From Pseudomonadota bacterium (lineage in GTDB: Bacteria > Myxococcota_A > Bradymonadia > UBA4248), in assembly GCA_017464085.1 (NCBI GenBank), contig JAFUEE010000156.1, positions 1 to 64,000 of the forward strand: a stretch of DNA of 64,000 nucleotides, in the 5' to 3' direction. Positions 1 to 64,000 of this stretch are shown in pieces; position 1 is the first letter of the stretch, and each line of letters starts with the position of its first letter. Made by a program: the position numbers and the translations under genes. Below the pieces are notes generated by a model. The model was given only the letters and a program-made list of their open reading frames with translations. It was not told the origin of the DNA and made no database searches.

Positions 1-117
1 ATGCGTGAAATTCTGAATTGGATACGTATTAATTTGTTCTCAAACGAAATTCTCGACGATTACCTCATACCTAAGATGACTGAACCTATTGTGAATCCTC
101 AGCTTGCGCTGTTCTGA
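1..117 (+). other. Unrecognised 38-codon open frame at the window edge
   Basis: A reading frame open from base 1 ends at a TGA at 115-117 and overlaps the TTG start of the next gene. It begins with ATG at base 1, but because the window starts there it may be the tail of a longer gene. The peptide ends in NPQLALF and matches nothing I recognise. It could be a remnant of the methyltransferase whose C-terminal part lies downstream, or an unrelated gene end. Confidence 0.25.
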
Positions 118-391
118 AAAGTTGTGGGACAGCAGTGGTTTAACCTCTCAAATGAGAAGGGCAGCCGTATCAATACCATCTAATATCGCAGAGGGATATT
201 CAAGACATTCAGTTGGGGCTTACAGACAATTTTTGCTAATTTCTCTAGGATCAAAGTCAGAGCTTGAAACACAATTGCTTCTATGTAAAGAAATTGGGTA
301 TTTACATGAAAAAGATATAAACTTAGTACTTTCTCTTCTCAATGAAGTGGGAAAGATGTTAAATTCAATCATTAAAAAGTTGGAACCTTGA
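104..391 (+). CDS. Four helix bundle protein (23S rRNA IVS-type), N-terminally shortened
   Basis: The family signature GLTSQMRRAAVSIPSNIAEG is intact from about residue 12, followed by the conserved YRQFL and SELETQLLL helices. Family members are usually about 115-125 residues and carry some 25 more residues before GLTSQ; here the frame opens only with a TTG and a short unrelated lead (RCSEKLWDSS), so the N-terminus looks replaced or lost. Proteins of this family are related to those encoded in 23S rRNA intervening sequences and to Avd of diversity-generating retroelements; their function outside those settings is unclear. No reverse transcriptase is nearby. The gene ends two bases before a TGCCTAC-type repeat tract (395-431) and sits where the N-terminal half of the downstream methyltransferase would be expected, so it may be part of the insertion that broke that gene. 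Confidence 0.75.
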   Translation: MRCSEKLWDSSGLTSQMRRAAVSIPSNIAEGYSRHSVGAYRQFLLISLGSKSELETQLLLCKEIGYLHEKDINLVLSLLNEVGKMLNSIIKKLEP

Positions 392-392
392 T

Positions 393-1757
393 ATGGCTAA
401 TCTACTGCCTACTGCCTATTGCCTACTGCCTTTTATGGTGTCACAAGATATAAATGTATTTCACAAAGCCATTGATGTGCTACTGGCTACATTCGACTGG
501 AGCAAGATATCGCCCGCTATTTTTGGCTCCATGTTCCAAGGAATTATGGATCCGGAAGAAAGGCGAGAGATCGGTGCGCATTATACAAGCGAAGAGAATA
601 TCTTGAAGGTCATCAATCCGCTGTTCATGGATGACCTGTGGGCTGAGTTTGAACGTGTGAAAGCAACGCCCAAGAAGCTCGAAGCATTTCATGAAAAGAT
701 TGCAAACCTGCGCATTCTCGATCCGGCATGCGGTTGCGGCAACTTCCTGATTACAACTTATAAAGCGCTTCGCCGCCTTGAGCTTGAAATCATCAAGATG
801 AAATACCCGTCGCGTCAGCGATTACTGGATGTTTCGCCGTTGATCAAAGTCAGCATTGACCAGTTCTATGGCATAGAGATTCTGGATTTTCCATGTGAAG
901 TTGCGCGAACGGGCATGTGGCTGATCGAGCACTTGATGAACCGCGAAGTCGGTGAATGGTTCGGCATGGCTTATGCGGATTTGCCGCTGAAAAGAAGCGC
1001 GCATATTTATCATACAAATGCTTTGAGAGTGGACTGGCAAGAATTATTGAGGGATGATGATAAATATACCGCGGATTTACGATTTGACTATATTGTTGGT
1101 AATCCGCCGTATGTTGGTAAAAAAGAACAAAAAACTCATCAAAAAGATGATATCAGGTATGTCTTGGGCCAATCGTGGAAAAACGCAGGGAATCTTGATT
1201 ATGTCACTGCTTGGTATAAAAAAGCGTTTGACATGATGGAATTTGCGCCACGTTTACGAGCGGGATTTGTTTCCACGAATTCAATTACTCAAGGAGAACA
1301 GGTGCCAGATACTTGGATGCCTCTTTTTTCGAAAGGCATGCAATTTGATTTTGCCTACAGAACTTTTAAATGGACAAATGAAGGAAGAGGAAAGGCTGCG
1401 GTTCATTGTGTAATTATTGGGTTTTCCAAAAGAGGCAATGATTTAGTCAAAGAAAAAGTGATTTACAATTCCGATGGCAAACGCATGGTTGTAAATAGAA
1501 TTAATCCATATCTTGTAGATGCTGATACTATTTTTATTTCTACACGCAAAAAAGTTCTTAATAATGCACCTGTCATGAAGTATGGTAGTATGCCGATAGA
1601 TAACGGAAACCTTATTATTGAAACAATAGATGATTATAATGAAATAATTAATGAAGATTCAGAAAATGCTCAGATGATGAGGAAATATATTGGAGGGGAT
1701 GAACTCTTAAATAACTATCATAGATGGTGCCTTTGGTTGGTATTTCACCAGCTGTGA
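393..1757 (+). pseudogene. MmeI-like class I DNA N6-adenine methyltransferase, broken (part 1)
   Basis: This is the central catalytic part of a large (normally about 900-1000 residues) MmeI/COG1002-type methyltransferase. Visible motifs are FDWSKISPAIFG and GAHYTSEENILK in the family-specific lead, LDPACGCGNFL (SAM-binding motif I), and GNPPY (motif IV, adenine N6 methylation). The first residues (to about 14) come from the TGCCTAC repeat tract; homology begins near HKAIDVLL, so some 300 residues of normal N-terminus are missing. The frame runs out at RWCLWLVFHQL; the expected continuation LWLVGISPA is in another frame immediately downstream. The break falls on TTGGTTGG at 1733-1740, where one more TTGG unit would restore the frame. 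The gene is AT-rich compared with the core genes further on, which fits horizontal acquisition. It is probably inactive as it stands. Confidence 0.85.
395..431 (+). repeat. TGCCTAC/TGCCTAT heptamer repeat tract
   Basis: Four imperfect direct copies of TACTGCC/TATTGCC lie directly after the four-helix-bundle gene. They are translated as an artificial LLPTAYCLLP lead on the methyltransferase frame. A second copy of the same tract lies at about 50148-50174 in this window. Confidence 0.7.
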
Positions 1758-2440
1758 TATCAAAATCAAAACTTATAATGAACAGGATTAAGAATAACAA
1801 AGATTATCGAATACACAGTTCTAGACTACAAACTCAAAAATTAGCATGTACACCTGGTTTGTTTGGTGAAATCAGACAGCCAGAAGGTCAGATGTTAGTC
1901 ATTCCAAAGGTATCATCCGAAACAAGAGACTACCTTCCAATAGCGTTTGTTTCAGCGGACATTATTGTTAATGGAAGTGCCTTAATCATACCAGATGCCA
2001 CTACATATCATTTGGGTATTCTATCATCATCCATACACATGGCTTGGATGCGAGCTGTTTGCGGACGAATGAAAAGTGATTATCAATATTCAAAAGATAT
2101 TGTATATAATAACTTTCCGTGGCCAGACCTGAGTGGGAAGTGTGGCGTGGGAAGTGGAAAGATTAAAGCTAAAGAAACCCAAGAGGATTATCAAAAGCGC
2201 CTGGAAGCCAAGATTAGCCTGTGTGCCGAAGAAATACTACGAACAAGAAATTTATATTCTGACTGCTCATTGGCACAATTGTATAATCCTTTGACCATGC
2301 CCTCAGATTTGCTCAAGGCTCACAAAGCGCTCGACAAGGCTGTGATGGAGATTTATGGCTATGCTCCAGAAATGAGTGAACCAGAAATCGTAGCGGATTT
2401 GATGGTGCGGTATCAGAAGCTGGTGGAAGCGGATGGCTAG
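1724..2440 (+). pseudogene. MmeI-like DNA methyltransferase, broken (part 2, C-terminal target-recognition region)
   Basis: This frame continues the preceding methyltransferase after the frameshift; homology starts at VGISPAVI (about base 1737). It carries the typical TPGLFGEIRQP, SSETRDYLPI and HMAWMRAVCGRMKSDYQYS stretches followed by NNFPWP, which mark the C-terminal and target-recognition part of MmeI-like enzymes. The end (YQKLVEADG) resembles a natural C-terminus. The annotated ATG at 1724 is not a real start: these codons belong to the same gene as the preceding entry. No partner restriction subunit is visible in the window; in this family restriction and modification usually sit in one polypeptide. 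Confidence 0.85.
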
Positions 2441-2449
2441 TAATCCAAA

Positions 2450-2477
2450 GCGGCGTATCGGCTTTGCCGATAGCCGC
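2450..2477 (+). repeat. Hairpin repeat, TAT/ATA frame
   Basis: GCGGC, unpaired G, TATCGGC, loop TTT, GCCGATA, GCCGC. This is a member of the dispersed hairpin family described in the findings (form A: unpaired G before TAT). Confidence 0.8.
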
Positions 2478-2600
2478 GCCCGATGTAAAGACGTTCGGTC
2501 GAACGTCTCTTGCGCGCCGTATGCGCAGCATGGACGCGCATCAGCGCCCCGACGGGGCGCTATCTAGGTTACCGGGGGCATCATCGATGCCCTAGGTGCC

Positions 2601-2631
2601 GCGCGCCGTATGCCGTCAGGCATAGGCGCGC
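2601..2631 (+). repeat. Hairpin repeat, TAT/ATA frame
   Basis: GCGCGCC, unpaired G, TATGCC, loop GTCA, GGCATA, GGCGCGC. Form A. It ends four bases before the start of the truncated GLUG frame. Between this and the previous copy lie two further small palindromes (ACGTTC/GAACGT near 2491 and GCGCCCC/GGGGCGC near 2544). Confidence 0.8.
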
Positions 2632-2634
2632 CAC

Positions 2635-3645
2635 ATGTGCGGCCTGATCGGCAAAGCGACCAAATCAATCGTCAAAGACAGCTATGCAACGGGCAAAGTT
2701 ACCGGCAACGGCGTATGGGGCTTTGGCGGCCTGATCGGCTACAGCGGCGGCACGACAGTCGACAAATGCCATGCATCCGGCGAAGTCTTTTCCTCGACAG
2801 GCTGGGAAGCTGGCGGTCTCGGCGGCCGTTTTGAAGACGGCACCATCACCAGCCGCCGCGCGTCAGGCAATGTGACCGGCACGGAGCGCGTGGGCGGCCT
2901 TGTCGGCTGGCTAGGCACCTATGATACAGAAGTGAAGCAGTCGCATGCGACAGGCAATGTCCGAGCCACAAAAGGCTCCAACGCAGGCGGCCTTGTCGGC
3001 TGGGTCCAGAATTCCATCCTCACCTCATGCAGCGCGACAGGCAATGTCGACGGCAATTCCAATGTCGGCGGCCTCGTCGGATTGATGGACAACGGCAGCA
3101 TCTCCAAGAGCGAAGCATTTGGCAATGCATCCATATTGAATTCGGGCACTTCTGCCAACGGCGCAGCTGTCGGCGGCCTTGCAGGAAGCGTCAGAAATTA
3201 TTCCTCCGTCATGTTCAGCATGGCAGCCGGCGATGCCAAAGGCTCAGACGGCGGCGCTCTGATCGGATATATTTCCGGAAACATTCATAATCTGCGCGAA
3301 GTATACGCCACAGGCAAAGTCTCTGGAGACCATAATATCGGCAAAATGATCGGCCGCATCGACCCGGAAAACAAGACCTCCGTGCTGTTCAAAAATTCCT
3401 ATTACTGGAAAGAATCTTTAGATGGCGAAGCTCAGACGATCGGCAGCGGCACTGCCAGCGATGCATCCGTGCTCAATGCATTTACCTATATCGACAATGA
3501 AGCTTATGTCGATCAAGCCCAAAGGCTCTTCAACGCGCTTGGTGCCAACTGGAGTTCTGCCGTCTGCACGCTTCCCGGCGGCCCGAAAGCCACGGTCACC
3601 CTTCCGGTCATGAAGAATATCGACATCGCATTTTGCCAGAAGTAA
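2635..3645 (+). CDS. GLUG-motif repeat protein, probably 5'-truncated
   Basis: The 336-residue product consists of tandem GLUG-type repeats (VGGLVGW, SYATGKV, ATGNVR, SATGNVDGNSNVGGLVG) and ends in a region with YYWKESLDG and a final Cys (IAFCQK). This closely resembles the C-terminal architecture of the 1504-residue lipoprotein at 15051-19565. GLUG repeats occur in secreted adhesin-like proteins. The product has no signal peptide, no lipobox and no N-terminal domain; it opens directly inside a repeat (MCGLIGKA) just after a hairpin repeat, and there is no clear ribosome binding site. I infer a remnant of a larger surface lipoprotein gene whose 5' part was lost, though a start from an upstream fusion cannot be excluded. 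Confidence 0.7.
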   Translation: MCGLIGKATKSIVKDSYATGKVTGNGVWGFGGLIGYSGGTTVDKCHASGEVFSSTGWEAGGLGGRFEDGTITSRRASGNVTGTERVGGLVGWLGTYDTEVKQSHATGNVRATKGSNAGGLVGWVQNSILTSCSATGNVDGNSNVGGLVGLMDNGSISKSEAFGNASILNSGTSANGAAVGGLAGSVRNYSSVMFSMAAGDAKGSDGGALIGYISGNIHNLREVYATGKVSGDHNIGKMIGRIDPENKTSVLFKNSYYWKESLDGEAQTIGSGTASDASVLNAFTYIDNEAYVDQAQRLFNALGANWSSAVCTLPGGPKATVTLPVMKNIDIAFCQK

Positions 3646-3655
3646 TGATCCCGAT

Positions 3656-3684
3656 GCGCGCCTATGCCTGCGGCATACGGCGCG
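3656..3684 (+). repeat. Hairpin repeat, copy 1 of a 77-bp-spaced duplication
   Basis: GCGCGCC, TATGCC, loop TGC, GGCATA, unpaired C, GGCGCG (form B). Bases 3656-3716 are repeated exactly at 3733-3793. Confidence 0.8.
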
Positions 3685-3689
3685 TCTGG

Positions 3690-3715
3690 CGCGCGGCTAT
3701 TGCATACGCCGCGCG
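3690..3715 (+). repeat. Hairpin repeat, TAT/ATA frame
   Basis: CGCGCGGC, TAT, loop TGC, ATA, unpaired C, GCCGCGCG (form B). It is the second hairpin of the duplicated 61-bp unit. Confidence 0.8.
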
Positions 3716-3732
3716 GTGTCATAATCAGTTGG

Positions 3733-3761
3733 GCGCGCCTATGCCTGCGGCATACGGCGCG
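3733..3761 (+). repeat. Hairpin repeat, copy 2 of the duplication
   Basis: Identical to 3656-3684 and 77 bp downstream of it; form B. Confidence 0.8.
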
Positions 3762-3766
3762 TCTGG

Positions 3767-3792
3767 CGCGCGGCTATTGCATACGCCGCGCG
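3767..3792 (+). repeat. Hairpin repeat, TAT/ATA frame
   Basis: Identical to 3690-3715 and 77 bp downstream of it; form B. The 303-base gap between the GLUG gene and the next gene is largely made of these hairpins; I see no gene in it. Confidence 0.8.
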
Positions 3793-3948
3793 GCATTACC
3801 TGTATTTCTGCGTTGATCGCCCCGCCTGGCGAGTTTTTATGAAACACATCGTCCCAAATCTTTAGGATACGCACCACCTTGCAAATATGATAGAAGCGTG
3901 CGGCTTCCCAGTGAGGCCGTCCCGAACGCTCTCCACGAGAGGTTTTCC

Positions 3949-4455
3949 ATGCTTCGAATGACAGAAAAAGAGATCCTGGCCCGCGACAACATGCACATGT
4001 TTCAGTATTCGCTGAATATCGCAGGCATCAAGACGATGGATTTTGGCGTCGTCTTCCTGCTCTGTATCGCCGTGGTCATCTATCCATTTACGCACTTTGA
4101 CCCGCCGATCTGGATGGCGGCGCCCGTCGTGCTTGCAGCCGGCGCGTTCATCGTCCTGTTCTTTTCTCAGAAATGGCGCAGGTTCGCCAAAAAGGCATTT
4201 GTGGCATACGATGAGGAATATCTTTTTGTGTGCAACGGCGAATCGGATGCCGCCGCCATATCCTGGGACGCGCTGACGCTTGACAATACCGGGCTGAAAG
4301 ATCCGAAAGCAGGCTCCAATCTCTTGCTCACGATAGAAAACAACAAAATCCCGCTCAGGCTATATACGAGCATCGTATGCATCCGTGAATTCGAGACGAT
4401 ATTATATACGGTTCTTGAGCACATTCAGAAGAATGAGAAGAAAGGCTCCGCTTGA
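3949..4455 (+). CDS. Two-TM membrane protein of unknown function with a possible PH-like C-terminus
   Basis: The frame is open from 3898, but the ATG at 3949 (MLRMTEKEIL) is preced by GAGAGG at a good distance and is taken as the start, giving 168 residues. Two hydrophobic helices (FGVVFLLCIAVVIYPF and VVLAAGAFIVLFF) form a hairpin at about residues 30-80, followed by a basic stretch (QKWRRFAKK) and a soluble domain of alternating strands (YLFVCNGESDAAAISWDALT, LLLTIENNKIPLRLYT) ending in a helix. This layout resembles YcxB-like or bacterial PH-domain membrane proteins, but I see no decisive motif. It converges with the minus-strand lipoprotein gene and has no obvious operon partner. Confidence 0.6.
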   Translation: MLRMTEKEILARDNMHMFQYSLNIAGIKTMDFGVVFLLCIAVVIYPFTHFDPPIWMAAPVVLAAGAFIVLFFSQKWRRFAKKAFVAYDEEYLFVCNGESDAAAISWDALTLDNTGLKDPKAGSNLLLTIENNKIPLRLYTSIVCIREFETILYTVLEHIQKNEKKGSA

Positions 4456-4560
4456 CCGCTTTTGAACTCAGGCATCGGCCATAGGGGATGATTTTCAGGA
4501 TCCTCGGAGATCTGCGTGCTTTCATTCGGGTTCCGCGCGCATCGAGCCCCGAACGAAGCC

Positions 4561-4584
4561 GTGCCGTATGCACAGCATAGGCAC
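4561..4584 (+). repeat. Hairpin repeat, TAT/ATA frame
   Basis: GTGCC, unpaired G, TATGC, loop ACA, GCATA, GGCAC (form A). It lies between two convergent genes. Confidence 0.75.
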
Positions 4585-4592
4585 GGCCGCGC

Positions 4593-4618
4593 GGCGTATT
4601 GGCCAAAGGCCAATAGCC
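4593..4618 (+). repeat. Hairpin repeat, TAT/ATA frame
   Basis: GGC, unpaired G, TATTGGCC, loop AAA, GGCCAATA, GCC (form A). It is the second of a same-direction pair and lies just past the stop codon of the minus-strand lipoprotein. Confidence 0.8.
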
Positions 4619-4631
4619 GGCGCCACAAATT

Positions 4632-7064
4632 CTAATCACTGGAAACGAGATCGTCCCGGTCGCGCGGGGAGAGCTTGTGGTTTCCGAAGTCATAGACCAA
4701 TATCCCCGAAATATGTTCAAACCTGCTGTCCTGCGCGGGCGCCGGGGAGATGCGCCAGATAAAGTCATCGAGATAGATATTGCCGGAAGCAGAATCGAGG
4801 ACCGGATACATGCCAAAACTGGCTTGGGAATCGTGAGCCTGAACGACCGGGCTGTCAATTCTGACGAGCACGCCTGTGAATTCTTCGGCCTTTGCCCCAT
4901 TGGTCGCGATATCCGCCGCATGCATGACAACGGGCTCGACGGCAGGATTATGACTGCTCAAAACCGTCACAGCGGCGCGCGAAAGCTGGTTCATGCCACC
5001 GAAACGCGCGGGATCCGCCTGGACGCTCACTTGGTCATCGCGGCTGACGCTTGCCGACGACGCCACATAAATGCCCGTCCAGGACGCATCTTCCGCCCCG
5101 GCAGTCTGCATAAAGAAACCGTGCGCGGATACAGCCGTCACTCTCCCTTCCACGCGGATTTCCTCCCCAAGACGGCAGGAAACGCGATTGCCGCAGCCGC
5201 TGAGGATCATCTGATTTGCCTCGCGGATCGTCGTCAATTTTTCAATGGGACAGCGTTCCCCATCGGGGTTCGCGAGCATCGGGCAGGCATCGCAGGCATC
5301 GCCGAGGCCGTCCCCGTCCGCATCGGCCTGATCGGGGTTGGGCGCTCGCGGACAATTATCCCTGCCGTTCGAAATGCCGTCGCCGTCATAATCATTTTTA
5401 GGAATGACCGGGCAGGAGGCTGACGCAGCGTGACAGAGCGGCTCCGGGTCACAGATATCGCCGATCGTGTCTCCATCGAAATCGGCCTGCGCCGGCTCCA
5501 TCGGGCGCACGGGATTAAACATGTCCGGGCAGTTGTCCTGATCATCGGGAATGCCGTCGTGATCGCGGTCAGGCGATGCCGGGCTGTATCGCGTCGAATC
5601 GGCGGTGTCTTCCGGACGGATACGCGCCGGCAGGCAAGTCGGCTCCCCGGGCGGCACATCACAGAAAAAGAGCGGATAATCCGCATGCGCCTGCACATCC
5701 TCAAAGCGCGCCTTCGAACCGGATGCCGCCAGATCGACGCGCATCGCCACGCCGCAAACATCCACATCCGACCCCGAAATCATCAGGTCGCGCATGCCAT
5801 AGACCGGGCGGCCTTCGAGCATGACCATCAGGACATCTTTATTTTCCGCATCGATGACAGAACGATAAGGCGACACGCCCGGAGCGCCGCGATAAACCAC
5901 GATATCCGCGAGTGCGCCCGTGCCGATATGGCCGAGTTCCTTTTCAATGCCAAATGCGCGCGCCGTATTGTATGTCGGCATCATCCAGAGCTGCCGGTCA
6001 GAGAAATAGCCATCCAGATAATCGCGGTTGTAGGAATCGGCGCATTTGAGCTCGCGAAGCATCGTCGCGGAGCCGGAATAAATCCAGTCCGTGCCCATGC
6101 CTATGGTCACGCCCATTCTGTCGAGCATCGGCACAGGCGTCGTATTGCCGTACAGGGAAAGGTTCGTCCGGGGCGACCAGATGAGCTTGACATCATTCCG
6201 AGCCATCTTGGCAGCTTCTTTCGGTCCTGCTGCGATGCCATGCAATATGACCAGATTATCCCTGAAGATATCATACTCCCCTGCCCCGCTCAGGCAGACG
6301 AGCTCGTTTGCGGCCTCGCGGCTGATGCCCTCCCCCAAGTGCGGCCCGAAAGGACAGCCGTCATCTGCGTTGACGACGCTCTCATGATAGGCGTAATCGC
6401 AGGAATCCGCTTTCATGGTCCCATCTGTATCGCCGAGAGGAAATGTCTGATAGACGGCCTGGACCCCAGCGATCTTTTGAGAATCGATATTGCGCGCCAG
6501 TCCGGAAATCATGCCGGAACCAAAGATGGATGTCGTTCCAGAAAGCAGCGCGCGGACCTCGACAGCCTCGTTATGCGATGTTTTCGGGCCATTGACTTTG
6601 GCATGCCCGTTGAGGCCCTTGCGCCACTCATTGCGGTGCGCATAGCGTTCATCGCCCCAGTCTGCCGGCGCTGCATTTGAGTACATCAGGTGGTCATGCC
6701 CATTGACAAATCCCGGGCTGATGACGGCCCCTGGACAGGTTATCACCGTGGCCGCGGAGAGTTCCGGATCGCACCCGACATAGGAGATGCGGCCATTTTC
6801 GATGACGACCGAGCCATTCTTATAAATTCTGTCGAGCGCAAGCACATCGCCGCGAAGGACAGTGCGCGCCCCATCGCCACTGCGCATGCAGAGATCAGAC
6901 GCTTCGAGCGGCGCACATGCGACGACTTCAGGCGAGCCTGAATCCGACGGCGCTTCATCCGCAGCCGAGCGCGGCGAAGCTTCAGGCCGTGACATACAGG
7001 AGGCAAGACCAACTGCAAGCGAGAGAATACATAAAAGACGAACGGCCCTTGCTGTCATATTCAC
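4632..7064 (-). CDS. Amidohydrolase-family lipoprotein with thrombospondin type 3 repeats and OB-like C-terminus
   Basis: The 810-residue product starts with a signal sequence ending in a lipobox (GLASC, Cys about 23), so it is likely a lipoprotein. Residues about 65-440 form a metal-dependent amidohydrolase: GHDH metal ligands at about 122-125, a histidine in ILHGIAAG, and an Asp in GMGTDW; this is the layout of the cytosine-deaminase/imidazolonepropionase-like group. Residues about 495-600 contain Ca-binding thrombospondin type 3 repeats (DRDHDGIPDDQDNCP, DYDGDGISNGRDNCP, DADGDGLGDACDACP). The last 200 residues include an OB-like segment (IRVEGRVTAV). Substrate unknown. It is the last gene of a minus-strand run, 13 bases after the glycosyltransferase. 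An amidohydrolase tethered in the envelope by TSP3 repeats is uncommon; the enzymatic call is firm, the substrate is not. Confidence 0.85.
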   Translation of the reverse strand: MNMTARAVRLLCILSLAVGLASCMSRPEASPRSAADEAPSDSGSPEVVACAPLEASDLCMRSGDGARTVLRGDVLALDRIYKNGSVVIENGRISYVGCDPELSAATVITCPGAVISPGFVNGHDHLMYSNAAPADWGDERYAHRNEWRKGLNGHAKVNGPKTSHNEAVEVRALLSGTTSIFGSGMISGLARNIDSQKIAGVQAVYQTFPLGDTDGTMKADSCDYAYHESVVNADDGCPFGPHLGEGISREAANELVCLSGAGEYDIFRDNLVILHGIAAGPKEAAKMARNDVKLIWSPRTNLSLYGNTTPVPMLDRMGVTIGMGTDWIYSGSATMLRELKCADSYNRDYLDGYFSDRQLWMMPTYNTARAFGIEKELGHIGTGALADIVVYRGAPGVSPYRSVIDAENKDVLMVMLEGRPVYGMRDLMISGSDVDVCGVAMRVDLAASGSKARFEDVQAHADYPLFFCDVPPGEPTCLPARIRPEDTADSTRYSPASPDRDHDGIPDDQDNCPDMFNPVRPMEPAQADFDGDTIGDICDPEPLCHAASASCPVIPKNDYDGDGISNGRDNCPRAPNPDQADADGDGLGDACDACPMLANPDGERCPIEKLTTIREANQMILSGCGNRVSCRLGEEIRVEGRVTAVSAHGFFMQTAGAEDASWTGIYVASSASVSRDDQVSVQADPARFGGMNQLSRAAVTVLSSHNPAVEPVVMHAADIATNGAKAEEFTGVLVRIDSPVVQAHDSQASFGMYPVLDSASGNIYLDDFIWRISPAPAQDSRFEHISGILVYDFGNHKLSPRDRDDLVSSD

Positions 7065-7077
7065 AAACCACCCAAGG

Positions 7078-8166
7078 TTATTCAGTGAGGATTCGAAGCA
7101 TGGATTCGATATGTTTTTCTGGCGTGAACCGAGACTGCGCGACTTTCAGATTGGCATCCCCCATCGAGCGCCTGCACTCGGGATCAGCCTCCAGAGCAGC
7201 CAGGACTTCGACAATCTGTTCCGCATCGCCCGGGGAGACATACCGCACCCCGGTCTCATCGTCAGAAAAGATTTCGGGAATGCCGCCCACCCGAGTCGTG
7301 ACGACCGGCAAAGATTCAAACATCGCCTCAAGGATGCTCAGCGGCTGTCCTTCATATTCAGAAGGGAGAATAAAGACATCCGCATCCTGATAAACGCGAT
7401 GCTTATCCACCCCAGAGACGACGGGCAGCACAGAGACGTTTGAAAGCTCCGCAGTCCGTATGAATTCATCGATATCCACGGACTGTCCGGGGATTTTCGC
7501 GCCCACAAAAGTGAAATGAATCGGAAGCTTGCGTGCATGCGCAATCGCGGCAGCATCGAGAAGCGTCGCAAACCCTTTGGCCTTGAGGAAATTGCTCAGA
7601 AAGAGGACGTTGAATCGTTCCCGGGAGAACACACGTGGCTGCGCGCATCTGGCATGCGCAATAAAAGCCGGATCAATGCCATTATCGACAACGAAGATGC
7701 GCTTCTCCGGAAGGATGCCTTCAAACATGGCGCGAAGGGATCCGCTCAGGACGACAGCCGCCTTGAGGCGAGAGACCAGCAGACGCTCGAGCGCGCGCAA
7801 AGGCGCGGGAAGCCCGTCGAGCGCCGCGCGAAATCCAGAACCGTGCACGTGCGCCACACAGGGACGGCGGCAAACTGCCGCAGTCGCCATAAAAAACAGG
7901 TCGCGCACAAGCGCCGCCTTGCCATGCCCGAGCTGCAGATAAACCGTAAGCTCCGGAGTTCGCAGGCACAGGACCGCAAGCCTCACTTCAAGCCTGGCAA
8001 GCTGAAGGATGCGCATCCCCAACGAACAGCCGCCAATGGGTTCGGAAAGATCGAGTTCATACAAGGGGATGCCAGCTTCTCGAAGCCCGTCGCGCAGAAG
8101 CTCTGCCGCCAGGCTCTGTCCCGTGATGGGCGGCGGAAATGCCGCGATCAATGCGATTGGTTTCAT
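7078..8166 (-). CDS. Glycosyltransferase family 4 (GT-B)
   Basis: The 362-residue product has the GT4 architecture: an N-terminal Rossmann region opening with the glycine-rich AFPPPITGQS loop and a C-terminal nucleotide-sugar domain with the E-x7-E motif in EYEGQPLSILEAM followed by PVVTTRVGGIPEI. It probably transfers a sugar from an NDP-sugar to a cell-envelope glycan; the acceptor cannot be told from sequence. Its ATG overlaps the stop codon of the HU-like gene by four bases (ATGA), so the two are translationally coupled. No other glycan genes are adjacent, so it is not part of a visible capsule or LPS cluster. Confidence 0.85.
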   Translation of the reverse strand: MKPIALIAAFPPPITGQSLAAELLRDGLREAGIPLYELDLSEPIGGCSLGMRILQLARLEVRLAVLCLRTPELTVYLQLGHGKAALVRDLFFMATAAVCRRPCVAHVHGSGFRAALDGLPAPLRALERLLVSRLKAAVVLSGSLRAMFEGILPEKRIFVVDNGIDPAFIAHARCAQPRVFSRERFNVLFLSNFLKAKGFATLLDAAAIAHARKLPIHFTFVGAKIPGQSVDIDEFIRTAELSNVSVLPVVSGVDKHRVYQDADVFILPSEYEGQPLSILEAMFESLPVVTTRVGGIPEIFSDDETGVRYVSPGDAEQIVEVLAALEADPECRRSMGDANLKVAQSRFTPEKHIESMLRILTE

Positions 8167-8444
8167 AGCTCCCTGTTCAGATGCGACGAAAGCGTATGAC
8201 CGACACGGAATGTGACGATATTGCGCGATGTGACATGAATCGCCTTGCCAGTCTGAGGATTTCTGCTGATCCGGTCCCGCGTCACGCGAACAGAAAATGA
8301 TCCGAATCCCCTCAGTATGATCTTGTCCCCAAGAGCAAGGCTGCGCGTCATATTATTAAAGATCGAATCAACAATCAGGCGCGCCTGTTTCTGTGGAAGG
8401 TTGAACTGCGTGGAAAGTTTCTGGACGATTTCAGATTTAATCAT
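8163..8444 (-). CDS. HU/IHF-family DNA-binding protein
   Basis: I start the gene at the ATG giving MIKSEIVQKL (8444), which matches the family start; the longer open frame to 8507 adds a non-homologous stretch that overlaps the upstream gene. The 93-residue product has the HU/IHF helices, the GFGSFSVR strand and the DNA-clasping arm (RISRNPQTGKAIHV with the intercalating-proline context RNPQTG). SRNPQTGK and the RGFGSF form are closest to IHF subunits. It would bind and bend DNA. It lies between the J-domain protein and the glycosyltransferase and is probably cotranscribed with them. IHF and HU are hard to separate by eye. Confidence 0.88.
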   Translation of the reverse strand: MIKSEIVQKLSTQFNLPQKQARLIVDSIFNNMTRSLALGDKIILRGFGSFSVRVTRDRISRNPQTGKAIHVTSRNIVTFRVGHTLSSHLNREL

Positions 8445-8503
8445 AAACAACACCCTAATCAAATGAAATAAACAGATGGCTGTGCCGAGGCCGGCAGCAG
8501 CCG

Positions 8504-9484
8504 TCACAACAATACGCTCCGGGCCGCCTCATTGAACGGATCATACTGCAACGCCAGACGGATATGCTGCTCTGCCTCAGACATACAGCCGCGCCCGAGC
8601 GCGTCCTCAGCCTTTTGCGCCAGCTCGTTCGCGAGACGCACATTTGCAGCATTCCGCAGATCATAATCCGCTTTATATTTTTTATAGGCGTTCAGGCTCA
8701 TCCCGCCAGGCATGCGATTCGCGCGCGATATATCCATATAGATGGCGTTGAGCACCGGATTCTGCAAAATCTTATAAACATCATTAATAATCTGATAGGC
8801 ATCTCCTAATTTTTCGGAAAGCTCCGCGCTCCATGCGCCCTGCGCATCGGGATGGAGCACGCGCACAACCGTATTATATATTTTGCGCACGGCCTTCCTG
8901 TCATAGTCCGCACGGATATTGAAAAGCTGGTAGATATTTCCGTTGTCCGCCCGCTTAAAGAACGCCTCGACTTCAGCTTCGGCTTCTTCCGCCGTGCAGG
9001 ACGCGAGCCTTTCAAAGGGAATGCTCAAAGGCATGGCAGCAGCCGGACGTGCCGGCGATGCGGAGGACACGGCTGACGGCCGTACTGGCGACGCGTGCGG
9101 TGCCGCCATTCCCGAAACGGCTGATGCCGTCGGGCGCACAGGCGCCACTGGCCTCACAGGCGCGCTCGCAACCTCGCGCTCAGCCGGAAGGAAAAAATTG
9201 CGGAAAGGTTCCACGATATCCGGGGAAATCGGCACATTCAAAAGGATGCCGGGACGCTGGCCGTACCCCAGCTCCATCACTTCCTTTTTGCCCATCACGC
9301 GTTCGACAACAGCGGAGAGCGTGATTTTCTTGCCCGTCTCACGAATCTCAAGGCTCAAGGCAGCCTCGCTGCCCCGGGGATACCCCTCAAATGACTCCAC
9401 ATAGAGCTTCTGGGACGACAGCTGGCTTCTATAAACATCCATCGCCTGCTGGCGTGTCTGAAATATGCGCTGGAACGTGATCAT
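8504..9484 (-). CDS. PilZ-like plus J-domain-like protein
   Basis: The 326-residue product has an N-terminal beta-rich region (residues about 1-105) that resembles the PilZ-like domains common in Myxococcota (GSEAALSLEIRETGKKITLSAVVERV, with RPGILLNV), a Pro/Ala-rich linker (about 108-150), and a J-like domain (about 165-235) with the HPD tripeptide in VRVLHPDAQ. The end (EDALGRGCMSEAEQHIRLALQYDPFNEAA) looks like a TPR helix pair. The canonical PilZ RxxxR and D/NxSxxG motifs are not clear, so c-di-GMP binding is uncertain. The HPD suggests stimulation of a DnaK partner. It is the first gene of the minus-strand group with the HU-like and glycosyltransferase genes (59-base gap to the revised HU start). 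Confidence 0.75.
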   Translation of the reverse strand: MITFQRIFQTRQQAMDVYRSQLSSQKLYVESFEGYPRGSEAALSLEIRETGKKITLSAVVERVMGKKEVMELGYGQRPGILLNVPISPDIVEPFRNFFLPAEREVASAPVRPVAPVRPTASAVSGMAAPHASPVRPSAVSSASPARPAAAMPLSIPFERLASCTAEEAEAEVEAFFKRADNGNIYQLFNIRADYDRKAVRKIYNTVVRVLHPDAQGAWSAELSEKLGDAYQIINDVYKILQNPVLNAIYMDISRANRMPGGMSLNAYKKYKADYDLRNAANVRLANELAQKAEDALGRGCMSEAEQHIRLALQYDPFNEAARSVLL

Positions 9485-9623
9485 TCAATCCTCCGAAGAA
9501 CACACACATCTCGGACGTTACCATAAAATATCACGTTCTGCAAAGCCACATTGCCGATTATTCGGACGCCGGCAGGACATCAAGCCCTCCCGGCGCGGCC
9601 GAATTACAAAGGATTACAACGAC

Positions 9624-11447
9624 TTATTTGTAAAGGTCTGCGATGATGTCCGCATAACGTTTTTCGATCTCGCGACGCCTGATTTTCAGCGCCGGCGAAA
9701 GGAGACCGTTCTGAATCGTGAACTCATCGAGGATGACCGCGAATTTCTGCGGCTTCTCATAGCCACGGAAATCCGCGCAGGCAGCCTGAAGGTCTTTTGA
9801 AAGCGCTTTCCTGAACATCTCGTTCGATGCCAGCTCAGCATCCGAAAGCTTCTCAAGATGGTTGACCGCCCTGAATTTCTCCACGAATTCAGGCGACGGC
9901 ACGAGCAGCGCGACATTATAGGGCTTGCCAGAACCGAAGATCACAGAAATGCTGATGTTCGGCACTGTATTGATCTTTTCCTCAAGCGCAGTCGGCACGA
10001 CATACTTGCCATTTTCAAGCTTGTACTGTTCTTTGACACGTCCGGTAATCCAGATCACATTGTCCTCATCCACATACCCCATATCTCCGGTATGAAGCCT
10101 GCCCTGCTCATCGAGCACCTCAGCCGTCGCCTCCGGCGCGTTCAAATATTCTTTCATGACCGAGACGCCCGAGAGCACGATTTCCCCGCAGCGCTCATCG
10201 CTCTTGTCGAGCGCCTCATTGTCGTGCAGAATCTCAACCTTCACGCCGTCAAGCGGACGCCCGACGCTGCCGATCTTGCTCATGAACGCATTGTTGACCG
10301 CGACGACCGGCGAATGCTCGGTCATGCCATAGCCCTCAAAGACGAGCACGCCAAAATTGTTGAAGAAAGACGCCACCTCGGATGAGAGCGACGCGCCGCC
10401 GCTGATGCAGAAACGAAGCGAATCCCCAAATGCCGCACGCACTTTCGCGCCCACGAGCCTGTCGAGCACCGCATTACCCGCTTTTCCAAATAGCGAAAGC
10501 TTTCCGGAATTCGCGCGCGCCGCAAGCTCCTCCGCCTGACGGAACATCATCGAGGGCAGCTTCTTGCCTTCAATCTTGAGGTGAATCGTATCGTAAATCT
10601 TGTTGAAAATCTTCGGCACCGAAATCAGGATCGTAGGATTGACCTCGCGAAGGTTCTGCGCAATCGTGCGGCTAGACTCCGCAAGCCCGACGGCCGCCCC
10701 CACAGCCGGAAACACGTGTAAATCCACCGTCTTGCCGAATGCATGCGCCCAAGGCAAGAATGCAAGCGTGCGATCCTCGCAAGATATCGGGAAACGCGCC
10801 CCCGTAATCTTCGTGTTCTCGCATACCGAACGATGCGTCAGCACGACACCTCGCGGGCGGCCCGTCGTGCCGCTCGTATAAATGATGTCGCTCACATCCT
10901 CAGGGGAGACATCACCGACCTCCGTCATCTCCTGCACGCCCTCGATCAACGACATCAGCGCTTCTGAGGCGCGTTCCTTCTCGGGATGGATCACAAAAAT
11001 ATGCTTCAGACTCTCACACCCGATCCCCTCCACCTTCTCGCGAATCGAATCGTTCGCCACAACAGCGAGCACTGGCTTGGAATCCCCAAATATAAACTCC
11101 CAGTCCTGAAGTTTCTGGACTTCATACATCGGCACCAGAACGCCGCCAAGACCGTATGCCGCATACGCCGATGCCGCAAATTCTACCGAGTTGTTTGCGA
11201 TCACCGCCAAACGGTCTCCCTTGCTCAGCCCCTGCTGTTTCAAGAGCGTGCGAAGCTTGCGCACGATCACGCCAAACTCAGAATATGTCATCCACTCGTA
11301 GGCGCCATTCCGCTTGACGCCAAAAAAAGGCCTTTCGCCATAGCGTTTCACCGAATTGCTCATCAGCTCCGCAAGCGTCGAAAATGTCATCAACTCATTC
11401 GGATCCATAAGCTTCTGAGAACGAAGTTTCTCCATGTTACTATTCAT
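9624..11447 (-). CDS. fadD: Long-chain fatty-acid--CoA ligase (AMP-forming)
   Basis: The 607-residue product is an ANL-superfamily enzyme that activates fatty acids via acyl-AMP to acyl-CoA. Motifs are the P-loop IIYTSGTTGRPRG at about residue 190, the YGMTE motif at about 375, and the hinge and C-domain signature TGDMGYVDEDNVIWITGR. The length and the KEQYKLENGKYV end match the FAA1/COG1022 long-chain group, which is often membrane-associated. The N-terminus (MNSNMEKLRSQKLMDPNEL) is preceded by AGGATG. It stands alone on the minus strand, 139 bases upstream of the J-domain gene. The exact chain-length preference is not readable. Confidence 0.9.
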   Translation of the reverse strand: MNSNMEKLRSQKLMDPNELMTFSTLAELMSNSVKRYGERPFFGVKRNGAYEWMTYSEFGVIVRKLRTLLKQQGLSKGDRLAVIANNSVEFAASAYAAYGLGGVLVPMYEVQKLQDWEFIFGDSKPVLAVVANDSIREKVEGIGCESLKHIFVIHPEKERASEALMSLIEGVQEMTEVGDVSPEDVSDIIYTSGTTGRPRGVVLTHRSVCENTKITGARFPISCEDRTLAFLPWAHAFGKTVDLHVFPAVGAAVGLAESSRTIAQNLREVNPTILISVPKIFNKIYDTIHLKIEGKKLPSMMFRQAEELAARANSGKLSLFGKAGNAVLDRLVGAKVRAAFGDSLRFCISGGASLSSEVASFFNNFGVLVFEGYGMTEHSPVVAVNNAFMSKIGSVGRPLDGVKVEILHDNEALDKSDERCGEIVLSGVSVMKEYLNAPEATAEVLDEQGRLHTGDMGYVDEDNVIWITGRVKEQYKLENGKYVVPTALEEKINTVPNISISVIFGSGKPYNVALLVPSPEFVEKFRAVNHLEKLSDAELASNEMFRKALSKDLQAACADFRGYEKPQKFAVILDEFTIQNGLLSPALKIRRREIEKRYADIIADLYK

Positions 11448-11607
11448 GCTGAACCATCCTGGAAAATCAAATTAAACGCCGATGCCTCGATCTGAGACAT
11501 GTCAAAAAAATAGCGCGCCCCCTAATCCTACATACGCGCACATTTGCTTACTAACACACTTTGCAGATGATTTAATCCCAAAACAGACCGATATATTTTT
11601 AAATTTC

Positions 11608-11667
11608 GCAGGGGGAACAAGCCCCCTGCGGCGCTATCGGCTGCAAGCGCCGATACGCGCCTACCCC
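11608..11667 (+). repeat. Composite hairpin repeat (G5/C5 hairpin plus TAT/ATA hairpin)
   Basis: GCAGGGGG and CCCCCTGC pair around a 6-base loop (11608-11629), followed directly by the form B hairpin GGCGC, TATCGGC, loop, GCCGATA, C, GCGCC (11630-11661) and TACCCCC. The same composite order is seen at 40628-40697 and 53740-53818. The 483-base gap 11448-11930 holds this element, a TGCGGGGC/GCCCCGCA hairpin and the long hairpin below; I see no gene in it. Confidence 0.7.
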
Positions 11668-11872
11668 CAATGCGGGGCTCTGCCCCGCAACGCCCCGTGC
11701 ATTCCGCCTCTCCATGCACTCGCAAGCGCAACAATCATTCCCCCCATACAAGGCCCCACTGCCTCAAACTACATCCGCGCGCAAACCGATCCCCTCCCCC
11801 AAAAAGCTCGCAATGTCCAATCACAAACTGCCCCATTGCTTTTCTTTATTGCTTTTCTTTCCGGAGGGGGTG

Positions 11873-11917
11873 TGGGGGAACCCCTTTCTTTTGGCACAAA
11901 AGAAAGGGGTTCCCCCA
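11873..11917. repeat. Perfect 21-bp inverted repeat with a 3-base loop
   Basis: The arms 11873-11893 and 11897-11917 are exact reverse complements, and the loop is GCA. It lies 14 bases past the stop codon of holB (minus strand). It has no clean T-tract on the minus strand and so is not a typical intrinsic terminator, but it would stall or protect a 3' end. Confidence 0.8.
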
Positions 11918-11930
11918 CGGAAAAACCGCG

Positions 11931-12974
11931 CTAAAAGAGCACGCCGTGCATGCTGATCATGAGGCGCTCGAGCGCCACGAGCTCGTTTGCATTGCCCTGT
12001 ATCGCGCTGTAGATATCCTGGATATTGCCCGCGACACGCGTCAGGTCTTTCATTTTTGTGCTGTCGAGCCGCCTCATCATGCGCTCGCGATAACTTCGGA
12101 GCACGATCCGGCCTGAAGGCTCGCTCTTCAATACCGCCATGTCCCGGACATATAGAGAGAGCAACTTGAGCAAATGGTTATAGATGCCGAACTTAATATC
12201 GCGGCTTTCCTTCGTGAGACGGTCGCGAATCCTGCCGGCTGTCTCGAAGGCCTGCATCACGGATGAGGTTTCAAGAATGTACGAAAACAGTTCAAGGATC
12301 TCATCCTTATAATCTCCAGAACACAGCTTCAGCGCAGTCCCGATGCTCCCGTCAGAAAGCGCCGCGACCTGCTCGGCGACATCCGGCGTCTCCCCATGAG
12401 AGACGAGATAAGCAGCCAATTCCTCCATGGGAAACGGCGCAAAGCGCACCACCTGGCACCGGCTGACGATTGTCGGAATCAGCATCTGCATCTGGGACGT
12501 GATCAGGATAAACATCGTATCTTCGGGCGGTTCCTCCAGCGTCTTCAAAAAACAGTTCGCAGCCGCTTCCTGCATCTTGTGTACGTCATGGATGATCACC
12601 ACTCTCCGAGAGCCCTCGAACGGCTTGCATGTCAGGCTTTTCTGAAGCTCGCGGATGACCTCAATCCTGATTGCGGCAATTGAGCCGCCATCATACGCAC
12701 GTCGTAAAAATTCTTCATCAATCTCAATAACATCCGGATGATTTTGAGAAGAAATTCTCAAACAGTTTTTGCATTTGCCGCACCGCACGAACGCTCCAGG
12801 TTCAGCCTTCTCGCAGAACATCGACTGCACAAATGCGCGCGCAACCATTGCTTTGCCAATCCCCGATGGCCCAATAAACAGCAGCGCATGGTGAAGCTTT
12901 GAAGCCCGAGCGGCATGGAGCAGCCCTGTTTTGACATGATCGTGTCCCAGAATGTCAGAAAAGATCTCGGTCAT
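11931..12974 (-). CDS. holB: DNA polymerase III delta' subunit
   Basis: The 347-residue product is a clamp-loader AAA+ protein: GHDHVKTGLLHAARASKLHHALLFIGPSGIGKA (P-loop with Ala in place of Ser/Thr, as tolerated in the non-hydrolysing delta'), the zinc-knuckle cysteines C-x2-C-x2-C (CGKCKNC with an upstream Cys) at about residues 65-76, and the sensor-type TLEEPPEDTMFILIT. In the clamp loader, delta' pairs with delta and gamma/tau to load the beta clamp. It lies between ffh and fadD on the minus strand without tight spacing. The start ATG at 12974 gives the normal family N-terminus. Confidence 0.9.
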   Translation of the reverse strand: MTEIFSDILGHDHVKTGLLHAARASKLHHALLFIGPSGIGKAMVARAFVQSMFCEKAEPGAFVRCGKCKNCLRISSQNHPDVIEIDEEFLRRAYDGGSIAAIRIEVIRELQKSLTCKPFEGSRRVVIIHDVHKMQEAAANCFLKTLEEPPEDTMFILITSQMQMLIPTIVSRCQVVRFAPFPMEELAAYLVSHGETPDVAEQVAALSDGSIGTALKLCSGDYKDEILELFSYILETSSVMQAFETAGRIRDRLTKESRDIKFGIYNHLLKLLSLYVRDMAVLKSEPSGRIVLRSYRERMMRRLDSTKMKDLTRVAGNIQDIYSAIQGNANELVALERLMISMHGVLF

Positions 12975-13134
12975 CAGAACCTCATGAAAAGGCTAGGCCC
13001 CGCAAGCGTCAGGAAAAAGCAAGGGCAAATGTCTGGTCGAACACAAACGCCAGGTTCCGAAATCCCTCGCGCTGATAGAGACCTCTCCGCGAAAGCGGCA
13101 TCCAGCAAAGCCATATTCTCGGCGAACAAAGCCT

Positions 13135-13163
13135 AAAAAAAAGACGCTGCCGCCGGCAGCGTC
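13135..13163 (-). terminator. Rho-independent terminator of ffh
   Basis: Read on the minus strand: GACGCTGCC, loop GGC, GGCAGCGTC, then eight T. It starts seven bases after the ffh stop codon. Confidence 0.92.
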
Positions 13164-13169
13164 TCAATA

Positions 13170-14750
13170 TTATTTGCGTTTCTTGCGATTGTCACGCGCA
13201 AGTTTGCGCTTCTGCTTCTGTTCCTTGGTCAGCGGCTGACGCGCCATCATATTGCCCTGGAACCCTGGCGGCGTGTATCCGCGAGGCAGCCCCTGAAGCA
13301 TCTGCTGAGGATCCATCGGGGGAAGCGCTGAATCGACCATCGACCCAAAGAGCTCCGAGAAGTCCATATTCGAAAGCTGACGCATCGAATTGATCTGTGC
13401 CAGGCCAGGAATCTTAGAAAGCCAGCCAGTGTTCGTGCCGAGCCGTCCCATCATATTGCGCATCAGCGTGAAGCGCTGCATCAGGTCGGCAACTTCCTTC
13501 ACCGTACGCCCTGACCCTTTTGCCACGCGCACCTGACGAGAACGCGCGAACATCAGATCGGGGTTGAGACGCTCTTTTTCGCTCATCGACTGGATCATCG
13601 CCTTGATTTTCGTGATCTCGTTGTCATCCACATTCACCTTGTCGCTCATGCCAGCAAAGAAGGGCATACGCTCCATGATGCCGCGCAGCGAGCCCATCTT
13701 CTGGATCATGTTGAGCTGCTCGAGGAAATGGTGGAAATTGAATTCGCCGGAAAGCATCTCAAGCGCATCTTTCTGGGCTTTTTCCTCATCGACGACGCGC
13801 TCGAAGTCGACCATGATATCGACGATATCGCCGAAACCGAGGATACGGCTCGCGAGGCCTTCGGGGCGGAAGATCTTCAATTTATCGACCTGCTCCCCTT
13901 CGCCGATAAAGCGGATCGGCTTGCCGGTCACTTCCTTGATCGACAGCGCCGCGCCGCCGCGCGCATCGCCGTCGAGCTTGGTCATGATAAAGCCGTCCAA
14001 GTTAAGTTTTTCATTGAACTGGACTGCCGTATTCACGGCATCGCGGCCGATCATGGCATCGCAGACGAGGAAAATATTCTCGGGCTTTGTTTCATCCGCG
14101 ATTTCCGAAAGCTCGCTCATCAGGATATCATCCACCGCGAGACGGCCTGCCGTATCGAAGATCACAAAATCGCAGCCATGCTTGCGCGCATAGTCTATAC
14201 CTTCGCGGCAGATATCCACAGGATCCGCATCGGCGCGCGTATAAACATCCACGCCCATCGATTCGCCGAGGACCTGAAGCTGTTTTGCGGCTGCCGGGCG
14301 ATAGACGTCACCTGCGACCATCACGGGCTTAGCCTTGTAGTGGTCTTTGAGCCAATAAGCGAGTTTTGCAGCAGTCGTCGTCTTGCCTGAGCCCTGGAGG
14401 CCGACGAGCATGATCTTCGTCGGGGCGGCCCCCATCTTGACGGGCTCTTCATCCACGGGTCCCATCAAAGCCTCGAGTTCTTCCTGGCAGATCTTGATAA
14501 AATGCTGCCCCGGGGTCACCTTATGGACTTTGCCCTCGGAATCTTTCACGGAAACGCGGACCTCTTCGCCAATCGCGCGTTCCTTCACGCTGTTCAGAAA
14601 GCGCTTCACCACATGATAGTTCACATCCGCTTCTAGGAGGCTCGCGCGAATCGCGCGAAGCGCTTCTTCGATATTGGATTCATTGAGCTCGCGTACGCCG
14701 CGCATGCGCTGCGTGATATCGCGAAACCCCTTGGATATCGTCTCGAACAT
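13170..14750 (-). CDS. ffh: Signal recognition particle protein Ffh
   Basis: The 526-residue product is the SRP54 GTPase that binds 4.5S RNA and hydrophobic signal sequences and docks with FtsY. The N and G domains show GLQGSGKTTTAAKLA (G1, about residue 116), DTAGR (G3) and TKLDGDARGGAALS (G4 and following). The C-terminal M domain is methionine-rich with the RNA-binding stretch FARSRQVRVAKGSGRTVKEV. An extension after the M domain (PPMDPQQMLQGLPRGY, then a basic KRKLARDNRKKRK end) makes it longer than the usual 450 residues. A strong terminator follows. No 4.5S RNA gene was recognised nearby. Confidence 0.95.
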   Translation of the reverse strand: MFETISKGFRDITQRMRGVRELNESNIEEALRAIRASLLEADVNYHVVKRFLNSVKERAIGEEVRVSVKDSEGKVHKVTPGQHFIKICQEELEALMGPVDEEPVKMGAAPTKIMLVGLQGSGKTTTAAKLAYWLKDHYKAKPVMVAGDVYRPAAAKQLQVLGESMGVDVYTRADADPVDICREGIDYARKHGCDFVIFDTAGRLAVDDILMSELSEIADETKPENIFLVCDAMIGRDAVNTAVQFNEKLNLDGFIMTKLDGDARGGAALSIKEVTGKPIRFIGEGEQVDKLKIFRPEGLASRILGFGDIVDIMVDFERVVDEEKAQKDALEMLSGEFNFHHFLEQLNMIQKMGSLRGIMERMPFFAGMSDKVNVDDNEITKIKAMIQSMSEKERLNPDLMFARSRQVRVAKGSGRTVKEVADLMQRFTLMRNMMGRLGTNTGWLSKIPGLAQINSMRQLSNMDFSELFGSMVDSALPPMDPQQMLQGLPRGYTPPGFQGNMMARQPLTKEQKQKRKLARDNRKKRK

Positions 14751-14897
14751 AATCTGAGCCTTCGAAATTCAGTGATCACCAAATACACTCGTTTAGCGAG
14801 TGCAAAAACGCCGAGATATACTAGTCCACATTCTCCAATAACGTCAAGAAATACAGAAAACAGGCAGTCACTTTCGGTCTCGCGACAAAAGATCCGG

Positions 14898-14922
14898 CGC
14901 GTATTTGCGAACGCAAAAAGCA
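14898..14922 (+). repeat. Hairpin repeat, degenerate
   Basis: CGC, unpaired G, TATTTGCG, loop AA, CGCAAAAA, GCA: a member of the TAT/ATA family with mismatches at the base; form A. Confidence 0.55.
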
Positions 14923-14935
14923 GCCGGAAAATCGG

Positions 14936-14960
14936 CGCGTATTTGCGAACGCAAATAGCG
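14936..14960 (+). repeat. Hairpin repeat, TAT/ATA frame
   Basis: CGC, unpaired G, TATTTGCG, loop AA, CGCAAATA, GCG (form A). It shares a 22-base stretch with the preceding copy and sits just beyond the terminator of the minus-strand GLUG lipoprotein gene. The 300-base gap here holds only these hairpins and the terminator. Confidence 0.75.
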
Positions 14961-14964
14961 ACGA

Positions 14965-15001
14965 TAAAAAAAATCCCCGAAACGACAGGCGCTTCGGGGA
15001 T
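14965..15001 (-). terminator. Rho-independent terminator of the large GLUG lipoprotein gene
   Basis: On the minus strand: ATCCCCGAA, 11-base loop, TTCGGGGAT, then a T-tract. It lies about 50 bases after the stop codon. Confidence 0.88.
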
Positions 15002-15050
15002 CTCGACCTATCAGGCCGCCATGTTTTGCGCATGGCAGGCCGGGAAATTA

Positions 15051-18000
15051 TCAGTCAGCGGGTTTGACCTCGACGATCGTCGGGATCGAGACCTGCTCGC
15101 TGCCGAGCATGAAATCGATATTATCCCATTTCTTGCTGACAGTGGAGCTCAGTTCAGCACTCGTCGAAGAGTTGATGTTCGTGTTGAGCTGATCTTTGAG
15201 CTTGGTCTTGCTGATTTCGCCATTCTTCATGACATGAGGCATGCCATTCTCATAATTGAACGGCGTAATCATCGTGAGGTTCGCGTTGTTGTTCGTGTTC
15301 GCGGGAACGTTGAACGTCGAGCCGGATGCATACCAGTAATAGGCATTGCGGATCGTCGTCGTCTTCGGGTTCATGCCGAAGAAGGCACCGCCGGTCTCAA
15401 TCACGCTGCCGGTCTGATAGGCGTTGTTGATCAGCCAGTTCCAGCTCGCGCTGGTCGTCGCAAAGTTGAGGTTGCCGATGAAGCCGCCGATTGTCGTCGC
15501 CGCACCGGATGTACGGTTCACGCTGCCAGCCGCATAGGCATTGGCAATCGTGAGGTTGCCGCGGCGAGTGATCGTATAAGCCTGACCGGGATCCGTAGCC
15601 GTGCTCAGAGAAGTCCACTTGCAGTGATTGTTCGCATCGTAATCGATATAGGCATACTTCGTATTCGTATAGGTCTGGCTCTGCGAAGACCCTTCCGCAT
15701 AACCGATGAAGCCGCCGACATTTGCAGTACCATCGACATCGCCCTGCGCGAACGCATTGCGGATCACGATATCACTGGTCGCGTTGTACCATCTCCACTG
15801 GTTGTACTTGCTGACCTTGGTGGGATCAGCTTCGCACGCGACTTCGATTTCTTTTTCGATATATTTGTTTTCGAAGTTCGTGTTCAGGTAGCCGATGAAG
15901 CCGCCGACATACTGGCCGCCAGCCACCTCGCCGCTCGCAGACGCGCGGTCGATCGTGATGCTGATTGTGCGGTTACCCGTTCCACGCTTATTGGAGTCGT
16001 TCATCGCGGCGATGCTACCGATGAAGCCGCCAACAGAGTTGCCCGTCGTTTTGACTTCGCCGGAATTGTAAACGTCCGTGATGGTCACGACGCCGTTCTG
16101 CTGGATGTTGCCGAGGAAACCGCCGACGCTGCCGCCGGTCACATTGATGTTACCCTTGTTCACGATGTTATTGAGCACAATCGGTTCGCCAGCGTTGAAG
16201 CTGTGAAGGTTACCAATCGCGCCGCCGACCGTACCAGTCGCGCCGGAGATATTGCCGCTGTTCCTGGCATTATCCATCTTGAAGTTGACCTTTCTGGTCT
16301 TGGCAGAATCTCTGTAATAGAGCTCCCCAATCACACCGCCGACGAGCGTGCCGCCCGCAGTGATATCGCCGGTATTCTCGACATTGTTGAACTCAATCGA
16401 GGTGCCGTGTCCGACAACGCCGCCGATATAGGTGCCCTTGGCATCGATCTTACCGCTATTCTTGAGATCAGTCAGGGATGTACCGATGGTCTCATTGGTA
16501 ATTGTAGCAATCACACCGCCGACACTGTTGCAGTAGCTGGCGCCCTTTGCGGAGCAGTCGACCGTGATGTCCTTGGTGTTGGTGAGTTTGCTGTGGTTAT
16601 AGCCACCGATGAGATAACCTGCAATACCGCCGACATAAGCGGTGCCACTGAGGTCATTCTCAATCGTAAACTCGGCATTATTCGTCAGGTTGCTCATCGC
16701 GCCTCTCTGCTGGCCAACGATACCGCCGACGACGCGCTTCGCATCAATCTTACCTGCTGAAGTCATGTCTTTGAGCTCGATCTGCGAGTTGCCGACAATG
16801 CCGCCGACATAGCTGCGCCCCTTGACCGACGATTCCGCGCTAACTTCCGCGTTCGTAATGGATGCAGGCTTATTGGCATCAGCATAAGTCGCATTGATCA
16901 CAGCCTGCCCGGCGATGCCGCCGACATACTGATTGCCTTCGACCGAACCGTCAAACTTGAGATCGGAGAGGTTACTATCAATCGCGCGGCCGACAATACC
17001 GCCCGTGCTGTCGCGCACTGTATAGCTCGATTTCACGCTGCCCTTGAAGCTGGCATTTTTGAGGATGCCGTTTTCTGCGCCGCTGGTGCTGTTGTATTTT
17101 TCAATCAAGCCGACGACGCCACCGACATCATACGCGACATCAGCCGTCACACTACCAATAACTTCGACATTTTCAAGCGAGCTGCTGACTGTCAGGATAC
17201 CAGCCACGCCGCCAATATAGCGGTGACCGCTTGTCGATTTATTGATGATATCGCCTTCGAACTTGACATCGCTGATCTTCGTCGACGCCGCACGGCCGAC
17301 GATACCGCCTTCGTAGTGACCGCCAGTCGTCACTGTGCCCTTGGCATCGATATTGGTGATTGTGGAGCCTGTCGCTTCGCCGACGAGCAGAGCGACGCGC
17401 TCATACGTGCCAGAATCCGTAACATCAAAGTCAAGCTTGACATTGTCGATACGGGCATTCGTGATTGAGCGGAACAGACCGCAATAGGTTTGCGCGCAAT
17501 TGAGGCTGCCTCGGCCGCCTTCGCCATCGGTGAACTTGATCGTCTTGCCATCGGAGACGAATTTGCCCTTATAGCCGTTGATACCGACCCAATCCACTTC
17601 CCCGGACGGGAACATGTCATAGAGGTCGATATCTTCCATAAGCGCATAGACCGTGTTAGCGCTGTTCGTGACCTTGCTGCCATTGATGTCGTTTCGGAAA
17701 TTAATGAGTTCCTGAGCGTTCGTGATCATGCTGGCGCAATAATCCTTGCCGTCGATCGCCACACGGACCTTATTGCACTGCTTCTTGTTGTTGCACATAT
17801 TGTCGTATGCGAACAGATACTTGTTGTCCGGGCACTCGTCGAGGCAATCGATGACGCCGTCACCATCGGAATCGGCATCTTCCATCTCGCAACCGCAGAA
17901 ACCAGGGGCTTTGCCCTTCTTGCCTTCGGCAACACCTTCTTCTTCGCCACAGAGCTTGGGCTCTTCGCTGAGACATTTCGGGAAGCCGTTATCGGCGAGT

Positions 18001-19565
18001 TCATCGGAAACACCGCAGCCGCAAACGCCGGGGAGAAGCTTGTCTTTGTCGTTCGGGCAGAGGTCAGTCTTTGTGCCGGCAGAGCCGACACTGATGCACT
18101 GGGGCAGACGGGTCAGCGGGTTGATCGTGTCGGGATAACCGCAGCCGCAGACGCCCGGCGTGACTTTGCTCGGGTCATTCGGGCAGAGATCCTTGATCGT
18201 CGCATCCGTGAGGCATTTGGGATTGCCGTTCGCATCGAGGTCATCCGCAATGCCGCAGCCGCAGATGCCGGGAAGGGTCTTATTGGGATCATCCGGGCAG
18301 AGATCGTCGATTTCCTTGCAGTCTTCAATGCCGTTGTTGTTGAGATCCTGATCGGGAATGCCGCAGCCGCAGACGCCCGGAGCAGTCTTGTTCTCATCGC
18401 TCGGGCAGACATCGGCCATCGCCAGGCTGACGCACTCGTTCTTTTCGGCATCGCAGGTCATCTTGTCGCCGCAGGGCTCGGTCGTCCAGACGCCATCGAC
18501 GCATTTCTTGAGGCCGGATCCGTCGCAGACCGCCGGGTCGCTCTCATTGCACTTCGGATCCACGCATGCAGCCGCGCCATCCTCACCGACTTCGCAGACC
18601 TGAGCACCGCAGGAAGCGCTGTGAACAATATTGTCTACGCAGGAAGTGATCGTGCCATCATCATTACAGGCCGGCTTGTAATCGTCGCCGCACTTGACTT
18701 CGCCTTCGCCGAGATCGACGCAGCCGCCATCACGGCAGATCTGCTTCTCCCCACAGACAGTATTCTTGTCAAAGCTGTTATCCACGCACTTCACGACCGT
18801 GTCGCCTTCGCAATAGGCGGTCATGTCATTCTCGCAGTCGTGCTGGAGCTCTTCCTGAATGCAGGCGCCTTCCTTGCAGATCATGTTTTCAGTCGCGCAG
18901 TCAGAGAGCACATACACGTTGTTCTCGCACTTCTTGACCGATGTCCCGTCACAGGTCGGTGCTTCATCATTTTCGCACTCTTTGTCATCGGGTTCGATCA
19001 CAGTCGCATCCTTGCATGCGCCGTCTTCGCAGGTCTTATCCCCGCAGTCTTCCAGCTGATATTCGCCGCCGACACAGGATTTGACAGAATTGCCATCGCA
19101 CACGGCAGCCTCAGAGCTGTCGCATTCCGCCTTTTTTTCCTGGCATGCGCCATTCTCGCAGAAAAGATCGCCGCAGTCTTCCGTCACATAGACGCCTTCC
19201 TTGCAATATTTGACCATGTTGCCCGCGCACTCGGCAGGATCATCGTCGCTGCACTGCACGTCGCCAGCATCCTTGCACACGCCGGCGTCGCAGAGCTGAT
19301 CGCCGCAAGGCGTCAGCTGATAGGTGCCGTTCACGCATTTCTTGACAGAGTTGCCATCACATGAAGCCGCTTCACCGACATTGCATGCGTCACTGCCGGC
19401 AACGCACTTGTTCGTAGCCGCATCACAAATCTGCCCTTCCGCGCAAATTTCTCCGCCGCATGTCACGCCCTGCGGTTTCTCTTCGTCCTTGCTGTCACCG
19501 CAAGCGACAAAACTGGTAGCTGCGGCTGCCAAAACCGCACAATAAAGTGGATTACGCTTCTTCAT
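15051..19565 (-). CDS. Large Cys-rich / GLUG-repeat surface lipoprotein
   Basis: I take the ATG at 19565 (MKKRNPLYCAVLAAA), preceded by AGGAG, rather than the upstream ATG of the open frame; this gives 1504 residues with a signal peptide and lipobox (FVACG). Residues about 30-340 hold eight or more Cys-rich repeats (CDGNSVKKCVNGTYQLTPCG pattern with paired CGD and C..GAC). Residues about 360-580 hold six repeats around CPNDPSKVTPGVCGCG and one Asp-rich Ca-binding-like motif (DADSDGDGVIDCLDECP). From about 650 to the end are some 20 GLUG repeats (VGGIVG, YVGGIAG, VGGFIG). It is probably a lipid-anchored surface adhesin or stalk. It ends with a strong terminator and appears monocistronic. The truncated GLUG gene at 2635-3645 looks like a relative of its C-terminal part. 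Confidence 0.85.
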   Translation of the reverse strand: MKKRNPLYCAVLAAAATSFVACGDSKDEEKPQGVTCGGEICAEGQICDAATNKCVAGSDACNVGEAASCDGNSVKKCVNGTYQLTPCGDQLCDAGVCKDAGDVQCSDDDPAECAGNMVKYCKEGVYVTEDCGDLFCENGACQEKKAECDSSEAAVCDGNSVKSCVGGEYQLEDCGDKTCEDGACKDATVIEPDDKECENDEAPTCDGTSVKKCENNVYVLSDCATENMICKEGACIQEELQHDCENDMTAYCEGDTVVKCVDNSFDKNTVCGEKQICRDGGCVDLGEGEVKCGDDYKPACNDDGTITSCVDNIVHSASCGAQVCEVGEDGAAACVDPKCNESDPAVCDGSGLKKCVDGVWTTEPCGDKMTCDAEKNECVSLAMADVCPSDENKTAPGVCGCGIPDQDLNNNGIEDCKEIDDLCPDDPNKTLPGICGCGIADDLDANGNPKCLTDATIKDLCPNDPSKVTPGVCGCGYPDTINPLTRLPQCISVGSAGTKTDLCPNDKDKLLPGVCGCGVSDELADNGFPKCLSEEPKLCGEEEGVAEGKKGKAPGFCGCEMEDADSDGDGVIDCLDECPDNKYLFAYDNMCNNKKQCNKVRVAIDGKDYCASMITNAQELINFRNDINGSKVTNSANTVYALMEDIDLYDMFPSGEVDWVGINGYKGKFVSDGKTIKFTDGEGGRGSLNCAQTYCGLFRSITNARIDNVKLDFDVTDSGTYERVALLVGEATGSTITNIDAKGTVTTGGHYEGGIVGRAASTKISDVKFEGDIINKSTSGHRYIGGVAGILTVSSSLENVEVIGSVTADVAYDVGGVVGLIEKYNSTSGAENGILKNASFKGSVKSSYTVRDSTGGIVGRAIDSNLSDLKFDGSVEGNQYVGGIAGQAVINATYADANKPASITNAEVSAESSVKGRSYVGGIVGNSQIELKDMTSAGKIDAKRVVGGIVGQQRGAMSNLTNNAEFTIENDLSGTAYVGGIAGYLIGGYNHSKLTNTKDITVDCSAKGASYCNSVGGVIATITNETIGTSLTDLKNSGKIDAKGTYIGGVVGHGTSIEFNNVENTGDITAGGTLVGGVIGELYYRDSAKTRKVNFKMDNARNSGNISGATGTVGGAIGNLHSFNAGEPIVLNNIVNKGNINVTGGSVGGFLGNIQQNGVVTITDVYNSGEVKTTGNSVGGFIGSIAAMNDSNKRGTGNRTISITIDRASASGEVAGGQYVGGFIGYLNTNFENKYIEKEIEVACEADPTKVSKYNQWRWYNATSDIVIRNAFAQGDVDGTANVGGFIGYAEGSSQSQTYTNTKYAYIDYDANNHCKWTSLSTATDPGQAYTITRRGNLTIANAYAAGSVNRTSGAATTIGGFIGNLNFATTSASWNWLINNAYQTGSVIETGGAFFGMNPKTTTIRNAYYWYASGSTFNVPANTNNNANLTMITPFNYENGMPHVMKNGEISKTKLKDQLNTNINSSTSAELSSTVSKKWDNIDFMLGSEQVSIPTIVEVKPAD

Positions 19566-19717
19566 TCTAACTCCTGGAATGGAAAGTTCACAAAGCCACC
19601 TTTCCCAGCACATAGGCCAAGGGACCTGCGGCACACGCAATGCCCTCTAGCACGGCAAATAAGAAAAATCAAATTTCCCTAGAAAATTCGCGCCTTTCCC
19701 TGATATAGTATCACCTT

Positions 19718-19746
19718 TTTGACACCCAATAAATCACATTTGACAC
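19718..19746. promoter_or_regulatory. Paired TTTGACAC direct repeats upstream of the GLUG lipoprotein gene
   Basis: TTTGACAC occurs at 19718-19725 and 19739-19746, 21 bases apart (two helical turns), about 150 bases upstream of the lipoprotein start. This is a candidate regulator site and is not proven. The 420-base gap 19566-19985 otherwise holds the tRNA promoter and no visible gene. Confidence 0.3.
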
Positions 19747-19924
19747 AAACCCATCCCAACCCAAAGACATGGCTTCATTTATTGCACACATACACACACA
19801 ATTGCCCATTTACCCCCCATCTCCCAGGCGCCATTCCATAGCCTTTCCCAGCCACATGGCAAGACGCGCATCCACAAGCGCATCACAGGCCGCGCCTGCG
19901 CCCATTTAAAATTTATTTTTTCGC

Positions 19925-19953
19925 TTGACAAGGCGCCTCAAAATACGCATATT
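19925..19953 (+). promoter_or_regulatory. Sigma-70-type promoter of the initiator tRNA cluster
   Basis: TTGACA at 19925-19930, 17-base spacer, CATATT at 19948-19953, 32 bases before the first tRNA base. The other tRNA in the window has the same kind of promoter (TTGACA, 17 bases, CATAAG). Confidence 0.75.
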
Positions 19954-19985
19954 GCTTCCCGTTCGCCGCGAGGCGTGACGATTGA

Positions 19986-20059
<74 letters not shown>

Positions 20060-20089
20060 TTTTCTTTGAAAGGATGCTGTGCTTATTGG

Positions 20090-20163
<74 letters not shown>

Positions 20164-20182
20164 TTTCATTCAAGCATCCTGA

Positions 20183-20256
<74 letters not shown>

Positions 20257-20260
20257 TTAA

Positions 20261-20287
20261 AAAGGCAGGCTTTTCAGTCTGCCTTTT
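20261..20287 (+). terminator. Rho-independent terminator of the tRNA-fMet cluster
   Basis: AAAGGCAG, 10-base loop, CTGCCTTT followed by more T. Confidence 0.9.
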
Positions 20288-20374
20288 TTTATTCCCTCTC
20301 CGGCAATCGCGGCCATCTGGCCACCATTGCCCTCACGAAATACAAAAAAAATTAAAAATCATGTGATTCATGGC

Positions 20375-20421
20375 GTTCCTGAGTATATATTATCAGATGC
20401 GAGTCTTCGCATCTCAGGAAC
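20375..20421. promoter_or_regulatory. Nested inverted repeat in the leader of the serine protease gene
   Basis: The outer arms GTTCCTGAG (20375-20383) and CTCAGGAAC (20413-20421) enclose a second hairpin GATGCGA/TCGCATC (20396-20402, 20407-20413). The ribosome binding site (TTTGGAG) begins directly after it, 15 bases before the start codon. It could be an operator or a leader structure affecting translation. Confidence 0.5.
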
Positions 20422-20436
20422 TTTTGGAGTCACATC

Positions 20437-22935
20437 ATGCACCAGAAAACAATCGTATGCCTGCTCGCAGCCACATGCTGCGCGGGCCTTTTGTCGTCAT
20501 GCGACAATGGAGAGAAACAGCTCCCGGCCGAATTGGTCATGAAAAGTCATGCCATGGTGAACGGAACGAAGGACACAAGCGCCGCACACAATGCCGTCGT
20601 CGGCCTCTATCAGAAAGGCAGCGGCTATTCCTGCAGCGGCGACATGCTCTTCTGCACAGGCACGCTCATCCATCCGCAATGGGTGCTCACAGCTGCCCAC
20701 TGCGTCACAGACACGAACAGCTGGTCCGGCGCAGTCACCCCCGGCTCATGCAACCGATACATCAAGATCGGCATCGGAAACACCGAAAGCGCCGTCGCCG
20801 GCAATCTCTACGATATCGCTGGCACAAGCTACATCTATTATCACAGCAATTACGGCGACAAACAGCTCGACTCGAACTATGGCACGATCGACTCAGACAT
20901 CGCCCTCATCAAGCTCAAGGAACCCATCCCATCCTCCGTCGCCAAGCCGATCCTCCCGCATCCCAAATGGCTCGCGCTCAACAGCTCGGACATGACGACA
21001 AAGATGGAGTTCTCGGGCTTCGGGTACAGCGACAAAGGCACCGCCGGCACAAAGCTCAAATTTACAGGCGATATCACCAAATACTGCGGCCCGCAGAACA
21101 AATCTGACTCGACATCCGGCTGCCGCGAAGGCACCGTCACCGTCACCGGCTGCCATCCATCTCCGGAATACTGCAGCTACTACGGACATGCCTATGGGGA
21201 AAAAGAATATGTCCTCATGCCGTATGGCAGCATCTATTATTCCCAGGCCGACGGCGGCCCCTGCCAGGGCGATTCCGGCGGCCCCGCATTCTTCACCAAA
21301 GGCGGCGTCGAATACGTCTCCGGCATCACGAGCTACGGCGACAGGATCTGCGCCGTCTACGGCATCTCCACGGCAGTACAGGACTACTACGACTGGATCA
21401 TCTCCAAGGCCCCCGAGGTCGCCGCTCAGTACGTCGAGATCTGCGACAACGGCGTCGATGACGACGGCGACGGCAAAGCCGATTCCGCCGACAGCGACTG
21501 CAAGGCCCAGCCCTATTGCGGCGACGGCATCGTCAATAATTCCGAAAAATGCGACGGAAACACCTTCCTCAACAATGCCGTCAAATGCGCCTCATGGAGC
21601 AATGACTACATCTCCGGAAACGTCTCCTGCAACGCCGACTGCACCATCAATTATAAAGCCTGCGCCAAAGCGCCCGTCTGCGGCGACGGCAAAGTCGACT
21701 CCGGCGAACAGTGCGACAAGGCCGCATTCCTCGACAACAAGAAGAACTGCGCGGCATGGGACAGCAGCTATATCTCTGGAAAGGTCTCGTGCAAGAGCGA
21801 CTGCACAGTCGATTACAGCGCATGCGTGAAATATGTCGCGCCCCCCGCTGAGATCTGCGGCAACCACATCGATGATGACGGCGACGGCCTCATCGACTGC
21901 GACGATTCCGACTGCTCGTCCGACAAGTCATGCCAGACCCCAAAGACAACCTGCGGCAACGGCGTGCTTGATGCCGACAACGGGGAAGACTGCGACGGCA
22001 GCCACTTCCTCCTCAACGTCGACACCTGCAGCGGCTGGAACCAGAACTATGTCTCCGGAAAAGTCTCCTGCAACGCCGACTGCACCATCAATTACGGCGC
22101 GTGCATCCTCAAGTCCGCTGAAGTCTGCGACAACAACATCGATGACGACGGCGACGGCGACATCGACTGCGTCGATCTCGACTGCATCCTCTCGTCCGCC
22201 TGCGTCCAGCCGCATTCGAATGTCGAGATCTGCGACAACAACATCGACGACGACAACAACGGGCTCGCGGACTGCAAAGACCCCGCATGCGTCTCAGCCT
22301 CAAACTGCAAGACCGACGTGACATACGAGATCTGCGGCAACAATATCGACGACGACGGAAACGGACTCAAGGACTGCGACGATCCGGCATGCCAGAACAC
22401 GCCGTCATGCGCCGCCCCATCCGCTGAAATCTGCAACAATAACATCGATGACGACGGAAACGGACTCGCGGACTGCAAAGATCCCGCATGCTTCACCGAT
22501 CCCGCCTGCAAAAAATCCGAAATCTGCGGCAACAACATCGATGACGACGGAAACGGGCTCGCGGACTGCAAAGACCCCGCATGCGCGATGCACGACACAT
22601 GCAGCAATCAAGCCCCGGTCGAGATCTGCAACGACAAGATCGACAATGACGGCGACGGCGCGACCGACTGCCAGGATGTCGACTGCCGGAACGATTACGC
22701 CTGCATCATAAGCGGCGAAAATATCTGCGCAAATCAGAAAGACGACAACGGCGACGGCCTCATCGACTGCCAAGACCCCGTCTGCAAGAACGACATCGCA
22801 TGCAAATCCTTCAGCGAGCTGATCGAAGGCAACTGCCAGGCTTCCCCGCTCCGCCGTTCCGGCGCGCCGCTCTCGGCCCTCTTCCTCGGCCTCTTCGGCC
22901 TGGGCGCCCTGCTCCGCAGACGACGCGAAAACTGA
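20437..22935 (+). CDS. Secreted trypsin-like serine protease with MopE-type repeats and MYXO-CTERM-like anchor
   Basis: The 832-residue product has a signal peptide with a lipobox-like LLSSC. Residues about 45-325 form an S1 (chymotrypsin) protease with all catalytic residues: His in LTAAHC, Asp in DSDIALIKL, Ser in QGDSGGP. Then come Cys-rich CGDGIVNNSEKCDG-type repeats and about eight MopE-type repeats built on EICDNNIDDDGDGxxDCxDxDC, which are acidic and probably bind Ca or other metals. The C-terminus is a Cys (GNCQ), a hydrophobic stretch (ALFLGLFGLGALL) and RRRREN, the layout of the MYXO-CTERM sorting tail, which supports the Myxococcota/Bradymonadota assignment and a surface location. 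Start supported by TTGGAG upstream. It stands alone after the tRNA cluster; the target proteins are unknown. Confidence 0.9.
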   Translation: MHQKTIVCLLAATCCAGLLSSCDNGEKQLPAELVMKSHAMVNGTKDTSAAHNAVVGLYQKGSGYSCSGDMLFCTGTLIHPQWVLTAAHCVTDTNSWSGAVTPGSCNRYIKIGIGNTESAVAGNLYDIAGTSYIYYHSNYGDKQLDSNYGTIDSDIALIKLKEPIPSSVAKPILPHPKWLALNSSDMTTKMEFSGFGYSDKGTAGTKLKFTGDITKYCGPQNKSDSTSGCREGTVTVTGCHPSPEYCSYYGHAYGEKEYVLMPYGSIYYSQADGGPCQGDSGGPAFFTKGGVEYVSGITSYGDRICAVYGISTAVQDYYDWIISKAPEVAAQYVEICDNGVDDDGDGKADSADSDCKAQPYCGDGIVNNSEKCDGNTFLNNAVKCASWSNDYISGNVSCNADCTINYKACAKAPVCGDGKVDSGEQCDKAAFLDNKKNCAAWDSSYISGKVSCKSDCTVDYSACVKYVAPPAEICGNHIDDDGDGLIDCDDSDCSSDKSCQTPKTTCGNGVLDADNGEDCDGSHFLLNVDTCSGWNQNYVSGKVSCNADCTINYGACILKSAEVCDNNIDDDGDGDIDCVDLDCILSSACVQPHSNVEICDNNIDDDNNGLADCKDPACVSASNCKTDVTYEICGNNIDDDGNGLKDCDDPACQNTPSCAAPSAEICNNNIDDDGNGLADCKDPACFTDPACKKSEICGNNIDDDGNGLADCKDPACAMHDTCSNQAPVEICNDKIDNDGDGATDCQDVDCRNDYACIISGENICANQKDDNGDGLIDCQDPVCKNDIACKSFSELIEGNCQASPLRRSGAPLSALFLGLFGLGALLRRRREN

Positions 22936-22985
22936 TACCAGATGCGGCATACGCCGCACGGGGCGCTGCCTCGCACGCGCCCCCT

Positions 22986-23014
22986 GCCGGGCTATCCTTG
23001 CGGATACGCCCGGC
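22986..23014 (+). repeat. Hairpin repeat, TAT/ATA frame
   Basis: GCCGGGC, TATCC, loop TTGC, GGATA, unpaired C, GCCCGGC (form B), about 50 bases after the stop codon of the serine protease. Confidence 0.8.
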
Positions 23015-23022
23015 CCTGCCCC

Positions 23023-23556
23023 CTACCCCGCGTGCCCGCTTTCACAATCCAGGATATAGAGCATCCACTCGCGCTCTTTTTCGCGCATCACCTTCTCCTC
23101 TTCCGGCTCCGCATGGTCATGCCCCAGCAGATGGAGCGTGGAATGTATCACCAGGAACGTCAGCTCGTCCAGAAGCGACCAGTCCTCTTTCAGAGGCAGC
23201 GCGCCGAGCTCGCACAGCCTGTCCTTGTGCCGGCATGTCTCCACATAGCGCATCGCCGTGTCGAGGCTGATCACGACATCACCGAGCGGCAGCTGCGCCG
23301 CGACCTCCGGATCCTCGTCCTCTCGCATCGGGAAGCTCAGCACATCCGTCGCCTCATCCACATCGCGCCATTCCTTGTTGAGGGCTCGGATCTCGTCGTC
23401 CGTCGTCAGGACGACGTCCACCTCGGACTCCCCTTCCCCGATGTGCGCATACAGACGGTCGATGCGTGCGGAGAGCGCGCGCATCGGCACGTCATATTCC
23501 GTCTCGTTCACGATAGAATGGAGACCTTCGATCTCCTGCGGTTCTTTTTCTTCCAT
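23023..23556 (-). CDS. ybeY: Endoribonuclease YbeY (16S rRNA maturation factor)
   Basis: The 177-residue product contains the signature HSTLHLLGHDH, whose three histidines bind the catalytic zinc, and the family motifs LNKEWRDVDEATDVLSFP and LGDVVIS. YbeY is a single-strand endonuclease involved in 16S rRNA 3' processing and ribosome quality control. It is the distal gene of a two-gene minus-strand group with the exported protein (59-base gap). The N-terminus has about 10 extra acidic residues. Confidence 0.93.
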   Translation of the reverse strand: MEEKEPQEIEGLHSIVNETEYDVPMRALSARIDRLYAHIGEGESEVDVVLTTDDEIRALNKEWRDVDEATDVLSFPMREDEDPEVAAQLPLGDVVISLDTAMRYVETCRHKDRLCELGALPLKEDWSLLDELTFLVIHSTLHLLGHDHAEPEEEKVMREKEREWMLYILDCESGHAG

Positions 23557-23615
23557 GGATCATCCTTATATGCAGATCGTTTAATCCTGCCGTGTCCATA
23601 GCGCGTCTCAGGCGC

Positions 23616-24392
23616 TCAGGGCACGAACACTTCCACCTGATAGAGCCTCGGCCCGTCAGCCGCGCGGATATACTGGCGCGCATACTGCCCTGTGAGCTCG
23701 ATGGCATTGCCCTGGCGCGCAGTGAGCTTGGATAGGCTGAGCACGACAGAGGCCTTTGATGAGGTCCCGGCATCGGCGGCCATGCTCATCTGATACTGGA
23801 GTATATTCGTTCCCTTGACGAGATACTGAGTGATATCAAACGACGTCTGAGACTCGCTCTGCATCAGCGTCTTGACGAATTTCCCGTTGATATAGACATC
23901 GATGTTGTACCCGAGAAGCCCCGGGGAATCGAAGAACGCGACGAGATATGTCGGCTTTGAGGGCTCCGGGAGCGCGACCAGCCCGTCAGAGGCATCAGAA
24001 AACGTCGTTTTCGGCTGTATGACGCGGTTTCCTGCGGCCTGCGCCTGATAAGCTGCCTGAGCATCCGGCCTCAGGGCGGGGTTCTGGCCGTATGCCGGCG
24101 CGCCGTTCATGCCATAAGCTGGGGCATTTTGACCATAGGCAGGCTGCCTCTGAGGGGCGGCCTGAGCCCCAGCCTGATTTGCCTGATGACTTTTTTCAAA
24201 ATTCATGAGATGATACTGCGGGGCTGTGATAATGACATTCCCCATGGCATCAAGCTGCACTGAGACGTTAGAGAATGACTGGTTGGCAACACCAGTGATA
24301 TCGACACCATTGAAATAAACATTGGGCGCAGCCATCGCGGCCGCAGGAGCGGCAAGGCTGGCGAGCGCAAGCATAAGGGCGAGTTTTTTCAT
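23616..24392 (-). CDS. Exported protein of unknown function, Gln/Ala/Tyr-rich linker
   Basis: The ATG at 24392 follows GGAGGTGTCCT and gives MKKLALMLALASLAAPAAAMA, a clear Sec signal peptide; the longer open frame is not supported. Of 258 residues, about 25-75 form a compact beta segment (VYFNGVDITGVANQSFSNV), 85-125 a low-complexity linker with YGQNAPAYGMNGAPAYG, and 140-258 a beta-rich domain (LVAFFDSPGLLGYNIDVYINGKFVKTL is split here by my reading into two strands). No catalytic motif is seen. I do not recognise the family. It is cotranscribed with ybeY. Confidence 0.65.
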   Translation of the reverse strand: MKKLALMLALASLAAPAAAMAAPNVYFNGVDITGVANQSFSNVSVQLDAMGNVIITAPQYHLMNFEKSHQANQAGAQAAPQRQPAYGQNAPAYGMNGAPAYGQNPALRPDAQAAYQAQAAGNRVIQPKTTFSDASDGLVALPEPSKPTYLVAFFDSPGLLGYNIDVYINGKFVKTLMQSESQTSFDITQYLVKGTNILQYQMSMAADAGTSSKASVVLSLSKLTARQGNAIELTGQYARQYIRAADGPRLYQVEVFVP

Positions 24393-24485
24393 AGGACACC
24401 TCCAAATAAGAAATCCCCTTAAAACATGCATAGCGTACCATGAAAAACGTCTGCTTTCAAAAAAGCGCATCAAAATAGAAAAGCG

Positions 24486-24514
24486 TTGTTAAAACCTGCC
24501 CATCGTGGTATAGA
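24486..24514 (+). promoter_or_regulatory. Sigma-70-type promoter of the tail-tube gene
   Basis: TTGTTA, exactly 17 bases, TATAGA (24509-24514), followed 57 bases later by the start codon with AAGGAGGAAG as ribosome binding site. Confidence 0.75.
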
Positions 24515-24571
24515 ATTTGCTGGAATAGCCGTTTGGTTTTTGTTCACTGACTTCTCTTAAGGAGGAAGATT

Positions 24572-25039
24572 ATGGCTGAGTCTCATCGTAGTATTGATCC
24601 GTTAGTTAGTTATGCGTTTATAGTCGAGATCGGCGGAACAGCAGTCGCTCGCTTCAGCGGCGTGGATGGTCTGGGCTATGAAGTCGAGATGATAGAATAT
24701 CGCGACAGCGAAACGCCGAATCTCCCGAGGTTCCGCCAGGGCCGCCGCAAAGCAGGCCGTGTGACCCTGAAACGCGGCGTTCTCGTCGGGGAGAACAACG
24801 ACCTCATGGCATGGATCCGTGAAATTGAAAAAGGCGTGGTCAGCCAGCGCAATATTTCGATCACGATCGGCAATTACGGCAAGGATAAGGGTATCAGCGA
24901 ACCTAAAGCCCCGCATACCTGGGTCCTCAGAGGCTGTGCGCCGACCAAATGGTCTATGGGCAACCTCGATGGCAATTCCAACAGCCCGCTGATCGAATCC
25001 CTTGAGCTCGTCGTCTCCGAAGTTTCCGTGGAGAAATAA
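24572..25039 (+). CDS. Contractile-tail tube protein, T4 gp19 / eCIS Afp1-like (orphan)
   Basis: The 155-residue product has the gp19-family core: an N-terminal YAFIVEIGGTAVARFSGVDGL, EYRDSETPNLPRFRQGRRKAG, and the C-terminal WVLRGCAPTKWSMGNLDGNSN followed by LIESLELVVSEV. In phages and extracellular contractile injection systems (eCIS) this protein polymerises into the inner tube. Here it has its own promoter, a strong ribosome binding site and its own terminator, and no sheath, baseplate, spike or cap gene is adjacent. It is therefore an orphan; the only other eCIS-type gene in the window is the AAA ATPase at 47687. It may serve a system encoded elsewhere or be a domesticated tube protein. 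Confidence 0.88.
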   Translation: MAESHRSIDPLVSYAFIVEIGGTAVARFSGVDGLGYEVEMIEYRDSETPNLPRFRQGRRKAGRVTLKRGVLVGENNDLMAWIREIEKGVVSQRNISITIGNYGKDKGISEPKAPHTWVLRGCAPTKWSMGNLDGNSNSPLIESLELVVSEVSVEK

Positions 25040-25062
25040 GCTCGCAAGCACATGCACTTCGC

Positions 25063-25095
25063 AATCCCCCAGGCACTCGCTTGGGGGATTTTTTC
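25063..25095 (+). terminator. Rho-independent terminator of the tail-tube gene
   Basis: AATCCCCCA, 10-base loop, TGGGGGATT followed by TTTT, 24 bases after the stop codon. Confidence 0.9.
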
Positions 25096-25287
25096 GGTCG
25101 GGGAGATTTTTCCCAAACCTGAGGTCGGATGACCCCATGCTGATGCAGCACATGCCCAACGGCCCTTCAGGTCACTTGCCAATCATCCGCTTGATGAACG
25201 CCAGAAGGCTTTCTGCTGCCATAGCCCCAGGCAACATCTTTGCGTATGCGGATGACACGTCAGCCTCAGCGGCAGGCACCGGCAGCA

Positions 25288-25320
25288 CTGCGGCGTATCC
25301 GCGCATGCGGATAGCCGCAG
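25288..25320 (+). repeat. Hairpin repeat, TAT/ATA frame
   Basis: CTGCGGC, unpaired G, TATCCGC, loop GCAT, GCGGATA, GCCGCAG (form A). The 421-base gap 25040-25460 holds the terminator, this hairpin and the start region of gltX; no gene seen. Confidence 0.78.
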
Positions 25321-25460
25321 ACGCGGCGCGTACGAAGAAGCGCCGCACACAAATCCAGATTCCAAACCAACGCCCTTGAAAACTTGTCTCTGTTGGCGTA
25401 TGAGACCACATTTGTGCCATCACGGCACACAAGATTAACTATTATGTTCGAGGAATAAAA

Positions 25461-26852
25461 ATGACGGTACGTGTTCGTTTTGCGCCATCACCGACTGGCT
25501 TTATGCACCTTGGAAATGCCCGCACGGCTCTTTTCAACTGGCTTTTCGCGCGCCATCACGGCGGAGAGTTCATCCTCAGAATCGAGGACACAGACAGGGA
25601 AAGGCATACGGAAGCGGCAGTCCAGGTGATCTATGACAGCCTGAAATGGATGGGTCTGAACTGGGACGGTCCGGTGCTTCGCCAGTCCGAACGCCTCAAT
25701 ATCTATCATGAAGTCGCAGAAAAATTGATCGCCGAAGGCAAAGCCTACCGCTGCAACTGCACGCGCGAAGAGCTTGAGGCCAAGAAAGAAGCCATGAAAG
25801 AGGCGACTAACCATGCCTGCTATGACGGCACTTGCCGCGAGAAAAATCTCGGCCCCGACTGCGGCCCCCATGTCGTGCGCTTCAAAATGCCCAAAGAAGG
25901 CGAATCCACATTCGAAGACCTCATTCAGGGCACGATCACCAAGAGCTACAAGGATCTGGACGATTTCATCATGGTGCGCTCCGACGGCATGCCCACCTAC
26001 CAGTTTGCGGTCGTCGTCGATGACCTCGCGCTGGCCATCACGCATGTCATTCGCGGTGCCGACCACATCGACAACACGCACTGCCAGATCGCGCTCTATC
26101 GCGCGCTCGGCAAAGAGCCCCCGAGATTCGGGCACGCGCCGCGCATCGACGGCCTTTCAAAGCGCAAAGGCAGCCCCTCTGTCGAATACTACCGCGAGGC
26201 GCTCGGGCTGCTGCCCGAAGGCCTCAACAACTATATCGCGCGTCTGGGCTGGTCTCACGGCGATGACGAGATCTTCACCATGGACGAGCTCGTCAAGGCG
26301 TTCGACATCTGCGACGTGAACCGCTCTAACGGTGAATTTGACGAAGAAAAACTCAAATGGGTCAATGAACAGCAGCTCCGCATCGTCCCGATCGAAGAAA
26401 TCGCCGATCACACGATCCCCAGGTTCGAAAAAGCCGGCGTCAAGGTCGAGAAAGGCGAATGGCTTTACAAGCTCCTCGAGATGATGCGCAAACGCGCGCA
26501 TAACCTCAACGAAATCGTCAGCGACAGCCTCTTCATCTGGAACGCGCCCGAAAAATATGACGAAGCAAGCGTAGCAAAACACTGGAACGCAGACTCTCCG
26601 GCGCTGCTCAACGCACTCGCGGACGAAATCCAGGTCGTGCCCGAATGGACCGAAGCCGCCATCGAAGCCGCTTTCACCAAGATCGCTGCCGATCGCGGGC
26701 TCAAGATGGGCAAAGTCGCGCAGCCTGCGCGCACGGCGATTGTCGGCATCGCACAGTCTCCTGGCATCTACGAAGTCGTCTGGTTCGTCGGAAAAGATGA
26801 GACAATCCGAAGGCTCCGCAGCGCCGCACAGAAAGCCGCTTCCCTCAGCTGA
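25461..26852 (+). CDS. gltX: Glutamate--tRNA ligase
   Basis: The 463-residue product is a class I aminoacyl-tRNA synthetase that charges tRNA-Glu. It starts RFAPSPTGFMHLGNARTALFNW, with the HIGH motif as HLGN, and has the KMSKS-type motif as LSKRKG at about residue 235. The catalytic domain is followed by the alpha-helical anticodon-binding domain. The ATG at 25461 has GAGGAATAAAA upstream. The length is close to the bacterial norm. It is followed by a CCGGACGC/GCGTCCGG hairpin at 26864-26883 without a T-tract. Whether it also charges tRNA-Gln cannot be told here. Confidence 0.95.
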   Translation: MTVRVRFAPSPTGFMHLGNARTALFNWLFARHHGGEFILRIEDTDRERHTEAAVQVIYDSLKWMGLNWDGPVLRQSERLNIYHEVAEKLIAEGKAYRCNCTREELEAKKEAMKEATNHACYDGTCREKNLGPDCGPHVVRFKMPKEGESTFEDLIQGTITKSYKDLDDFIMVRSDGMPTYQFAVVVDDLALAITHVIRGADHIDNTHCQIALYRALGKEPPRFGHAPRIDGLSKRKGSPSVEYYREALGLLPEGLNNYIARLGWSHGDDEIFTMDELVKAFDICDVNRSNGEFDEEKLKWVNEQQLRIVPIEEIADHTIPRFEKAGVKVEKGEWLYKLLEMMRKRAHNLNEIVSDSLFIWNAPEKYDEASVAKHWNADSPALLNALADEIQVVPEWTEAAIEAAFTKIAADRGLKMGKVAQPARTAIVGIAQSPGIYEVVWFVGKDETIRRLRSAAQKAASLS

Positions 26853-26863
26853 TTCCACAAATT

Positions 26864-26883
26864 CCGGACGCTCAGGCGTCCGG
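26864..26883 (+). terminator. Hairpin downstream of gltX
   Basis: CCGGACGC, TCAG-type loop, GCGTCCGG, 12 bases after the stop codon. No T-tract, so it may be a 3'-end stabiliser and not an intrinsic terminator. Confidence 0.45.
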
Positions 26884-27033
26884 TTCTGCAGCGCTGACTG
26901 ACTGTTTCCGTGCCACACGCACGGCCATTTTTCAAAGTAAGTCGTCAGCCAGCGCAATGCCCAATCTTTCATCGCGAATGTTTTTTGATATTTTTCACCG
27001 GCCATCGTCCGGTATTCGCATTTCAGGTTTAGT

Positions 27034-30000
27034 GTGAGCAAAGCAAAAACTTACCCGCGTGTCGTCACCGCGATACACGCAACGTTTGTGACGCGCCGAA
27101 ACGCGCCGTCCGACGGATTTTTATTACTCTGGGGGCCGGAAGACCCGAACACATTTGACTGGTCCTGGAACCTTCGGAAACTCGGACTCGGCGACATCCC
27201 GGAATCACACCTTCAGCCGGCGCAGACGCGACTGATCCTGCCGGCGCGAGACGGCCGCTACCGCATCGACAACGTCTCCGGACGCGCCCTCAACATGGCT
27301 GACGCGCTCAAAATACTCGCGACAGCCGCCATAGACCAGCCTGAGAACGCGCAGCAGGTCAAGCGCCGACGCCCATGCCCCTCGCTCATCGCCTGGAGCC
27401 GCGCGGCCAAGTTCGCGCTCGAGCTCATCGCCAGGCAGTGCTATGCCCCCATGCTCAAGACAAACGGACACGAGCTCTACGCCGTATGGCAGGCTGCCAT
27501 CGAAGGCTCCCTGGATATCGGAAAGCTCAGGCAGATCGCAGCATCGATGCCGACTTGCGCGCATGCGCTCTACAGCATACCGAGCAGCCGATGGGACAGG
27601 CAGTATCGCGGAACCCCCAAAAAAAGACGCCCCACAATGATGTGGCACCCCGAAGCGCTCACGCGCGCTTTCCTCGATGCCGCAATCGATGCTTTCATAC
27701 GAAACCTCATGGCTGACCCGGATACGCTCGCGCGTATCGCCCCCATACGACAGGCCCTGGCCTCACTCCCGAAGCCGCACATATCGCGCACGTTCGAAGA
27801 AGTCCTGCGCGAAGACTACGCGCTCGATTTCTCCACGCTCCAGGCTTACGCAAAGCGAATCGTCGAACAGTCCGTCTATGCCCCGTCTGATGACGCAAAT
27901 GCAGCCGCACCGTCAGACGAAAATGACGATGACCCGAACGAATGCACTGACGAAACAGAGGACGACGATATCGATGATGTGGACGACGATATCGATGATG
28001 AGGATTCTCGCGACATTCCGGTCGGACGGGACGCGGCATGCACCACGATTTCCCCGGAACGCCAGGAAATGATGTATGCATCCGAGCTCAAGCATCTCCT
28101 TCCCATGAAGGAATACGTCTATCCGACGCTCCTGCCCTTTGAAAAACTCGCGCGCTGGGAAGCGCGATGGTTCGAGGCGCTCATCTGCGAAAAATCAGCC
28201 TCGCGCATCGAATATCACCTCCAGGACCCCGACCTGGTCGAATCCCTCCAGGCCTGGCTCTCCCCCGTGCACGAAAGCACCGACCTTCTCGATGTCGATA
28301 TGCAGACAGGCCTCTGGCTCGAAGCCCCTACGCCGGAAACACATGATCTCTGGTTCCTGCGCTATATGCTCGTGTCAAAAGACGATCCTTCACTTGTCGT
28401 CCCCGCTGGCACCGTGTTTTCCATCGGCACAGACAGGCTCAGAATCGACCAGCATATCTTCGAAAATCCTCAAGAACGCCTGCTCACAGACCTCGGCAAA
28501 GCCGCGCAATACTTCGAGCCGATGCACAAAAGTCTCGAGCAGTCGAAACCTGAAGGCGTTTTCCTGACCGTCCAGGAGGCGTGGACATTCATCTCGCAGG
28601 CCAATCCGCGCCTCTATTCTGATGGCTTCGACATTCGACTGCCAGAACAGCTCGTGAGCCAGGGAGACAGAAAGCTCCGCGCACAGCTCCGCATCTTCGA
28701 CCCATCCTCGGACGATCTCGCTAAAGCAAAGTTCGGCCTCAGCGACCTCGCAAGCTTCCGATGGGAAGCCGCGCTCGGTGACGACGTCATTTCCGCCGAA
28801 GAGTTCAAGTCCATCGTCGCGCTCAAGCTCCCGCTCGTCAACTGGCACGGCGCCTGGGTGCTCGTAGACCCTGTCCAGCTCAGGGATATCGAAAATATCC
28901 TGACCTCAAACGACACAAGCGGCACAATGACGCGCTTTGATGCCATGAGCCGCGCACTCACTGGCGTCGCCACGCCAAACAGCCCGGATGACAAAGTCGC
29001 TGTCGTCGTCGAAGGAAAGCTCGCAAGCGTGCTCGAAAAACTCACCCAGGAAGACATCGCTGACATGACGCTCAAGGCGCCGGACACCTTTGTCGGAACC
29101 CTGCGCCCCTATCAGGAACGCGGCGTCGCCTGGCTTTCCTATCAACAGCGCCTCGGGCTCGGCTGCTGCCTGGCGGACGATATGGGTCTCGGCAAAACCA
29201 TACAGCTCATCTGCCACATCCTCAATCACGCCAAACGCCACCCGGAAGACAGGCAGGGCTCCCTGCTCATCTGCCCGATGAGCGTCGTCGGAAACTGGAA
29301 GCGAGAATTCGCCAGGTTTGCGCCCTCTGTGAACGTCATCGTACATCACGGCCACGACCGAACGCAGTCTCTCGAAGAGCTTCAAAAACAGCTCTCCACA
29401 CCCAATTCCGTCGTGCTCACGACTTACGGCCTGATCACGCGCTCGGACTTCCTGTTCATGCACAAATGGTCGCTCGTCGTCCTCGATGAGGCTCAGGCCA
29501 TCAAAAATGCCTCCACCAAGCGCTCCAGCATCGTCCGCGAACTTCAGACCGACTTCCGCATCGCGCTCACCGGCACGCCGATCGAAAACAGGCTCGCGGA
29601 ACTCTGGTCAATCCTCGATTTCCTCAACCCCGGACTGCTCGGCACAAATGCAAAATTCCAGCGGCTCTACGGCGTGCCCATCGAAAAGAATAACGACAAA
29701 GAAGCACGGGAACGCCTCAGATCGCTCGTCTCCCCTTTCATACTCAGGCGCGTCAAGTCAGATCCGAATATCATCCAAGACCTGCCAGACAAAATGGAGA
29801 ACAAGGTCTACTGCACCCTTACTCGGGAACAGGCGACGCTCTATCAGGCGCTCGTCGACAGCACCATGCAGAAAATCGAGCACGCCACAGGCATTTCGCG
29901 CCATGGAAAAGTCCTCGCACTGCTCACTCACCTCAAACAGATCGTCGATCATCCGGCGATTTATCAGAAATCCTCTGCCCTGACAGCAGAACGCTCAGGA

Positions 30001-30546
30001 AAAGTCCAGCGCCTGATTGAAATGCTCGAAACAATCATCGAGAATGGAGAGCGCGCCCTCGTGTTCACGCAGTACAAGGAAATGGGCGACGTGCTCGTCG
30101 AGATCCTCCAGAAAGAACTCGACATCCCAAGCGTCCCCTTCCTGCACGGCAGCCTCAGCGCCACACAGCGAGACGCGCTTGTCTCTGATTTTCAGTCCGA
30201 ACACGGCGCGCCAGTCTTCATCCTCTCGCTCAAAGCGGGCGGCACTGGACTCAATCTCACCGCTGCCACGCACGTCTTCCATTTCGACCGCTGGTGGAAC
30301 CCTGCCGTCGAAGATCAGGCCACTGACCGCGCCTACCGCATCGGACAGGAAAAAAATGTCCAAGTCCACAAATTCCTCACTCTCGGAACGCTTGAAGAAA
30401 AAATCGACGCCATGCTCGAAGAGAAAAAATCACTCTCCGATTCCATCGTCGACGCTTCCGGTGCCTGGATCACCCAGTTCGACACCGACGGCCTCCGTGA
30501 ACTATTCACCCTTAGCTCGGATGCAATGATCGATGAAGCCGACTGA
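27034..30546 (+). CDS. SNF2-family helicase with SNF2-associated N-terminal region
   Basis: The 1170-residue product has a C-terminal SNF2 ATPase core: LADDMGLGKTIQ (Walker A, about residue 711), VVLDEAQAIKN (DEAQ box, about 817), LTGTPIENRLAELWSI, and QATDRAYRIGQ (motif VI, about 1095). About 650 N-terminal residues belong to the bacterial SNF2-associated type with an inserted very acidic stretch (about 288-330, DEN and DDDIDD repeats) whose DNA is itself a short tandem repeat. Such enzymes remodel protein-DNA complexes or move along DNA; some sit in phage-defence loci. The start is a GTG (no better Met nearby). It overlaps the following SWIM-protein gene by 14 bases, a conserved pairing of this helicase type. 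Confidence 0.9.
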   Translation: MSKAKTYPRVVTAIHATFVTRRNAPSDGFLLLWGPEDPNTFDWSWNLRKLGLGDIPESHLQPAQTRLILPARDGRYRIDNVSGRALNMADALKILATAAIDQPENAQQVKRRRPCPSLIAWSRAAKFALELIARQCYAPMLKTNGHELYAVWQAAIEGSLDIGKLRQIAASMPTCAHALYSIPSSRWDRQYRGTPKKRRPTMMWHPEALTRAFLDAAIDAFIRNLMADPDTLARIAPIRQALASLPKPHISRTFEEVLREDYALDFSTLQAYAKRIVEQSVYAPSDDANAAAPSDENDDDPNECTDETEDDDIDDVDDDIDDEDSRDIPVGRDAACTTISPERQEMMYASELKHLLPMKEYVYPTLLPFEKLARWEARWFEALICEKSASRIEYHLQDPDLVESLQAWLSPVHESTDLLDVDMQTGLWLEAPTPETHDLWFLRYMLVSKDDPSLVVPAGTVFSIGTDRLRIDQHIFENPQERLLTDLGKAAQYFEPMHKSLEQSKPEGVFLTVQEAWTFISQANPRLYSDGFDIRLPEQLVSQGDRKLRAQLRIFDPSSDDLAKAKFGLSDLASFRWEAALGDDVISAEEFKSIVALKLPLVNWHGAWVLVDPVQLRDIENILTSNDTSGTMTRFDAMSRALTGVATPNSPDDKVAVVVEGKLASVLEKLTQEDIADMTLKAPDTFVGTLRPYQERGVAWLSYQQRLGLGCCLADDMGLGKTIQLICHILNHAKRHPEDRQGSLLICPMSVVGNWKREFARFAPSVNVIVHHGHDRTQSLEELQKQLSTPNSVVLTTYGLITRSDFLFMHKWSLVVLDEAQAIKNASTKRSSIVRELQTDFRIALTGTPIENRLAELWSILDFLNPGLLGTNAKFQRLYGVPIEKNNDKEARERLRSLVSPFILRRVKSDPNIIQDLPDKMENKVYCTLTREQATLYQALVDSTMQKIEHATGISRHGKVLALLTHLKQIVDHPAIYQKSSALTAERSGKVQRLIEMLETIIENGERALVFTQYKEMGDVLVEILQKELDIPSVPFLHGSLSATQRDALVSDFQSEHGAPVFILSLKAGGTGLNLTAATHVFHFDRWWNPAVEDQATDRAYRIGQEKNVQVHKFLTLGTLEEKIDAMLEEKKSLSDSIVDASGAWITQFDTDGLRELFTLSSDAMIDEAD

Positions 30547-32257
30547 TCCCCTCAACCCACTGGACTCGCTTTCCCCCGCACCCGCCGAAACTCCGGTCTT
30601 TTCCAAACTTCGCAGGGTCGTTGATATGTCGGCGATCAATCCGCCGAGAACAAAACAGAGAACCGCTCAGGGTTCCGCAAACAAATCCACAAAAAGGACA
30701 GCCAAACCCAAGGATCAAGCTGCGGATGCCACCGCTGCACCAAATGCGCCTGCCACACAGACCGCAACGCCAGAAGCCAGACATGCCGCGCCCGTCGTCA
30801 TCAAAACGAGCACAGCCAAACGTGTCAAAGCGACATTTGAAGCCAAAACCACAAGACTCACCGCGCCAGCACCAGTCATGCCTGCGCAGCCCCAAAACAC
30901 TCAGCCCGAAACCACGCCTGACGCATCCGACACTGCTCAGGCCGCTGATAAAACCACATCCAAAATTCGCCTCAAACACTCTGCCGTCGTACGGCTCGCG
31001 GACAAAAAAAACAAAAAAGACAAGGCCATCAAAGCCCCCAAAATACTGGCCAGGCAGCTCAAAGCAGAAGCCGATATCAAACTCCAGCACGAAACCTGCA
31101 AGCTTGCGGAAAACATCGACGAAATGCTCCTGCTCCAGTCCTGGCACGCCAAACAATGGACTGAAAGCCTCGTCAAGCTCATCCCGACACTCCCTGAAAT
31201 GCTCCCCCAGGCAATGCCTTACGTCAGAGCCAGATTCGTCAACAATGTCTGCATCGCCTCCGGCCGCCTCGAAGCCACAGTCATCGACCAGATCACCTCT
31301 ATTTCCCTGAGAATATTCACTTCCGGGCAATGGCGATCCGTCATTCAGGCGCTCTCCGAACGCGCAATCTTCACCACCTCGCTGCTCAATGGCGAGCTTC
31401 CCGAAGGCATCGTCGAAATATTCAAACAGGCCAGCCTCTCGCTCTTCCCATCAAAACTCAAGGACTTCTCATTCTCCTGCGACTGCGGCGCGACAGACAT
31501 GCCCTGCGAACACGCCTGCGCCCTGCTCATCACCTTCGCCTCCGAGCTCGAACATGACCCCTTCAATATCCTCATGCTCCGGGGCATGGCACGCGACGCG
31601 CTCCTGGCCGAACTTAGGGATGCACGCTCCGACCAGATCCTGGATGACGCCTCCAAGCGACACTACAACTACGAGCTCCCCGCTCAAACCGTGAACTTCA
31701 ACGAATACTTCGCAATGCCCAAACAGGCACAGGAGCTCACATTCAACATTCAGGCCGTGCAAAATACGATGCTCATGCGGCTCGGCAATCCCTCCCAATG
31801 GCACGCCCCCTTCACAGTCGCCGACATCATCAACCCCATCATCGACCTCGCATCCCTCGAAGCTGAAAAACTCGCGACCCAGCCACCCTACGAAATCCCC
31901 ATCCCGCAGGATGAGCTCCCCAAAAAAGCGCCCGTGCACCAGCCTCAGCCCGCTGTCACGAACAGGGCGCCTAAGCCGAGCGCCAAAAATCCAAAATTTC
32001 AGATGCCAGACCTCAGCTTCATGCGTTCAGATCTCCCTGAAGACATCCTCGGCACGCTCGCGGATGACCCTGTCTCCACCGCCGAAGACATCATCCGATG
32101 GCTCAAGACCAGAGGCGCATCCGACATCCGCACGCTCGCGAGACGCACGCGCCTTCAAAAACCCATCATCGAAGCATTCCTCAACGCTTTCTGCAAAGCC
32201 GGACTCACAAAATCGGAAGGCGAAGACGATAAGACAAGGTACTGCGCTATTTTTTAA
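30533..32257 (+). CDS. SWIM zinc-finger protein, partner of the SNF2 helicase
   Basis: The 574-residue product starts inside the end of the SNF2 helicase gene. Residues about 315-326 hold the SWIM motif C-x-C-x7-C-x-H (CDCGATDMPCEH), a zinc-binding element found next to bacterial SNF2 helicases. The first 170 residues are low-complexity and rich in Ala, Thr, Lys and Pro. Residues about 500-574 form a winged-helix-like end (AEDIIRWLKTRGASDIRTLARR and IIEAFLNAFCKAGL). I infer DNA or protein contact for the helicase. Translational coupling through the overlap suggests stoichiometric production of the two proteins. Confidence 0.85.
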   Translation: MKPTDPLNPLDSLSPAPAETPVFSKLRRVVDMSAINPPRTKQRTAQGSANKSTKRTAKPKDQAADATAAPNAPATQTATPEARHAAPVVIKTSTAKRVKATFEAKTTRLTAPAPVMPAQPQNTQPETTPDASDTAQAADKTTSKIRLKHSAVVRLADKKNKKDKAIKAPKILARQLKAEADIKLQHETCKLAENIDEMLLLQSWHAKQWTESLVKLIPTLPEMLPQAMPYVRARFVNNVCIASGRLEATVIDQITSISLRIFTSGQWRSVIQALSERAIFTTSLLNGELPEGIVEIFKQASLSLFPSKLKDFSFSCDCGATDMPCEHACALLITFASELEHDPFNILMLRGMARDALLAELRDARSDQILDDASKRHYNYELPAQTVNFNEYFAMPKQAQELTFNIQAVQNTMLMRLGNPSQWHAPFTVADIINPIIDLASLEAEKLATQPPYEIPIPQDELPKKAPVHQPQPAVTNRAPKPSAKNPKFQMPDLSFMRSDLPEDILGTLADDPVSTAEDIIRWLKTRGASDIRTLARRTRLQKPIIEAFLNAFCKAGLTKSEGEDDKTRYCAIF

Positions 32258-32371
32258 TAAGTACTTGCGCTTGAAATGCCATTATCGTAACAATAATTGC
32301 CCGTTTTTTCGGATCCGTCAGGCGACTGGAAATGACCGACGGATAAGCTCGAATCCCCAAGGTAGATAAAC

Positions 32372-33619
32372 ATGGAAGTAAAAGAAATCAAACGCATGCA
32401 CATCTCAGAACTGCTCGAAAAAGCCGCCGAGATGAACATCGACAACGCCACAAACCTCAGCCGCCAGGAACTCGTCTATGAGCTGCTTCAGGCAGAGGCC
32501 AAACTCACTGGGGAGATATGGGACGAAGGCGTCCTCGAAACACTCCCGGAAGGCTTCGGTTTTCTGCGCTCCCTCGACAACAACTATCTTCCAAGCCCCG
32601 ATGACATCTATGTCTCCCCGGCGCAAATCAAACGCTTCAACCTCCATACCGGCGACACCGTCTATGGCAGAATCAGACCGCCGCACGAGAACGAAAAATT
32701 CTTCGCGCTCCTCCAGATCCACAAGATCAATTACGAAGATCCTGAAAAATCGCGCGAGAAAATCATCTTTGACAACCTCACGCCGCTCTATCCGCAGGAA
32801 CGCCTCGTCCTCGAGCACGATCCCATCAACTATTCCACGCGCGTCCTCGACATGCTCACGCCAATCGGCAAAGGACAGCGCGCGCTCATCGTCGCGCCGC
32901 CCCGCACAGGCAAAACTTACCTCCTCCAGAACATCGCGAACGCCATCAGCGAAAATCACCCCGAAGTCACGCTCATCGTCCTCCTCATCGACGAACGCCC
33001 CGAAGAAGTCACCGACATGATGCGCTCCGTCCAGGGCGAGGTCATCTCCTCGACATTCGACGAACAGGCTTCGCGCCATGTCCAGGTCGCTGAAATGGTC
33101 ATCGAAAAAGCAAAACGACTCGTCGAATACAAACATGATGTCGTCATCCTCCTCGACTCCATCACGAGACTCGCGCGCGCCTACAACACCGTCGTCCCTG
33201 CCTCCGGCAAAATCCTCTCCGGCGGCGTCGATTCAAACGCGCTCCACAAACCCAAACGCTTCTTTGGCGCCGCCCGCAACATCGAAGACGGCGGCTCGCT
33301 CACCATCATCTCCACTGCCCTAGTCGACACCGGCTCACGCATGGACGAAGTCATCTTCGAAGAATTCAAAGGCACCGGCAACTGCGAACTCCATCTCGAC
33401 CGAAAACTCATGGAACGCCGCACCTTCCCCTGCTTCGACATCGCAAAATCCGGCACTCGAAAAGAAGAACTCCTCCTCGACCCGCTCACGCTCAACCGCG
33501 TCTGGATCCTTCGACAGATCATCCAGAACCTCAACGGCGTCGATGCCATGCAGTTCCTACTCGACAAGCTCTCGCAGACCAAAACAAACGCCGAATTCCT
33601 CTCCTCCATGCAGATGTGA
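32372..33619 (+). CDS. rho: Transcription termination factor Rho
   Basis: The 415-residue product is the hexameric RNA-DNA helicase. Motifs are the N-terminal Rho_N helices ([15 protein letters not shown]), the RNA-binding cold-shock fold with EGFGFLRS, Walker A in [15 protein letters not shown], Walker B in [16 protein letters not shown], and the R-loop region [19 protein letters not shown]. It has the normal short form without a long insertion. The ATG lies after GGTAGATAAAC, a weak Shine-Dalgarno. Two hairpin repeats, the second followed by six T, lie directly downstream. Confidence 0.95.
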
Positions 33620-33636
33620 TCTTTCTTGAACGCTCC

Positions 33637-33660
33637 CCTATCGGCCAACGGCCGATACGG
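33637..33660 (+). repeat. Hairpin repeat, TAT/ATA frame
   Basis: CC, TATCGGCC, loop AAC, GGCCGATA, unpaired C, GG (form B), 18 bases after the rho stop codon. Confidence 0.8.
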
Positions 33661-33669
33661 CTCGCTAAA

Positions 33670-33701
33670 GGCGCTATGGCTTTGCCATACGCGCCTTTTT
33701 T
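33670..33701 (+). terminator. Hairpin repeat acting as a probable intrinsic terminator of rho
   Basis: GGCGC, TATGGC, loop TTT, GCCATA, unpaired C, GCGCC (33670-33695, form B) followed by TTTTTT. It shows that a member of the repeat family can serve as a terminator. Confidence 0.75.
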
Positions 33702-33877
33702 CGTTTTTGCCTCCCCAAAAGGCACATCAAAAAATCAGAAATCCAATTGCAGGCAAGCCCGCCATTTGATAGACTACAAAATGGTATATAGTGCATACTT
33801 ATACCTTGATTTCGTTACACAATTCGCAAGGATTGCGGCCAAATACAAGTGGTAGATTCCGGACTCAGGAGGAAACT

Positions 33878-36800
33878 ATGAATTATAAACGCTATCTGAT
33901 CTCAGCACTCGCAATGGCAGCCGCTGCCGCAGGCACAGCAGGTCATGCACCGGCCGCATACGCAGACTCGCTCAGCGCTTCCGAAGGACTTTCTCCAATC
34001 GTATTCATCTTGTTGGATACCTCCGGATGTATGAACGAACTTTTTGAAACTGCAAACGACCAGGTCAAAAATAACACCCGACTCACCAAAGCCCTGGGCG
34101 AGCTCGTCGGCACCTCCAAAAACCTCACCACAGTCAACGGCAAGCCCCACCTCGTCCGCGCCGAAGATCCCAACGACCTCTTCTATCTGCCATACGCCAA
34201 ATGGACTTGCAGCGGCTCCACATGCAGCTACCAAAAAGCCCTCAAGGCCATCAAAGGCCAGACTGAACTCGCCAAACCAAATTTCTCAACCTCAAGCTCG
34301 ACAAGCCCGTCCGATTCCCGCTATGAAACCGCCTACAACTCAGACGGCATCATCCAGACCTACGCCAAGCTGATCAAATTCGGCTTCGCAGGCTTCGGCG
34401 TCGGCACCACCGGTTCGAGCGCCGCCAAAGACTCCCCGATCAAACTCGCTGCTCAGTCCGCCGGCGGTAACGTCGAAGGTGTCCTCCGCTTCACCACCAT
34501 CTGGGGTGAGGATTATCAAAGCACATCGGATATTGATACGCATTTATGGCTATATAATTATCCCACTGAATACATTGATGGCCAAAGAGTAACTAACAAC
34601 CATTTATATTATGCAAATAAATGTTCTGTCGGAAGTTGCATTTATAAAACAGTAAATGGACATAGCGCATGTACTGGCGTAGACGGTTGCTTAGATGTTG
34701 ATAATACATATCCATATGGAAATAGCTACTCAGTTAAACTTTATCCTAACCAAACCAAATGTCCTACTTATTATGGTTCTAGTAGTTATTATTATCAACC
34801 ATGTGAAGTTGGCGTTGAAAACATTGCGTTTGTCAGCACAAAATATATGAAACCAGGACAAACATTCAATTATCAAGTTTACACTTGGTATGTAAGAAAT
34901 TCAGAAAAAGGCTGGCGTGTTGAAGTTGCCTATCCAAATGATGAAGGTTGTACAGCTTCAACCATATATACATATAATCCGTCATCTCCAATTGGGAGTT
35001 CAGGTACTTATTATGATACAGCAACCGTAACATACCAAGGCAATAACCACTTTACAATTGCTAAAAAAGCGTCTGTCACAAGCACCGTTACTGAAGACGA
35101 CTATGGCAAACCAAACTATATTTATGGCTACGGTACCAATCGCTATTCGCTTACAAACGAAAACGGCATCACCTACGGTCGCGACCTCACAGCCTATAAA
35201 TATAAAAAATCAGATGACTGCACATTCGATATGGGCATGTGGAGCAGCAACCCTCTGGCAGCCGCGCCGCTCGTCTATCCGACCGTCTCAGACAAAGAAG
35301 AGATGATCGAGCAGAGCAACAACGCGCTCATCACCACTGTCCGCAGCTATCAGGCAACCTCCGCCACGCCCATCGGCGAATCTCTCGCCGATCTCTACTT
35401 CATGTTCGGCGGCGACGATATCTCCAAGACCGACCAAGGCCTCATCAAACAAAAGATGTCTGGCGGCCAGATCGCCAACGACGACTACTATGCCTGCCGC
35501 TCCAAAGCCGTCATCCTCATCTCCGACGGCGACCCCAACGGCTCCGGTCTGCACGGCACAGACGACGAAAACGAAAATCTCCACGGCCATTCCAAACAAG
35601 TCTGGTGGGATGCCTACCATCTCTTCAAAGCCGGCATCAAAGTCTATGTCGTCGGCTATGCCGAATTCGACGATGCCGCCCTCCAAAAAGTCACCGAAGA
35701 AAACTCTGTCGCCGCGACGCTCAACAAAACTGCATGGAAAGGCGGCACCTGCCGCAACCCCAAGACAAACGAAATCATCAACCCCAACAGCGAGTCTGAC
35801 TATCAGGCATTTATTAATGATAACACGCTGACCTATAAAGAGAAGATCTGCTTCTATAACGCTGCCGACAACACTGCCCTTCGCGCCGCAGTCGTCAACG
35901 CTCTCTCCGCAATGCTCCAGGGCGTCTATTCCAAGACAAAAGTCGCCACGACCACTGCGGTCGGCTATAAAAACAATTATAAAGTCAAAACAGAAAACAA
36001 TAAAAAGCAGATCGAATTCCGAAACGGTTATTACAGCCTCTATTCCGGCTACAGCGTCTCGCTCGCCCCAATCCGCAAGTCGCGCCTCGAACGCCAGGCC
36101 ATCATCTGCGACCACGAATCTGGCGAATTCTTCAACGATACCGAGCAGTATCTCGACATTGCCCATCGTCTCAAATGCCGTTTGTCCTCGTGCGACGTGT
36201 GGCGCGCTGCAACCGAAGATGAAGCACTCAATTCTGGTGGCACCATGATCGCAGGCATGAACTATAAGTTCAACGACGCAAGCACGCGCAAACGCGCCGG
36301 TTTCGATACCGATCCCGCCACCTGTGCGCCGCTCTCCACCCTCATGGATAACGCCGCCAACGTGACCAACACCTGCGTCGACAAGCGCTACATCTTTGCC
36401 GCCGATTATAAGGCAAAGGGCAACCGCAACGCGATCAGCACATTCCCGCGCTCGGCAAACGAACTCAACAAGAATTTCTCGACGAATGCCACGTCGTTCC
36501 TCACGGTCGATCCGATCAACAGCACCAATTTCGGCACAATCCCGCAATACAACTCCGCCAGCAATCTCAACTATTTCGTCACTCAGGCTGGCTCGACATG
36601 CAATACCGAAATGAACCGTTCGATCACCGAGCTCTACGGCAAGCCCAATTACATCCTCAGCCCGTATGAATGCGTCAACAACATGGACTGCGGCATGGAG
36701 GGCAACGACCTGCGCCTCTGCGACCTCGGCCGCTGCATCAGCGCAAGTCAATATAAATCGCGTATCGACAAGCTGTGTACCAACAATGCCGGTCTCAGCA

Positions 36801-38875
36801 GCGACGAAATCTGCATCAACGGCATGCGCCGCAAAAAATACACCAACTGCACGACGCACGCGCAATGCGGCGATGGCAAAGTCTGCCATGCCGGTCAATG
36901 CGCTTCAGGCACCGTCACTTCGTGTGACCTGCGCCAGTTCATCGCCTCCATGCCGTTGGGCGCCATCGAATATGCCACACCCACCCCGATCAACCCGCCC
37001 ACGCGCGCATACAGAAGCTACGACTACCGCAAGTTCAGCCAGAAATACTGGCAGCGCGACACCATGCTGATGGCCGGTGCAAACGACGGCCTGCTTCACG
37101 CCTTCATCCTGGGCGACAACACCAACCCCGAAGCCCTCAAAAATAAAGTCACCACAGGTGCTGCAAACGACTACACGGGCACGACATCCGCCGATGGCAC
37201 GACAATCTATAAAATCACAGACATGCCGGGCTATAAAGCGACCATTGATGCCTCAAACAAAGAGGGCGACGAACTCTGGGCCTATATGCCCAAGCACATG
37301 CTCATCAAGGCAAGCAAACTTACCGAATTCGGCCAGCAGACGATGCTCAACACCGCGCCAGTCTCCGCCGAAGTCAAGCTCCCCGGTTTCACGATCAACA
37401 ATGACTCCTGGCGCTCCGTCGTCGTCGGCGGCTTCCGCGATGGCGCGCGCGGCTACTACGCCATCGACGTCACCGACCCAGGGCATCCCATCGTCCTCTG
37501 GGAAATCGACCCCTTCTTCCGCGCAGACAGCACTGCAAGTAATGAAGATATCAGAAAGGTTACCGACAAGACCTGGACGCTTCAAGGTGCCGTCAGCAAC
37601 TTTAAGACAAACATCGAGAAAGAACCGTTCTATCTCATGGGCATGAGCTATGCTCAGCCCGTCATCACCAACATGCTTATCGGCAACCAGGTCGAGCCTG
37701 TCGCCATCCTCACGGGCGGCGAATCTACCGCAGAGACAAACACCGACAGCGATGCCATCGGCAAATCTCTCTATATCGTCCGCCTCTTCCCCAAAACGCC
37801 TTCAGACCTGCTCGTCAAAGCCTTCTACTTCGACAACCGCATCACCGGCACTCCCGCTGTCTATCCCAATAACTTCAACTCCGTCGCTCAAAACATCTAT
37901 GTCGGCGACAACAAGGGCAAGCTCTATCGCATTGTCGTCAGCGATTCCAACACCTCCAAATGGGGTTCCGTCAGCAAATACACATCTAACGGCATGACCA
38001 TCGAGCTCCCGGCCTTCGACCCCAGACAGGAATTTTTCGGAAAACCCTACACCGACACGACATCTGGCTATGATTTCTCAAAAATCTCGTTTGCCCCTGC
38101 CGTCGCGCTCTATACCGAAACTGGTGCCAAACCCGTCATTCAGCTTGCATTCGGCACCGGTACGAATGACAACTTCAACGTCATGAACACCGACCGCCAT
38201 TACTTCGCTTCATTCATCGATGTGCCCAAATCCGATGGCACGTATGAGCTCAACTACAACGCTTCCACCTATCAGTTCATGCCGACACTGATCGTTCTCA
38301 ATTCTCCAGAAAACCTCCAATCGCAGTCAGGCAAAATCACCGTCTATCGCAACTCGGTACCTTACAAAAACTCTAACGTCGCCCTTCCGGCACGTCAAAA
38401 ACTCACAGGCGCGCCGATCATTCACAACTTCGCGTCCTATTTCCCGAGCTTTATCGCCGATGCCGACAGCAATACGCAATGCCCGACAGGCGGTGCCGCC
38501 ATCTGGAAAATCTTGACCAGCTCATCTGTAACTGGCAAGCAGCGACACAACACGCTCTCAACGGGCATCCAGGCCAACGGCATGACCACAGATCCCTTCG
38601 CCAACTCCCCCTACATCCAGTTCAAATCAGGCACCAAAATCTATGGTCTCGAAATCACGAACCAGATGTTCTGCACAGGCAAAAATAAAAACTCTGTGCT
38701 CGCACCGCAGCTCGTCGCGCAGTCAGGCGTCGAAACAAACGATGATTTCTCAACGACTTCCACAAAGCGAAGCGTCCGCGATGACGCGCTCAGCGAAGTC
38801 GCCGCAGTCGCCATCAACCTCGAAGCCATCGAGCCTCAGGTCAATGTCTATTCCTGGGCGAGTGTTTATGAATAA
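33878..38875 (+). CDS. PilY1-like type IV pilus tip adhesin with VWA domain and an AT-rich inserted block
   Basis: I use the ATG at 33878 after AGGAGGAAACT, which gives 1665 residues with a Sec signal peptide ending near AAYADS. A VWA domain starts at about residue 40 with the MIDAS motif (FILLDTSGCMNEL) and resumes after about 430 with AVILISDGDPNGSG. Between them (residues about 211-428, bases 34510-35165) lies a block of strikingly lower GC and different codon use, with a DUF2135/YfaP-like look (SDIDTHLWLYNY, HLYYANKC, GCLDVDNTYPYGNSYSVKLYP). The C-terminal third (from about 1060, MLMAGANDGLLHAF) is the PilY1/PilC beta-propeller. Such proteins sit at the pilus tip and mediate adhesion and mechanosensing. 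No other pilus gene is in the window. A strong terminator follows. Confidence 0.88.
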   Translation: MNYKRYLISALAMAAAAAGTAGHAPAAYADSLSASEGLSPIVFILLDTSGCMNELFETANDQVKNNTRLTKALGELVGTSKNLTTVNGKPHLVRAEDPNDLFYLPYAKWTCSGSTCSYQKALKAIKGQTELAKPNFSTSSSTSPSDSRYETAYNSDGIIQTYAKLIKFGFAGFGVGTTGSSAAKDSPIKLAAQSAGGNVEGVLRFTTIWGEDYQSTSDIDTHLWLYNYPTEYIDGQRVTNNHLYYANKCSVGSCIYKTVNGHSACTGVDGCLDVDNTYPYGNSYSVKLYPNQTKCPTYYGSSSYYYQPCEVGVENIAFVSTKYMKPGQTFNYQVYTWYVRNSEKGWRVEVAYPNDEGCTASTIYTYNPSSPIGSSGTYYDTATVTYQGNNHFTIAKKASVTSTVTEDDYGKPNYIYGYGTNRYSLTNENGITYGRDLTAYKYKKSDDCTFDMGMWSSNPLAAAPLVYPTVSDKEEMIEQSNNALITTVRSYQATSATPIGESLADLYFMFGGDDISKTDQGLIKQKMSGGQIANDDYYACRSKAVILISDGDPNGSGLHGTDDENENLHGHSKQVWWDAYHLFKAGIKVYVVGYAEFDDAALQKVTEENSVAATLNKTAWKGGTCRNPKTNEIINPNSESDYQAFINDNTLTYKEKICFYNAADNTALRAAVVNALSAMLQGVYSKTKVATTTAVGYKNNYKVKTENNKKQIEFRNGYYSLYSGYSVSLAPIRKSRLERQAIICDHESGEFFNDTEQYLDIAHRLKCRLSSCDVWRAATEDEALNSGGTMIAGMNYKFNDASTRKRAGFDTDPATCAPLSTLMDNAANVTNTCVDKRYIFAADYKAKGNRNAISTFPRSANELNKNFSTNATSFLTVDPINSTNFGTIPQYNSASNLNYFVTQAGSTCNTEMNRSITELYGKPNYILSPYECVNNMDCGMEGNDLRLCDLGRCISASQYKSRIDKLCTNNAGLSSDEICINGMRRKKYTNCTTHAQCGDGKVCHAGQCASGTVTSCDLRQFIASMPLGAIEYATPTPINPPTRAYRSYDYRKFSQKYWQRDTMLMAGANDGLLHAFILGDNTNPEALKNKVTTGAANDYTGTTSADGTTIYKITDMPGYKATIDASNKEGDELWAYMPKHMLIKASKLTEFGQQTMLNTAPVSAEVKLPGFTINNDSWRSVVVGGFRDGARGYYAIDVTDPGHPIVLWEIDPFFRADSTASNEDIRKVTDKTWTLQGAVSNFKTNIEKEPFYLMGMSYAQPVITNMLIGNQVEPVAILTGGESTAETNTDSDAIGKSLYIVRLFPKTPSDLLVKAFYFDNRITGTPAVYPNNFNSVAQNIYVGDNKGKLYRIVVSDSNTSKWGSVSKYTSNGMTIELPAFDPRQEFFGKPYTDTTSGYDFSKISFAPAVALYTETGAKPVIQLAFGTGTNDNFNVMNTDRHYFASFIDVPKSDGTYELNYNASTYQFMPTLIVLNSPENLQSQSGKITVYRNSVPYKNSNVALPARQKLTGAPIIHNFASYFPSFIADADSNTQCPTGGAAIWKILTSSSVTGKQRHNTLSTGIQANGMTTDPFANSPYIQFKSGTKIYGLEITNQMFCTGKNKNSVLAPQLVAQSGVETNDDFSTTSTKRSVRDDALSEVAAVAINLEAIEPQVNVYSWASVYE

Positions 38876-38923
38876 AATTCCATATTGGGGATAACTTATC
38901 CCAAATTTCGAATTTTCTGTGAT

Positions 38924-38954
38924 AAAAAGCCTCAGGCCTCCCTGAGGCTTTTTT
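38924..38954 (+). terminator. Rho-independent terminator of the PilY1-like gene
   Basis: AAAGCCTCAGG, loop CCTC, CCTGAGGCTTT followed by TTT. Confidence 0.93.
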
Positions 38955-39084
38955 GTTTGTTCACCACCACAAGGCCGCATCAACCTCAAGCAGTTTCGCA
39001 TCACGATGCGAAAACATGAGCTTGGTCATGCAAGATTACTGTTCAACCGGAGTTCACGCTCCCACTTACCATAAGGATATTTCC

Positions 39085-40614
39085 GTGGAACCTGAAGAAA
39101 AAAACAACACAGGAGACGGGCTTGAGGCGAAGCAAAACGAAGCGAAACCTCAAAAACTCTCCGTCGGACAAGCCATTCTCAAAGGGTTAGAGGAAACGCT
39201 CGACACATTCAAAGCATTCCTGCATGCCCCGCGTGAGATTCTCGGCATCAATCTGATCAATATCTTCGAAGGCATGGCCTATTTTGGTATCCTGACATAC
39301 CTCATGCTCTTCATGACCAAAAACGTCGAGCTCTCCGACGTGCATGCCTCATGGGTCGTCAGCGGCTTCCTGATGCTCATCACGCTCTCACAGCTTTTCC
39401 TCGGCGGCGTTTCCGACAAAGTCGGCCCCAAGAAAATGCTCGGCATCACGATCATCATCCTGCTCATTTCGCGCATCATCCTTGGCAGTTCCGAACTCCT
39501 CTTTGCTTCATCCGGGACAGGCGTCGGCTCGATCTTCTTCTTTGTCGTATGCGGCTCCCTGCTCTGCGCTGCCCTGGCATACGGCGTATTCAATCCGGCC
39601 ATCTATTCGCTCACGCGCATGTACTCCGACAAAAAGACATCCGCCGTGTCCTATGCCATGCTCTATGCAGGCATGAACCTCGGCGCCTTCATCATCGGTC
39701 TGCTCCTGCCCATCATCCGAAGGGCGGCAGGCGATCAGACAGATGACGCCGGCAAAGTCATTTCACAAGGCCTTCTGCCCGGCACAAACGGCATTTCCGG
39801 CGCCATGATCTTCATTGCCGGCATCATGGTCATCGTCCTGATCTTATATGTCGTCTTCATCGCGCGTTCCAAAACAAAGCCGTTCATGGATCCCAAAGAG
39901 GAGAGCGAAGACAAGCCAAAGTCCAACGTGCATCTCTCTCTGCTCGACCGCATCAAGGCTCATCCGCTGGCAGACCTCAAGTTCGATTTCTTCATCTTTA
40001 TCCTCATTCCGGTCCAGACGCTCTTTGCCTATCAGAATATCCTGATCCCCAGCTATCTTGAACGCTGCTATACAGAATTTCCTACGATTTCTGGCAATTA
40101 CGAGACATTCAGCAATCTCAACCCGCTGATCGTCTTCATCAGCGCACCGGTCATCGCCGCACTCACCGCCAAGCAACCCGTCTACAAAATGATGATCATC
40201 GGCACGACTGTCATGGCCATCCCGACATTCCTGCTCTGTCTCGGCACGACACCGGCTACTTTCCTCACATTCATCCTCATCGGATCCATCGGAGAGTCGA
40301 TGTGGCAGCCGCGTTTCCTCCAGCATGTCACGCAAATCGCACCGAAAGAGAAAATCGGCGCCTATGTCGGCATTGCAAACCTGCCCTGGTTCATGACCAA
40401 ATTCATCGTCGGACTCTATGTCGGTTTCTTTATGGAGCGCTTCATTCCCGATCTCGCCAAACATCCCGAAGCGACACAGATGCCCGAGACCATGTGGCTC
40501 ATCTTCGCATGCATCGCCATGATTTCCCCGGTCGCGCTCTTCCTCGCGCGCAAATGGATGAATCCCAACGGCGACAAGCCTTCCGACGAAGTCCCCAGCG
40601 CCGACGAGCTTTGA
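39085..40614 (+). CDS. Major facilitator superfamily transporter (POT/peptide-transporter-like)
   Basis: The frame is open from 38953, but that start lies inside the preceding terminator; the GTG at 39085 has AAGGA at the right distance and gives 509 residues. A charged N-terminal tail (about 45 residues) precedes about 12 transmembrane segments with an MFS loop 2-3 signature (LGGVSDKVGPKKMLGI) and a charged central loop (PKEESEDKPK). The pairing of helices and the line AMLYAGMNLGAFIIGLLLP resemble the proton-dependent oligopeptide transporters, but the substrate is not certain. It stands alone, followed by a composite hairpin repeat. Confidence 0.8.
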   Translation: MEPEEKNNTGDGLEAKQNEAKPQKLSVGQAILKGLEETLDTFKAFLHAPREILGINLINIFEGMAYFGILTYLMLFMTKNVELSDVHASWVVSGFLMLITLSQLFLGGVSDKVGPKKMLGITIIILLISRIILGSSELLFASSGTGVGSIFFFVVCGSLLCAALAYGVFNPAIYSLTRMYSDKKTSAVSYAMLYAGMNLGAFIIGLLLPIIRRAAGDQTDDAGKVISQGLLPGTNGISGAMIFIAGIMVIVLILYVVFIARSKTKPFMDPKEESEDKPKSNVHLSLLDRIKAHPLADLKFDFFIFILIPVQTLFAYQNILIPSYLERCYTEFPTISGNYETFSNLNPLIVFISAPVIAALTAKQPVYKMMIIGTTVMAIPTFLLCLGTTPATFLTFILIGSIGESMWQPRFLQHVTQIAPKEKIGAYVGIANLPWFMTKFIVGLYVGFFMERFIPDLAKHPEATQMPETMWLIFACIAMISPVALFLARKWMNPNGDKPSDEVPSADEL

Positions 40615-40627
40615 ACTTTTCTTTTGA

Positions 40628-40697
40628 GGGCAGGGGGAAGCCGCCCCCTGCGCGTCTATTTCGCGGCTTTTGCCGCGAAATACGCCGCTACCCCCTC
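40628..40697 (+). repeat. Composite hairpin repeat (G5/C5 plus TAT/ATA hairpin)
   Basis: CAGGGGG pairs with CCCCCTG, followed by a degenerate form B hairpin (40652-40688: TATTTCGCGGC, loop TTTT, GCCGCGAAATA, unpaired C, then GCCGC) and TACCCCCTC. It has the same order of parts as 11608 and 53740. Confidence 0.7.
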
Positions 40698-40855
40698 ATC
40701 GATCACATCCAAAACCTGAAGTTTTGGCACTCAAATAAACCCGATCGTTCCAAACAGTCTTTTTTGCAAAAAAATGCATCGTGCATGTCACAAATTTTTT
40801 TCGATGGCACCATTAGGTATGCAGAATGTCCTGCCATCCACATGCACGAGGCCAC

Positions 40856-41662
40856 ATGAACGCAAAGCTCCTCTCGCTCAAACTCGACATCATATTCAAG
40901 ATCTTCTTCATCCGGCATCCAGATCTGCTCAAATCGTTCGTCTCCGCCCTGCTCGACATTCCTCGCGATCATATCTATAAATTTTCCATCACAAATCCAG
41001 AACTGCCGCCAGAAAGCGCAACAGCAAAAGAGATCCGTTTTGACATCGCTCTCCTGATCAACGCCTATGCTGTCGATATTGAACTTCAAGTTAAAAACTA
41101 CCAGGATTTCAAAGAGAGAGAACTTTTTTACTGGTCCAAACTTTTCACATCCATGCTGAAATCAGGTGAAAAATACGGTATGCTCAAGGCCACGATTGCG
41201 GTCGGCATCCTTGATTTCATGCAGTACCCTGCATATCCCGACTATCAGATTGACATCGTGACCGTCATCAAAGACACAAATATCCGCTACAGCTCCAAAA
41301 TGCTCATCCGATTTTTCGAGCTGCCAAAACTCTCCTTAAAGGATGATGATTTATCCAAACGCGACTTGAAATATTTATGGCTATGCCTCTTCAAGGCAAA
41401 AAGCATAGAGGACTTGAATATGCTAAGAGAAACGCAACAACCAGATATCGTCACTGCCTGCAACACGCTTCAGGAACTCAGCGAAGACCAAGAGCTTTAT
41501 GAACAATTGTCAAGAGAAATCGCTCTGCACGATATGGCTTCTATCACATCTGATGCCTATGAAAACGGCTATAAGCTTGGCTCTGAAAACGTACTAAATA
41601 AGCTGCGAAAGCTCGGCTTTTCGGATCAGCTGATTGACGAAATCATGCGCATGCCCGAGTAA
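40856..41662 (+). CDS. Rpn-family PD-(D/E)XK nuclease / putative transposase-associated protein
   Basis: The frame is open from 40826; I prefer the ATG at 40856 (MNAKLLSLKLDIIFKIFF), which matches the family start and gives 268 residues. The family signature is LDIIFKIFFI, the nuclease-core IRFDIALLINAYAVDIELQV with D and E-x-Q as metal-binding residues (IELQVKNY), then FYWSKLFTSMLKSG. Rpn proteins promote RecA-independent recombination and often lie in accessory DNA; members act in phage defence or in genome rearrangement. It stands alone between an MFS gene and the converging PqqD-like gene. The C-terminus (LRKLGFSDQLIDEIMRMP) is typical of this group. Confidence 0.85.
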   Translation: MNAKLLSLKLDIIFKIFFIRHPDLLKSFVSALLDIPRDHIYKFSITNPELPPESATAKEIRFDIALLINAYAVDIELQVKNYQDFKERELFYWSKLFTSMLKSGEKYGMLKATIAVGILDFMQYPAYPDYQIDIVTVIKDTNIRYSSKMLIRFFELPKLSLKDDDLSKRDLKYLWLCLFKAKSIEDLNMLRETQQPDIVTACNTLQELSEDQELYEQLSREIALHDMASITSDAYENGYKLGSENVLNKLRKLGFSDQLIDEIMRMPE

Positions 41663-41795
41663 GTACATCAATTTTTTTCAAAACTTCAAAGGTCTCCCCA
41701 AGAGCCGCATCCACAACCGTTACACTGAGCCGAACATAACAAATACACAAATGGGCGTTTTTCACAAAAAGTGGCAACGCCCATTTGCGAACGCC

Positions 41796-42074
41796 TCAAA
41801 TGCAGCCCTCGTTCATTTGAATGATTCCAAGATCAAGCATCTTATGAATAAAAGCATGCAAATCGTCTTGAAGCATGGTGCGGTCTGCACCATCAAAGCG
41901 AGCCTCGGCTTCATCCAGAATCTCTGCTTCTGATCTGCACTCAGAAATTTTCTTCAAAAAAAAGCCACCGCTCGAATTAATTGAATAATAGGCATTGTTG
42001 CGCAGATCAAGCACGATGAGCTTGTTGTCTACGTCCTGCAGATCGACATCCGGGGAAAGTTTATATTGAGTCAT
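41796..42074 (-). CDS. PqqD-like RiPP-recognition protein, orphan
   Basis: The 92-residue product has the PqqD fold signature: an N-terminal strand set (KLIVLDLRNNAYYSINSSG) followed by helices (EAEILDEAEARF and LQDDLHAFIHKMLDLGII). In peptide-maturation systems such proteins, or the same fold as an RRE domain, hand a leader peptide to a radical SAM or other enzyme. No radical SAM enzyme, cyclase or precursor peptide is within 10 kb on either side in this window, so it is orphan here. The end (ILDLGIIQM-type, MNEGCI) is natural. A minus-strand gene starting at 45402 lies upstream with a terminator between, so it is monocistronic. Confidence 0.8.
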   Translation of the reverse strand: MTQYKLSPDVDLQDVDNKLIVLDLRNNAYYSINSSGGFFLKKISECRSEAEILDEAEARFDGADRTMLQDDLHAFIHKMLDLGIIQMNEGCI

Positions 42075-42105
42075 ACGTCAAAACACCAGGAGATGCATGG
42101 GGGAG

Positions 42106-42139
42106 CGGCGTATTTGCGCATCATGCGCAAATAGCCGCG
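42106..42139 (+). repeat. Hairpin repeat, TAT/ATA frame
   Basis: GCGGC, unpaired G, TATTTGCGCAT, loop C, ATGCGCAAATA, GCCGC (form A). A GCGGGGGC/CCCCCGC hairpin follows at 42140-42157. Confidence 0.8.
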
Positions 42140-42158
42140 CGGGGGCCTGCCCCCGCAA

Positions 42159-42198
42159 AAAAAAAGGCGCTGTATCGGCCAAAGGCCGAAAAGCGCCG
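42159..42198 (-). terminator. Hairpin repeat acting as terminator of the TIG lipoprotein gene
   Basis: On the minus strand: GGCGC, TCGGCC, loop TTT, GGCCGA, GCGCC with TA/TG in between, followed by nine T. It starts about 15 bases after the stop codon. It is a degenerate member of the TAT/ATA family. Confidence 0.8.
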
Positions 42199-42213
42199 AC
42201 CAAAACAATCCGA

Positions 42214-45200
42214 TCAATGGGGATAATAGAGCGCCGCCGTCTCGGGATCATAGACCATCAGCGTCGAATTCGCTGAGGAATGGATATAATTATATCGCGT
42301 ATCTCCCGTCGAGAACCGGTTGAAATCGAACCCCTCTCGGACGGATTTGTAAGCTGTCAGCGAGATATACAGCCGGCTGGAATGATCTTCCGCCCAATGA
42401 TAGACGCCCTTCGGAAATTCAAACGACGTCGCAGTCCCTGGGAGATAGGCCTGGTTCACGAGGACCATCCCTGAAGAGCGGTAATCGCGCATGACAAGCG
42501 AATAGAAATCGACATTCTGCGGATGTTCGATCGTCCAAGAAATCACGCCCTGCGCGAGCACGTCGTCGTAGGGTTTCGTGATGAAGACGGGAATCGGCGC
42601 CGCCGGCCCGACTTCCAGAGGCGTTTCCGATGGAAGCGTGTCATACTCATAAAAGACCGTCGCCGGATACCCCATGTTCGTATAGGCGCCGACTGAATAG
42701 GCAAAATGCGCGTCTGCAATCGTGTCGCGAAGCGGCGGCATATTGGTGATGACGACGAGATCCGTCTTCGACTGCCCGGACATAAAGCCGCCGATATACC
42801 CTTCATCCCCGAAGTCGAGATACGCAGAACCCGATACGACGTTCGGCCCAGAATGGAGCGGCGGATCGAGCAGCTTGACGCTCTGCGTCTGATTGAGCGG
42901 TATCGGGCATTCCAGATGATTCACGATGTCCACGCCGTCATACACAAACTGATGCCGTTTGACGCCGATATATCGCGGCAAGAGCTCCCCGGTCACCTTG
43001 TTGTAGAGACCGCATACAAGCGCAAGCGCCACATCGCCTTTGCGCGCCTGCACCTTGTATTCCGCGCCTTCTTCCGTGAGCAGATAGACATCATCCTGCT
43101 GATAATAAGGCGCATACGGGCTCAGCGTTGACTGCATGACAACACCTGCCTTGACGAGATTCGGATCAGAAATCAGTTCCTCTTTGCCAAAGCTGCCGAC
43201 AGTGCCCCGGAAATATGCCGGTTTCGGCGTGTATTCGATCGTCACGTCAATCGGATTGATCATATCGCCATCCGAAGGCGGCGGAGGTGGCGGCGGATCC
43301 TCGGAATCACTCGCATCATTCGCATGCCAGTCCTCGAGAAAAAGCGTGATGACTGAAGCATTGATCGGCTGAAGCGTATTGCATGAATGTTCTGGCGCGC
43401 ATGCCGTCACGATCTGCGCCCCCTGAAGATCATCCAGGAAAAAGGACACGCGTCCATTGGCATCCGTCGTGCCGGTCACTGCCGTATCGAGGCTGCCCCC
43501 GACATAGACTGTCGCATGCTCGATCGGGACTGCCGTATCGACTGTGAGCACGGTCACATGAAGCTGCCCGCTGATCACTCCGCCTGATGCGCTCGTGTTG
43601 ATGCCGGTCGGATCAAAGTAAGAGATTGCTGTCTCCGCACAGACATTGCCATCTGCGCCACGAATTTCGAGCTTCGCTTCGCCCTTGTCATGCGCCGGCG
43701 CAACAAACGTCATCGTATTGGCCGCATCGATCGTAACATCCGTAATCTGCTCCCCATCAAGCCAGAGCGTCATGCCCGCACCGAACCCGCTCCCGAAGAC
43801 GTGCATGACCGTGCCGCCCAGAATAACCGACTGATCCGGAGAGACGCCGGTCACCGCCACTGGGGAGTCATACGAAAACATGACATCAGAGCGCTTATCC
43901 GCACGTCCTTGAACGACCCTGATTGGAACCTCCCCATTGCCTGCAGGCACCTCGACCTCTGCAAGCCCCTCTGACACGACTCGGACATGCGAAGCCTCAT
44001 GACCACCAAAGAAAACGCGAAGCGCATCGCCAAATCCGGAACCGGCAAGCGAAACAACGCTGCCGGCAGCGCCATGCGCAGGCTCGACTGAAGCCACCTC
44101 CGGGACGACGATGTATTCATATACATCTTTCAGCGTCATCTCCCCGGAAGACACATCCACGCGCCCTGCAGTTCCTGGAGGCGCTGTGACGAGACATGCC
44201 GTCTCCGTGCACGACTTGACCTGCGCCCTGGATGCGCCAAAGCTGATGTTCATGCGGTCTGACATCCCGATGCCCGATATCCGCACCTCATTGCCCCCCT
44301 TGACAGATCCCAGATCAGGGCTGACAGAAAACAGCTTCTGCCCTGCACCTGCCGCATAATAGTGAAGCGCCTGCTCAAGACGGTACTGGCGATGACCATC
44401 ATACACAAGGATATCATAGCTTCCGGCGGGCAGCTCGGGCGCATCAAACGTCACTGTTTCTGCACTGACAAATTCCGGAGAGATGACGGCCTGCCCGATG
44501 CGCAAATGCACGTCTTCGGAAAATCCGCTCCCGACAAGCTTCACACGGGGGCGCTTCCCAACCTGGATAGCCGCAGGCTCGGCGTATGCCGGTTCAAGAC
44601 GCGGCAGCACGCGAATCACATCCTCAACCACGGCATGGCTGCTTCCATTCGCGACATAAAGCGTAGTCTCCCCAGGCGTTTCGAGCACGAGATTGCCAAC
44701 CATGCGCGTTTCGGAAGCCAAGGTCAGATCCGTCATGCCGATGCTCCCGGCACCATCGGAAAAATAAACGCTTGTATGCGCATCAAACCCGTTGCCCGAA
44801 AGCGTAATCTCGGAAAGCTCCCCGGCAACCACGACATCTGGAGACACCGCCTTGATCCCGACATTCTCAGTATAGCAGAAGGCGTCTTTCAAGCTCAGCC
44901 GTTCCTCCCCCTGCGTCCACACGAGATCGACACACCCGATTTTTCCTGGCGGCACGACCGCGCGCACGACATTCGAATTGACGTAGGTCTGCGATGGCGC
45001 ACGAATGCTTCCGAACTGCGCGATTCCACCCGGCTCCAATGCCGTGCCGTGCACGCGGACCTCGTAACCGCCGCGCACATCCCCGGATGCAGGGGAGACA
45101 AGTTCCACGCCCAGGACTTCCGGGGTCACCACTGCACCGCCGCCGCCACCGCCCTGACTGCCTGGATCTTCAGGAAAGCCAGGTTCCGGTCCCGGTATCA

Positions 45201-45402
45201 CTCCGCCTGAACCGCCCGGACGCTGCGACTCCCCGCCAGGATTCTGCGGGTCTTCCGGATCCGTCGGCTGCGATGGATGTTCAGGCTCAGGCTCTTCCTC
45301 AAATTTGAACACATCATTCACATCAGGCATACAGCCGAACACCGACATGCTCATGAACGCCACACACAAGGCCAGCGTATATTTCGCGTTTTTTTTGCGC
45401 AT
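42214..45402 (-). CDS. IPT/TIG-repeat surface lipoprotein
   Basis: I take the ATG at 45402 (MRKKNAKYTLALCVAFMSMSVF) because it opens a signal sequence ending in lipobox VFGC; the longer open frame is not supported. The 1062-residue product has a Pro/Gly-rich spacer after the lipid anchor (PEPEHPSQPTDPEDPQNPGG), then about six IPT/TIG immunoglobulin-like domains (motifs VSPASGDVRGGYEVRVHG, SPDLGSVKGGNEVRISG, VEPAHGAAGSVVSLAGSGFG), and a C-terminal region with a carboxypeptidase-regulatory-like segment (HVTVLTVDTAVPIEHATVYV). TIG repeats are found in large adhesive surface proteins. It appears monocistronic, followed by a hairpin-repeat terminator. Confidence 0.85.
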   Translation of the reverse strand: MRKKNAKYTLALCVAFMSMSVFGCMPDVNDVFKFEEEPEPEHPSQPTDPEDPQNPGGESQRPGGSGGVIPGPEPGFPEDPGSQGGGGGGAVVTPEVLGVELVSPASGDVRGGYEVRVHGTALEPGGIAQFGSIRAPSQTYVNSNVVRAVVPPGKIGCVDLVWTQGEERLSLKDAFCYTENVGIKAVSPDVVVAGELSEITLSGNGFDAHTSVYFSDGAGSIGMTDLTLASETRMVGNLVLETPGETTLYVANGSSHAVVEDVIRVLPRLEPAYAEPAAIQVGKRPRVKLVGSGFSEDVHLRIGQAVISPEFVSAETVTFDAPELPAGSYDILVYDGHRQYRLEQALHYYAAGAGQKLFSVSPDLGSVKGGNEVRISGIGMSDRMNISFGASRAQVKSCTETACLVTAPPGTAGRVDVSSGEMTLKDVYEYIVVPEVASVEPAHGAAGSVVSLAGSGFGDALRVFFGGHEASHVRVVSEGLAEVEVPAGNGEVPIRVVQGRADKRSDVMFSYDSPVAVTGVSPDQSVILGGTVMHVFGSGFGAGMTLWLDGEQITDVTIDAANTMTFVAPAHDKGEAKLEIRGADGNVCAETAISYFDPTGINTSASGGVISGQLHVTVLTVDTAVPIEHATVYVGGSLDTAVTGTTDANGRVSFFLDDLQGAQIVTACAPEHSCNTLQPINASVITLFLEDWHANDASDSEDPPPPPPPSDGDMINPIDVTIEYTPKPAYFRGTVGSFGKEELISDPNLVKAGVVMQSTLSPYAPYYQQDDVYLLTEEGAEYKVQARKGDVALALVCGLYNKVTGELLPRYIGVKRHQFVYDGVDIVNHLECPIPLNQTQSVKLLDPPLHSGPNVVSGSAYLDFGDEGYIGGFMSGQSKTDLVVITNMPPLRDTIADAHFAYSVGAYTNMGYPATVFYEYDTLPSETPLEVGPAAPIPVFITKPYDDVLAQGVISWTIEHPQNVDFYSLVMRDYRSSGMVLVNQAYLPGTATSFEFPKGVYHWAEDHSSRLYISLTAYKSVREGFDFNRFSTGDTRYNYIHSSANSTLMVYDPETAALYYPH

Positions 45403-45678
45403 ATTTGGAACTCTCCAGACAAAACACAAGACCGGCATCAGCCGTCCAGCTTTTATAACCAAATCGGCCGATAAAATCGACAGAAAGCCCACATATTTCC
45501 CCGCTTTGGCAAACCGGATGACATCAAGCGCCTAACGCCCCTGATAACCACTCTATATCAGGCGCTGCGCCACCAACATGGATATGAAATGTGCGAAGCA
45601 AAACCTGGGTACGCTATGCTTCAGAAAACGCCTATAGGGCTGAATAATGACTGCCCTCAAGATAATTCAAAAAAATTA

Positions 45679-45707
45679 TTGACAATTTCTCCCCAATTCG
45701 GCATAAG
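45679..45707 (+). promoter_or_regulatory. Sigma-70-type promoter of tRNA-Met
   Basis: TTGACA, 17 bases, CATAAG (45702-45707), 36 bases upstream of the tRNA. The 341-base gap between the lipoprotein start and the tRNA holds this promoter and no visible gene. Confidence 0.75.
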
Positions 45708-45743
45708 CGCCTCCGTCTTGAGCGTTCTGGAATGCTCAGATAT

Positions 45744-45817
45744 GGCTAGGTAGCTCAGTTGGTTAGAGCAGACGGCTCATACCCGTCAGGTCGGTGGTTC
45801 GAGTCCACTCCTAGCTA
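45744..45817 (+). tRNA. tRNA-Met (CAT), elongator type
   Basis: Full cloverleaf with acceptor GGCTAGG/CCTAGCT (G1:T72 wobble), D-loop AGCTCAGTTGGTTAGAGC, anticodon loop CTCATAC in GACGG/CCGTC, T-loop GGTTCGAGTCC, discriminator A, no CCA. It lacks the GGG/CCC initiator anticodon stem. A CAT anticodon could also be tRNA-Ile2 (lysidine-modified); the body looks more like elongator Met. Confidence 0.9.
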
Positions 45818-45823
45818 CTCATC

Positions 45824-45856
45824 AAAGGCGGTCATCGTGTTGGCCGCCTTTTTTTT
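45824..45856 (+). terminator. Rho-independent terminator of tRNA-Met
   Basis: AAAGGCGG, 12-base loop, CCGCCTTT with a run of eight T. Confidence 0.93.
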
Positions 45857-45894
45857 ATCCCCCCCGTTCAAGCCGGCAATCCAGCGGACTCCTG

Positions 45895-46707
45895 ATGCAC
45901 CAAAAGATCCTGCTCAGATGCGTTTTTTTTGCGATCGCGATGCTCTGCCCGCTCTCAGCCAGTGCGCAGTCCATCGCATTGGGCGTCGGCTTCGGCATCC
46001 CCCTCATGGACTACTTTACCGGGCAGACTGGCCGCGAATACCGCGTCACACCTGAACCCGGATACTATCCCGTTCTGCAGACCCTCGAAAATACATTCTC
46101 TGGCAACCTCAGCGTCAGCCTGCTGCTCAATTTTGATCTTCCCGTACAGATCGAAGCGCGCTTCGACCTGGCAAGCATGGACTGGGCGAAAAGCCGCGTC
46201 ACACATGTCTCGTGCAAACCTGTCGATGTCGTCAACGGTTCGTTCAGCGATGCCGCTACACAATACATCGCGCTCGGCGACGTCGAGGATACTTGCCTCA
46301 ACCGAGCCACCTACGAAGCAGAAACTGACCTGTCCTCTGAAGAACGCGCCTCGCTGCGCTTCTTCCACATCTCCGGCGGCGCGCGATATCCTTTCTACAA
46401 AATTGAAAAATTCCAGCTCTATGCAAGCGCTCACCTCGGCCTCACGATCGCAACGACGTTCAACGATGGGCCTTGGTTCGGCGGAAACATCGATGCGCTT
46501 GTCGGCTTGATGTACAAAATGACAGAATATTTATGGCTGGAATTAAACATCAAGCTGGCTTTTCTCGTCACTCAGCCTCCTCAGGACAGCCAGACGCGCA
46601 TCAATCATGAAACGCAGACAGGCGGGAACATCTTCACTTCACTCGTTCAGCCCGATGCCTATATCGATTTCCAGCTCGCGCTCCGATTCGATTTCAGCAA
46701 TCTATGA
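45895..46707 (+). CDS. Predicted outer-membrane beta-barrel protein
   Basis: The 270-residue product has a Sec signal peptide (ending near SASAQS) and alternating amphipathic strands (SIALGVGFGIPLMD, LSVSLLLNFDLPVQIEARFDL, YASAHLGLTIATTF) ending in FQLALRFDFSNL, with a terminal hydrophobic pattern of an outer-membrane barrel. Two cysteines in the central part (VSCKPVD and DTCLNRA) might form a disulphide. The precise function is unknown. Its stop codon overlaps the ATG of ribF by four bases (ATGA), so the two are cotranscribed, although a functional link is not obvious. Confidence 0.75.
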   Translation: MHQKILLRCVFFAIAMLCPLSASAQSIALGVGFGIPLMDYFTGQTGREYRVTPEPGYYPVLQTLENTFSGNLSVSLLLNFDLPVQIEARFDLASMDWAKSRVTHVSCKPVDVVNGSFSDAATQYIALGDVEDTCLNRATYEAETDLSSEERASLRFFHISGGARYPFYKIEKFQLYASAHLGLTIATTFNDGPWFGGNIDALVGLMYKMTEYLWLELNIKLAFLVTQPPQDSQTRINHETQTGGNIFTSLVQPDAYIDFQLALRFDFSNL

Positions 46708-47582
46708 CATCCATTCTCACCATAGGCAATTTTGACGGGCTCCATATCGGGCACCGCGAACTCATCTCGACCACAATCTCGCTCGCGAGAAGCTGGGCGG
46801 CGCGCGCGGTGGCAATCACTTTTACACCGCATCCTCGACAATTCTTTCATCCCACAGAACATTTCTTCATACACCCCAAGGAAATTCGCGAACAAATCCT
46901 CGATTCCCTCGGCCTTGATGAAGTCCTATACCTTCCCTTTGGAGATATTCGGCGCCTCACGCCGCAAGAATTTTTCGACAACATCCTGCTTCCGCTCGAT
47001 CCTGCCGCAATCGTCCTCGGGGAAAATTTCAACTTCGGCGCGCACAAAGCTGGCAACATCACGCTGCTCCGGGAAATGTGCGCGCGCAAGGACATCGCGC
47101 TCCATTCCCTCAATATGGCGCGCTGGAACGGAGGCCCCGTCAGCTCGACACGCATACGATCTGCCATTCAGACCGGACACGTCGATGACGCCGCCGCCAT
47201 GCTCGGCACCCCCTACACGCTCTATGGCATCGTCGAACACGGCGCAAACAGAGGACACACGCTGGGCTTCGCAACCGCAAACATACACACGCCTGAACAG
47301 GTCATGCCAGCCGTCGGCGCTTACGCCTCGCATGTCCGCATCGAAAATGCACCCGAACGACTGCCCGCAATGACCGCAGTCACTCAGACTCCCACATTCC
47401 ATAACGTCCAGACCGTCGTCGAAACGCATATCCTCGACTTCTCTGCAGACATCTACGGCAAACATCTCCAAGTTCAGTTCGACGCTTTCCTGCGACCTGA
47501 AACAGCCTTCCCTTCGCGTGACGCGCTCGTCAAACAGCTCCGCGATGACTGCCTGTCCGTCCGGAAGCTCAACGGCATCTGA
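46704..47582 (+). CDS. ribF: Bifunctional riboflavin kinase / FAD synthetase
   Basis: The 292-residue product converts riboflavin to FMN and then FAD. The N-terminal nucleotidyltransferase domain has GNFDGLHIGHREL and the ISSTRIR-type motif as VSSTRIRSAI; the C-terminal kinase domain shows RGHTLGFATANI (the GRTLGFPTAN-type motif) and the acid after VQTVVETHILDF (ETH). The length is close to the bacterial norm of about 310, and both domains appear complete. It overlaps the upstream barrel gene by four bases. Confidence 0.92.
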   Translation: MTSILTIGNFDGLHIGHRELISTTISLARSWAARAVAITFTPHPRQFFHPTEHFFIHPKEIREQILDSLGLDEVLYLPFGDIRRLTPQEFFDNILLPLDPAAIVLGENFNFGAHKAGNITLLREMCARKDIALHSLNMARWNGGPVSSTRIRSAIQTGHVDDAAAMLGTPYTLYGIVEHGANRGHTLGFATANIHTPEQVMPAVGAYASHVRIENAPERLPAMTAVTQTPTFHNVQTVVETHILDFSADIYGKHLQVQFDAFLRPETAFPSRDALVKQLRDDCLSVRKLNGI

Positions 47583-47686
47583 GCGCAGCAACTCTCCGCG
47601 CACGGATACCGCCCAAACTCGAGAACGAACCTACGACAATCCCAAATCACGACCTCGCGCCACACATCCCACATAAAAAAACTCAC

Positions 47687-49777
47687 ATGTCGCCAGATCC
47701 CTTTATAAAAAACCTCAAACAGTTCGTCCTCTCACTTCTCGGCCGATGGCTCTATCAAGGATGGCAAAACGGCTGGATACGCTTCGACAACGACATGGCT
47801 GCTGGATGGCCTGAAGAACTCAGCGCGAGATTCAAGGCGCTCAGCCAAAACATGGTCATGCACAGCGATACACTCCAAGACCAGGTCATACAATGGCAAG
47901 GCCCGAATTTCACACGCTTCTGGAGCCAGGTCATTGCTCTCAGCATGCAAGACGATGCCCTTGCATGCCGATGGGCCGCACTCGATGAGATGCTGCTGCT
48001 TTCCCCCGAAGAAATCTCGCTGCTCGCACTACTCACGCTCACCTATCAGGACTGGCCAATGCTCCGCGCCCTGCGCTTTGCCATGTCCGAAAAAAATCCA
48101 GGACAGCCGCGCTGGGGCTTCGTCACGCACTTCCTTTCAGACAGTACCGACACTGCCATGACAGAACATGTCCTGGCTCCTGCTCAGAGCGTACTCTTCA
48201 GATCGGGCATCATTCAATACGACCCGTCCGTCCCAATCGCCGCCTCTGAACTCCGCATCATCCCCAACGCAGTCCGATATCTCCTCGATCCTGACTGCAC
48301 TGACATGGCGCATCTCCCTCCGGCCCCGTATAAGACACTGGCTGATCCCATCCGAATGCTCATCAAGCGTATCCCCGATAAACCAGTACCTGAACACCTC
48401 GTCGTGATGGGCGCGACAGGCTCCGGAAAAATCTATATCTCGCAATGCATTGCGTCCCGGCTGCGGTTTCACGGCATCCGAACTCTCGATCTCATGCCGG
48501 AAACAACTCTGGAACACGCCATGCTCGCCATAAGGCAAGCCGTTGCCATGGCCGTCCTCAGGCATGATATCCTCGTGCTCAAAAATGTCACGCGATGGGG
48601 GGACAGATGGGGAGACGGCATCTATCAGCTCATGCAATTATTTGAAAATACTGCATGCACCGTCGTATGGACTGTCACAGCCGACATTCCGGCATTCCTC
48701 CACGTACAGCCAGAAAACATCCTCCGCATCCCCTTGCCGAACCGAACACAGCGCGAAGCGCTTTGGAAAGACCTCATCGGAAACGCCCTCTCCGACAACT
48801 GGATCTCCCAGCTCGCAGGACAATTCCTGCTCACTCACGGGCAAATGGCTTCCGTTTATAAAGCCGCCCTGACATACCCTCATGATGATGAAGAAAAATT
48901 ATATATAAATATCTCCTCGCAGGCTCGCGCAATCAGTCAGGAAGGCATCGGAAGCCTGGCGACCCCAGAACCCGCACGCGTCACCATGGATCAGCTCATC
49001 GTCTCCACTGAATGCGAAACAGCCCTCCAGGATCTGCTCATGTATGCCAGACACCGACGCGATCTCGCTAAAAATTGGGGGTTTGAACGCTCAATGCCCT
49101 ATGGCCTCGGGCTCGCGGCGCTCTTCTGCGGCCCTCCAGGCACCGGAAAAACTTATGGCGCGCAGGTCATCGCCACTGAACTGCAACTCGAACTCTACCG
49201 CGTCGATCTCTCACAACTCGTCTCTAAATATATCGGCGAAACAGAAAAACACCTCGCTGAGCTGTTCAATGCAGCCGAACAAGGCGAAATCCTGCTGCTG
49301 TTTGATGAAGCCGATTCTGTCTTTAGCAAAAGAACTGAAGTCAAATCGAGCGTTGACCGGTACGCAAACCTCGAAGTCAACTACCTCCTCCAGCGACTCG
49401 AACGCTTCAGCGGCGTCAGTGTCCTGACTTCCAACTTCGAATCAGGCATCGACGAAGCATTTATGCGCCGTATCCGTTTCCGCGTCCCATTCGACCTCCC
49501 TGATAAACGATCTCGCCTTATCCTCTGGAACAAATTCCTCTCCAAGTCAATTCCACGCGCCGACGACGTCGACCTCGAATTTTTAGCCGATATATTCGAA
49601 CTCTCAGGCGGACACATCAAGGAGGCGGTCCTGCGCGCTGCCTCCATCGCATACGGCTCCCCACAAAAAATAGTCACTCAAGACCTCCTGCTCCGCTCCG
49701 CCGAACTCGAATATAGAAAACTCGGAAAACTCGTCCCCACCTATGTCTCCCCAGATCCAAACGACATACAGTGGTAA
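47687..49777 (+). CDS. AAA+ ATPase of the contractile-injection-system type (Afp15-like)
   Basis: The 696-residue product has two P-loop units. The first (about residue 242, GATGSGKIYIS) has Ile where Ser/Thr normally completes Walker A and looks degenerate. The second is a full AAA domain (about 455-660): CGPPGTGKT, LLLFDEADSVFSKR, the RRIRFRVPFDLPDK sensor/arginine region and ELSGGHIKEAVLRAA. The line LYRVDLSQLVSKYIGETEKHLAELFNAAEQ is characteristic of the ATPase found in eCIS clusters. Such enzymes also occur outside eCIS loci, especially in Myxobacteria. No eCIS structural gene flanks it here; the orphan tube protein is 22 kb away. It may provide remodelling for a distant system. Confidence 0.82.
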   Translation: MSPDPFIKNLKQFVLSLLGRWLYQGWQNGWIRFDNDMAAGWPEELSARFKALSQNMVMHSDTLQDQVIQWQGPNFTRFWSQVIALSMQDDALACRWAALDEMLLLSPEEISLLALLTLTYQDWPMLRALRFAMSEKNPGQPRWGFVTHFLSDSTDTAMTEHVLAPAQSVLFRSGIIQYDPSVPIAASELRIIPNAVRYLLDPDCTDMAHLPPAPYKTLADPIRMLIKRIPDKPVPEHLVVMGATGSGKIYISQCIASRLRFHGIRTLDLMPETTLEHAMLAIRQAVAMAVLRHDILVLKNVTRWGDRWGDGIYQLMQLFENTACTVVWTVTADIPAFLHVQPENILRIPLPNRTQREALWKDLIGNALSDNWISQLAGQFLLTHGQMASVYKAALTYPHDDEEKLYINISSQARAISQEGIGSLATPEPARVTMDQLIVSTECETALQDLLMYARHRRDLAKNWGFERSMPYGLGLAALFCGPPGTGKTYGAQVIATELQLELYRVDLSQLVSKYIGETEKHLAELFNAAEQGEILLLFDEADSVFSKRTEVKSSVDRYANLEVNYLLQRLERFSGVSVLTSNFESGIDEAFMRRIRFRVPFDLPDKRSRLILWNKFLSKSIPRADDVDLEFLADIFELSGGHIKEAVLRAASIAYGSPQKIVTQDLLLRSAELEYRKLGKLVPTYVSPDPNDIQW

Positions 49778-49785
49778 CCTTTTAC

Positions 49786-49813
49786 GCCGGGCTATCGTGC
49801 CGATACGCCCGGC
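49786..49813 (+). repeat. Hairpin repeat, TAT/ATA frame
   Basis: GCCGGGC, TATCG, loop TGC, CGATA, unpaired C, GCCCGGC (form B), nine bases after the stop codon of the AAA ATPase gene. Confidence 0.82.
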
Positions 49814-49819
49814 CGCTCA

Positions 49820-49843
49820 GCCTATCGCCTGCGGCGATACGGC
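49820..49843 (+). repeat. Hairpin repeat, TAT/ATA frame
   Basis: GCC, TATCGCC, loop TGC, GGCGATA, unpaired C, GGC (form B); second of a same-direction pair. Confidence 0.8.
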
Positions 49844-49943
49844 CTCGCGCTCTTTCCGCGCCCCTTGCATCTCAGAGAAAATGGGATAGCGCAAGGCGCT
49901 ATGACCATTTCATAGTCGTTGAACACAGACTCCTTTTAATCAA

Positions 49944-50135
49944 GCTCTGTTCAACAGGCGTGGATATGGCAAATAAATGCATCATCAGCAATCGAACATC
50001 GAACAACGACAGTCTCTCTGCATAAAAACTATATCTTTGGCTCTGTTCAACAGGCGTGGATATGACTCCCAAATGCCATGTATTAACAGCAATCGAGCAT
50101 CGATAGCCTCTCCGCATAAAATCGATTGCCTTTAT
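49944..50135 (+). repeat. Two tandem copies of a 96-bp repeat
   Basis: GCTCTGTTCAACAGGCGTGG ATATG (25 bases, shown in two pieces) occurs at 49944-49968 and 50040-50064, each followed by a related segment (CAGCAATCGAxCATCGA, then CTCTCxGCATAAAA). The period is 96 bases. Read on the minus strand, both copies encode STPVEQS followed by related residues. It is not a CRISPR: there are two copies only and the intervening DNA is itself repeated. A TGCCTAC/TTCCTATTGCC tract follows at 50148-50174. Confidence 0.7.
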
Positions 50136-50147
50136 CATGCGCACCAC

Positions 50148-50174
50148 TGCCTACTTCCTATTGCCTACTGCCTT
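50148..50174 (+). repeat. TGCCTAC-type tract, second copy
   Basis: ACTGCCTACTTCCTATTGCC and TACTGCC in tandem, nearly the same as the tract at 395-431 that follows the four-helix-bundle gene. No four-helix-bundle gene remains here. Confidence 0.65.
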
Positions 50175-50231
50175 GTATTTCATATCCACAGACATTGAAG
50201 ACAGCCTAAAATTTAAAATCTCACAAAATTC

Positions 50232-50260
50232 TTGACTCCATGTGCATAAATGATTATTCA
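50232..50260 (+). promoter_or_regulatory. Candidate promoter ahead of the structured leader
   Basis: TTGACT, 17 bases, TATTCA (50255-50260). Transcription would begin near 50267, at the base of the second hairpin described in the next entry. A GTGCATA/TATGCAC hairpin (50242-50267) overlaps the promoter and could be an operator. Confidence 0.5.
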
Positions 50261-50346
50261 TATGCACGCTGACAACAATGGTGGTGTCAGCACATCAGTC
50301 CTGGTTGCTTCAAAGTCATAGGAATGGCTTGACCTTAGGAAGGTCA
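50242..50346 (+). ncRNA. Candidate structured RNA leader
   Basis: Three perfect hairpins lie in a row: GTGCATA/TATGCAC (50242-50267), GCTGACA/TGTCAGC (50268-50291, abutting the first) and TGACCTT/AAGGTCA with a three-base loop (50330-50346). The 362 bases from here to the VWA gene carry no plus-strand gene. I do not recognise a riboswitch class. The 930-base gap 49778-50707 holds two hairpin repeats, the 96-bp repeats, this region and an antisense gene remnant. Confidence 0.4.
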
Positions 50347-50494
50347 GTTCGTAACCTCCTGATCAGATAAGAAGGATAGCGGCACTATGAATCTTTTCCA
50401 GATATTCTTAACCTTGCAAAATCACGAGGAATTAAATTTTTCGCGCTTATGCGTATGCTCGCTGTTATCGTGCAGTTACAGATCTTCGGGCCTC

Positions 50495-50623
50495 TCAGCC
50501 TGACAGTTCCTGCATCCCGATCAGCATCTCAATAGACTCATGCGCGACGATAAACTCATATACGCGCCATAGCCGCTGTATATCCGCGTCACCATAAGCA
50601 ATGTAATCCCAAGCAACCGCTGG
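50495..50623 (-). pseudogene. 42-codon gene remnant, antisense
   Basis: An open minus-strand stretch without a start codon reads like real protein (WDYIAYGDADIQRLWRVYEF followed by IVAHESIEMLIGMQELSG and a stop). Upstream is a stop codon. I read it as the 3' end of a lost gene; the family is not recognised. Confidence 0.35.
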
Positions 50624-50707
50624 CTACAATCCCCACTTGTCCTCCCCCAAAACGTCACAGCTGCCCCCGAATGGCCTGTTCACATTTATATATTTAAAGG
50701 TGTTCTT

Positions 50708-52192
50708 ATGAATTCTGATCTCGTTCAGCTTGCCGAAAAACTGATGCGCCACATTCAAAACAGGCTCTTCATGCAATACCGCTTCCTTGAACCGGCCATC
50801 TACAAACTCACTCTCAAAGAATGCGACGCCACGCCCGCACGCTTCGGCACAGACGGCGACATCTTGCTATATGACCCGCTCGACTGGCTCAAACGCTTTC
50901 AGAATGATTCTGTTCTGGAAATCAGGCGGTATCTACACACAATCTTTCACTGCATATTCCTGCACCCATTCTTCTCTCCGCAAAGCGATGAGACGCTCTG
51001 GGAAATCTCATGCGATATCGCTGTCGAAGCAGCGATTCTTTTACAACTCAATACTTTCGCGCTCCCCTGCGACATACAGAAAAAATCTGTCATCAATAAA
51101 ATTCAAACCAATGTGCCGCTGCTCACTGTACAGGAAATATATAAATATATCAAAAAAACACCAATCGATCTGAATAGCCTCAAACGCCTCTTTGGACTCG
51201 ACACGCACCTATGGATGCCCAAAGAAAAAGAGAAATTTCTCCCACATACAGACGATCATGATCACACAGATATGAATGGGGATTTTCAAATAGAACATCA
51301 TATAGAAACCACCGACGCCCCCATGGATGTTGAACTCATACACACAGATATCCAACATGTTGAAGCAGCCCGCGGACAGGATGATGCAGATTGGGAAGTC
51401 GAAGACGCTGCCTCCTTCATGGCCCTCTCAAAAGCCAAAACACCCCAGCTACCCTCCCCCTCTCAACAATGCCTCAATGCCTGGAAAGAAGCCGCACGCG
51501 CAATCCAAGTCGATATGAAATCATTCCACTCTCAAGGCTCTTCCCCGGGGATGATTGAAAAAACTCTCGATTATCTCACGCGCGATGAAATGGATTATAC
51601 AGAATTCCTGCAGCAGTTTGCCGTCATGGAAGAAAAAATGATGATTAATCCCGATGAATTCGATTATATGTATTACATGTACGGACTCAGATTGCCCGGT
51701 CACAAAAAACTCCTGATCGAACCGCTGGAATACCGCGACACCAAACTGATCAGAGAATTTATCATTGCCATCGATTCTTCTGGATCATGTGCCGGCAATC
51801 TCGTAAAAAAATTCCTCAACAAAACATACAGCATTCTCAAGTCGACAGAGATGTTCACATCTGCCGTCAATATTCACATCATCCAATCCGATGCACGAAT
51901 TCAGGACGATACCGTCATTCATTCGCTTGAAGAAATCGAACATTATGCGAACAATTTCAAGGTTAAAGGGTGCGGAGGCACAGACTTCAGGCCAGTTTTC
52001 GAACACGTTGAAAAGCTTCGCTCTGATGGCGAATTCAAAAACTTATGCGGCTTGATCTATTTCACAGACGGTTTTGGAACATTTCCCGAAAAGCCTACCG
52101 ACTACAAAACAGCATTTGTCTTTCTTGACAAATATTCAAATTTTGATGTGCCCGAATGGGCATTTAAAGCCATCTGGACAGAGGAGAATTAG
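50708..52192 (+). CDS. VWA-like protein with DUF2201-type metallopeptidase-like N-terminus
   Basis: The 494-residue product matches COG3864/DUF2201: an N-terminal half with a histidine cluster (RRYLHTIFHCIFLHPFF, about residue 78) and a C-terminal VWA-type domain (about 350-490) with AIDSSGSC, GCGGTDFRPV and YFTDGFG; the DxSxS, T and D residues that bind metal in MIDAS sites are all present. The middle (about 170-260) is acidic and low-complexity (HTDDHDHTDMN). Proteins of this kind pair with MoxR-type ATPases. The MoxR ATPase gene follows with a one-base gap (stop 52192, ATG 52194), so they form an operon. Good ribosome binding site: AAAGGTGTTCTT. I infer a chaperone-like or conflict-system role. 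Confidence 0.82.
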   Translation: MNSDLVQLAEKLMRHIQNRLFMQYRFLEPAIYKLTLKECDATPARFGTDGDILLYDPLDWLKRFQNDSVLEIRRYLHTIFHCIFLHPFFSPQSDETLWEISCDIAVEAAILLQLNTFALPCDIQKKSVINKIQTNVPLLTVQEIYKYIKKTPIDLNSLKRLFGLDTHLWMPKEKEKFLPHTDDHDHTDMNGDFQIEHHIETTDAPMDVELIHTDIQHVEAARGQDDADWEVEDAASFMALSKAKTPQLPSPSQQCLNAWKEAARAIQVDMKSFHSQGSSPGMIEKTLDYLTRDEMDYTEFLQQFAVMEEKMMINPDEFDYMYYMYGLRLPGHKKLLIEPLEYRDTKLIREFIIAIDSSGSCAGNLVKKFLNKTYSILKSTEMFTSAVNIHIIQSDARIQDDTVIHSLEEIEHYANNFKVKGCGGTDFRPVFEHVEKLRSDGEFKNLCGLIYFTDGFGTFPEKPTDYKTAFVFLDKYSNFDVPEWAFKAIWTEEN

Positions 52193-52193
52193 C

Positions 52194-53693
52194 ATGAACA
52201 TTCAGGAAGCCAAAAACGAAATTAAAAACACGATCCGTCTCTATCTCGAAAAAGATGAGAACGGCGAATATCGCGTTCCTGTCGTCCGCCAAAGACCGGT
52301 ATTCCTCATCGGCGCACCCGGTATCGGCAAGACAGCCATCATGGAACAGATCGCCGCCGAAATGGACATCGCAATCGTAAGCTATTCCATGACTCACCAC
52401 ACACGCCAGAGCGCCATCGGCCTGCCATATCTCGCAGACAAGGATTATGCAGGACACAGGTGCACTGTCTCCGAATACACGACGAGCGAAATCATCGCCT
52501 CCATTTATGAAATCATGGAACGCTCAGGCAAAAGAGAAGGCATCCTCTTCCTCGATGAAATCAACTGTGTCTCCGAAACACTCGCCCCATCCATGCTTCT
52601 CTTCCTTCAATACAAGCGATTCGGAAACGAACATGTCCCGCAGGGCTGGGTTGTCGTCACAGCCGGCAATCCCCCGCAGTTCAACAAATCTGTCAAAGAA
52701 TTCGATATCGTCACACTCGACCGGCTGAAATATATGGCCGTCGAGGAAAACTACCAAGTCTGGAAGCAATACGCCTCATCTGCCGGCATCCATCCCGCTG
52801 TGCTCGCTTATCTCGATATGAACCCTGATCATTTCTATATGATCAAGACGACCGTAACAGGCAAACAATACATCACTGCACGCGGCTGGGAAGATCTCTC
52901 CACGACACTCAGAGGCTATGAGCGCAACCAGATTGCCGTCTCTTCCACGCTCATCATGGAATATATCACAGTCCCAGATGTCGCCAGAAAGTTCTCTGTC
53001 TATTACGACCTATTCAAAAAATATAGAACAGATTATGATATCCCGAACATTCTTTTAGGCAAGCACAGCCAAGCGCTCATAAAAAAAGCAGCAGGCTCAA
53101 CCTTCGATGAGCATCTTTCAATCATCGCCATGCTCAAAGATGCCCTCTGCGAAACTTTCTGCATCGACATGCACGAAGAAGACATGCTTCAAAAAAGTGT
53201 CAAAATTCTCAGAAGCATCAAAAGAAGCACCACAGATCAAACAATCGCGGAATGCCTACATAACAGCATCCTCTCGCTCCAAGAAGAGCTCAGCCGCAAA
53301 ACCGCCGCAGGCTGCCTCGAACGGGACGAAAAATTCATCCTCAAGGGCTCGATACTGCTTCTTTCCGAATACCTCGAACTTGCGAACGACACCGAAAAAC
53401 AAAAATTCAAAGCCCTTCAGGAAGCATTCGCAAAGCGCGTCGAAAAACACAACAACTCAATCAAACATAGCAGCACTGAACTAAAAAATGTCTTCGGTTT
53501 CATCCGAAAATGCTGGAAAGAAGGACAAGAAATGGTCCTGTTCGTCAGCGAACTCACGATGAACCGCTATTCCAGCTCATTCATCGCCAAATGGGGTTCA
53601 GATGATTACTATCAATACAACCACGAGCTGCTCGTCTACGACCAGGATCAGAAACTCAAAAACGAGATATCCGACCTGCTCAAAGCGCTCTAA
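52194..53693 (+). CDS. MoxR-type AAA+ ATPase, partner of the VWA protein
   Basis: The ATG at 52194 (MNIQEAKNEIKNTIRLYLEKD), preceded by GAGGAG, is the start; the longer frame overlaps the VWA gene without support. Of 499 residues, about 35-240 form the MoxR-like AAA core: FLIGAPGIGKTAIMEQIA (Walker A), SYSMTHHTRQSAIGLPYL, ILFLDEINCVSE (Walker B) and VVVTAGNPPQFNKSVKEFD (sensor 1). The C-terminal half is helical and longer than in simple MoxR proteins (LQEELSRKTAAGCLERDEKF). MoxR ATPases remodel substrates presented by VWA partners; here the partner is the gene directly upstream. Confidence 0.87.
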   Translation: MNIQEAKNEIKNTIRLYLEKDENGEYRVPVVRQRPVFLIGAPGIGKTAIMEQIAAEMDIAIVSYSMTHHTRQSAIGLPYLADKDYAGHRCTVSEYTTSEIIASIYEIMERSGKREGILFLDEINCVSETLAPSMLLFLQYKRFGNEHVPQGWVVVTAGNPPQFNKSVKEFDIVTLDRLKYMAVEENYQVWKQYASSAGIHPAVLAYLDMNPDHFYMIKTTVTGKQYITARGWEDLSTTLRGYERNQIAVSSTLIMEYITVPDVARKFSVYYDLFKKYRTDYDIPNILLGKHSQALIKKAAGSTFDEHLSIIAMLKDALCETFCIDMHEEDMLQKSVKILRSIKRSTTDQTIAECLHNSILSLQEELSRKTAAGCLERDEKFILKGSILLLSEYLELANDTEKQKFKALQEAFAKRVEKHNNSIKHSSTELKNVFGFIRKCWKEGQEMVLFVSELTMNRYSSSFIAKWGSDDYYQYNHELLVYDQDQKLKNEISDLLKAL

Positions 53694-53739
53694 TCTGCCC
53701 CCCATGTCCCCATTTCCCTTTTGGCTGACTTTTATAGTG

Positions 53740-53818
53740 AGGGGGATGTCTCCCCCTGCGCGGCTATTTGCAGCCAAGCCGGCACACCAGCTTGGCTGCA
53801 AATACGCCGCTACCCCCT
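53740..53818 (+). repeat. Composite hairpin repeat (G5/C5 plus TAT/ATA hairpin)
   Basis: GAGGGGGA/TCCCCC hairpin followed by GCGGC, TATTTGCAGCCAAGC, loop, GCTTGGCTGCAAATA, unpaired C, GCCGC (53760-53810, form B, with the longest arms in the window), then TACCCCCTC. It lies between the MoxR and LRR genes. Confidence 0.8.
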
Positions 53819-53910
53819 CTTCGCACATCCCGACACGTACCAGGTCATCAACCAAATTAGTCACCTCTCTCGATTTATAATTCCCAATCAACATATTATG
53901 GAGCAGAGCT

Positions 53911-55371
53911 ATGATTCAACCTGACGAAATCACAGAGCTCGATCTGAGCGTATCCAAATACAGACTCCGCACCCCTGCAGGGAACTGCGTCATCTATCCG
54001 AACGTACGAAAAATCTATATTCCCCCAAAATTTGATATCGAACAATATAACAATCTAGACAACCTCATGTTTCCTAACCTCGAAGAAATCGTCATTGATC
54101 CTCAAAACAAAGTGCTGAAAAGCAACGGACCGCTTTTATACGCCTATGATAAACTGCGCTTTGTCTTCTCTGCCGGCAATCAAGACACGCTCACACTTCC
54201 TGAAGAGCCGATTACTGAAATCGGTTATCAGGCGCTCAAGCATACCAGATGCTCACATATCATTTGCAACTCCCCAACAATCAATCTGCATCCCTCAGCG
54301 CTTGAAGACGCTTTCTGGACAAAAACAGACAAGGAATTCTTTATCCTCAATGACATACTGTATCGCGCAAAATATACAGGCAACACACTCTATATCCCTG
54401 ACGGCATTAAGCATATCTATGACCGCGCGTTCGATCTTTTTCCCGATCATTCACTCATACATACCATCAACGCCCCAATCCCGCTCTCCTATATGTCAAA
54501 TAATATATCTTATATTCTCAAGCACCCTGCATTCCATATAAAAAAATATATCATCCGCAGCGCGCCAAACATCAACATGGACACGCTCTACCTGATGAGC
54601 GAACTCCAGCATATTGAAGTACTTGATCAAGAAAATACAAGCAATTATAAATCAGTCAATGGCATTCTGTATACCAAAGACCTCTCTGCACTCGTCGCCT
54701 ATCCCTGTGCAAAAAAGCAAAGAATCATTCAACTTCCAGAAGGCACACAACATATTCAATGCGAAGCATTCATGTCTCCAATCAACAAAAAGATTAAACT
54801 CATTCTCCCCAGATCACTTAAAACAATCAGCGAACACGCATTTATTGGTACAAATGTCACAGATCTGACCGTTCATTACAATCCAGAAATTGACCTTTTC
54901 GAAATGCTCAACACGCTGCCCAGAAATCTTCACGTCGTCAAACAAGATGGAACAACAACGCATTATGAATTCAAATCGCGTACAAGAAATCTATGGGAAA
55001 AAATATCACAGCTCTGGAATACAAAACAATTTACGCAAGATAATATTGCGTATGAAAAATTTAACATATTATCCAACAGAGATACCAAGATGGAAATAGC
55101 CCAGAAGAGATGCTGCCTGCCCAATGCACATCCAGGATATCTCGAATATTTGAAGAAAAACGCGCTCGCATTCTGCTGTGATATGCTCAAAGCGAATAAT
55201 AGTGAGGGCATTGTCACTTTTCTCAACACCTATGCACAATATATCTCCACAAATACCCTTCTGAAACTGTTTAAATCATCCCAAACCCAAGAAAACGCAA
55301 CGGTCACAGCTTATCTACTCTCTCATCTACATCAAAGAGTACCAGCGCCCGAACCTTCCCTGAAGCTCTAA
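53911..55371 (+). CDS. Leucine-rich repeat (BspA/LRR_5-type) intracellular protein
   Basis: The 486-residue product has scattered LRR_5-type units (FPNLEEIVIDPQNKVLK, LPEEPITEIGYQALKHTRC, IYIPDGIKHIYDRAFDLF-type, LILPRSLKTISEHAFIGT) and the VNGILYTKDLSALVAYP motif common in BspA-like proteins. There is no signal peptide, so it is likely cytoplasmic. The base composition is clearly lower in GC than the housekeeping genes. It starts after ATGGAGCAGAGCT (GGAG), 217 bases after the MoxR gene with a composite hairpin between. It could be a recognition or effector component of the VWA/MoxR locus or an independent gene. Confidence 0.75.
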   Translation: MIQPDEITELDLSVSKYRLRTPAGNCVIYPNVRKIYIPPKFDIEQYNNLDNLMFPNLEEIVIDPQNKVLKSNGPLLYAYDKLRFVFSAGNQDTLTLPEEPITEIGYQALKHTRCSHIICNSPTINLHPSALEDAFWTKTDKEFFILNDILYRAKYTGNTLYIPDGIKHIYDRAFDLFPDHSLIHTINAPIPLSYMSNNISYILKHPAFHIKKYIIRSAPNINMDTLYLMSELQHIEVLDQENTSNYKSVNGILYTKDLSALVAYPCAKKQRIIQLPEGTQHIQCEAFMSPINKKIKLILPRSLKTISEHAFIGTNVTDLTVHYNPEIDLFEMLNTLPRNLHVVKQDGTTTHYEFKSRTRNLWEKISQLWNTKQFTQDNIAYEKFNILSNRDTKMEIAQKRCCLPNAHPGYLEYLKKNALAFCCDMLKANNSEGIVTFLNTYAQYISTNTLLKLFKSSQTQENATVTAYLLSHLHQRVPAPEPSLKL

Positions 55372-55574
55372 TGCCGTTACTACTCAGCCGGGAGTGCCAT
55401 ATTCAGCCATCGCAGGCTCTGTTCGCGTCATTCGAGAATAGAGCCAGGCCAGGCACTTGAAATCAAAGCCAGAAACTTAAATATCATCTAACCTTTCAGT
55501 TGACGATGTAACCCAGTGATTGTATAATTGGCCTGTACGCGTCAGGGATATCTGGACACGTCGTGGGTGAGGAA

Positions 55575-55856
55575 ATGACGATGTATTTTTCAGAACACAA
55601 TGAAAAAAAAACTCATATAAACCATTACAGCGGACTGCTTGAAGTGACGGGCGAAGGCTCTCTCCGACGTGAGGACACCGAGTTATGGCATGAAACAAGC
55701 AAAAGCTGGGAGAAAGCGCACGACACGCTCAGCGAGACCGAAGGAATAGCTGCGCTTGGGGAGGGTTATCTCGATGCGCTTGCACATATAGACTGCCTTA
55801 TCCTTAGCCAAACAGTTGAGTCCGTCGCCGCCTCGCCCGAACTTCTGAAGCAGTGA
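55575..55856 (+). CDS. Small hypothetical protein
   Basis: The open frame begins at a GTG at 55563, with ATGs at 55575 and 55581 (MTMYF and MYFSEHNE); GGTGAGG precedes the ATGs. The product is about 93 residues, acidic and largely helical (LWHETSKSWEKAHDTLSETE). It is not recognised. It lies at the left edge of the foreign-looking region, 60 bases before a gene with a strong ribosome binding site, so it may be real but could be a remnant. Confidence 0.4.
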   Translation: MTMYFSEHNEKKTHINHYSGLLEVTGEGSLRREDTELWHETSKSWEKAHDTLSETEGIAALGEGYLDALAHIDCLILSQTVESVAASPELLKQ

Positions 55857-55915
55857 CATAATAGAAAGGGGCGGATTTGCGGCGAATACGACACCTTGAT
55901 ACCAAAGGAGAAACC

Positions 55916-57352
55916 ATGTTTATCGTCAATTATAAAGATCTCAGACTGTCCTTTAACGAATTTCACGATATTTCGGACAAAGATATGCCTCAATACGGGG
56001 AATTCTGCCTGCTTGAGCTGAAGAACGGTGACTACACGGCTGGAAGCTGGCATCCGTCGGGGAACGGTCGAGGAGCATCAGGCATGTTCATCCGCGGAAC
56101 TGCCGACTCGATAAACTCGGAAGAGATTGAAAGATGGCACTCTCTCGAACGCTATGACCTGACCGAAAACCTTAAAGAAGAAGGTGTCAACTGGATAAAC
56201 CTCGGACCGAAAACAGAAGGCTGCCGCGGTGTTCAATTTAAAAATTTCAAATCGTTTGCCGACAAAAAAAAACCGAAAAACGAACAGTACTGTCTCCTTA
56301 TTATGAAGGATGGAAGTCTGGCGGCAGGCAGGTGGAACAAGTGGCGGCACGAAGCCGGCGGAGCCTTTATTTATGCGCCGGCGCTATCAAGCCACAGCTC
56401 GGATAAGGTCTGGGCGTGGACGCCGCTCAGTATCGATCAGGACTTCGCGATGGAGATAGAACGGGAGAATGAGAAAAAACGCGAAAAGAAGCTGAACAAG
56501 ACGCCTTCGACAGATCCGGAGATGTTCAAATACGGGACGGATATTGACGTATATTACGAAAAAGCGCTGGAAAAACTGCGCGAGAAGTTCACCTGGGCCA
56601 CTCTGCCGATGATGAAGAAACGCACTCCGGTCTGGCAGATCGCACCGCTTCACGGAAAATACGTTTTCGGTCAGATCAGCAAGAACTATTATGACGATTC
56701 GGATATCGTGACCCCATGGACAGAGGGCACCACTGCGGACGAGTTCATCGATTTCCTGTTCAAATATACGCGCGATACAGTTGAACACTCAAATCCGGAA
56801 GAGAAATTCAAGTTCGGCACAGACATAAATGTATATCTCGAAAAGGCTTTCAATAACGTTAAAAAGGATTATCGATGGCTTGATAAAAAGATGCTCGGAA
56901 AGACCTGGCGATATGATATACGGAAAGTTGACGGAGACCTTGAATTTGTCAGAAAATATTGGAACGAAAGTAAGTATTCGGTGTTCGACGTTGAAAGCGC
57001 TGAACGATTTATAGAATGTGTGGAGAGCGACTATCAGAGCATGGCGCTTCAGGCAAATGAGATCGTGGATAGCTATGAGCCTCCATTCGGGCACATCAGT
57101 CTGTACGGTTGGAATCTTGAGCGCTATGTTTTCTACAAGCTGAAGTCAGGCGACTACAAAGTGAGCGTTACTGCAGGAGACCGTACGACCGGCGGCAGCA
57201 GAGACTTTTTCATAACCCCGTACTGCTTCGAAGCAAAGACCTACGAGGAATTTCTGGATCGATATCTGGAAATCGTTCCGGGCTACTCGTTTGGTCTGGG
57301 AAAAGAAGATCTTCTTCCAAACAAAGACTTGAAAAACTTCCTCGGATATTGA
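55916..57352 (+). CDS. Hypothetical protein with duplicated domains
   Basis: The ATG at 55916 is preceded by AAAGGAGAAACC. The 478-residue product has an A-A'-B-B' build. Unit A (about 20-70, YGEFCLLELKNGDYTAGSWH) is repeated at about 115-170 (NEQYCLLIMKDGSLAAGRWN). Unit B (about 200-290, FKYGTDIDVYYEKALEKLRE) is repeated at about 298-385 (FKFGTDINVYLEKAFNNVKK). A third A-like strand set (YVFYKLKSGDYKVSVTAGDR) is near the end. No signal peptide and no catalytic motif are visible. The lower GC and Firmicutes-style ribosome binding site suggest acquisition. It is followed 68 bases later by another hypothetical gene in the same direction. Confidence 0.7.
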   Translation: MFIVNYKDLRLSFNEFHDISDKDMPQYGEFCLLELKNGDYTAGSWHPSGNGRGASGMFIRGTADSINSEEIERWHSLERYDLTENLKEEGVNWINLGPKTEGCRGVQFKNFKSFADKKKPKNEQYCLLIMKDGSLAAGRWNKWRHEAGGAFIYAPALSSHSSDKVWAWTPLSIDQDFAMEIERENEKKREKKLNKTPSTDPEMFKYGTDIDVYYEKALEKLREKFTWATLPMMKKRTPVWQIAPLHGKYVFGQISKNYYDDSDIVTPWTEGTTADEFIDFLFKYTRDTVEHSNPEEKFKFGTDINVYLEKAFNNVKKDYRWLDKKMLGKTWRYDIRKVDGDLEFVRKYWNESKYSVFDVESAERFIECVESDYQSMALQANEIVDSYEPPFGHISLYGWNLERYVFYKLKSGDYKVSVTAGDRTTGGSRDFFITPYCFEAKTYEEFLDRYLEIVPGYSFGLGKEDLLPNKDLKNFLGY

Positions 57353-57420
57353 GAAGATGGCGTATCAAAATTACAGACGGCGCATGACTGCACAGAATCG
57401 CGATTTGGGTTGAAAACGAA

Positions 57421-58050
57421 ATGGACAGAGCCGAAGAAAAAACGATATTCGATAAAGCAACGGAAAAACTCGACCTTTACGTCCCTTCACTATTGAAATA
57501 CGATCTGGCAGACGATGCAAAAGCGTTTCTTGCACCGGGCGGTGAGTACGTCAGATTTGCCGTAAAGGAGTTTATGAAAGAGCTGCTCGGCGAGCTGATA
57601 AAGCCAGTAGGAAACTGGACGAAGGATCCTTATTATATCGACATGAACCCGATTTACGAGACGGTAACAAAGGAACTTGCAGAGCATTTTGAAGTCAAAC
57701 ACGGGCTCGAAGGATATATTTTTTCAGAGTTCGTATATGTGAAGATTAACGATATTCTGTCTTTCATGCTTTTAAGGGGACATCACGCATTCTCAATTGT
57801 CGGGATACGTGTCGATGGGTTCTGGGATGACGACGAAAGGTATTGGATGGGTACCGTCGCCGAAGAAACAGACGACGAACTGCTCGCGCTTCAGGCGAAC
57901 GGCGATTGTGAGGTATCATCCGCATACTTCTTCCCCGATCAGACGCCGGAATTTTGTCGCGTCGCCGAATACGTGTACGAAAACATCGACCGCTTCACAC
58001 AGATGGCGGAGAACAAGGCGCAGGAGCAGAGAGAAATATATAATTTGTAA
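57421..58050 (+). CDS. Hypothetical cytoplasmic protein
   Basis: The 209-residue acidic product has no signal peptide or membrane segment. It has a helical N-terminal half (AVKEFMKELLGELIKPVG) and a mixed C-terminal half (FWDDDERYWMGTVAEETDDE). I do not recognise the family. Start ATG with no strong Shine-Dalgarno (GGTTGAAAACGAA). It is in line with the preceding duplicated-domain gene and probably cotranscribed. Confidence 0.6.
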   Translation: MDRAEEKTIFDKATEKLDLYVPSLLKYDLADDAKAFLAPGGEYVRFAVKEFMKELLGELIKPVGNWTKDPYYIDMNPIYETVTKELAEHFEVKHGLEGYIFSEFVYVKINDILSFMLLRGHHAFSIVGIRVDGFWDDDERYWMGTVAEETDDELLALQANGDCEVSSAYFFPDQTPEFCRVAEYVYENIDRFTQMAENKAQEQREIYNL

Positions 58051-58055
58051 ATTGA

Positions 58056-58319
58056 GCAAACAACTGGAAGCCTCATGGAAACGGCAGAAAAGTATATCGA
58101 CTGCAAAAAGAGGATGTAATCCTCAATGTCCCGGATCACCTTTGGGGCGAATGGTTTGAGCACGCATCAGAAAAGGACAAGACGGACGAAACCTTCATGA
58201 AAAAGATTGTTCTACGCCGCGGAGAGTGCCTCAGATTCGCACCTGACTCGCTAAAATCTGACCCACACACAGTCCTAAAAGAAGATCGCCGAACTGCATG
58301 CTGCGGAGCTGAGAAATAA
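58056..58319 (+). pseudogene. Start-less open frame, probable 3' gene remnant
   Basis: A frame open from 58056 to a TAA at 58317-58319 (87 codons) lacks any ATG, GTG or TTG in its first 40 codons but reads like protein (VILNVPDHLWGEWFEHASEK and KKIVLRRGECLRFAPDSL). It follows the hypothetical gene with a stop between. I infer the broken end of a gene lost in this foreign region; an internal ATG start would give only about 40 residues. Confidence 0.4.
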
Positions 58320-58479
58320 ATTCGGTCTGTGAAGCCGAATTCTGTCTGGATGCTAACGAAGGCTTCTGTTTTCCAGACAAAATCAATTTATCGGGTTAAG
58401 AGTATGATTTATCATCATAGCGTATTGGCTAATATGAGAAGAGTGATCTTCATATCGCTCACCAAAAGAATGAGAAAAA

Positions 58480-59613
58480 ATGAGTTCAAGCTATACCATT
58501 AAAAAGAATAAGCTTTTTATACATGACTTCAAAGACAGGTTTGATTATTGGACCAGCCAGGAATGGCGAGAACAGATCACAACGCTTGTCATAGATGACG
58601 GTGTTTCTGAGATCCCGAACGGAGCATTTGAATATTTCAAGCGCCTGGAGGAAGTCCATCTGCCTTCTTCACTCAAAAGAATCGGTGATTCCGCCTTCTC
58701 ACAGTGCGAATCATTGACAAAGATACATCTTCCGAATGGACTGGAGAGCCTAGGCAATTATGTTTTTCAGGACACACCGGGCGTGAGGGAATTAAACCTC
58801 CCGGCTTCTTTGACTGGGCTCGGAGAGCAGGCGCTCTATATCGGCAGCGGAAGTCATCTACACGCCATTCGGACAGCAGCCGATAATCCTGCCTATACAT
58901 CCGTAGACGGCGTTCTCTTCAGCAAGGACATGACAAGGCTCATCAAATATCCCTCTGCAAAGCGCATGGCGGAATATCAGGTGCCCGAGACTGTAACTGA
59001 GATTGCAGGAGACGCATTTGCCCATACGAACTATCTTCACAGGGTAGCGCTTCCGAAATCACTCCGGATTCTTGGAAGTGGGGTCTTCAGCTTCTGTAAT
59101 CATATTGAGGAACTTGTAATACCAGAGACTGTGGAAGGAATCCCGTCCTATGCCTTTTTCTGCTGTGAAAACATGGAGCGACTGACGCTCCCGTCACGGA
59201 TAAAGTATCTGGGTTATGAGTCGATCTGCAACTGTTCTCGCTTAAAAGCGTTGATCCTTCCGCCCGGCTTTACCCAGCTGGATTATGCTGCTGTTGGCGG
59301 TAATGCAAAGCTGAAAGAACTGGTTATTCCGGAGGGCGTGTCCGAACTGAACAACAGTGCGCTAATCGATAATATAAATCTTTGCCGAATCGTTCTTCCG
59401 TCTTCGCTGACAGCCATCTGGGATCATGCTTTTCAACGCTGCTGCAGTCTAAAGGAGATCGAAATCCCGGAAAACGTGGAATACATTGATGATGAAGCCT
59501 TTCTCGGCTGCACAGGCGTGCGCAGGATCATCATACGTTCAAAGCACATCAAGGATGATCATTGGCTTCCTGACGAACTGAAGGAAAAAGTTAAGATCGA
59601 ATATTATACTTGA
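58480..59613 (+). CDS. Leucine-rich repeat (BspA/LRR_5-type) protein
   Basis: The 377-residue product is composed of about 12 LRR_5 repeats (IPNGAFEYFKRLEEVHLPSS, LPNGLESLGNYVFQDTPGVR, VPETVTEIAGDAFAHTN, IPENVEYIDDEAFLGCTGVR) plus the VDGVLFSKDMTRLIKYPSAK motif. No signal peptide is seen, so it is probably intracellular. BspA-type LRR proteins are frequent in gut anaerobes and often bind other proteins; function here unknown. Start ATG in GAAAAAATG; TATCG-rich upstream region. It resembles the LRR gene at 53911 in type but is more regular. Confidence 0.8.
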   Translation: MSSSYTIKKNKLFIHDFKDRFDYWTSQEWREQITTLVIDDGVSEIPNGAFEYFKRLEEVHLPSSLKRIGDSAFSQCESLTKIHLPNGLESLGNYVFQDTPGVRELNLPASLTGLGEQALYIGSGSHLHAIRTAADNPAYTSVDGVLFSKDMTRLIKYPSAKRMAEYQVPETVTEIAGDAFAHTNYLHRVALPKSLRILGSGVFSFCNHIEELVIPETVEGIPSYAFFCCENMERLTLPSRIKYLGYESICNCSRLKALILPPGFTQLDYAAVGGNAKLKELVIPEGVSELNNSALIDNINLCRIVLPSSLTAIWDHAFQRCCSLKEIEIPENVEYIDDEAFLGCTGVRRIIIRSKHIKDDHWLPDELKEKVKIEYYT

Positions 59614-59648
59614 GATTAAGATCTTAACCTATTTCGGTTCTCGTTAGC

Positions 59649-59678
59649 GCGGCTATTTGCCGTTGGCAAATACGCCGC
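59649..59678 (+). repeat. Hairpin repeat, TAT/ATA frame
   Basis: GCGGC, TATTTGCC, loop GTT, GGCAAATA, unpaired C, GCCGC (form B), 36 bases after the LRR gene stop. Confidence 0.82.
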
Positions 59679-59686
59679 CGCCCGAA

Positions 59687-59715
59687 CGCCGCTATCACTC
59701 TCGTGATACGCGGCG
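59687..59715 (+). repeat. Hairpin repeat, TAT/ATA frame
   Basis: CGCCGC, TATCAC, loop TCTC, GTGATA, unpaired C, GCGGCG (form B). Confidence 0.82.
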
Positions 59716-59802
59716 TTTATACTTTTTTTATTCCACCACCGCTATATCTTCCACCAATTGTTCTCAAAATTTACCCCCCACTTTGACGATCTTCTTGTCT
59801 CC

Positions 59803-59827
59803 GGCCTATGCGCACGCGCATACGGCC
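59803..59827 (+). repeat. Hairpin repeat, TAT/ATA frame
   Basis: GGCC, TATGCG, loop CACG, CGCATA, unpaired C, GGCC (form B). With the two before it, it occupies much of the 359-base gap between convergent genes. An AGACGTTTC/GAAACGTCT hairpin lies at 59859-59880. No gene seen. Confidence 0.75.
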
Positions 59828-59972
59828 TCCGCCACTCGCCTATGTACTCGCCCGCTAAGAGACGTTTCACGAAACGTCTCTACACGGTCTGCGTGCATAC
59901 GGCTCGTGAATCCTTCATCCTTCACAATTATCATTACAACCATCATTTTCATTATAAATATCGTCTTCTCCT

Positions 59973-61265
59973 CTATCTTCTTTTTAACGGCTCCTTCTCT
60001 GCGATATCTTCTACTTTTGTTCCTGTAAACATATCTTCGCTGTTTTCTGGTACAACCCAGGATTTAGGATAATAACTAAACTTTGATGCGCCATTAAACA
60101 TCTCGTCCATATCTGTGACCTTTGACACATTCCACTTTTCCAGCGGCTGGTTGAAAGAGCTAGCACCATAAAACATCCGGAACATATCTGCGACCTTTGA
60201 CACATCCCACTTTTCCAGCGGCTGATTGAAGGAGGAGGCTTCAAAAAACATCCAGCTCATATCTGTGACATTTGACACATCCCACTTTTCCAGCGGCTGA
60301 TTGAAGGGGGAGGCATAAGCAAACATCCAGCTCATATCTGTGACATTTGACACATCCCACTTTTCCAGCGGCTGATTGAAGGAGGAGGCATAAGCAAACA
60401 TATATGACATATCTGTGACGTTTGATACATTCCACTTTTCCAGCGGCTGATTGAATGATTTGGCAGCCCAAAACATGCCGCTCATATTTGTGACCTTTGA
60501 CACATCCCACTTTTCCAGCGGCTGATTGAAAGATTCTGCACCAAAAAACATGTCGATCATATTTGTGACCTTTGATACATTCCACTTTTCAAGCGGCTGA
60601 TTGAAGGATTCGGCGCCACTAAACATGTATGACATATTCTTGACATGACTCAGATCTGGGACTTCATCAGGTATGATTTCCAACTTACGGCAATCTGCTG
60701 CGAATGCATACATACTTTTCCACGAGATATCTCCCCAACTGTCAATAGATTTCAACGCCACACTGCTATCATCCTTGCCTGACGATAAATCACATCTAAA
60801 ATCTTTATCTTTGTCATTGGGCGTGCAGGCGTCTTCATCATTTGGATGGCGAGCACATAAATATAAACCAGGTATCTCGCCACGTACTGAGATTTGATGT
60901 GTTCCTGTATTCGGCTTGTATATACATGCATGATTATCCGATAAACCAGTAAATTCGTATTCTCCATCACTCTCACAATCTAAATCATACAATATAGTTT
61001 GTTTTCCATCTAATTTATTCATTGAAATGATAATCTTAACATCTTCATCATTTGATTTTTTATCAATATCCGTCTCATCATCTGACTCTTCATCAATATC
61101 CGTTGTAATCGTAAATTTAAACGGTTTTCTGTTCAAAGAATCATTGTTTTGCACAGTAACATCAGCCTCTGTCGATTGTTTTTCAGGTAAATTCCGCTTC
61201 CTTGTACAACCATAAGAAAAAGCTACCACTAAAATAATCCATCCAATAAAAAGACTTCGCTTCAT
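59973..61265 (-). CDS. DUF285 (BspA-family) repeat lipoprotein
   Basis: The 430-residue product has a signal sequence with lipobox FSYGC, an acidic low-complexity region (residues about 50-85, DEESDDETDIDKKSNDED), and seven 25-residue repeats of the DUF285 type with FNQPLEKWxVSxVTxM and MFxxA as core. The DNA repeats with a 75-base period (the line CAGCGGCTGATTGAA recurs). Such proteins are surface lipoproteins of gut and mollicute bacteria. The GC content is well below the core genes, which supports acquisition. Start ATG at 61265 after GAGGTTAGT. Repeat number may vary between strains by slippage. Confidence 0.85.
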   Translation of the reverse strand: MKRSLFIGWIILVVAFSYGCTRKRNLPEKQSTEADVTVQNNDSLNRKPFKFTITTDIDEESDDETDIDKKSNDEDVKIIISMNKLDGKQTILYDLDCESDGEYEFTGLSDNHACIYKPNTGTHQISVRGEIPGLYLCARHPNDEDACTPNDKDKDFRCDLSSGKDDSSVALKSIDSWGDISWKSMYAFAADCRKLEIIPDEVPDLSHVKNMSYMFSGAESFNQPLEKWNVSKVTNMIDMFFGAESFNQPLEKWDVSKVTNMSGMFWAAKSFNQPLEKWNVSNVTDMSYMFAYASSFNQPLEKWDVSNVTDMSWMFAYASPFNQPLEKWDVSNVTDMSWMFFEASSFNQPLEKWDVSKVADMFRMFYGASSFNQPLEKWNVSKVTDMDEMFNGASKFSYYPKSWVVPENSEDMFTGTKVEDIAEKEPLKRR

Positions 61266-61296
61266 GATACTAACCTCCTCTATTTACTTATGAATT

Positions 61297-62850
61297 CTAA
61301 CCAATCACCCACCGTTCGATCGTTCTCTTATCATTCTCAAAATTCACGCCGACTTTGACGATCTTCTTATCTCCGGCTTCATACTGAATGGCATAGCCCT
61401 TATCATTGATTTGTTTCAATGCTTCTTCAGCAGTGCCGTCGAGCTTGAATTCAAATAAATAAATTGTATCCTCAGTTTCGATGAGTGCATCACAACGGCC
61501 GGCAGCACTGCATTGTTCTGTGCGCACAGAATATTCAGATGCCAGTGTAAAAATGAGATAAAATATGGTCTTATAATGATCTTCATCCTGTTTTTCGGCA
61601 TTGTATGGAATCGAACTGAAGAATGAACGTAAAAGCGTCATGGCCGCATCGATATCGTGGTTGCGAATCGCACGCAGTGTTTTTTGTATATAAGAATTAT
61701 TCTCTGTGGCCGATTTGGATGTATAATAGGGTGCAAGACCTTTAATAAAACTTACGCGTACTTCTTCATTGGGAAATCCCAGAATATAATCATAGCCATC
61801 AAATTTCTTAATCGTGACATACCCACTTTGATACAACACAGGAATTGGTGTTTCGGCATGTTCCACGGGTACATAAAAATCCATCTCACTCGCAGCAAAT
61901 CCTTCCAGAGCTTCTGGACGCAATGTATATTGACTTAATACTTTTGTCAGATGCGTCGGAGTTCCAGTCGAAAACCAATAATTATATAATTCTTTGTCAG
62001 CCAGGCAATTCAATAAACTGAATGGATTGTAAATATCTGGGCAATTTTTAGTAAAATGATAACCATCATATTTGCGTTTGATACGCAATAAAGCTGTATT
62101 CACCGTGACATTCATCGCTTTGGCCAGATTCTCGACTTCGGGTGCAAGCTGTGTGACAATTTCATCCCGCGTAAAACCACAAATCGCCGCATACTCATTA
62201 TCCATCGTAATCGTCTTCAGGTTATTGAGTTCGCTGAATATACTCAATTGGCTGAATTTGCTGATGCCTGTGATAAATACAAACTGCAGTTTGCTGTCCA
62301 GATCCTTGATGGGACTGTAAAAATCGCGCAACTGTTGACGAACAGATGCCATGAGTTTTTCGTCATGCATGGTATCCAAAATCGGCGCGTCGTATTCATC
62401 GAACAGTAGCACGACTTTTTGGCCGGTTTGCGCATGCGCACGAAGCACCAAATTTTTCATTCGTATTCCGTACTGATTTTTCGCCGTACCATCCCTGGTT
62501 CCATAGATCTCCTCATAGTCAGTCAAAATGCTGTCCAGCAGATACCCAACATCTTCAACTGAAGCTATCCGCTTTAAGCTCAGCGAAAAATGCAGCACAG
62601 GATACTGAACCCAGTCTTTTTCGAGCTGTTCAATCGCCAGTCCTTCAAAAAGATCCTTGCGCCCTTCAAAATACGACCGCAGTGTCGATACGAGCAAAGA
62701 TTTGCCAAACCGTCGAGGACGCGAAAGAAAAACGTAGTTATTGTTTTTTACAAGACGGTAAACTAATTCCGTTTTATCGACATAAACCGCACTGCGCTCT
62801 CGAAGCTTTTCAAATGTCTGAATTCCGATCGGAAAAAAACGTTCATCCAT
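61297..62850 (-). CDS. AAA-ATPase-like / PD-(D/E)XK nuclease protein (DUF1703 type)
   Basis: The 517-residue product belongs to the AAA_ATPase-like plus DUF1703 family that is frequent in gut bacteria. It shows the family start FPIGIQTFEKLRERSAVYVDKTELVY, the P-loop-like SRPRRFGKSLL, Walker B LLFDEYDAPI, and the C-terminal nuclease core AGRCDALIETEDTIYLFEFKL with D, E and K as catalytic residues. The function is not established; a link with mobile elements is suspected. It lies 31 bases upstream of the DUF285 gene in the same direction, so they may share a promoter. GC is low relative to the core genes. Confidence 0.88.
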   Translation of the reverse strand: MDERFFPIGIQTFEKLRERSAVYVDKTELVYRLVKNNNYVFLSRPRRFGKSLLVSTLRSYFEGRKDLFEGLAIEQLEKDWVQYPVLHFSLSLKRIASVEDVGYLLDSILTDYEEIYGTRDGTAKNQYGIRMKNLVLRAHAQTGQKVVLLFDEYDAPILDTMHDEKLMASVRQQLRDFYSPIKDLDSKLQFVFITGISKFSQLSIFSELNNLKTITMDNEYAAICGFTRDEIVTQLAPEVENLAKAMNVTVNTALLRIKRKYDGYHFTKNCPDIYNPFSLLNCLADKELYNYWFSTGTPTHLTKVLSQYTLRPEALEGFAASEMDFYVPVEHAETPIPVLYQSGYVTIKKFDGYDYILGFPNEEVRVSFIKGLAPYYTSKSATENNSYIQKTLRAIRNHDIDAAMTLLRSFFSSIPYNAEKQDEDHYKTIFYLIFTLASEYSVRTEQCSAAGRCDALIETEDTIYLFEFKLDGTAEEALKQINDKGYAIQYEAGDKKIVKVGVNFENDKRTIERWVIG

Positions 62851-63067
62851 GGTGCGCCTCCGTCATCTTGACAGTGGAGCATGCCCCACTGCTTATCCGA
62901 CTGCACCATAACTCCAAAAATCATCAATGGCGAGTTTTTGTCTGGCGAAAGCGATCGAAGGGAGCAGGGCTCCCTGAAGCGATACGAATATTTTGATGTC
63001 AATGGACAAAGCCGCGCTCATTGCACCCAATTGTCCCACGTATCGGTACGCCAGCGCTTAAAGGTGA

Positions 63068-63099
63068 GCTCCCTTTCGTTGAAACTAAGGAAAGGGAGC
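63068..63099. terminator. Hairpin downstream of hydG
   Basis: GCTCCCTTTC (63068-63077) and GAAAGGGAGC (63090-63099) pair around a 12-base loop, 13 bases past the hydG stop. There is no long T-tract. The remaining bases between the two minus-strand genes show no gene. Confidence 0.5.
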
Positions 63100-63111
63100 A
63101 GCTCAAAACAA

Positions 63112-64000
63112 TCAGATTCTGAAATCGCGCTCCCCATTTTCAATCATGACGAGATGTTTTTCGACAAATGATTTGATTTTTGGATTGGGAATTTTCTGAA
63201 TCTCTTTGGCAATCAAATCTTCCCCGATGAGTTTCGTCACCGGAGAAGCGTAATCCATCAGATATTCTTTAAGCGTCATGATCGCATTCGGATGACAGCA
63301 GTTGAGGATCTGATTTGACTTGCACAGAGCCATGAAGCGGTCACCGGTGCGCCCTTCGCGATAACAAGCCGTGCAGAAACTTGGCAGACAGCCGAGCTTC
63401 ATGAGCCAGCAGATCACCTCGTCGAGCGTGCGCTGATCAGAGACATCGAACTGTGCAGACGAATCATCGCGTTCCTCTTCGCAATAGCCGCCAACGCTTG
63501 TGCGCGAAGCGCCGCTGATCTGCGAGATTCCGAGCTCGAGCGCCCGTGCGCGGACTTCGGGCGATTCGCGCGTCGAAATAATCATCCCCGTATAGGGCAC
63601 CGCCACGCGCGCACATGCAATGATCTTACAGAAGATATCATCGCTGATGCCATTGTCGAACGCATTGGGATCGATATCATCGGCGTGCTTGACACGCGGA
63701 AAGCTGATCGTGTGCGGCCCGACGCCATGCACGGCCTCGAGATGTTCCGCATGCATCAAAAGCGCTGCAAATTCATACCGATAGAGCTCAAGCCCGAAGA
63801 GCACGCCCAAACCGACATCATCGATGCCGCCTTCCATCGCGCGGTCCATCGCTTCCGTGTGGTAGCAGTAATTATGTTTCGGCCCCGTCGGATGCAGCTT
63901 TTCATAAGACTCTTTATGATAAGTCTCCTGGAAAAGGATATAGGTACCGATGCCAGCTTCCTTGAGCTTTCTATAATTTTCTACCGTTGTCGCGGCGATA
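63112..64000 (-). CDS. hydG: [FeFe]-hydrogenase maturation radical SAM enzyme HydG, C-terminal part
   Basis: The frame is open to the window edge (the ATG at 63849 is internal), so about 296 residues of a protein normally about 470 long are present, lacking the N-terminal radical SAM cluster. The visible stretch has GIGTYILFQETYH, HPTGPKHNYCYHTEAMDRA, GVGPHTISFPR, ISGASRTSVGGY, and the HydG-specific cysteine-rich end CTACYREGRTGDRFM with a further Cys in LNCCHPNA that binds the auxiliary Fe-S cluster. HydG cleaves tyrosine to make CO and cyanide for the H-cluster. The C-terminal cluster separates it from ThiH. It implies an [FeFe]-hydrogenase and anaerobic life for the host. Confidence 0.92.
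   Translation of the reverse strand, partial: IAATTVENYRKLKEAGIGTYILFQETYHKESYEKLHPTGPKHNYCYHTEAMDRAMEGGIDDVGLGVLFGLELYRYEFAALLMHAEHLEAVHGVGPHTISFPRVKHADDIDPNAFDNGISDDIFCKIIACARVAVPYTGMIISTRESPEVRARALELGISQISGASRTSVGGYCEEERDDSSAQFDVSDQRTLDEVICWLMKLGCLPSFCTACYREGRTGDRFMALCKSNQILNCCHPNAIMTLKEYLMDYASPVTKLIGEDLIAKEIQKIPNPKIKSFVEKHLVMIENGERDFRI

Follow-up and report, generated by a model that had tools for sequence, protein, structure and literature searches.

A fast-evolving, AT-rich module related to a phage protein domain lies within the VWA-like domain of a PilY1-like protein in Myxococcota

The window, a stretch of 64,000 nucleotides from a draft genome (GenBank assembly GCA_017464085.1, contig JAFUEE010000156.1), carries a gene for a large PilY1-like protein between a rho gene and a gene for an MFS-type transporter (Table 1). 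The C-terminal half of the predicted protein matched the PilY1 C-terminal beta-propeller structure 3hx6, with E = 1.2e-7 for the window protein alone and E = 1.2e-18 for the family profile; the Pfam model T4P_PilY1 (PF05567) matched four of five relatives, and the window protein itself was unmatched. By its propeller match the gene is a predicted PilY1-like gene, as a first-pass annotation of this DNA had proposed. The genome encodes a pilT-type ATPase that scored over the cut-off and ten prepilin-like sequences; no linked minor pilin genes were found at the pilY1 gene, and there was no prepilin match on this contig. Unlinked pilY1 genes are known, so that linkage to minor pilin genes is not required for membership (PMC13190605). 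A large protein with several IPT/TIG domains is encoded nearby (42214-45492).

Table 1. Features of the PilY1-like locus in window coordinates.
Feature	Position	Strand	Remarks
rho gene, upstream neighbor	32372..33619	+	Named from sequence; syntenic in G005
PilY1-like gene, signal-peptide-like N terminus	33878..38875	+	ORF open from 33791; likelier start is ATG at 33878 behind GGAGG
MIDAS-like strand of VWA-like domain	34004..34036	+	FILLDTSGCMN; DTSGSM in relatives
Nested module	34427..35140	+	KDSPIK ... IYGYGTN, edges approximate; homologous to PHROG 1735 C-terminal domain
AT-rich segment inside module	34511..35125	+	GC 0.35, GC3 0.23
Cys387	34949..34951	+	Sole module cysteine invariant in module-bearing homologs
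Gradual 3' shoulder	35126..35236	+	GC 0.46; extends beyond module into VWA-like sequence
Cys477, behind module	35219..35221	+	Invariant in module-bearing homologs, absent there in module-less ones
Second part of VWA-like domain	35366..35539	+	MIDAS-like Thr (TPIG, 35366) and Asp (SDGDP, in 35516-35539)
Stretch matching PilY1 C-terminal beta-propeller structure 3hx6	37256..37510	+	Residues 1156-1240; sequence match
MFS-type transporter gene, downstream neighbor	38953..40614	+	Named from sequence; adjoins pilY1 in G002, G005, G004 and G001c

The Pfam VWA model (PF00092) scored the window protein with E = 0.08 and 13.6 bits, below the cut-off of 23.8, and it also missed the relatives that have no module. 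The order of MIDAS motifs, DTSG[SC]M ... TPIG ... [ST]DGxP, was seen in all seven proteins compared; the general order is DxSxS ... T ... D, and the window protein reads DTSGC where most relatives read DTSGS. A model of myxobacterial CglB matched four of seven relatives with E-values down to 9e-4, and the first strand resembled the VWA domain of the type IV pilus PilB (E = 0.03). Since the Pfam match falls below the cut-off, and since the MIDAS order and the likeness to CglB and PilB suggest a possible kinship, the domain is termed VWA-like. The cysteine of the DTSGC motif (34004-34036), at which module-bearing relatives read DTSGS, might change metal binding or make a disulfide.

Within this open, GC-rich gene the first-pass annotation had noted an abrupt block of low GC content, and the block is real. 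The AT segment with the highest score spans 34512-35125 (GC 0.35); at about 34511, GC falls from 0.55-0.61 to 0.32-0.37. On the codon level the segment comprises residues 241-445, where GC3 is 0.23 compared to approximately 0.70 in the flanks; its score of about 66 stands against a maximum of 12.6 over 1000 codon shuffles. Amino-acid bias was ruled out as the source of the low GC3, since the residues encoded by the block, combined with the codon usage of the flanks, predict a GC3 of 0.67. The block is the top intragenic AT segment among the 381 ORFs in a 0.65 Mb sample of the same genome (score 65.5; runners-up, 33.0 and 28.1). The 5' edge is abrupt and the 3' edge is gradual; the reading frame, an ORF of 1694 amino acids, continues uninterrupted across the block and both edges, and a search of the edges for repeats, as recombination scars, found just short, chance-like pairs. 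Elsewhere in the window, an AT-rich region at 393-2440 holds an MmeI-type restriction-modification gene that is split into two overlapping ORFs, so that positions 2-74 of the target recognition domain model fall in one and positions 80-207 in the other, with no homopolymer run in the inspected overlap; of two AT-rich ORFs at 59973-62850, one encodes a protein with DUF285 repeats and the other a predicted AAA-ATPase that carries a PD-(D/E)XK nuclease domain.

The AT-rich block makes up most of a roughly 240-residue module that lies nested behind the MIDAS-like strand and ahead of the remainder of the VWA-like domain, in agreement with the earlier placement of an extra module behind this strand. 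The same domain was first met in a phage protein during a scan of viral contigs. Matches to PHROG 1735 reached E = 5.7e-9 in the window protein and E = 2.3e-16 in the homolog from G004 (one of the relatives treated below), and module and phage domain aligned with 99.9% over 144 columns (hhalign). Homology between the module and the C-terminal domain of the PHROG 1735 proteins runs from IKxxxxxxGGxVxGVLRF to IYG; these proteins differ in being large phage proteins with no match to VWA or propeller, so that only the domain is shared, and their version is compact, at about 180 residues, and lacks the long insertions and the cysteines of the PilY1 module. The phage version has relatives in 427 phage records from many hosts; L141:1654-3801 is a PHROG 1735 protein bearing the C-terminal domain. 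The earlier label "DUF2135-like" holds as a remote kinship: the module aligned with DUF2135 members at 92% (hhalign, E = 5e-7 over 45 columns) and the phage domain at 97% over 74 columns, and the pattern L.W...DxD...GGxLDxD...(V)EN is shared, with its order kept, by DUF2135 (PF09906) and by the myxococcal proteins from L145 and L146. The Pfam DUF2135 model itself does not match the PilY1 module; it found no match in the block, in its homologs, or here in the genome search, and Pfam as a whole yielded nothing above noise on the module. Judged by these profile comparisons, the module belongs to the superfamily of the PHROG 1735 C-terminal domain and, remotely, of DUF2135. A literature search on DUF2135/YfaP and on intragenic low-GC mosaics in adhesins yielded nothing useful.

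Across 284 Myxococcota genomes, the module profile found matches in this genus only, and the myxococcal cellular relatives of the module stand further off than the phage domain. The PilY1 modules, of which five complete examples from four species were compared, form one clade (support 94/94); their placement among the phage sequences has moderate support (89/89) in a tree drawn with a midpoint root, and the G005 module occupies a very long branch. The block contains seven cysteines, and homologous modules contain between 2 and 11. The conservation pattern of Cys387 and Cys477 (Table 1) makes it possible that these two residues pair and would tie the module to the VWA-like domain. Structure models were of low quality (mean pLDDT 51 and 37), too low for a comparison of folds, and no PDB match was significant (best match 2qng, E = 0.07).

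Nine genomes of the order were compared, here designated by G numbers, with G000 for the genome of the window. A homologous module occupies the same site in G005, in G004, in the two tandem paralogs G001a and G001b, and in part in the fragment G001c; it is present in every readable same-genus ortholog at the locus. The rho-pilY1-MFS synteny is complete in G005, and the pilY1-MFS pair is retained in G004, G001c, and G002. The tandem PilY1-like pair of G001 (L032:2029-11991) carries the module in both copies and an AT dip in one only. The nearest relative is G002 (identities of 99.5% for Rho, 78% for the PilY1 C terminus, and 83% for the MFS protein), whose assembly is without the first three quarters of the pilY1 gene. 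The VWA-like domain is uninterrupted in relatives of the same family; in G003, G006, and G007 a shorter loop takes the place of the module, as the first-pass annotation had anticipated for some relatives. The G003 gene sits away from the rho locus and is therefore not a clean empty-site ortholog; it may have lost the module, or it may be a different paralog. Its loop at the junction is AT-rich (GC3 0.21 over 34 codons). The PilY1-like gene of G003 (L034) is divided by an in-frame TAA or a frame change, with two overlapping ORFs.

Between species, identity is 22-35% in the module. It reaches 35-47% in the preceding region, 42-51% over what remains of the VWA-like domain, and 39-43% over the C-terminal half; divergence is faster in the module than around it, yet its homology is still clear. 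Block and flanks do not diverge equally, so that the outcome named in the first pass as contradicting its reading is not observed. Its forward expectation, conserved flanks around a variable or absent block, nevertheless fails at the species level too, because the flanks diverge as well and the block is found in every readable ortholog of the genus.

The AT dip recurs in homologs. The gene-wide segment of lowest GC3 falls on the module in G000 (score 66.5), G005 (40.3), G004 (24.9), and G001a (17.5), and all four scores exceed the shuffle maxima of 12-13; the dip in G004 is visible in GC3 and not in whole-base GC, and G001b carries the module with no AT dip. Synonymous sites should be saturated at this divergence, so that a shared donor composition could not have survived; if so, either each lineage would have imported the segment anew, or the dip is maintained.

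Low GC3 and fast evolution coincide elsewhere in the lineage as well. The third-strongest intragenic AT segment of the ORF sample lies in a RecB-like gene (L105:4074-7841, named from its sequence), as an AT-rich, fast-evolving segment at residues 185-333. Its GC3 is low in orthologs, with a score above the shuffles in G005 and values below the gene averages in G001 and G006, and it is the most divergent part of the gene in G001 and G005 (28-42% vs. 57-63% identity). The G002 assembly has no match for residues 179-465 of the RecB-like protein. Across 161 windows from seven other genes, GC3 correlates with conservation (Spearman coefficient 0.46), with the caveat that neighboring windows are not independent. 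As the RecB-like gene and this correlation indicate, segments that combine low GC3 with fast evolution are characteristic of the lineage. Equally variable windows elsewhere average a GC3 of 0.50, as opposed to 0.23 in the PilY1 block; the lineage trend explains the block incompletely, hypervariability is insufficient as the sole cause of the dip, and the block represents an extreme case.

The first-pass annotation had called the block foreign and swapped. An AT-rich cassette that was recently imported or is repeatedly swapped, with recombination in conserved, GC-rich edges and AT-rich core alleles from a shared pool that vary adhesion or antigenicity, is an unlikely explanation. It would account for the sharp 5' edge, which lies within the module just past a conserved strand, directly after LRFTxIW and at almost the same position in G000 and G005, and for the module core being the most divergent part; the phages that carry the related domains are AT-rich (GC of the domain 0.26-0.45), and the G002, G001c, and G004 assemblies break in or near the pilY1 gene, as expected from strain variation. 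However, relatives of the same genus, including the syntenic ortholog in G005, carry a homologous and usually AT-rich module, with the dip also seen in three more genes, each from another species, and their single clade argues against separate imports from different phage groups, which are unsupported. A DNA and protein search of the genome, a draft of approximately 94% completeness, found no second copy; the block itself, searched against phages and plasmids, gave no match, and a mobile donor was rejected on this basis. Composition edge and domain edge do not coincide either: homology of the module begins at about 34427, 84 bases upstream of the composition switch, and its first 28 codons are host-like (GC3 0.71), which is unexpected under recent insertion of the whole module. 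The gradual 3' edge, the edges without repeats, and the same pattern in the RecB-like gene, which has no part in adhesion, also speak against a swapped cassette. So far as species-level evidence reaches, a fresh foreign cassette is not supported. In a related reading, which appears rather unlikely, the pilus-tip adhesins of the genus would have acquired a domain from phages, and lineages would go on exchanging its AT-rich core via conserved GC-rich edges; if true, the binding tip would vary with no need for a store of silent copies.

It is quite improbable that the AT-rich codons are themselves under selection, for example by slowing translation until the nested domain has folded and before the VWA-like domain is completed, or for a reason on the mRNA level. 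The dip resides in codon choice and not in the residues, and its location is shared by several orthologs even though their divergence is saturated, as such selection would predict; yet the module of G001b does without it, and the RecB-like gene, with no known nested module, dips too. An assembly chimera or contamination, conceivable in a draft assembly that comprises 199 contigs and has an estimated contamination of 3.8%, is hardly credible and was rejected, given the single open frame over both edges and the homologs from independent assemblies that span them.

Probably, then, the module was gained once and was subsequently inherited and diversified as a surface-exposed binding module, and is not a recent foreign cassette. 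The gain would predate the diversification of this Myxococcota genus or fall in its early phase, with inheritance at the rho-pilY1-MFS locus thereafter; the low GC would be the extreme of a lineage trend rather than a mark left by a recent donor, and the AT dip would stem from weak constraint or fast change. The N-terminal domain of PilY1 has been modeled at the ultimate pilus tip (PMC13190605). Placed in a loop of the VWA-like domain, the module would protrude at the outermost part of a PilY1-type pilus tip; it is most simply seen as a contact or binding module, most likely a surface-exposed partner beside the VWA, to which a disulfide between Cys387 and Cys477 perhaps anchors it.

Among known systems, those myxobacterial PilY1 proteins that carry an N-terminal vWFA domain (classes 1.3-1.7; PMC13190605, 2026) share the C-terminal propeller, the N-terminal VWA-like domain, and many cysteines; they differ from the window protein, whose VWA-like domain is split by the module, and the text of this survey has no mention of a vWFA insertion, of DUF2135, or of phage relatives. 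Pseudomonas aeruginosa PilY1 is alike in its propeller (the 3hx6 sequence match) and in a VWA domain with MIDAS; it differs in its DxSxS motif, which is DTSGC in the window protein, and the available part of its description contains no such nested module. In P. aeruginosa PilY1, the VWA domain and its cysteines are linked to adhesion and force sensing (PMC11891296).

A phage-related module inside the VWA-like domain constitutes a new PilY1 architecture, located in a domain that other PilY1 proteins use for adhesion and force sensing. For genome scans the locus calls for caution: a sharp intragenic AT-rich block alone is no proof of foreign origin; it may recur in orthologs and mark fast-evolving segments.
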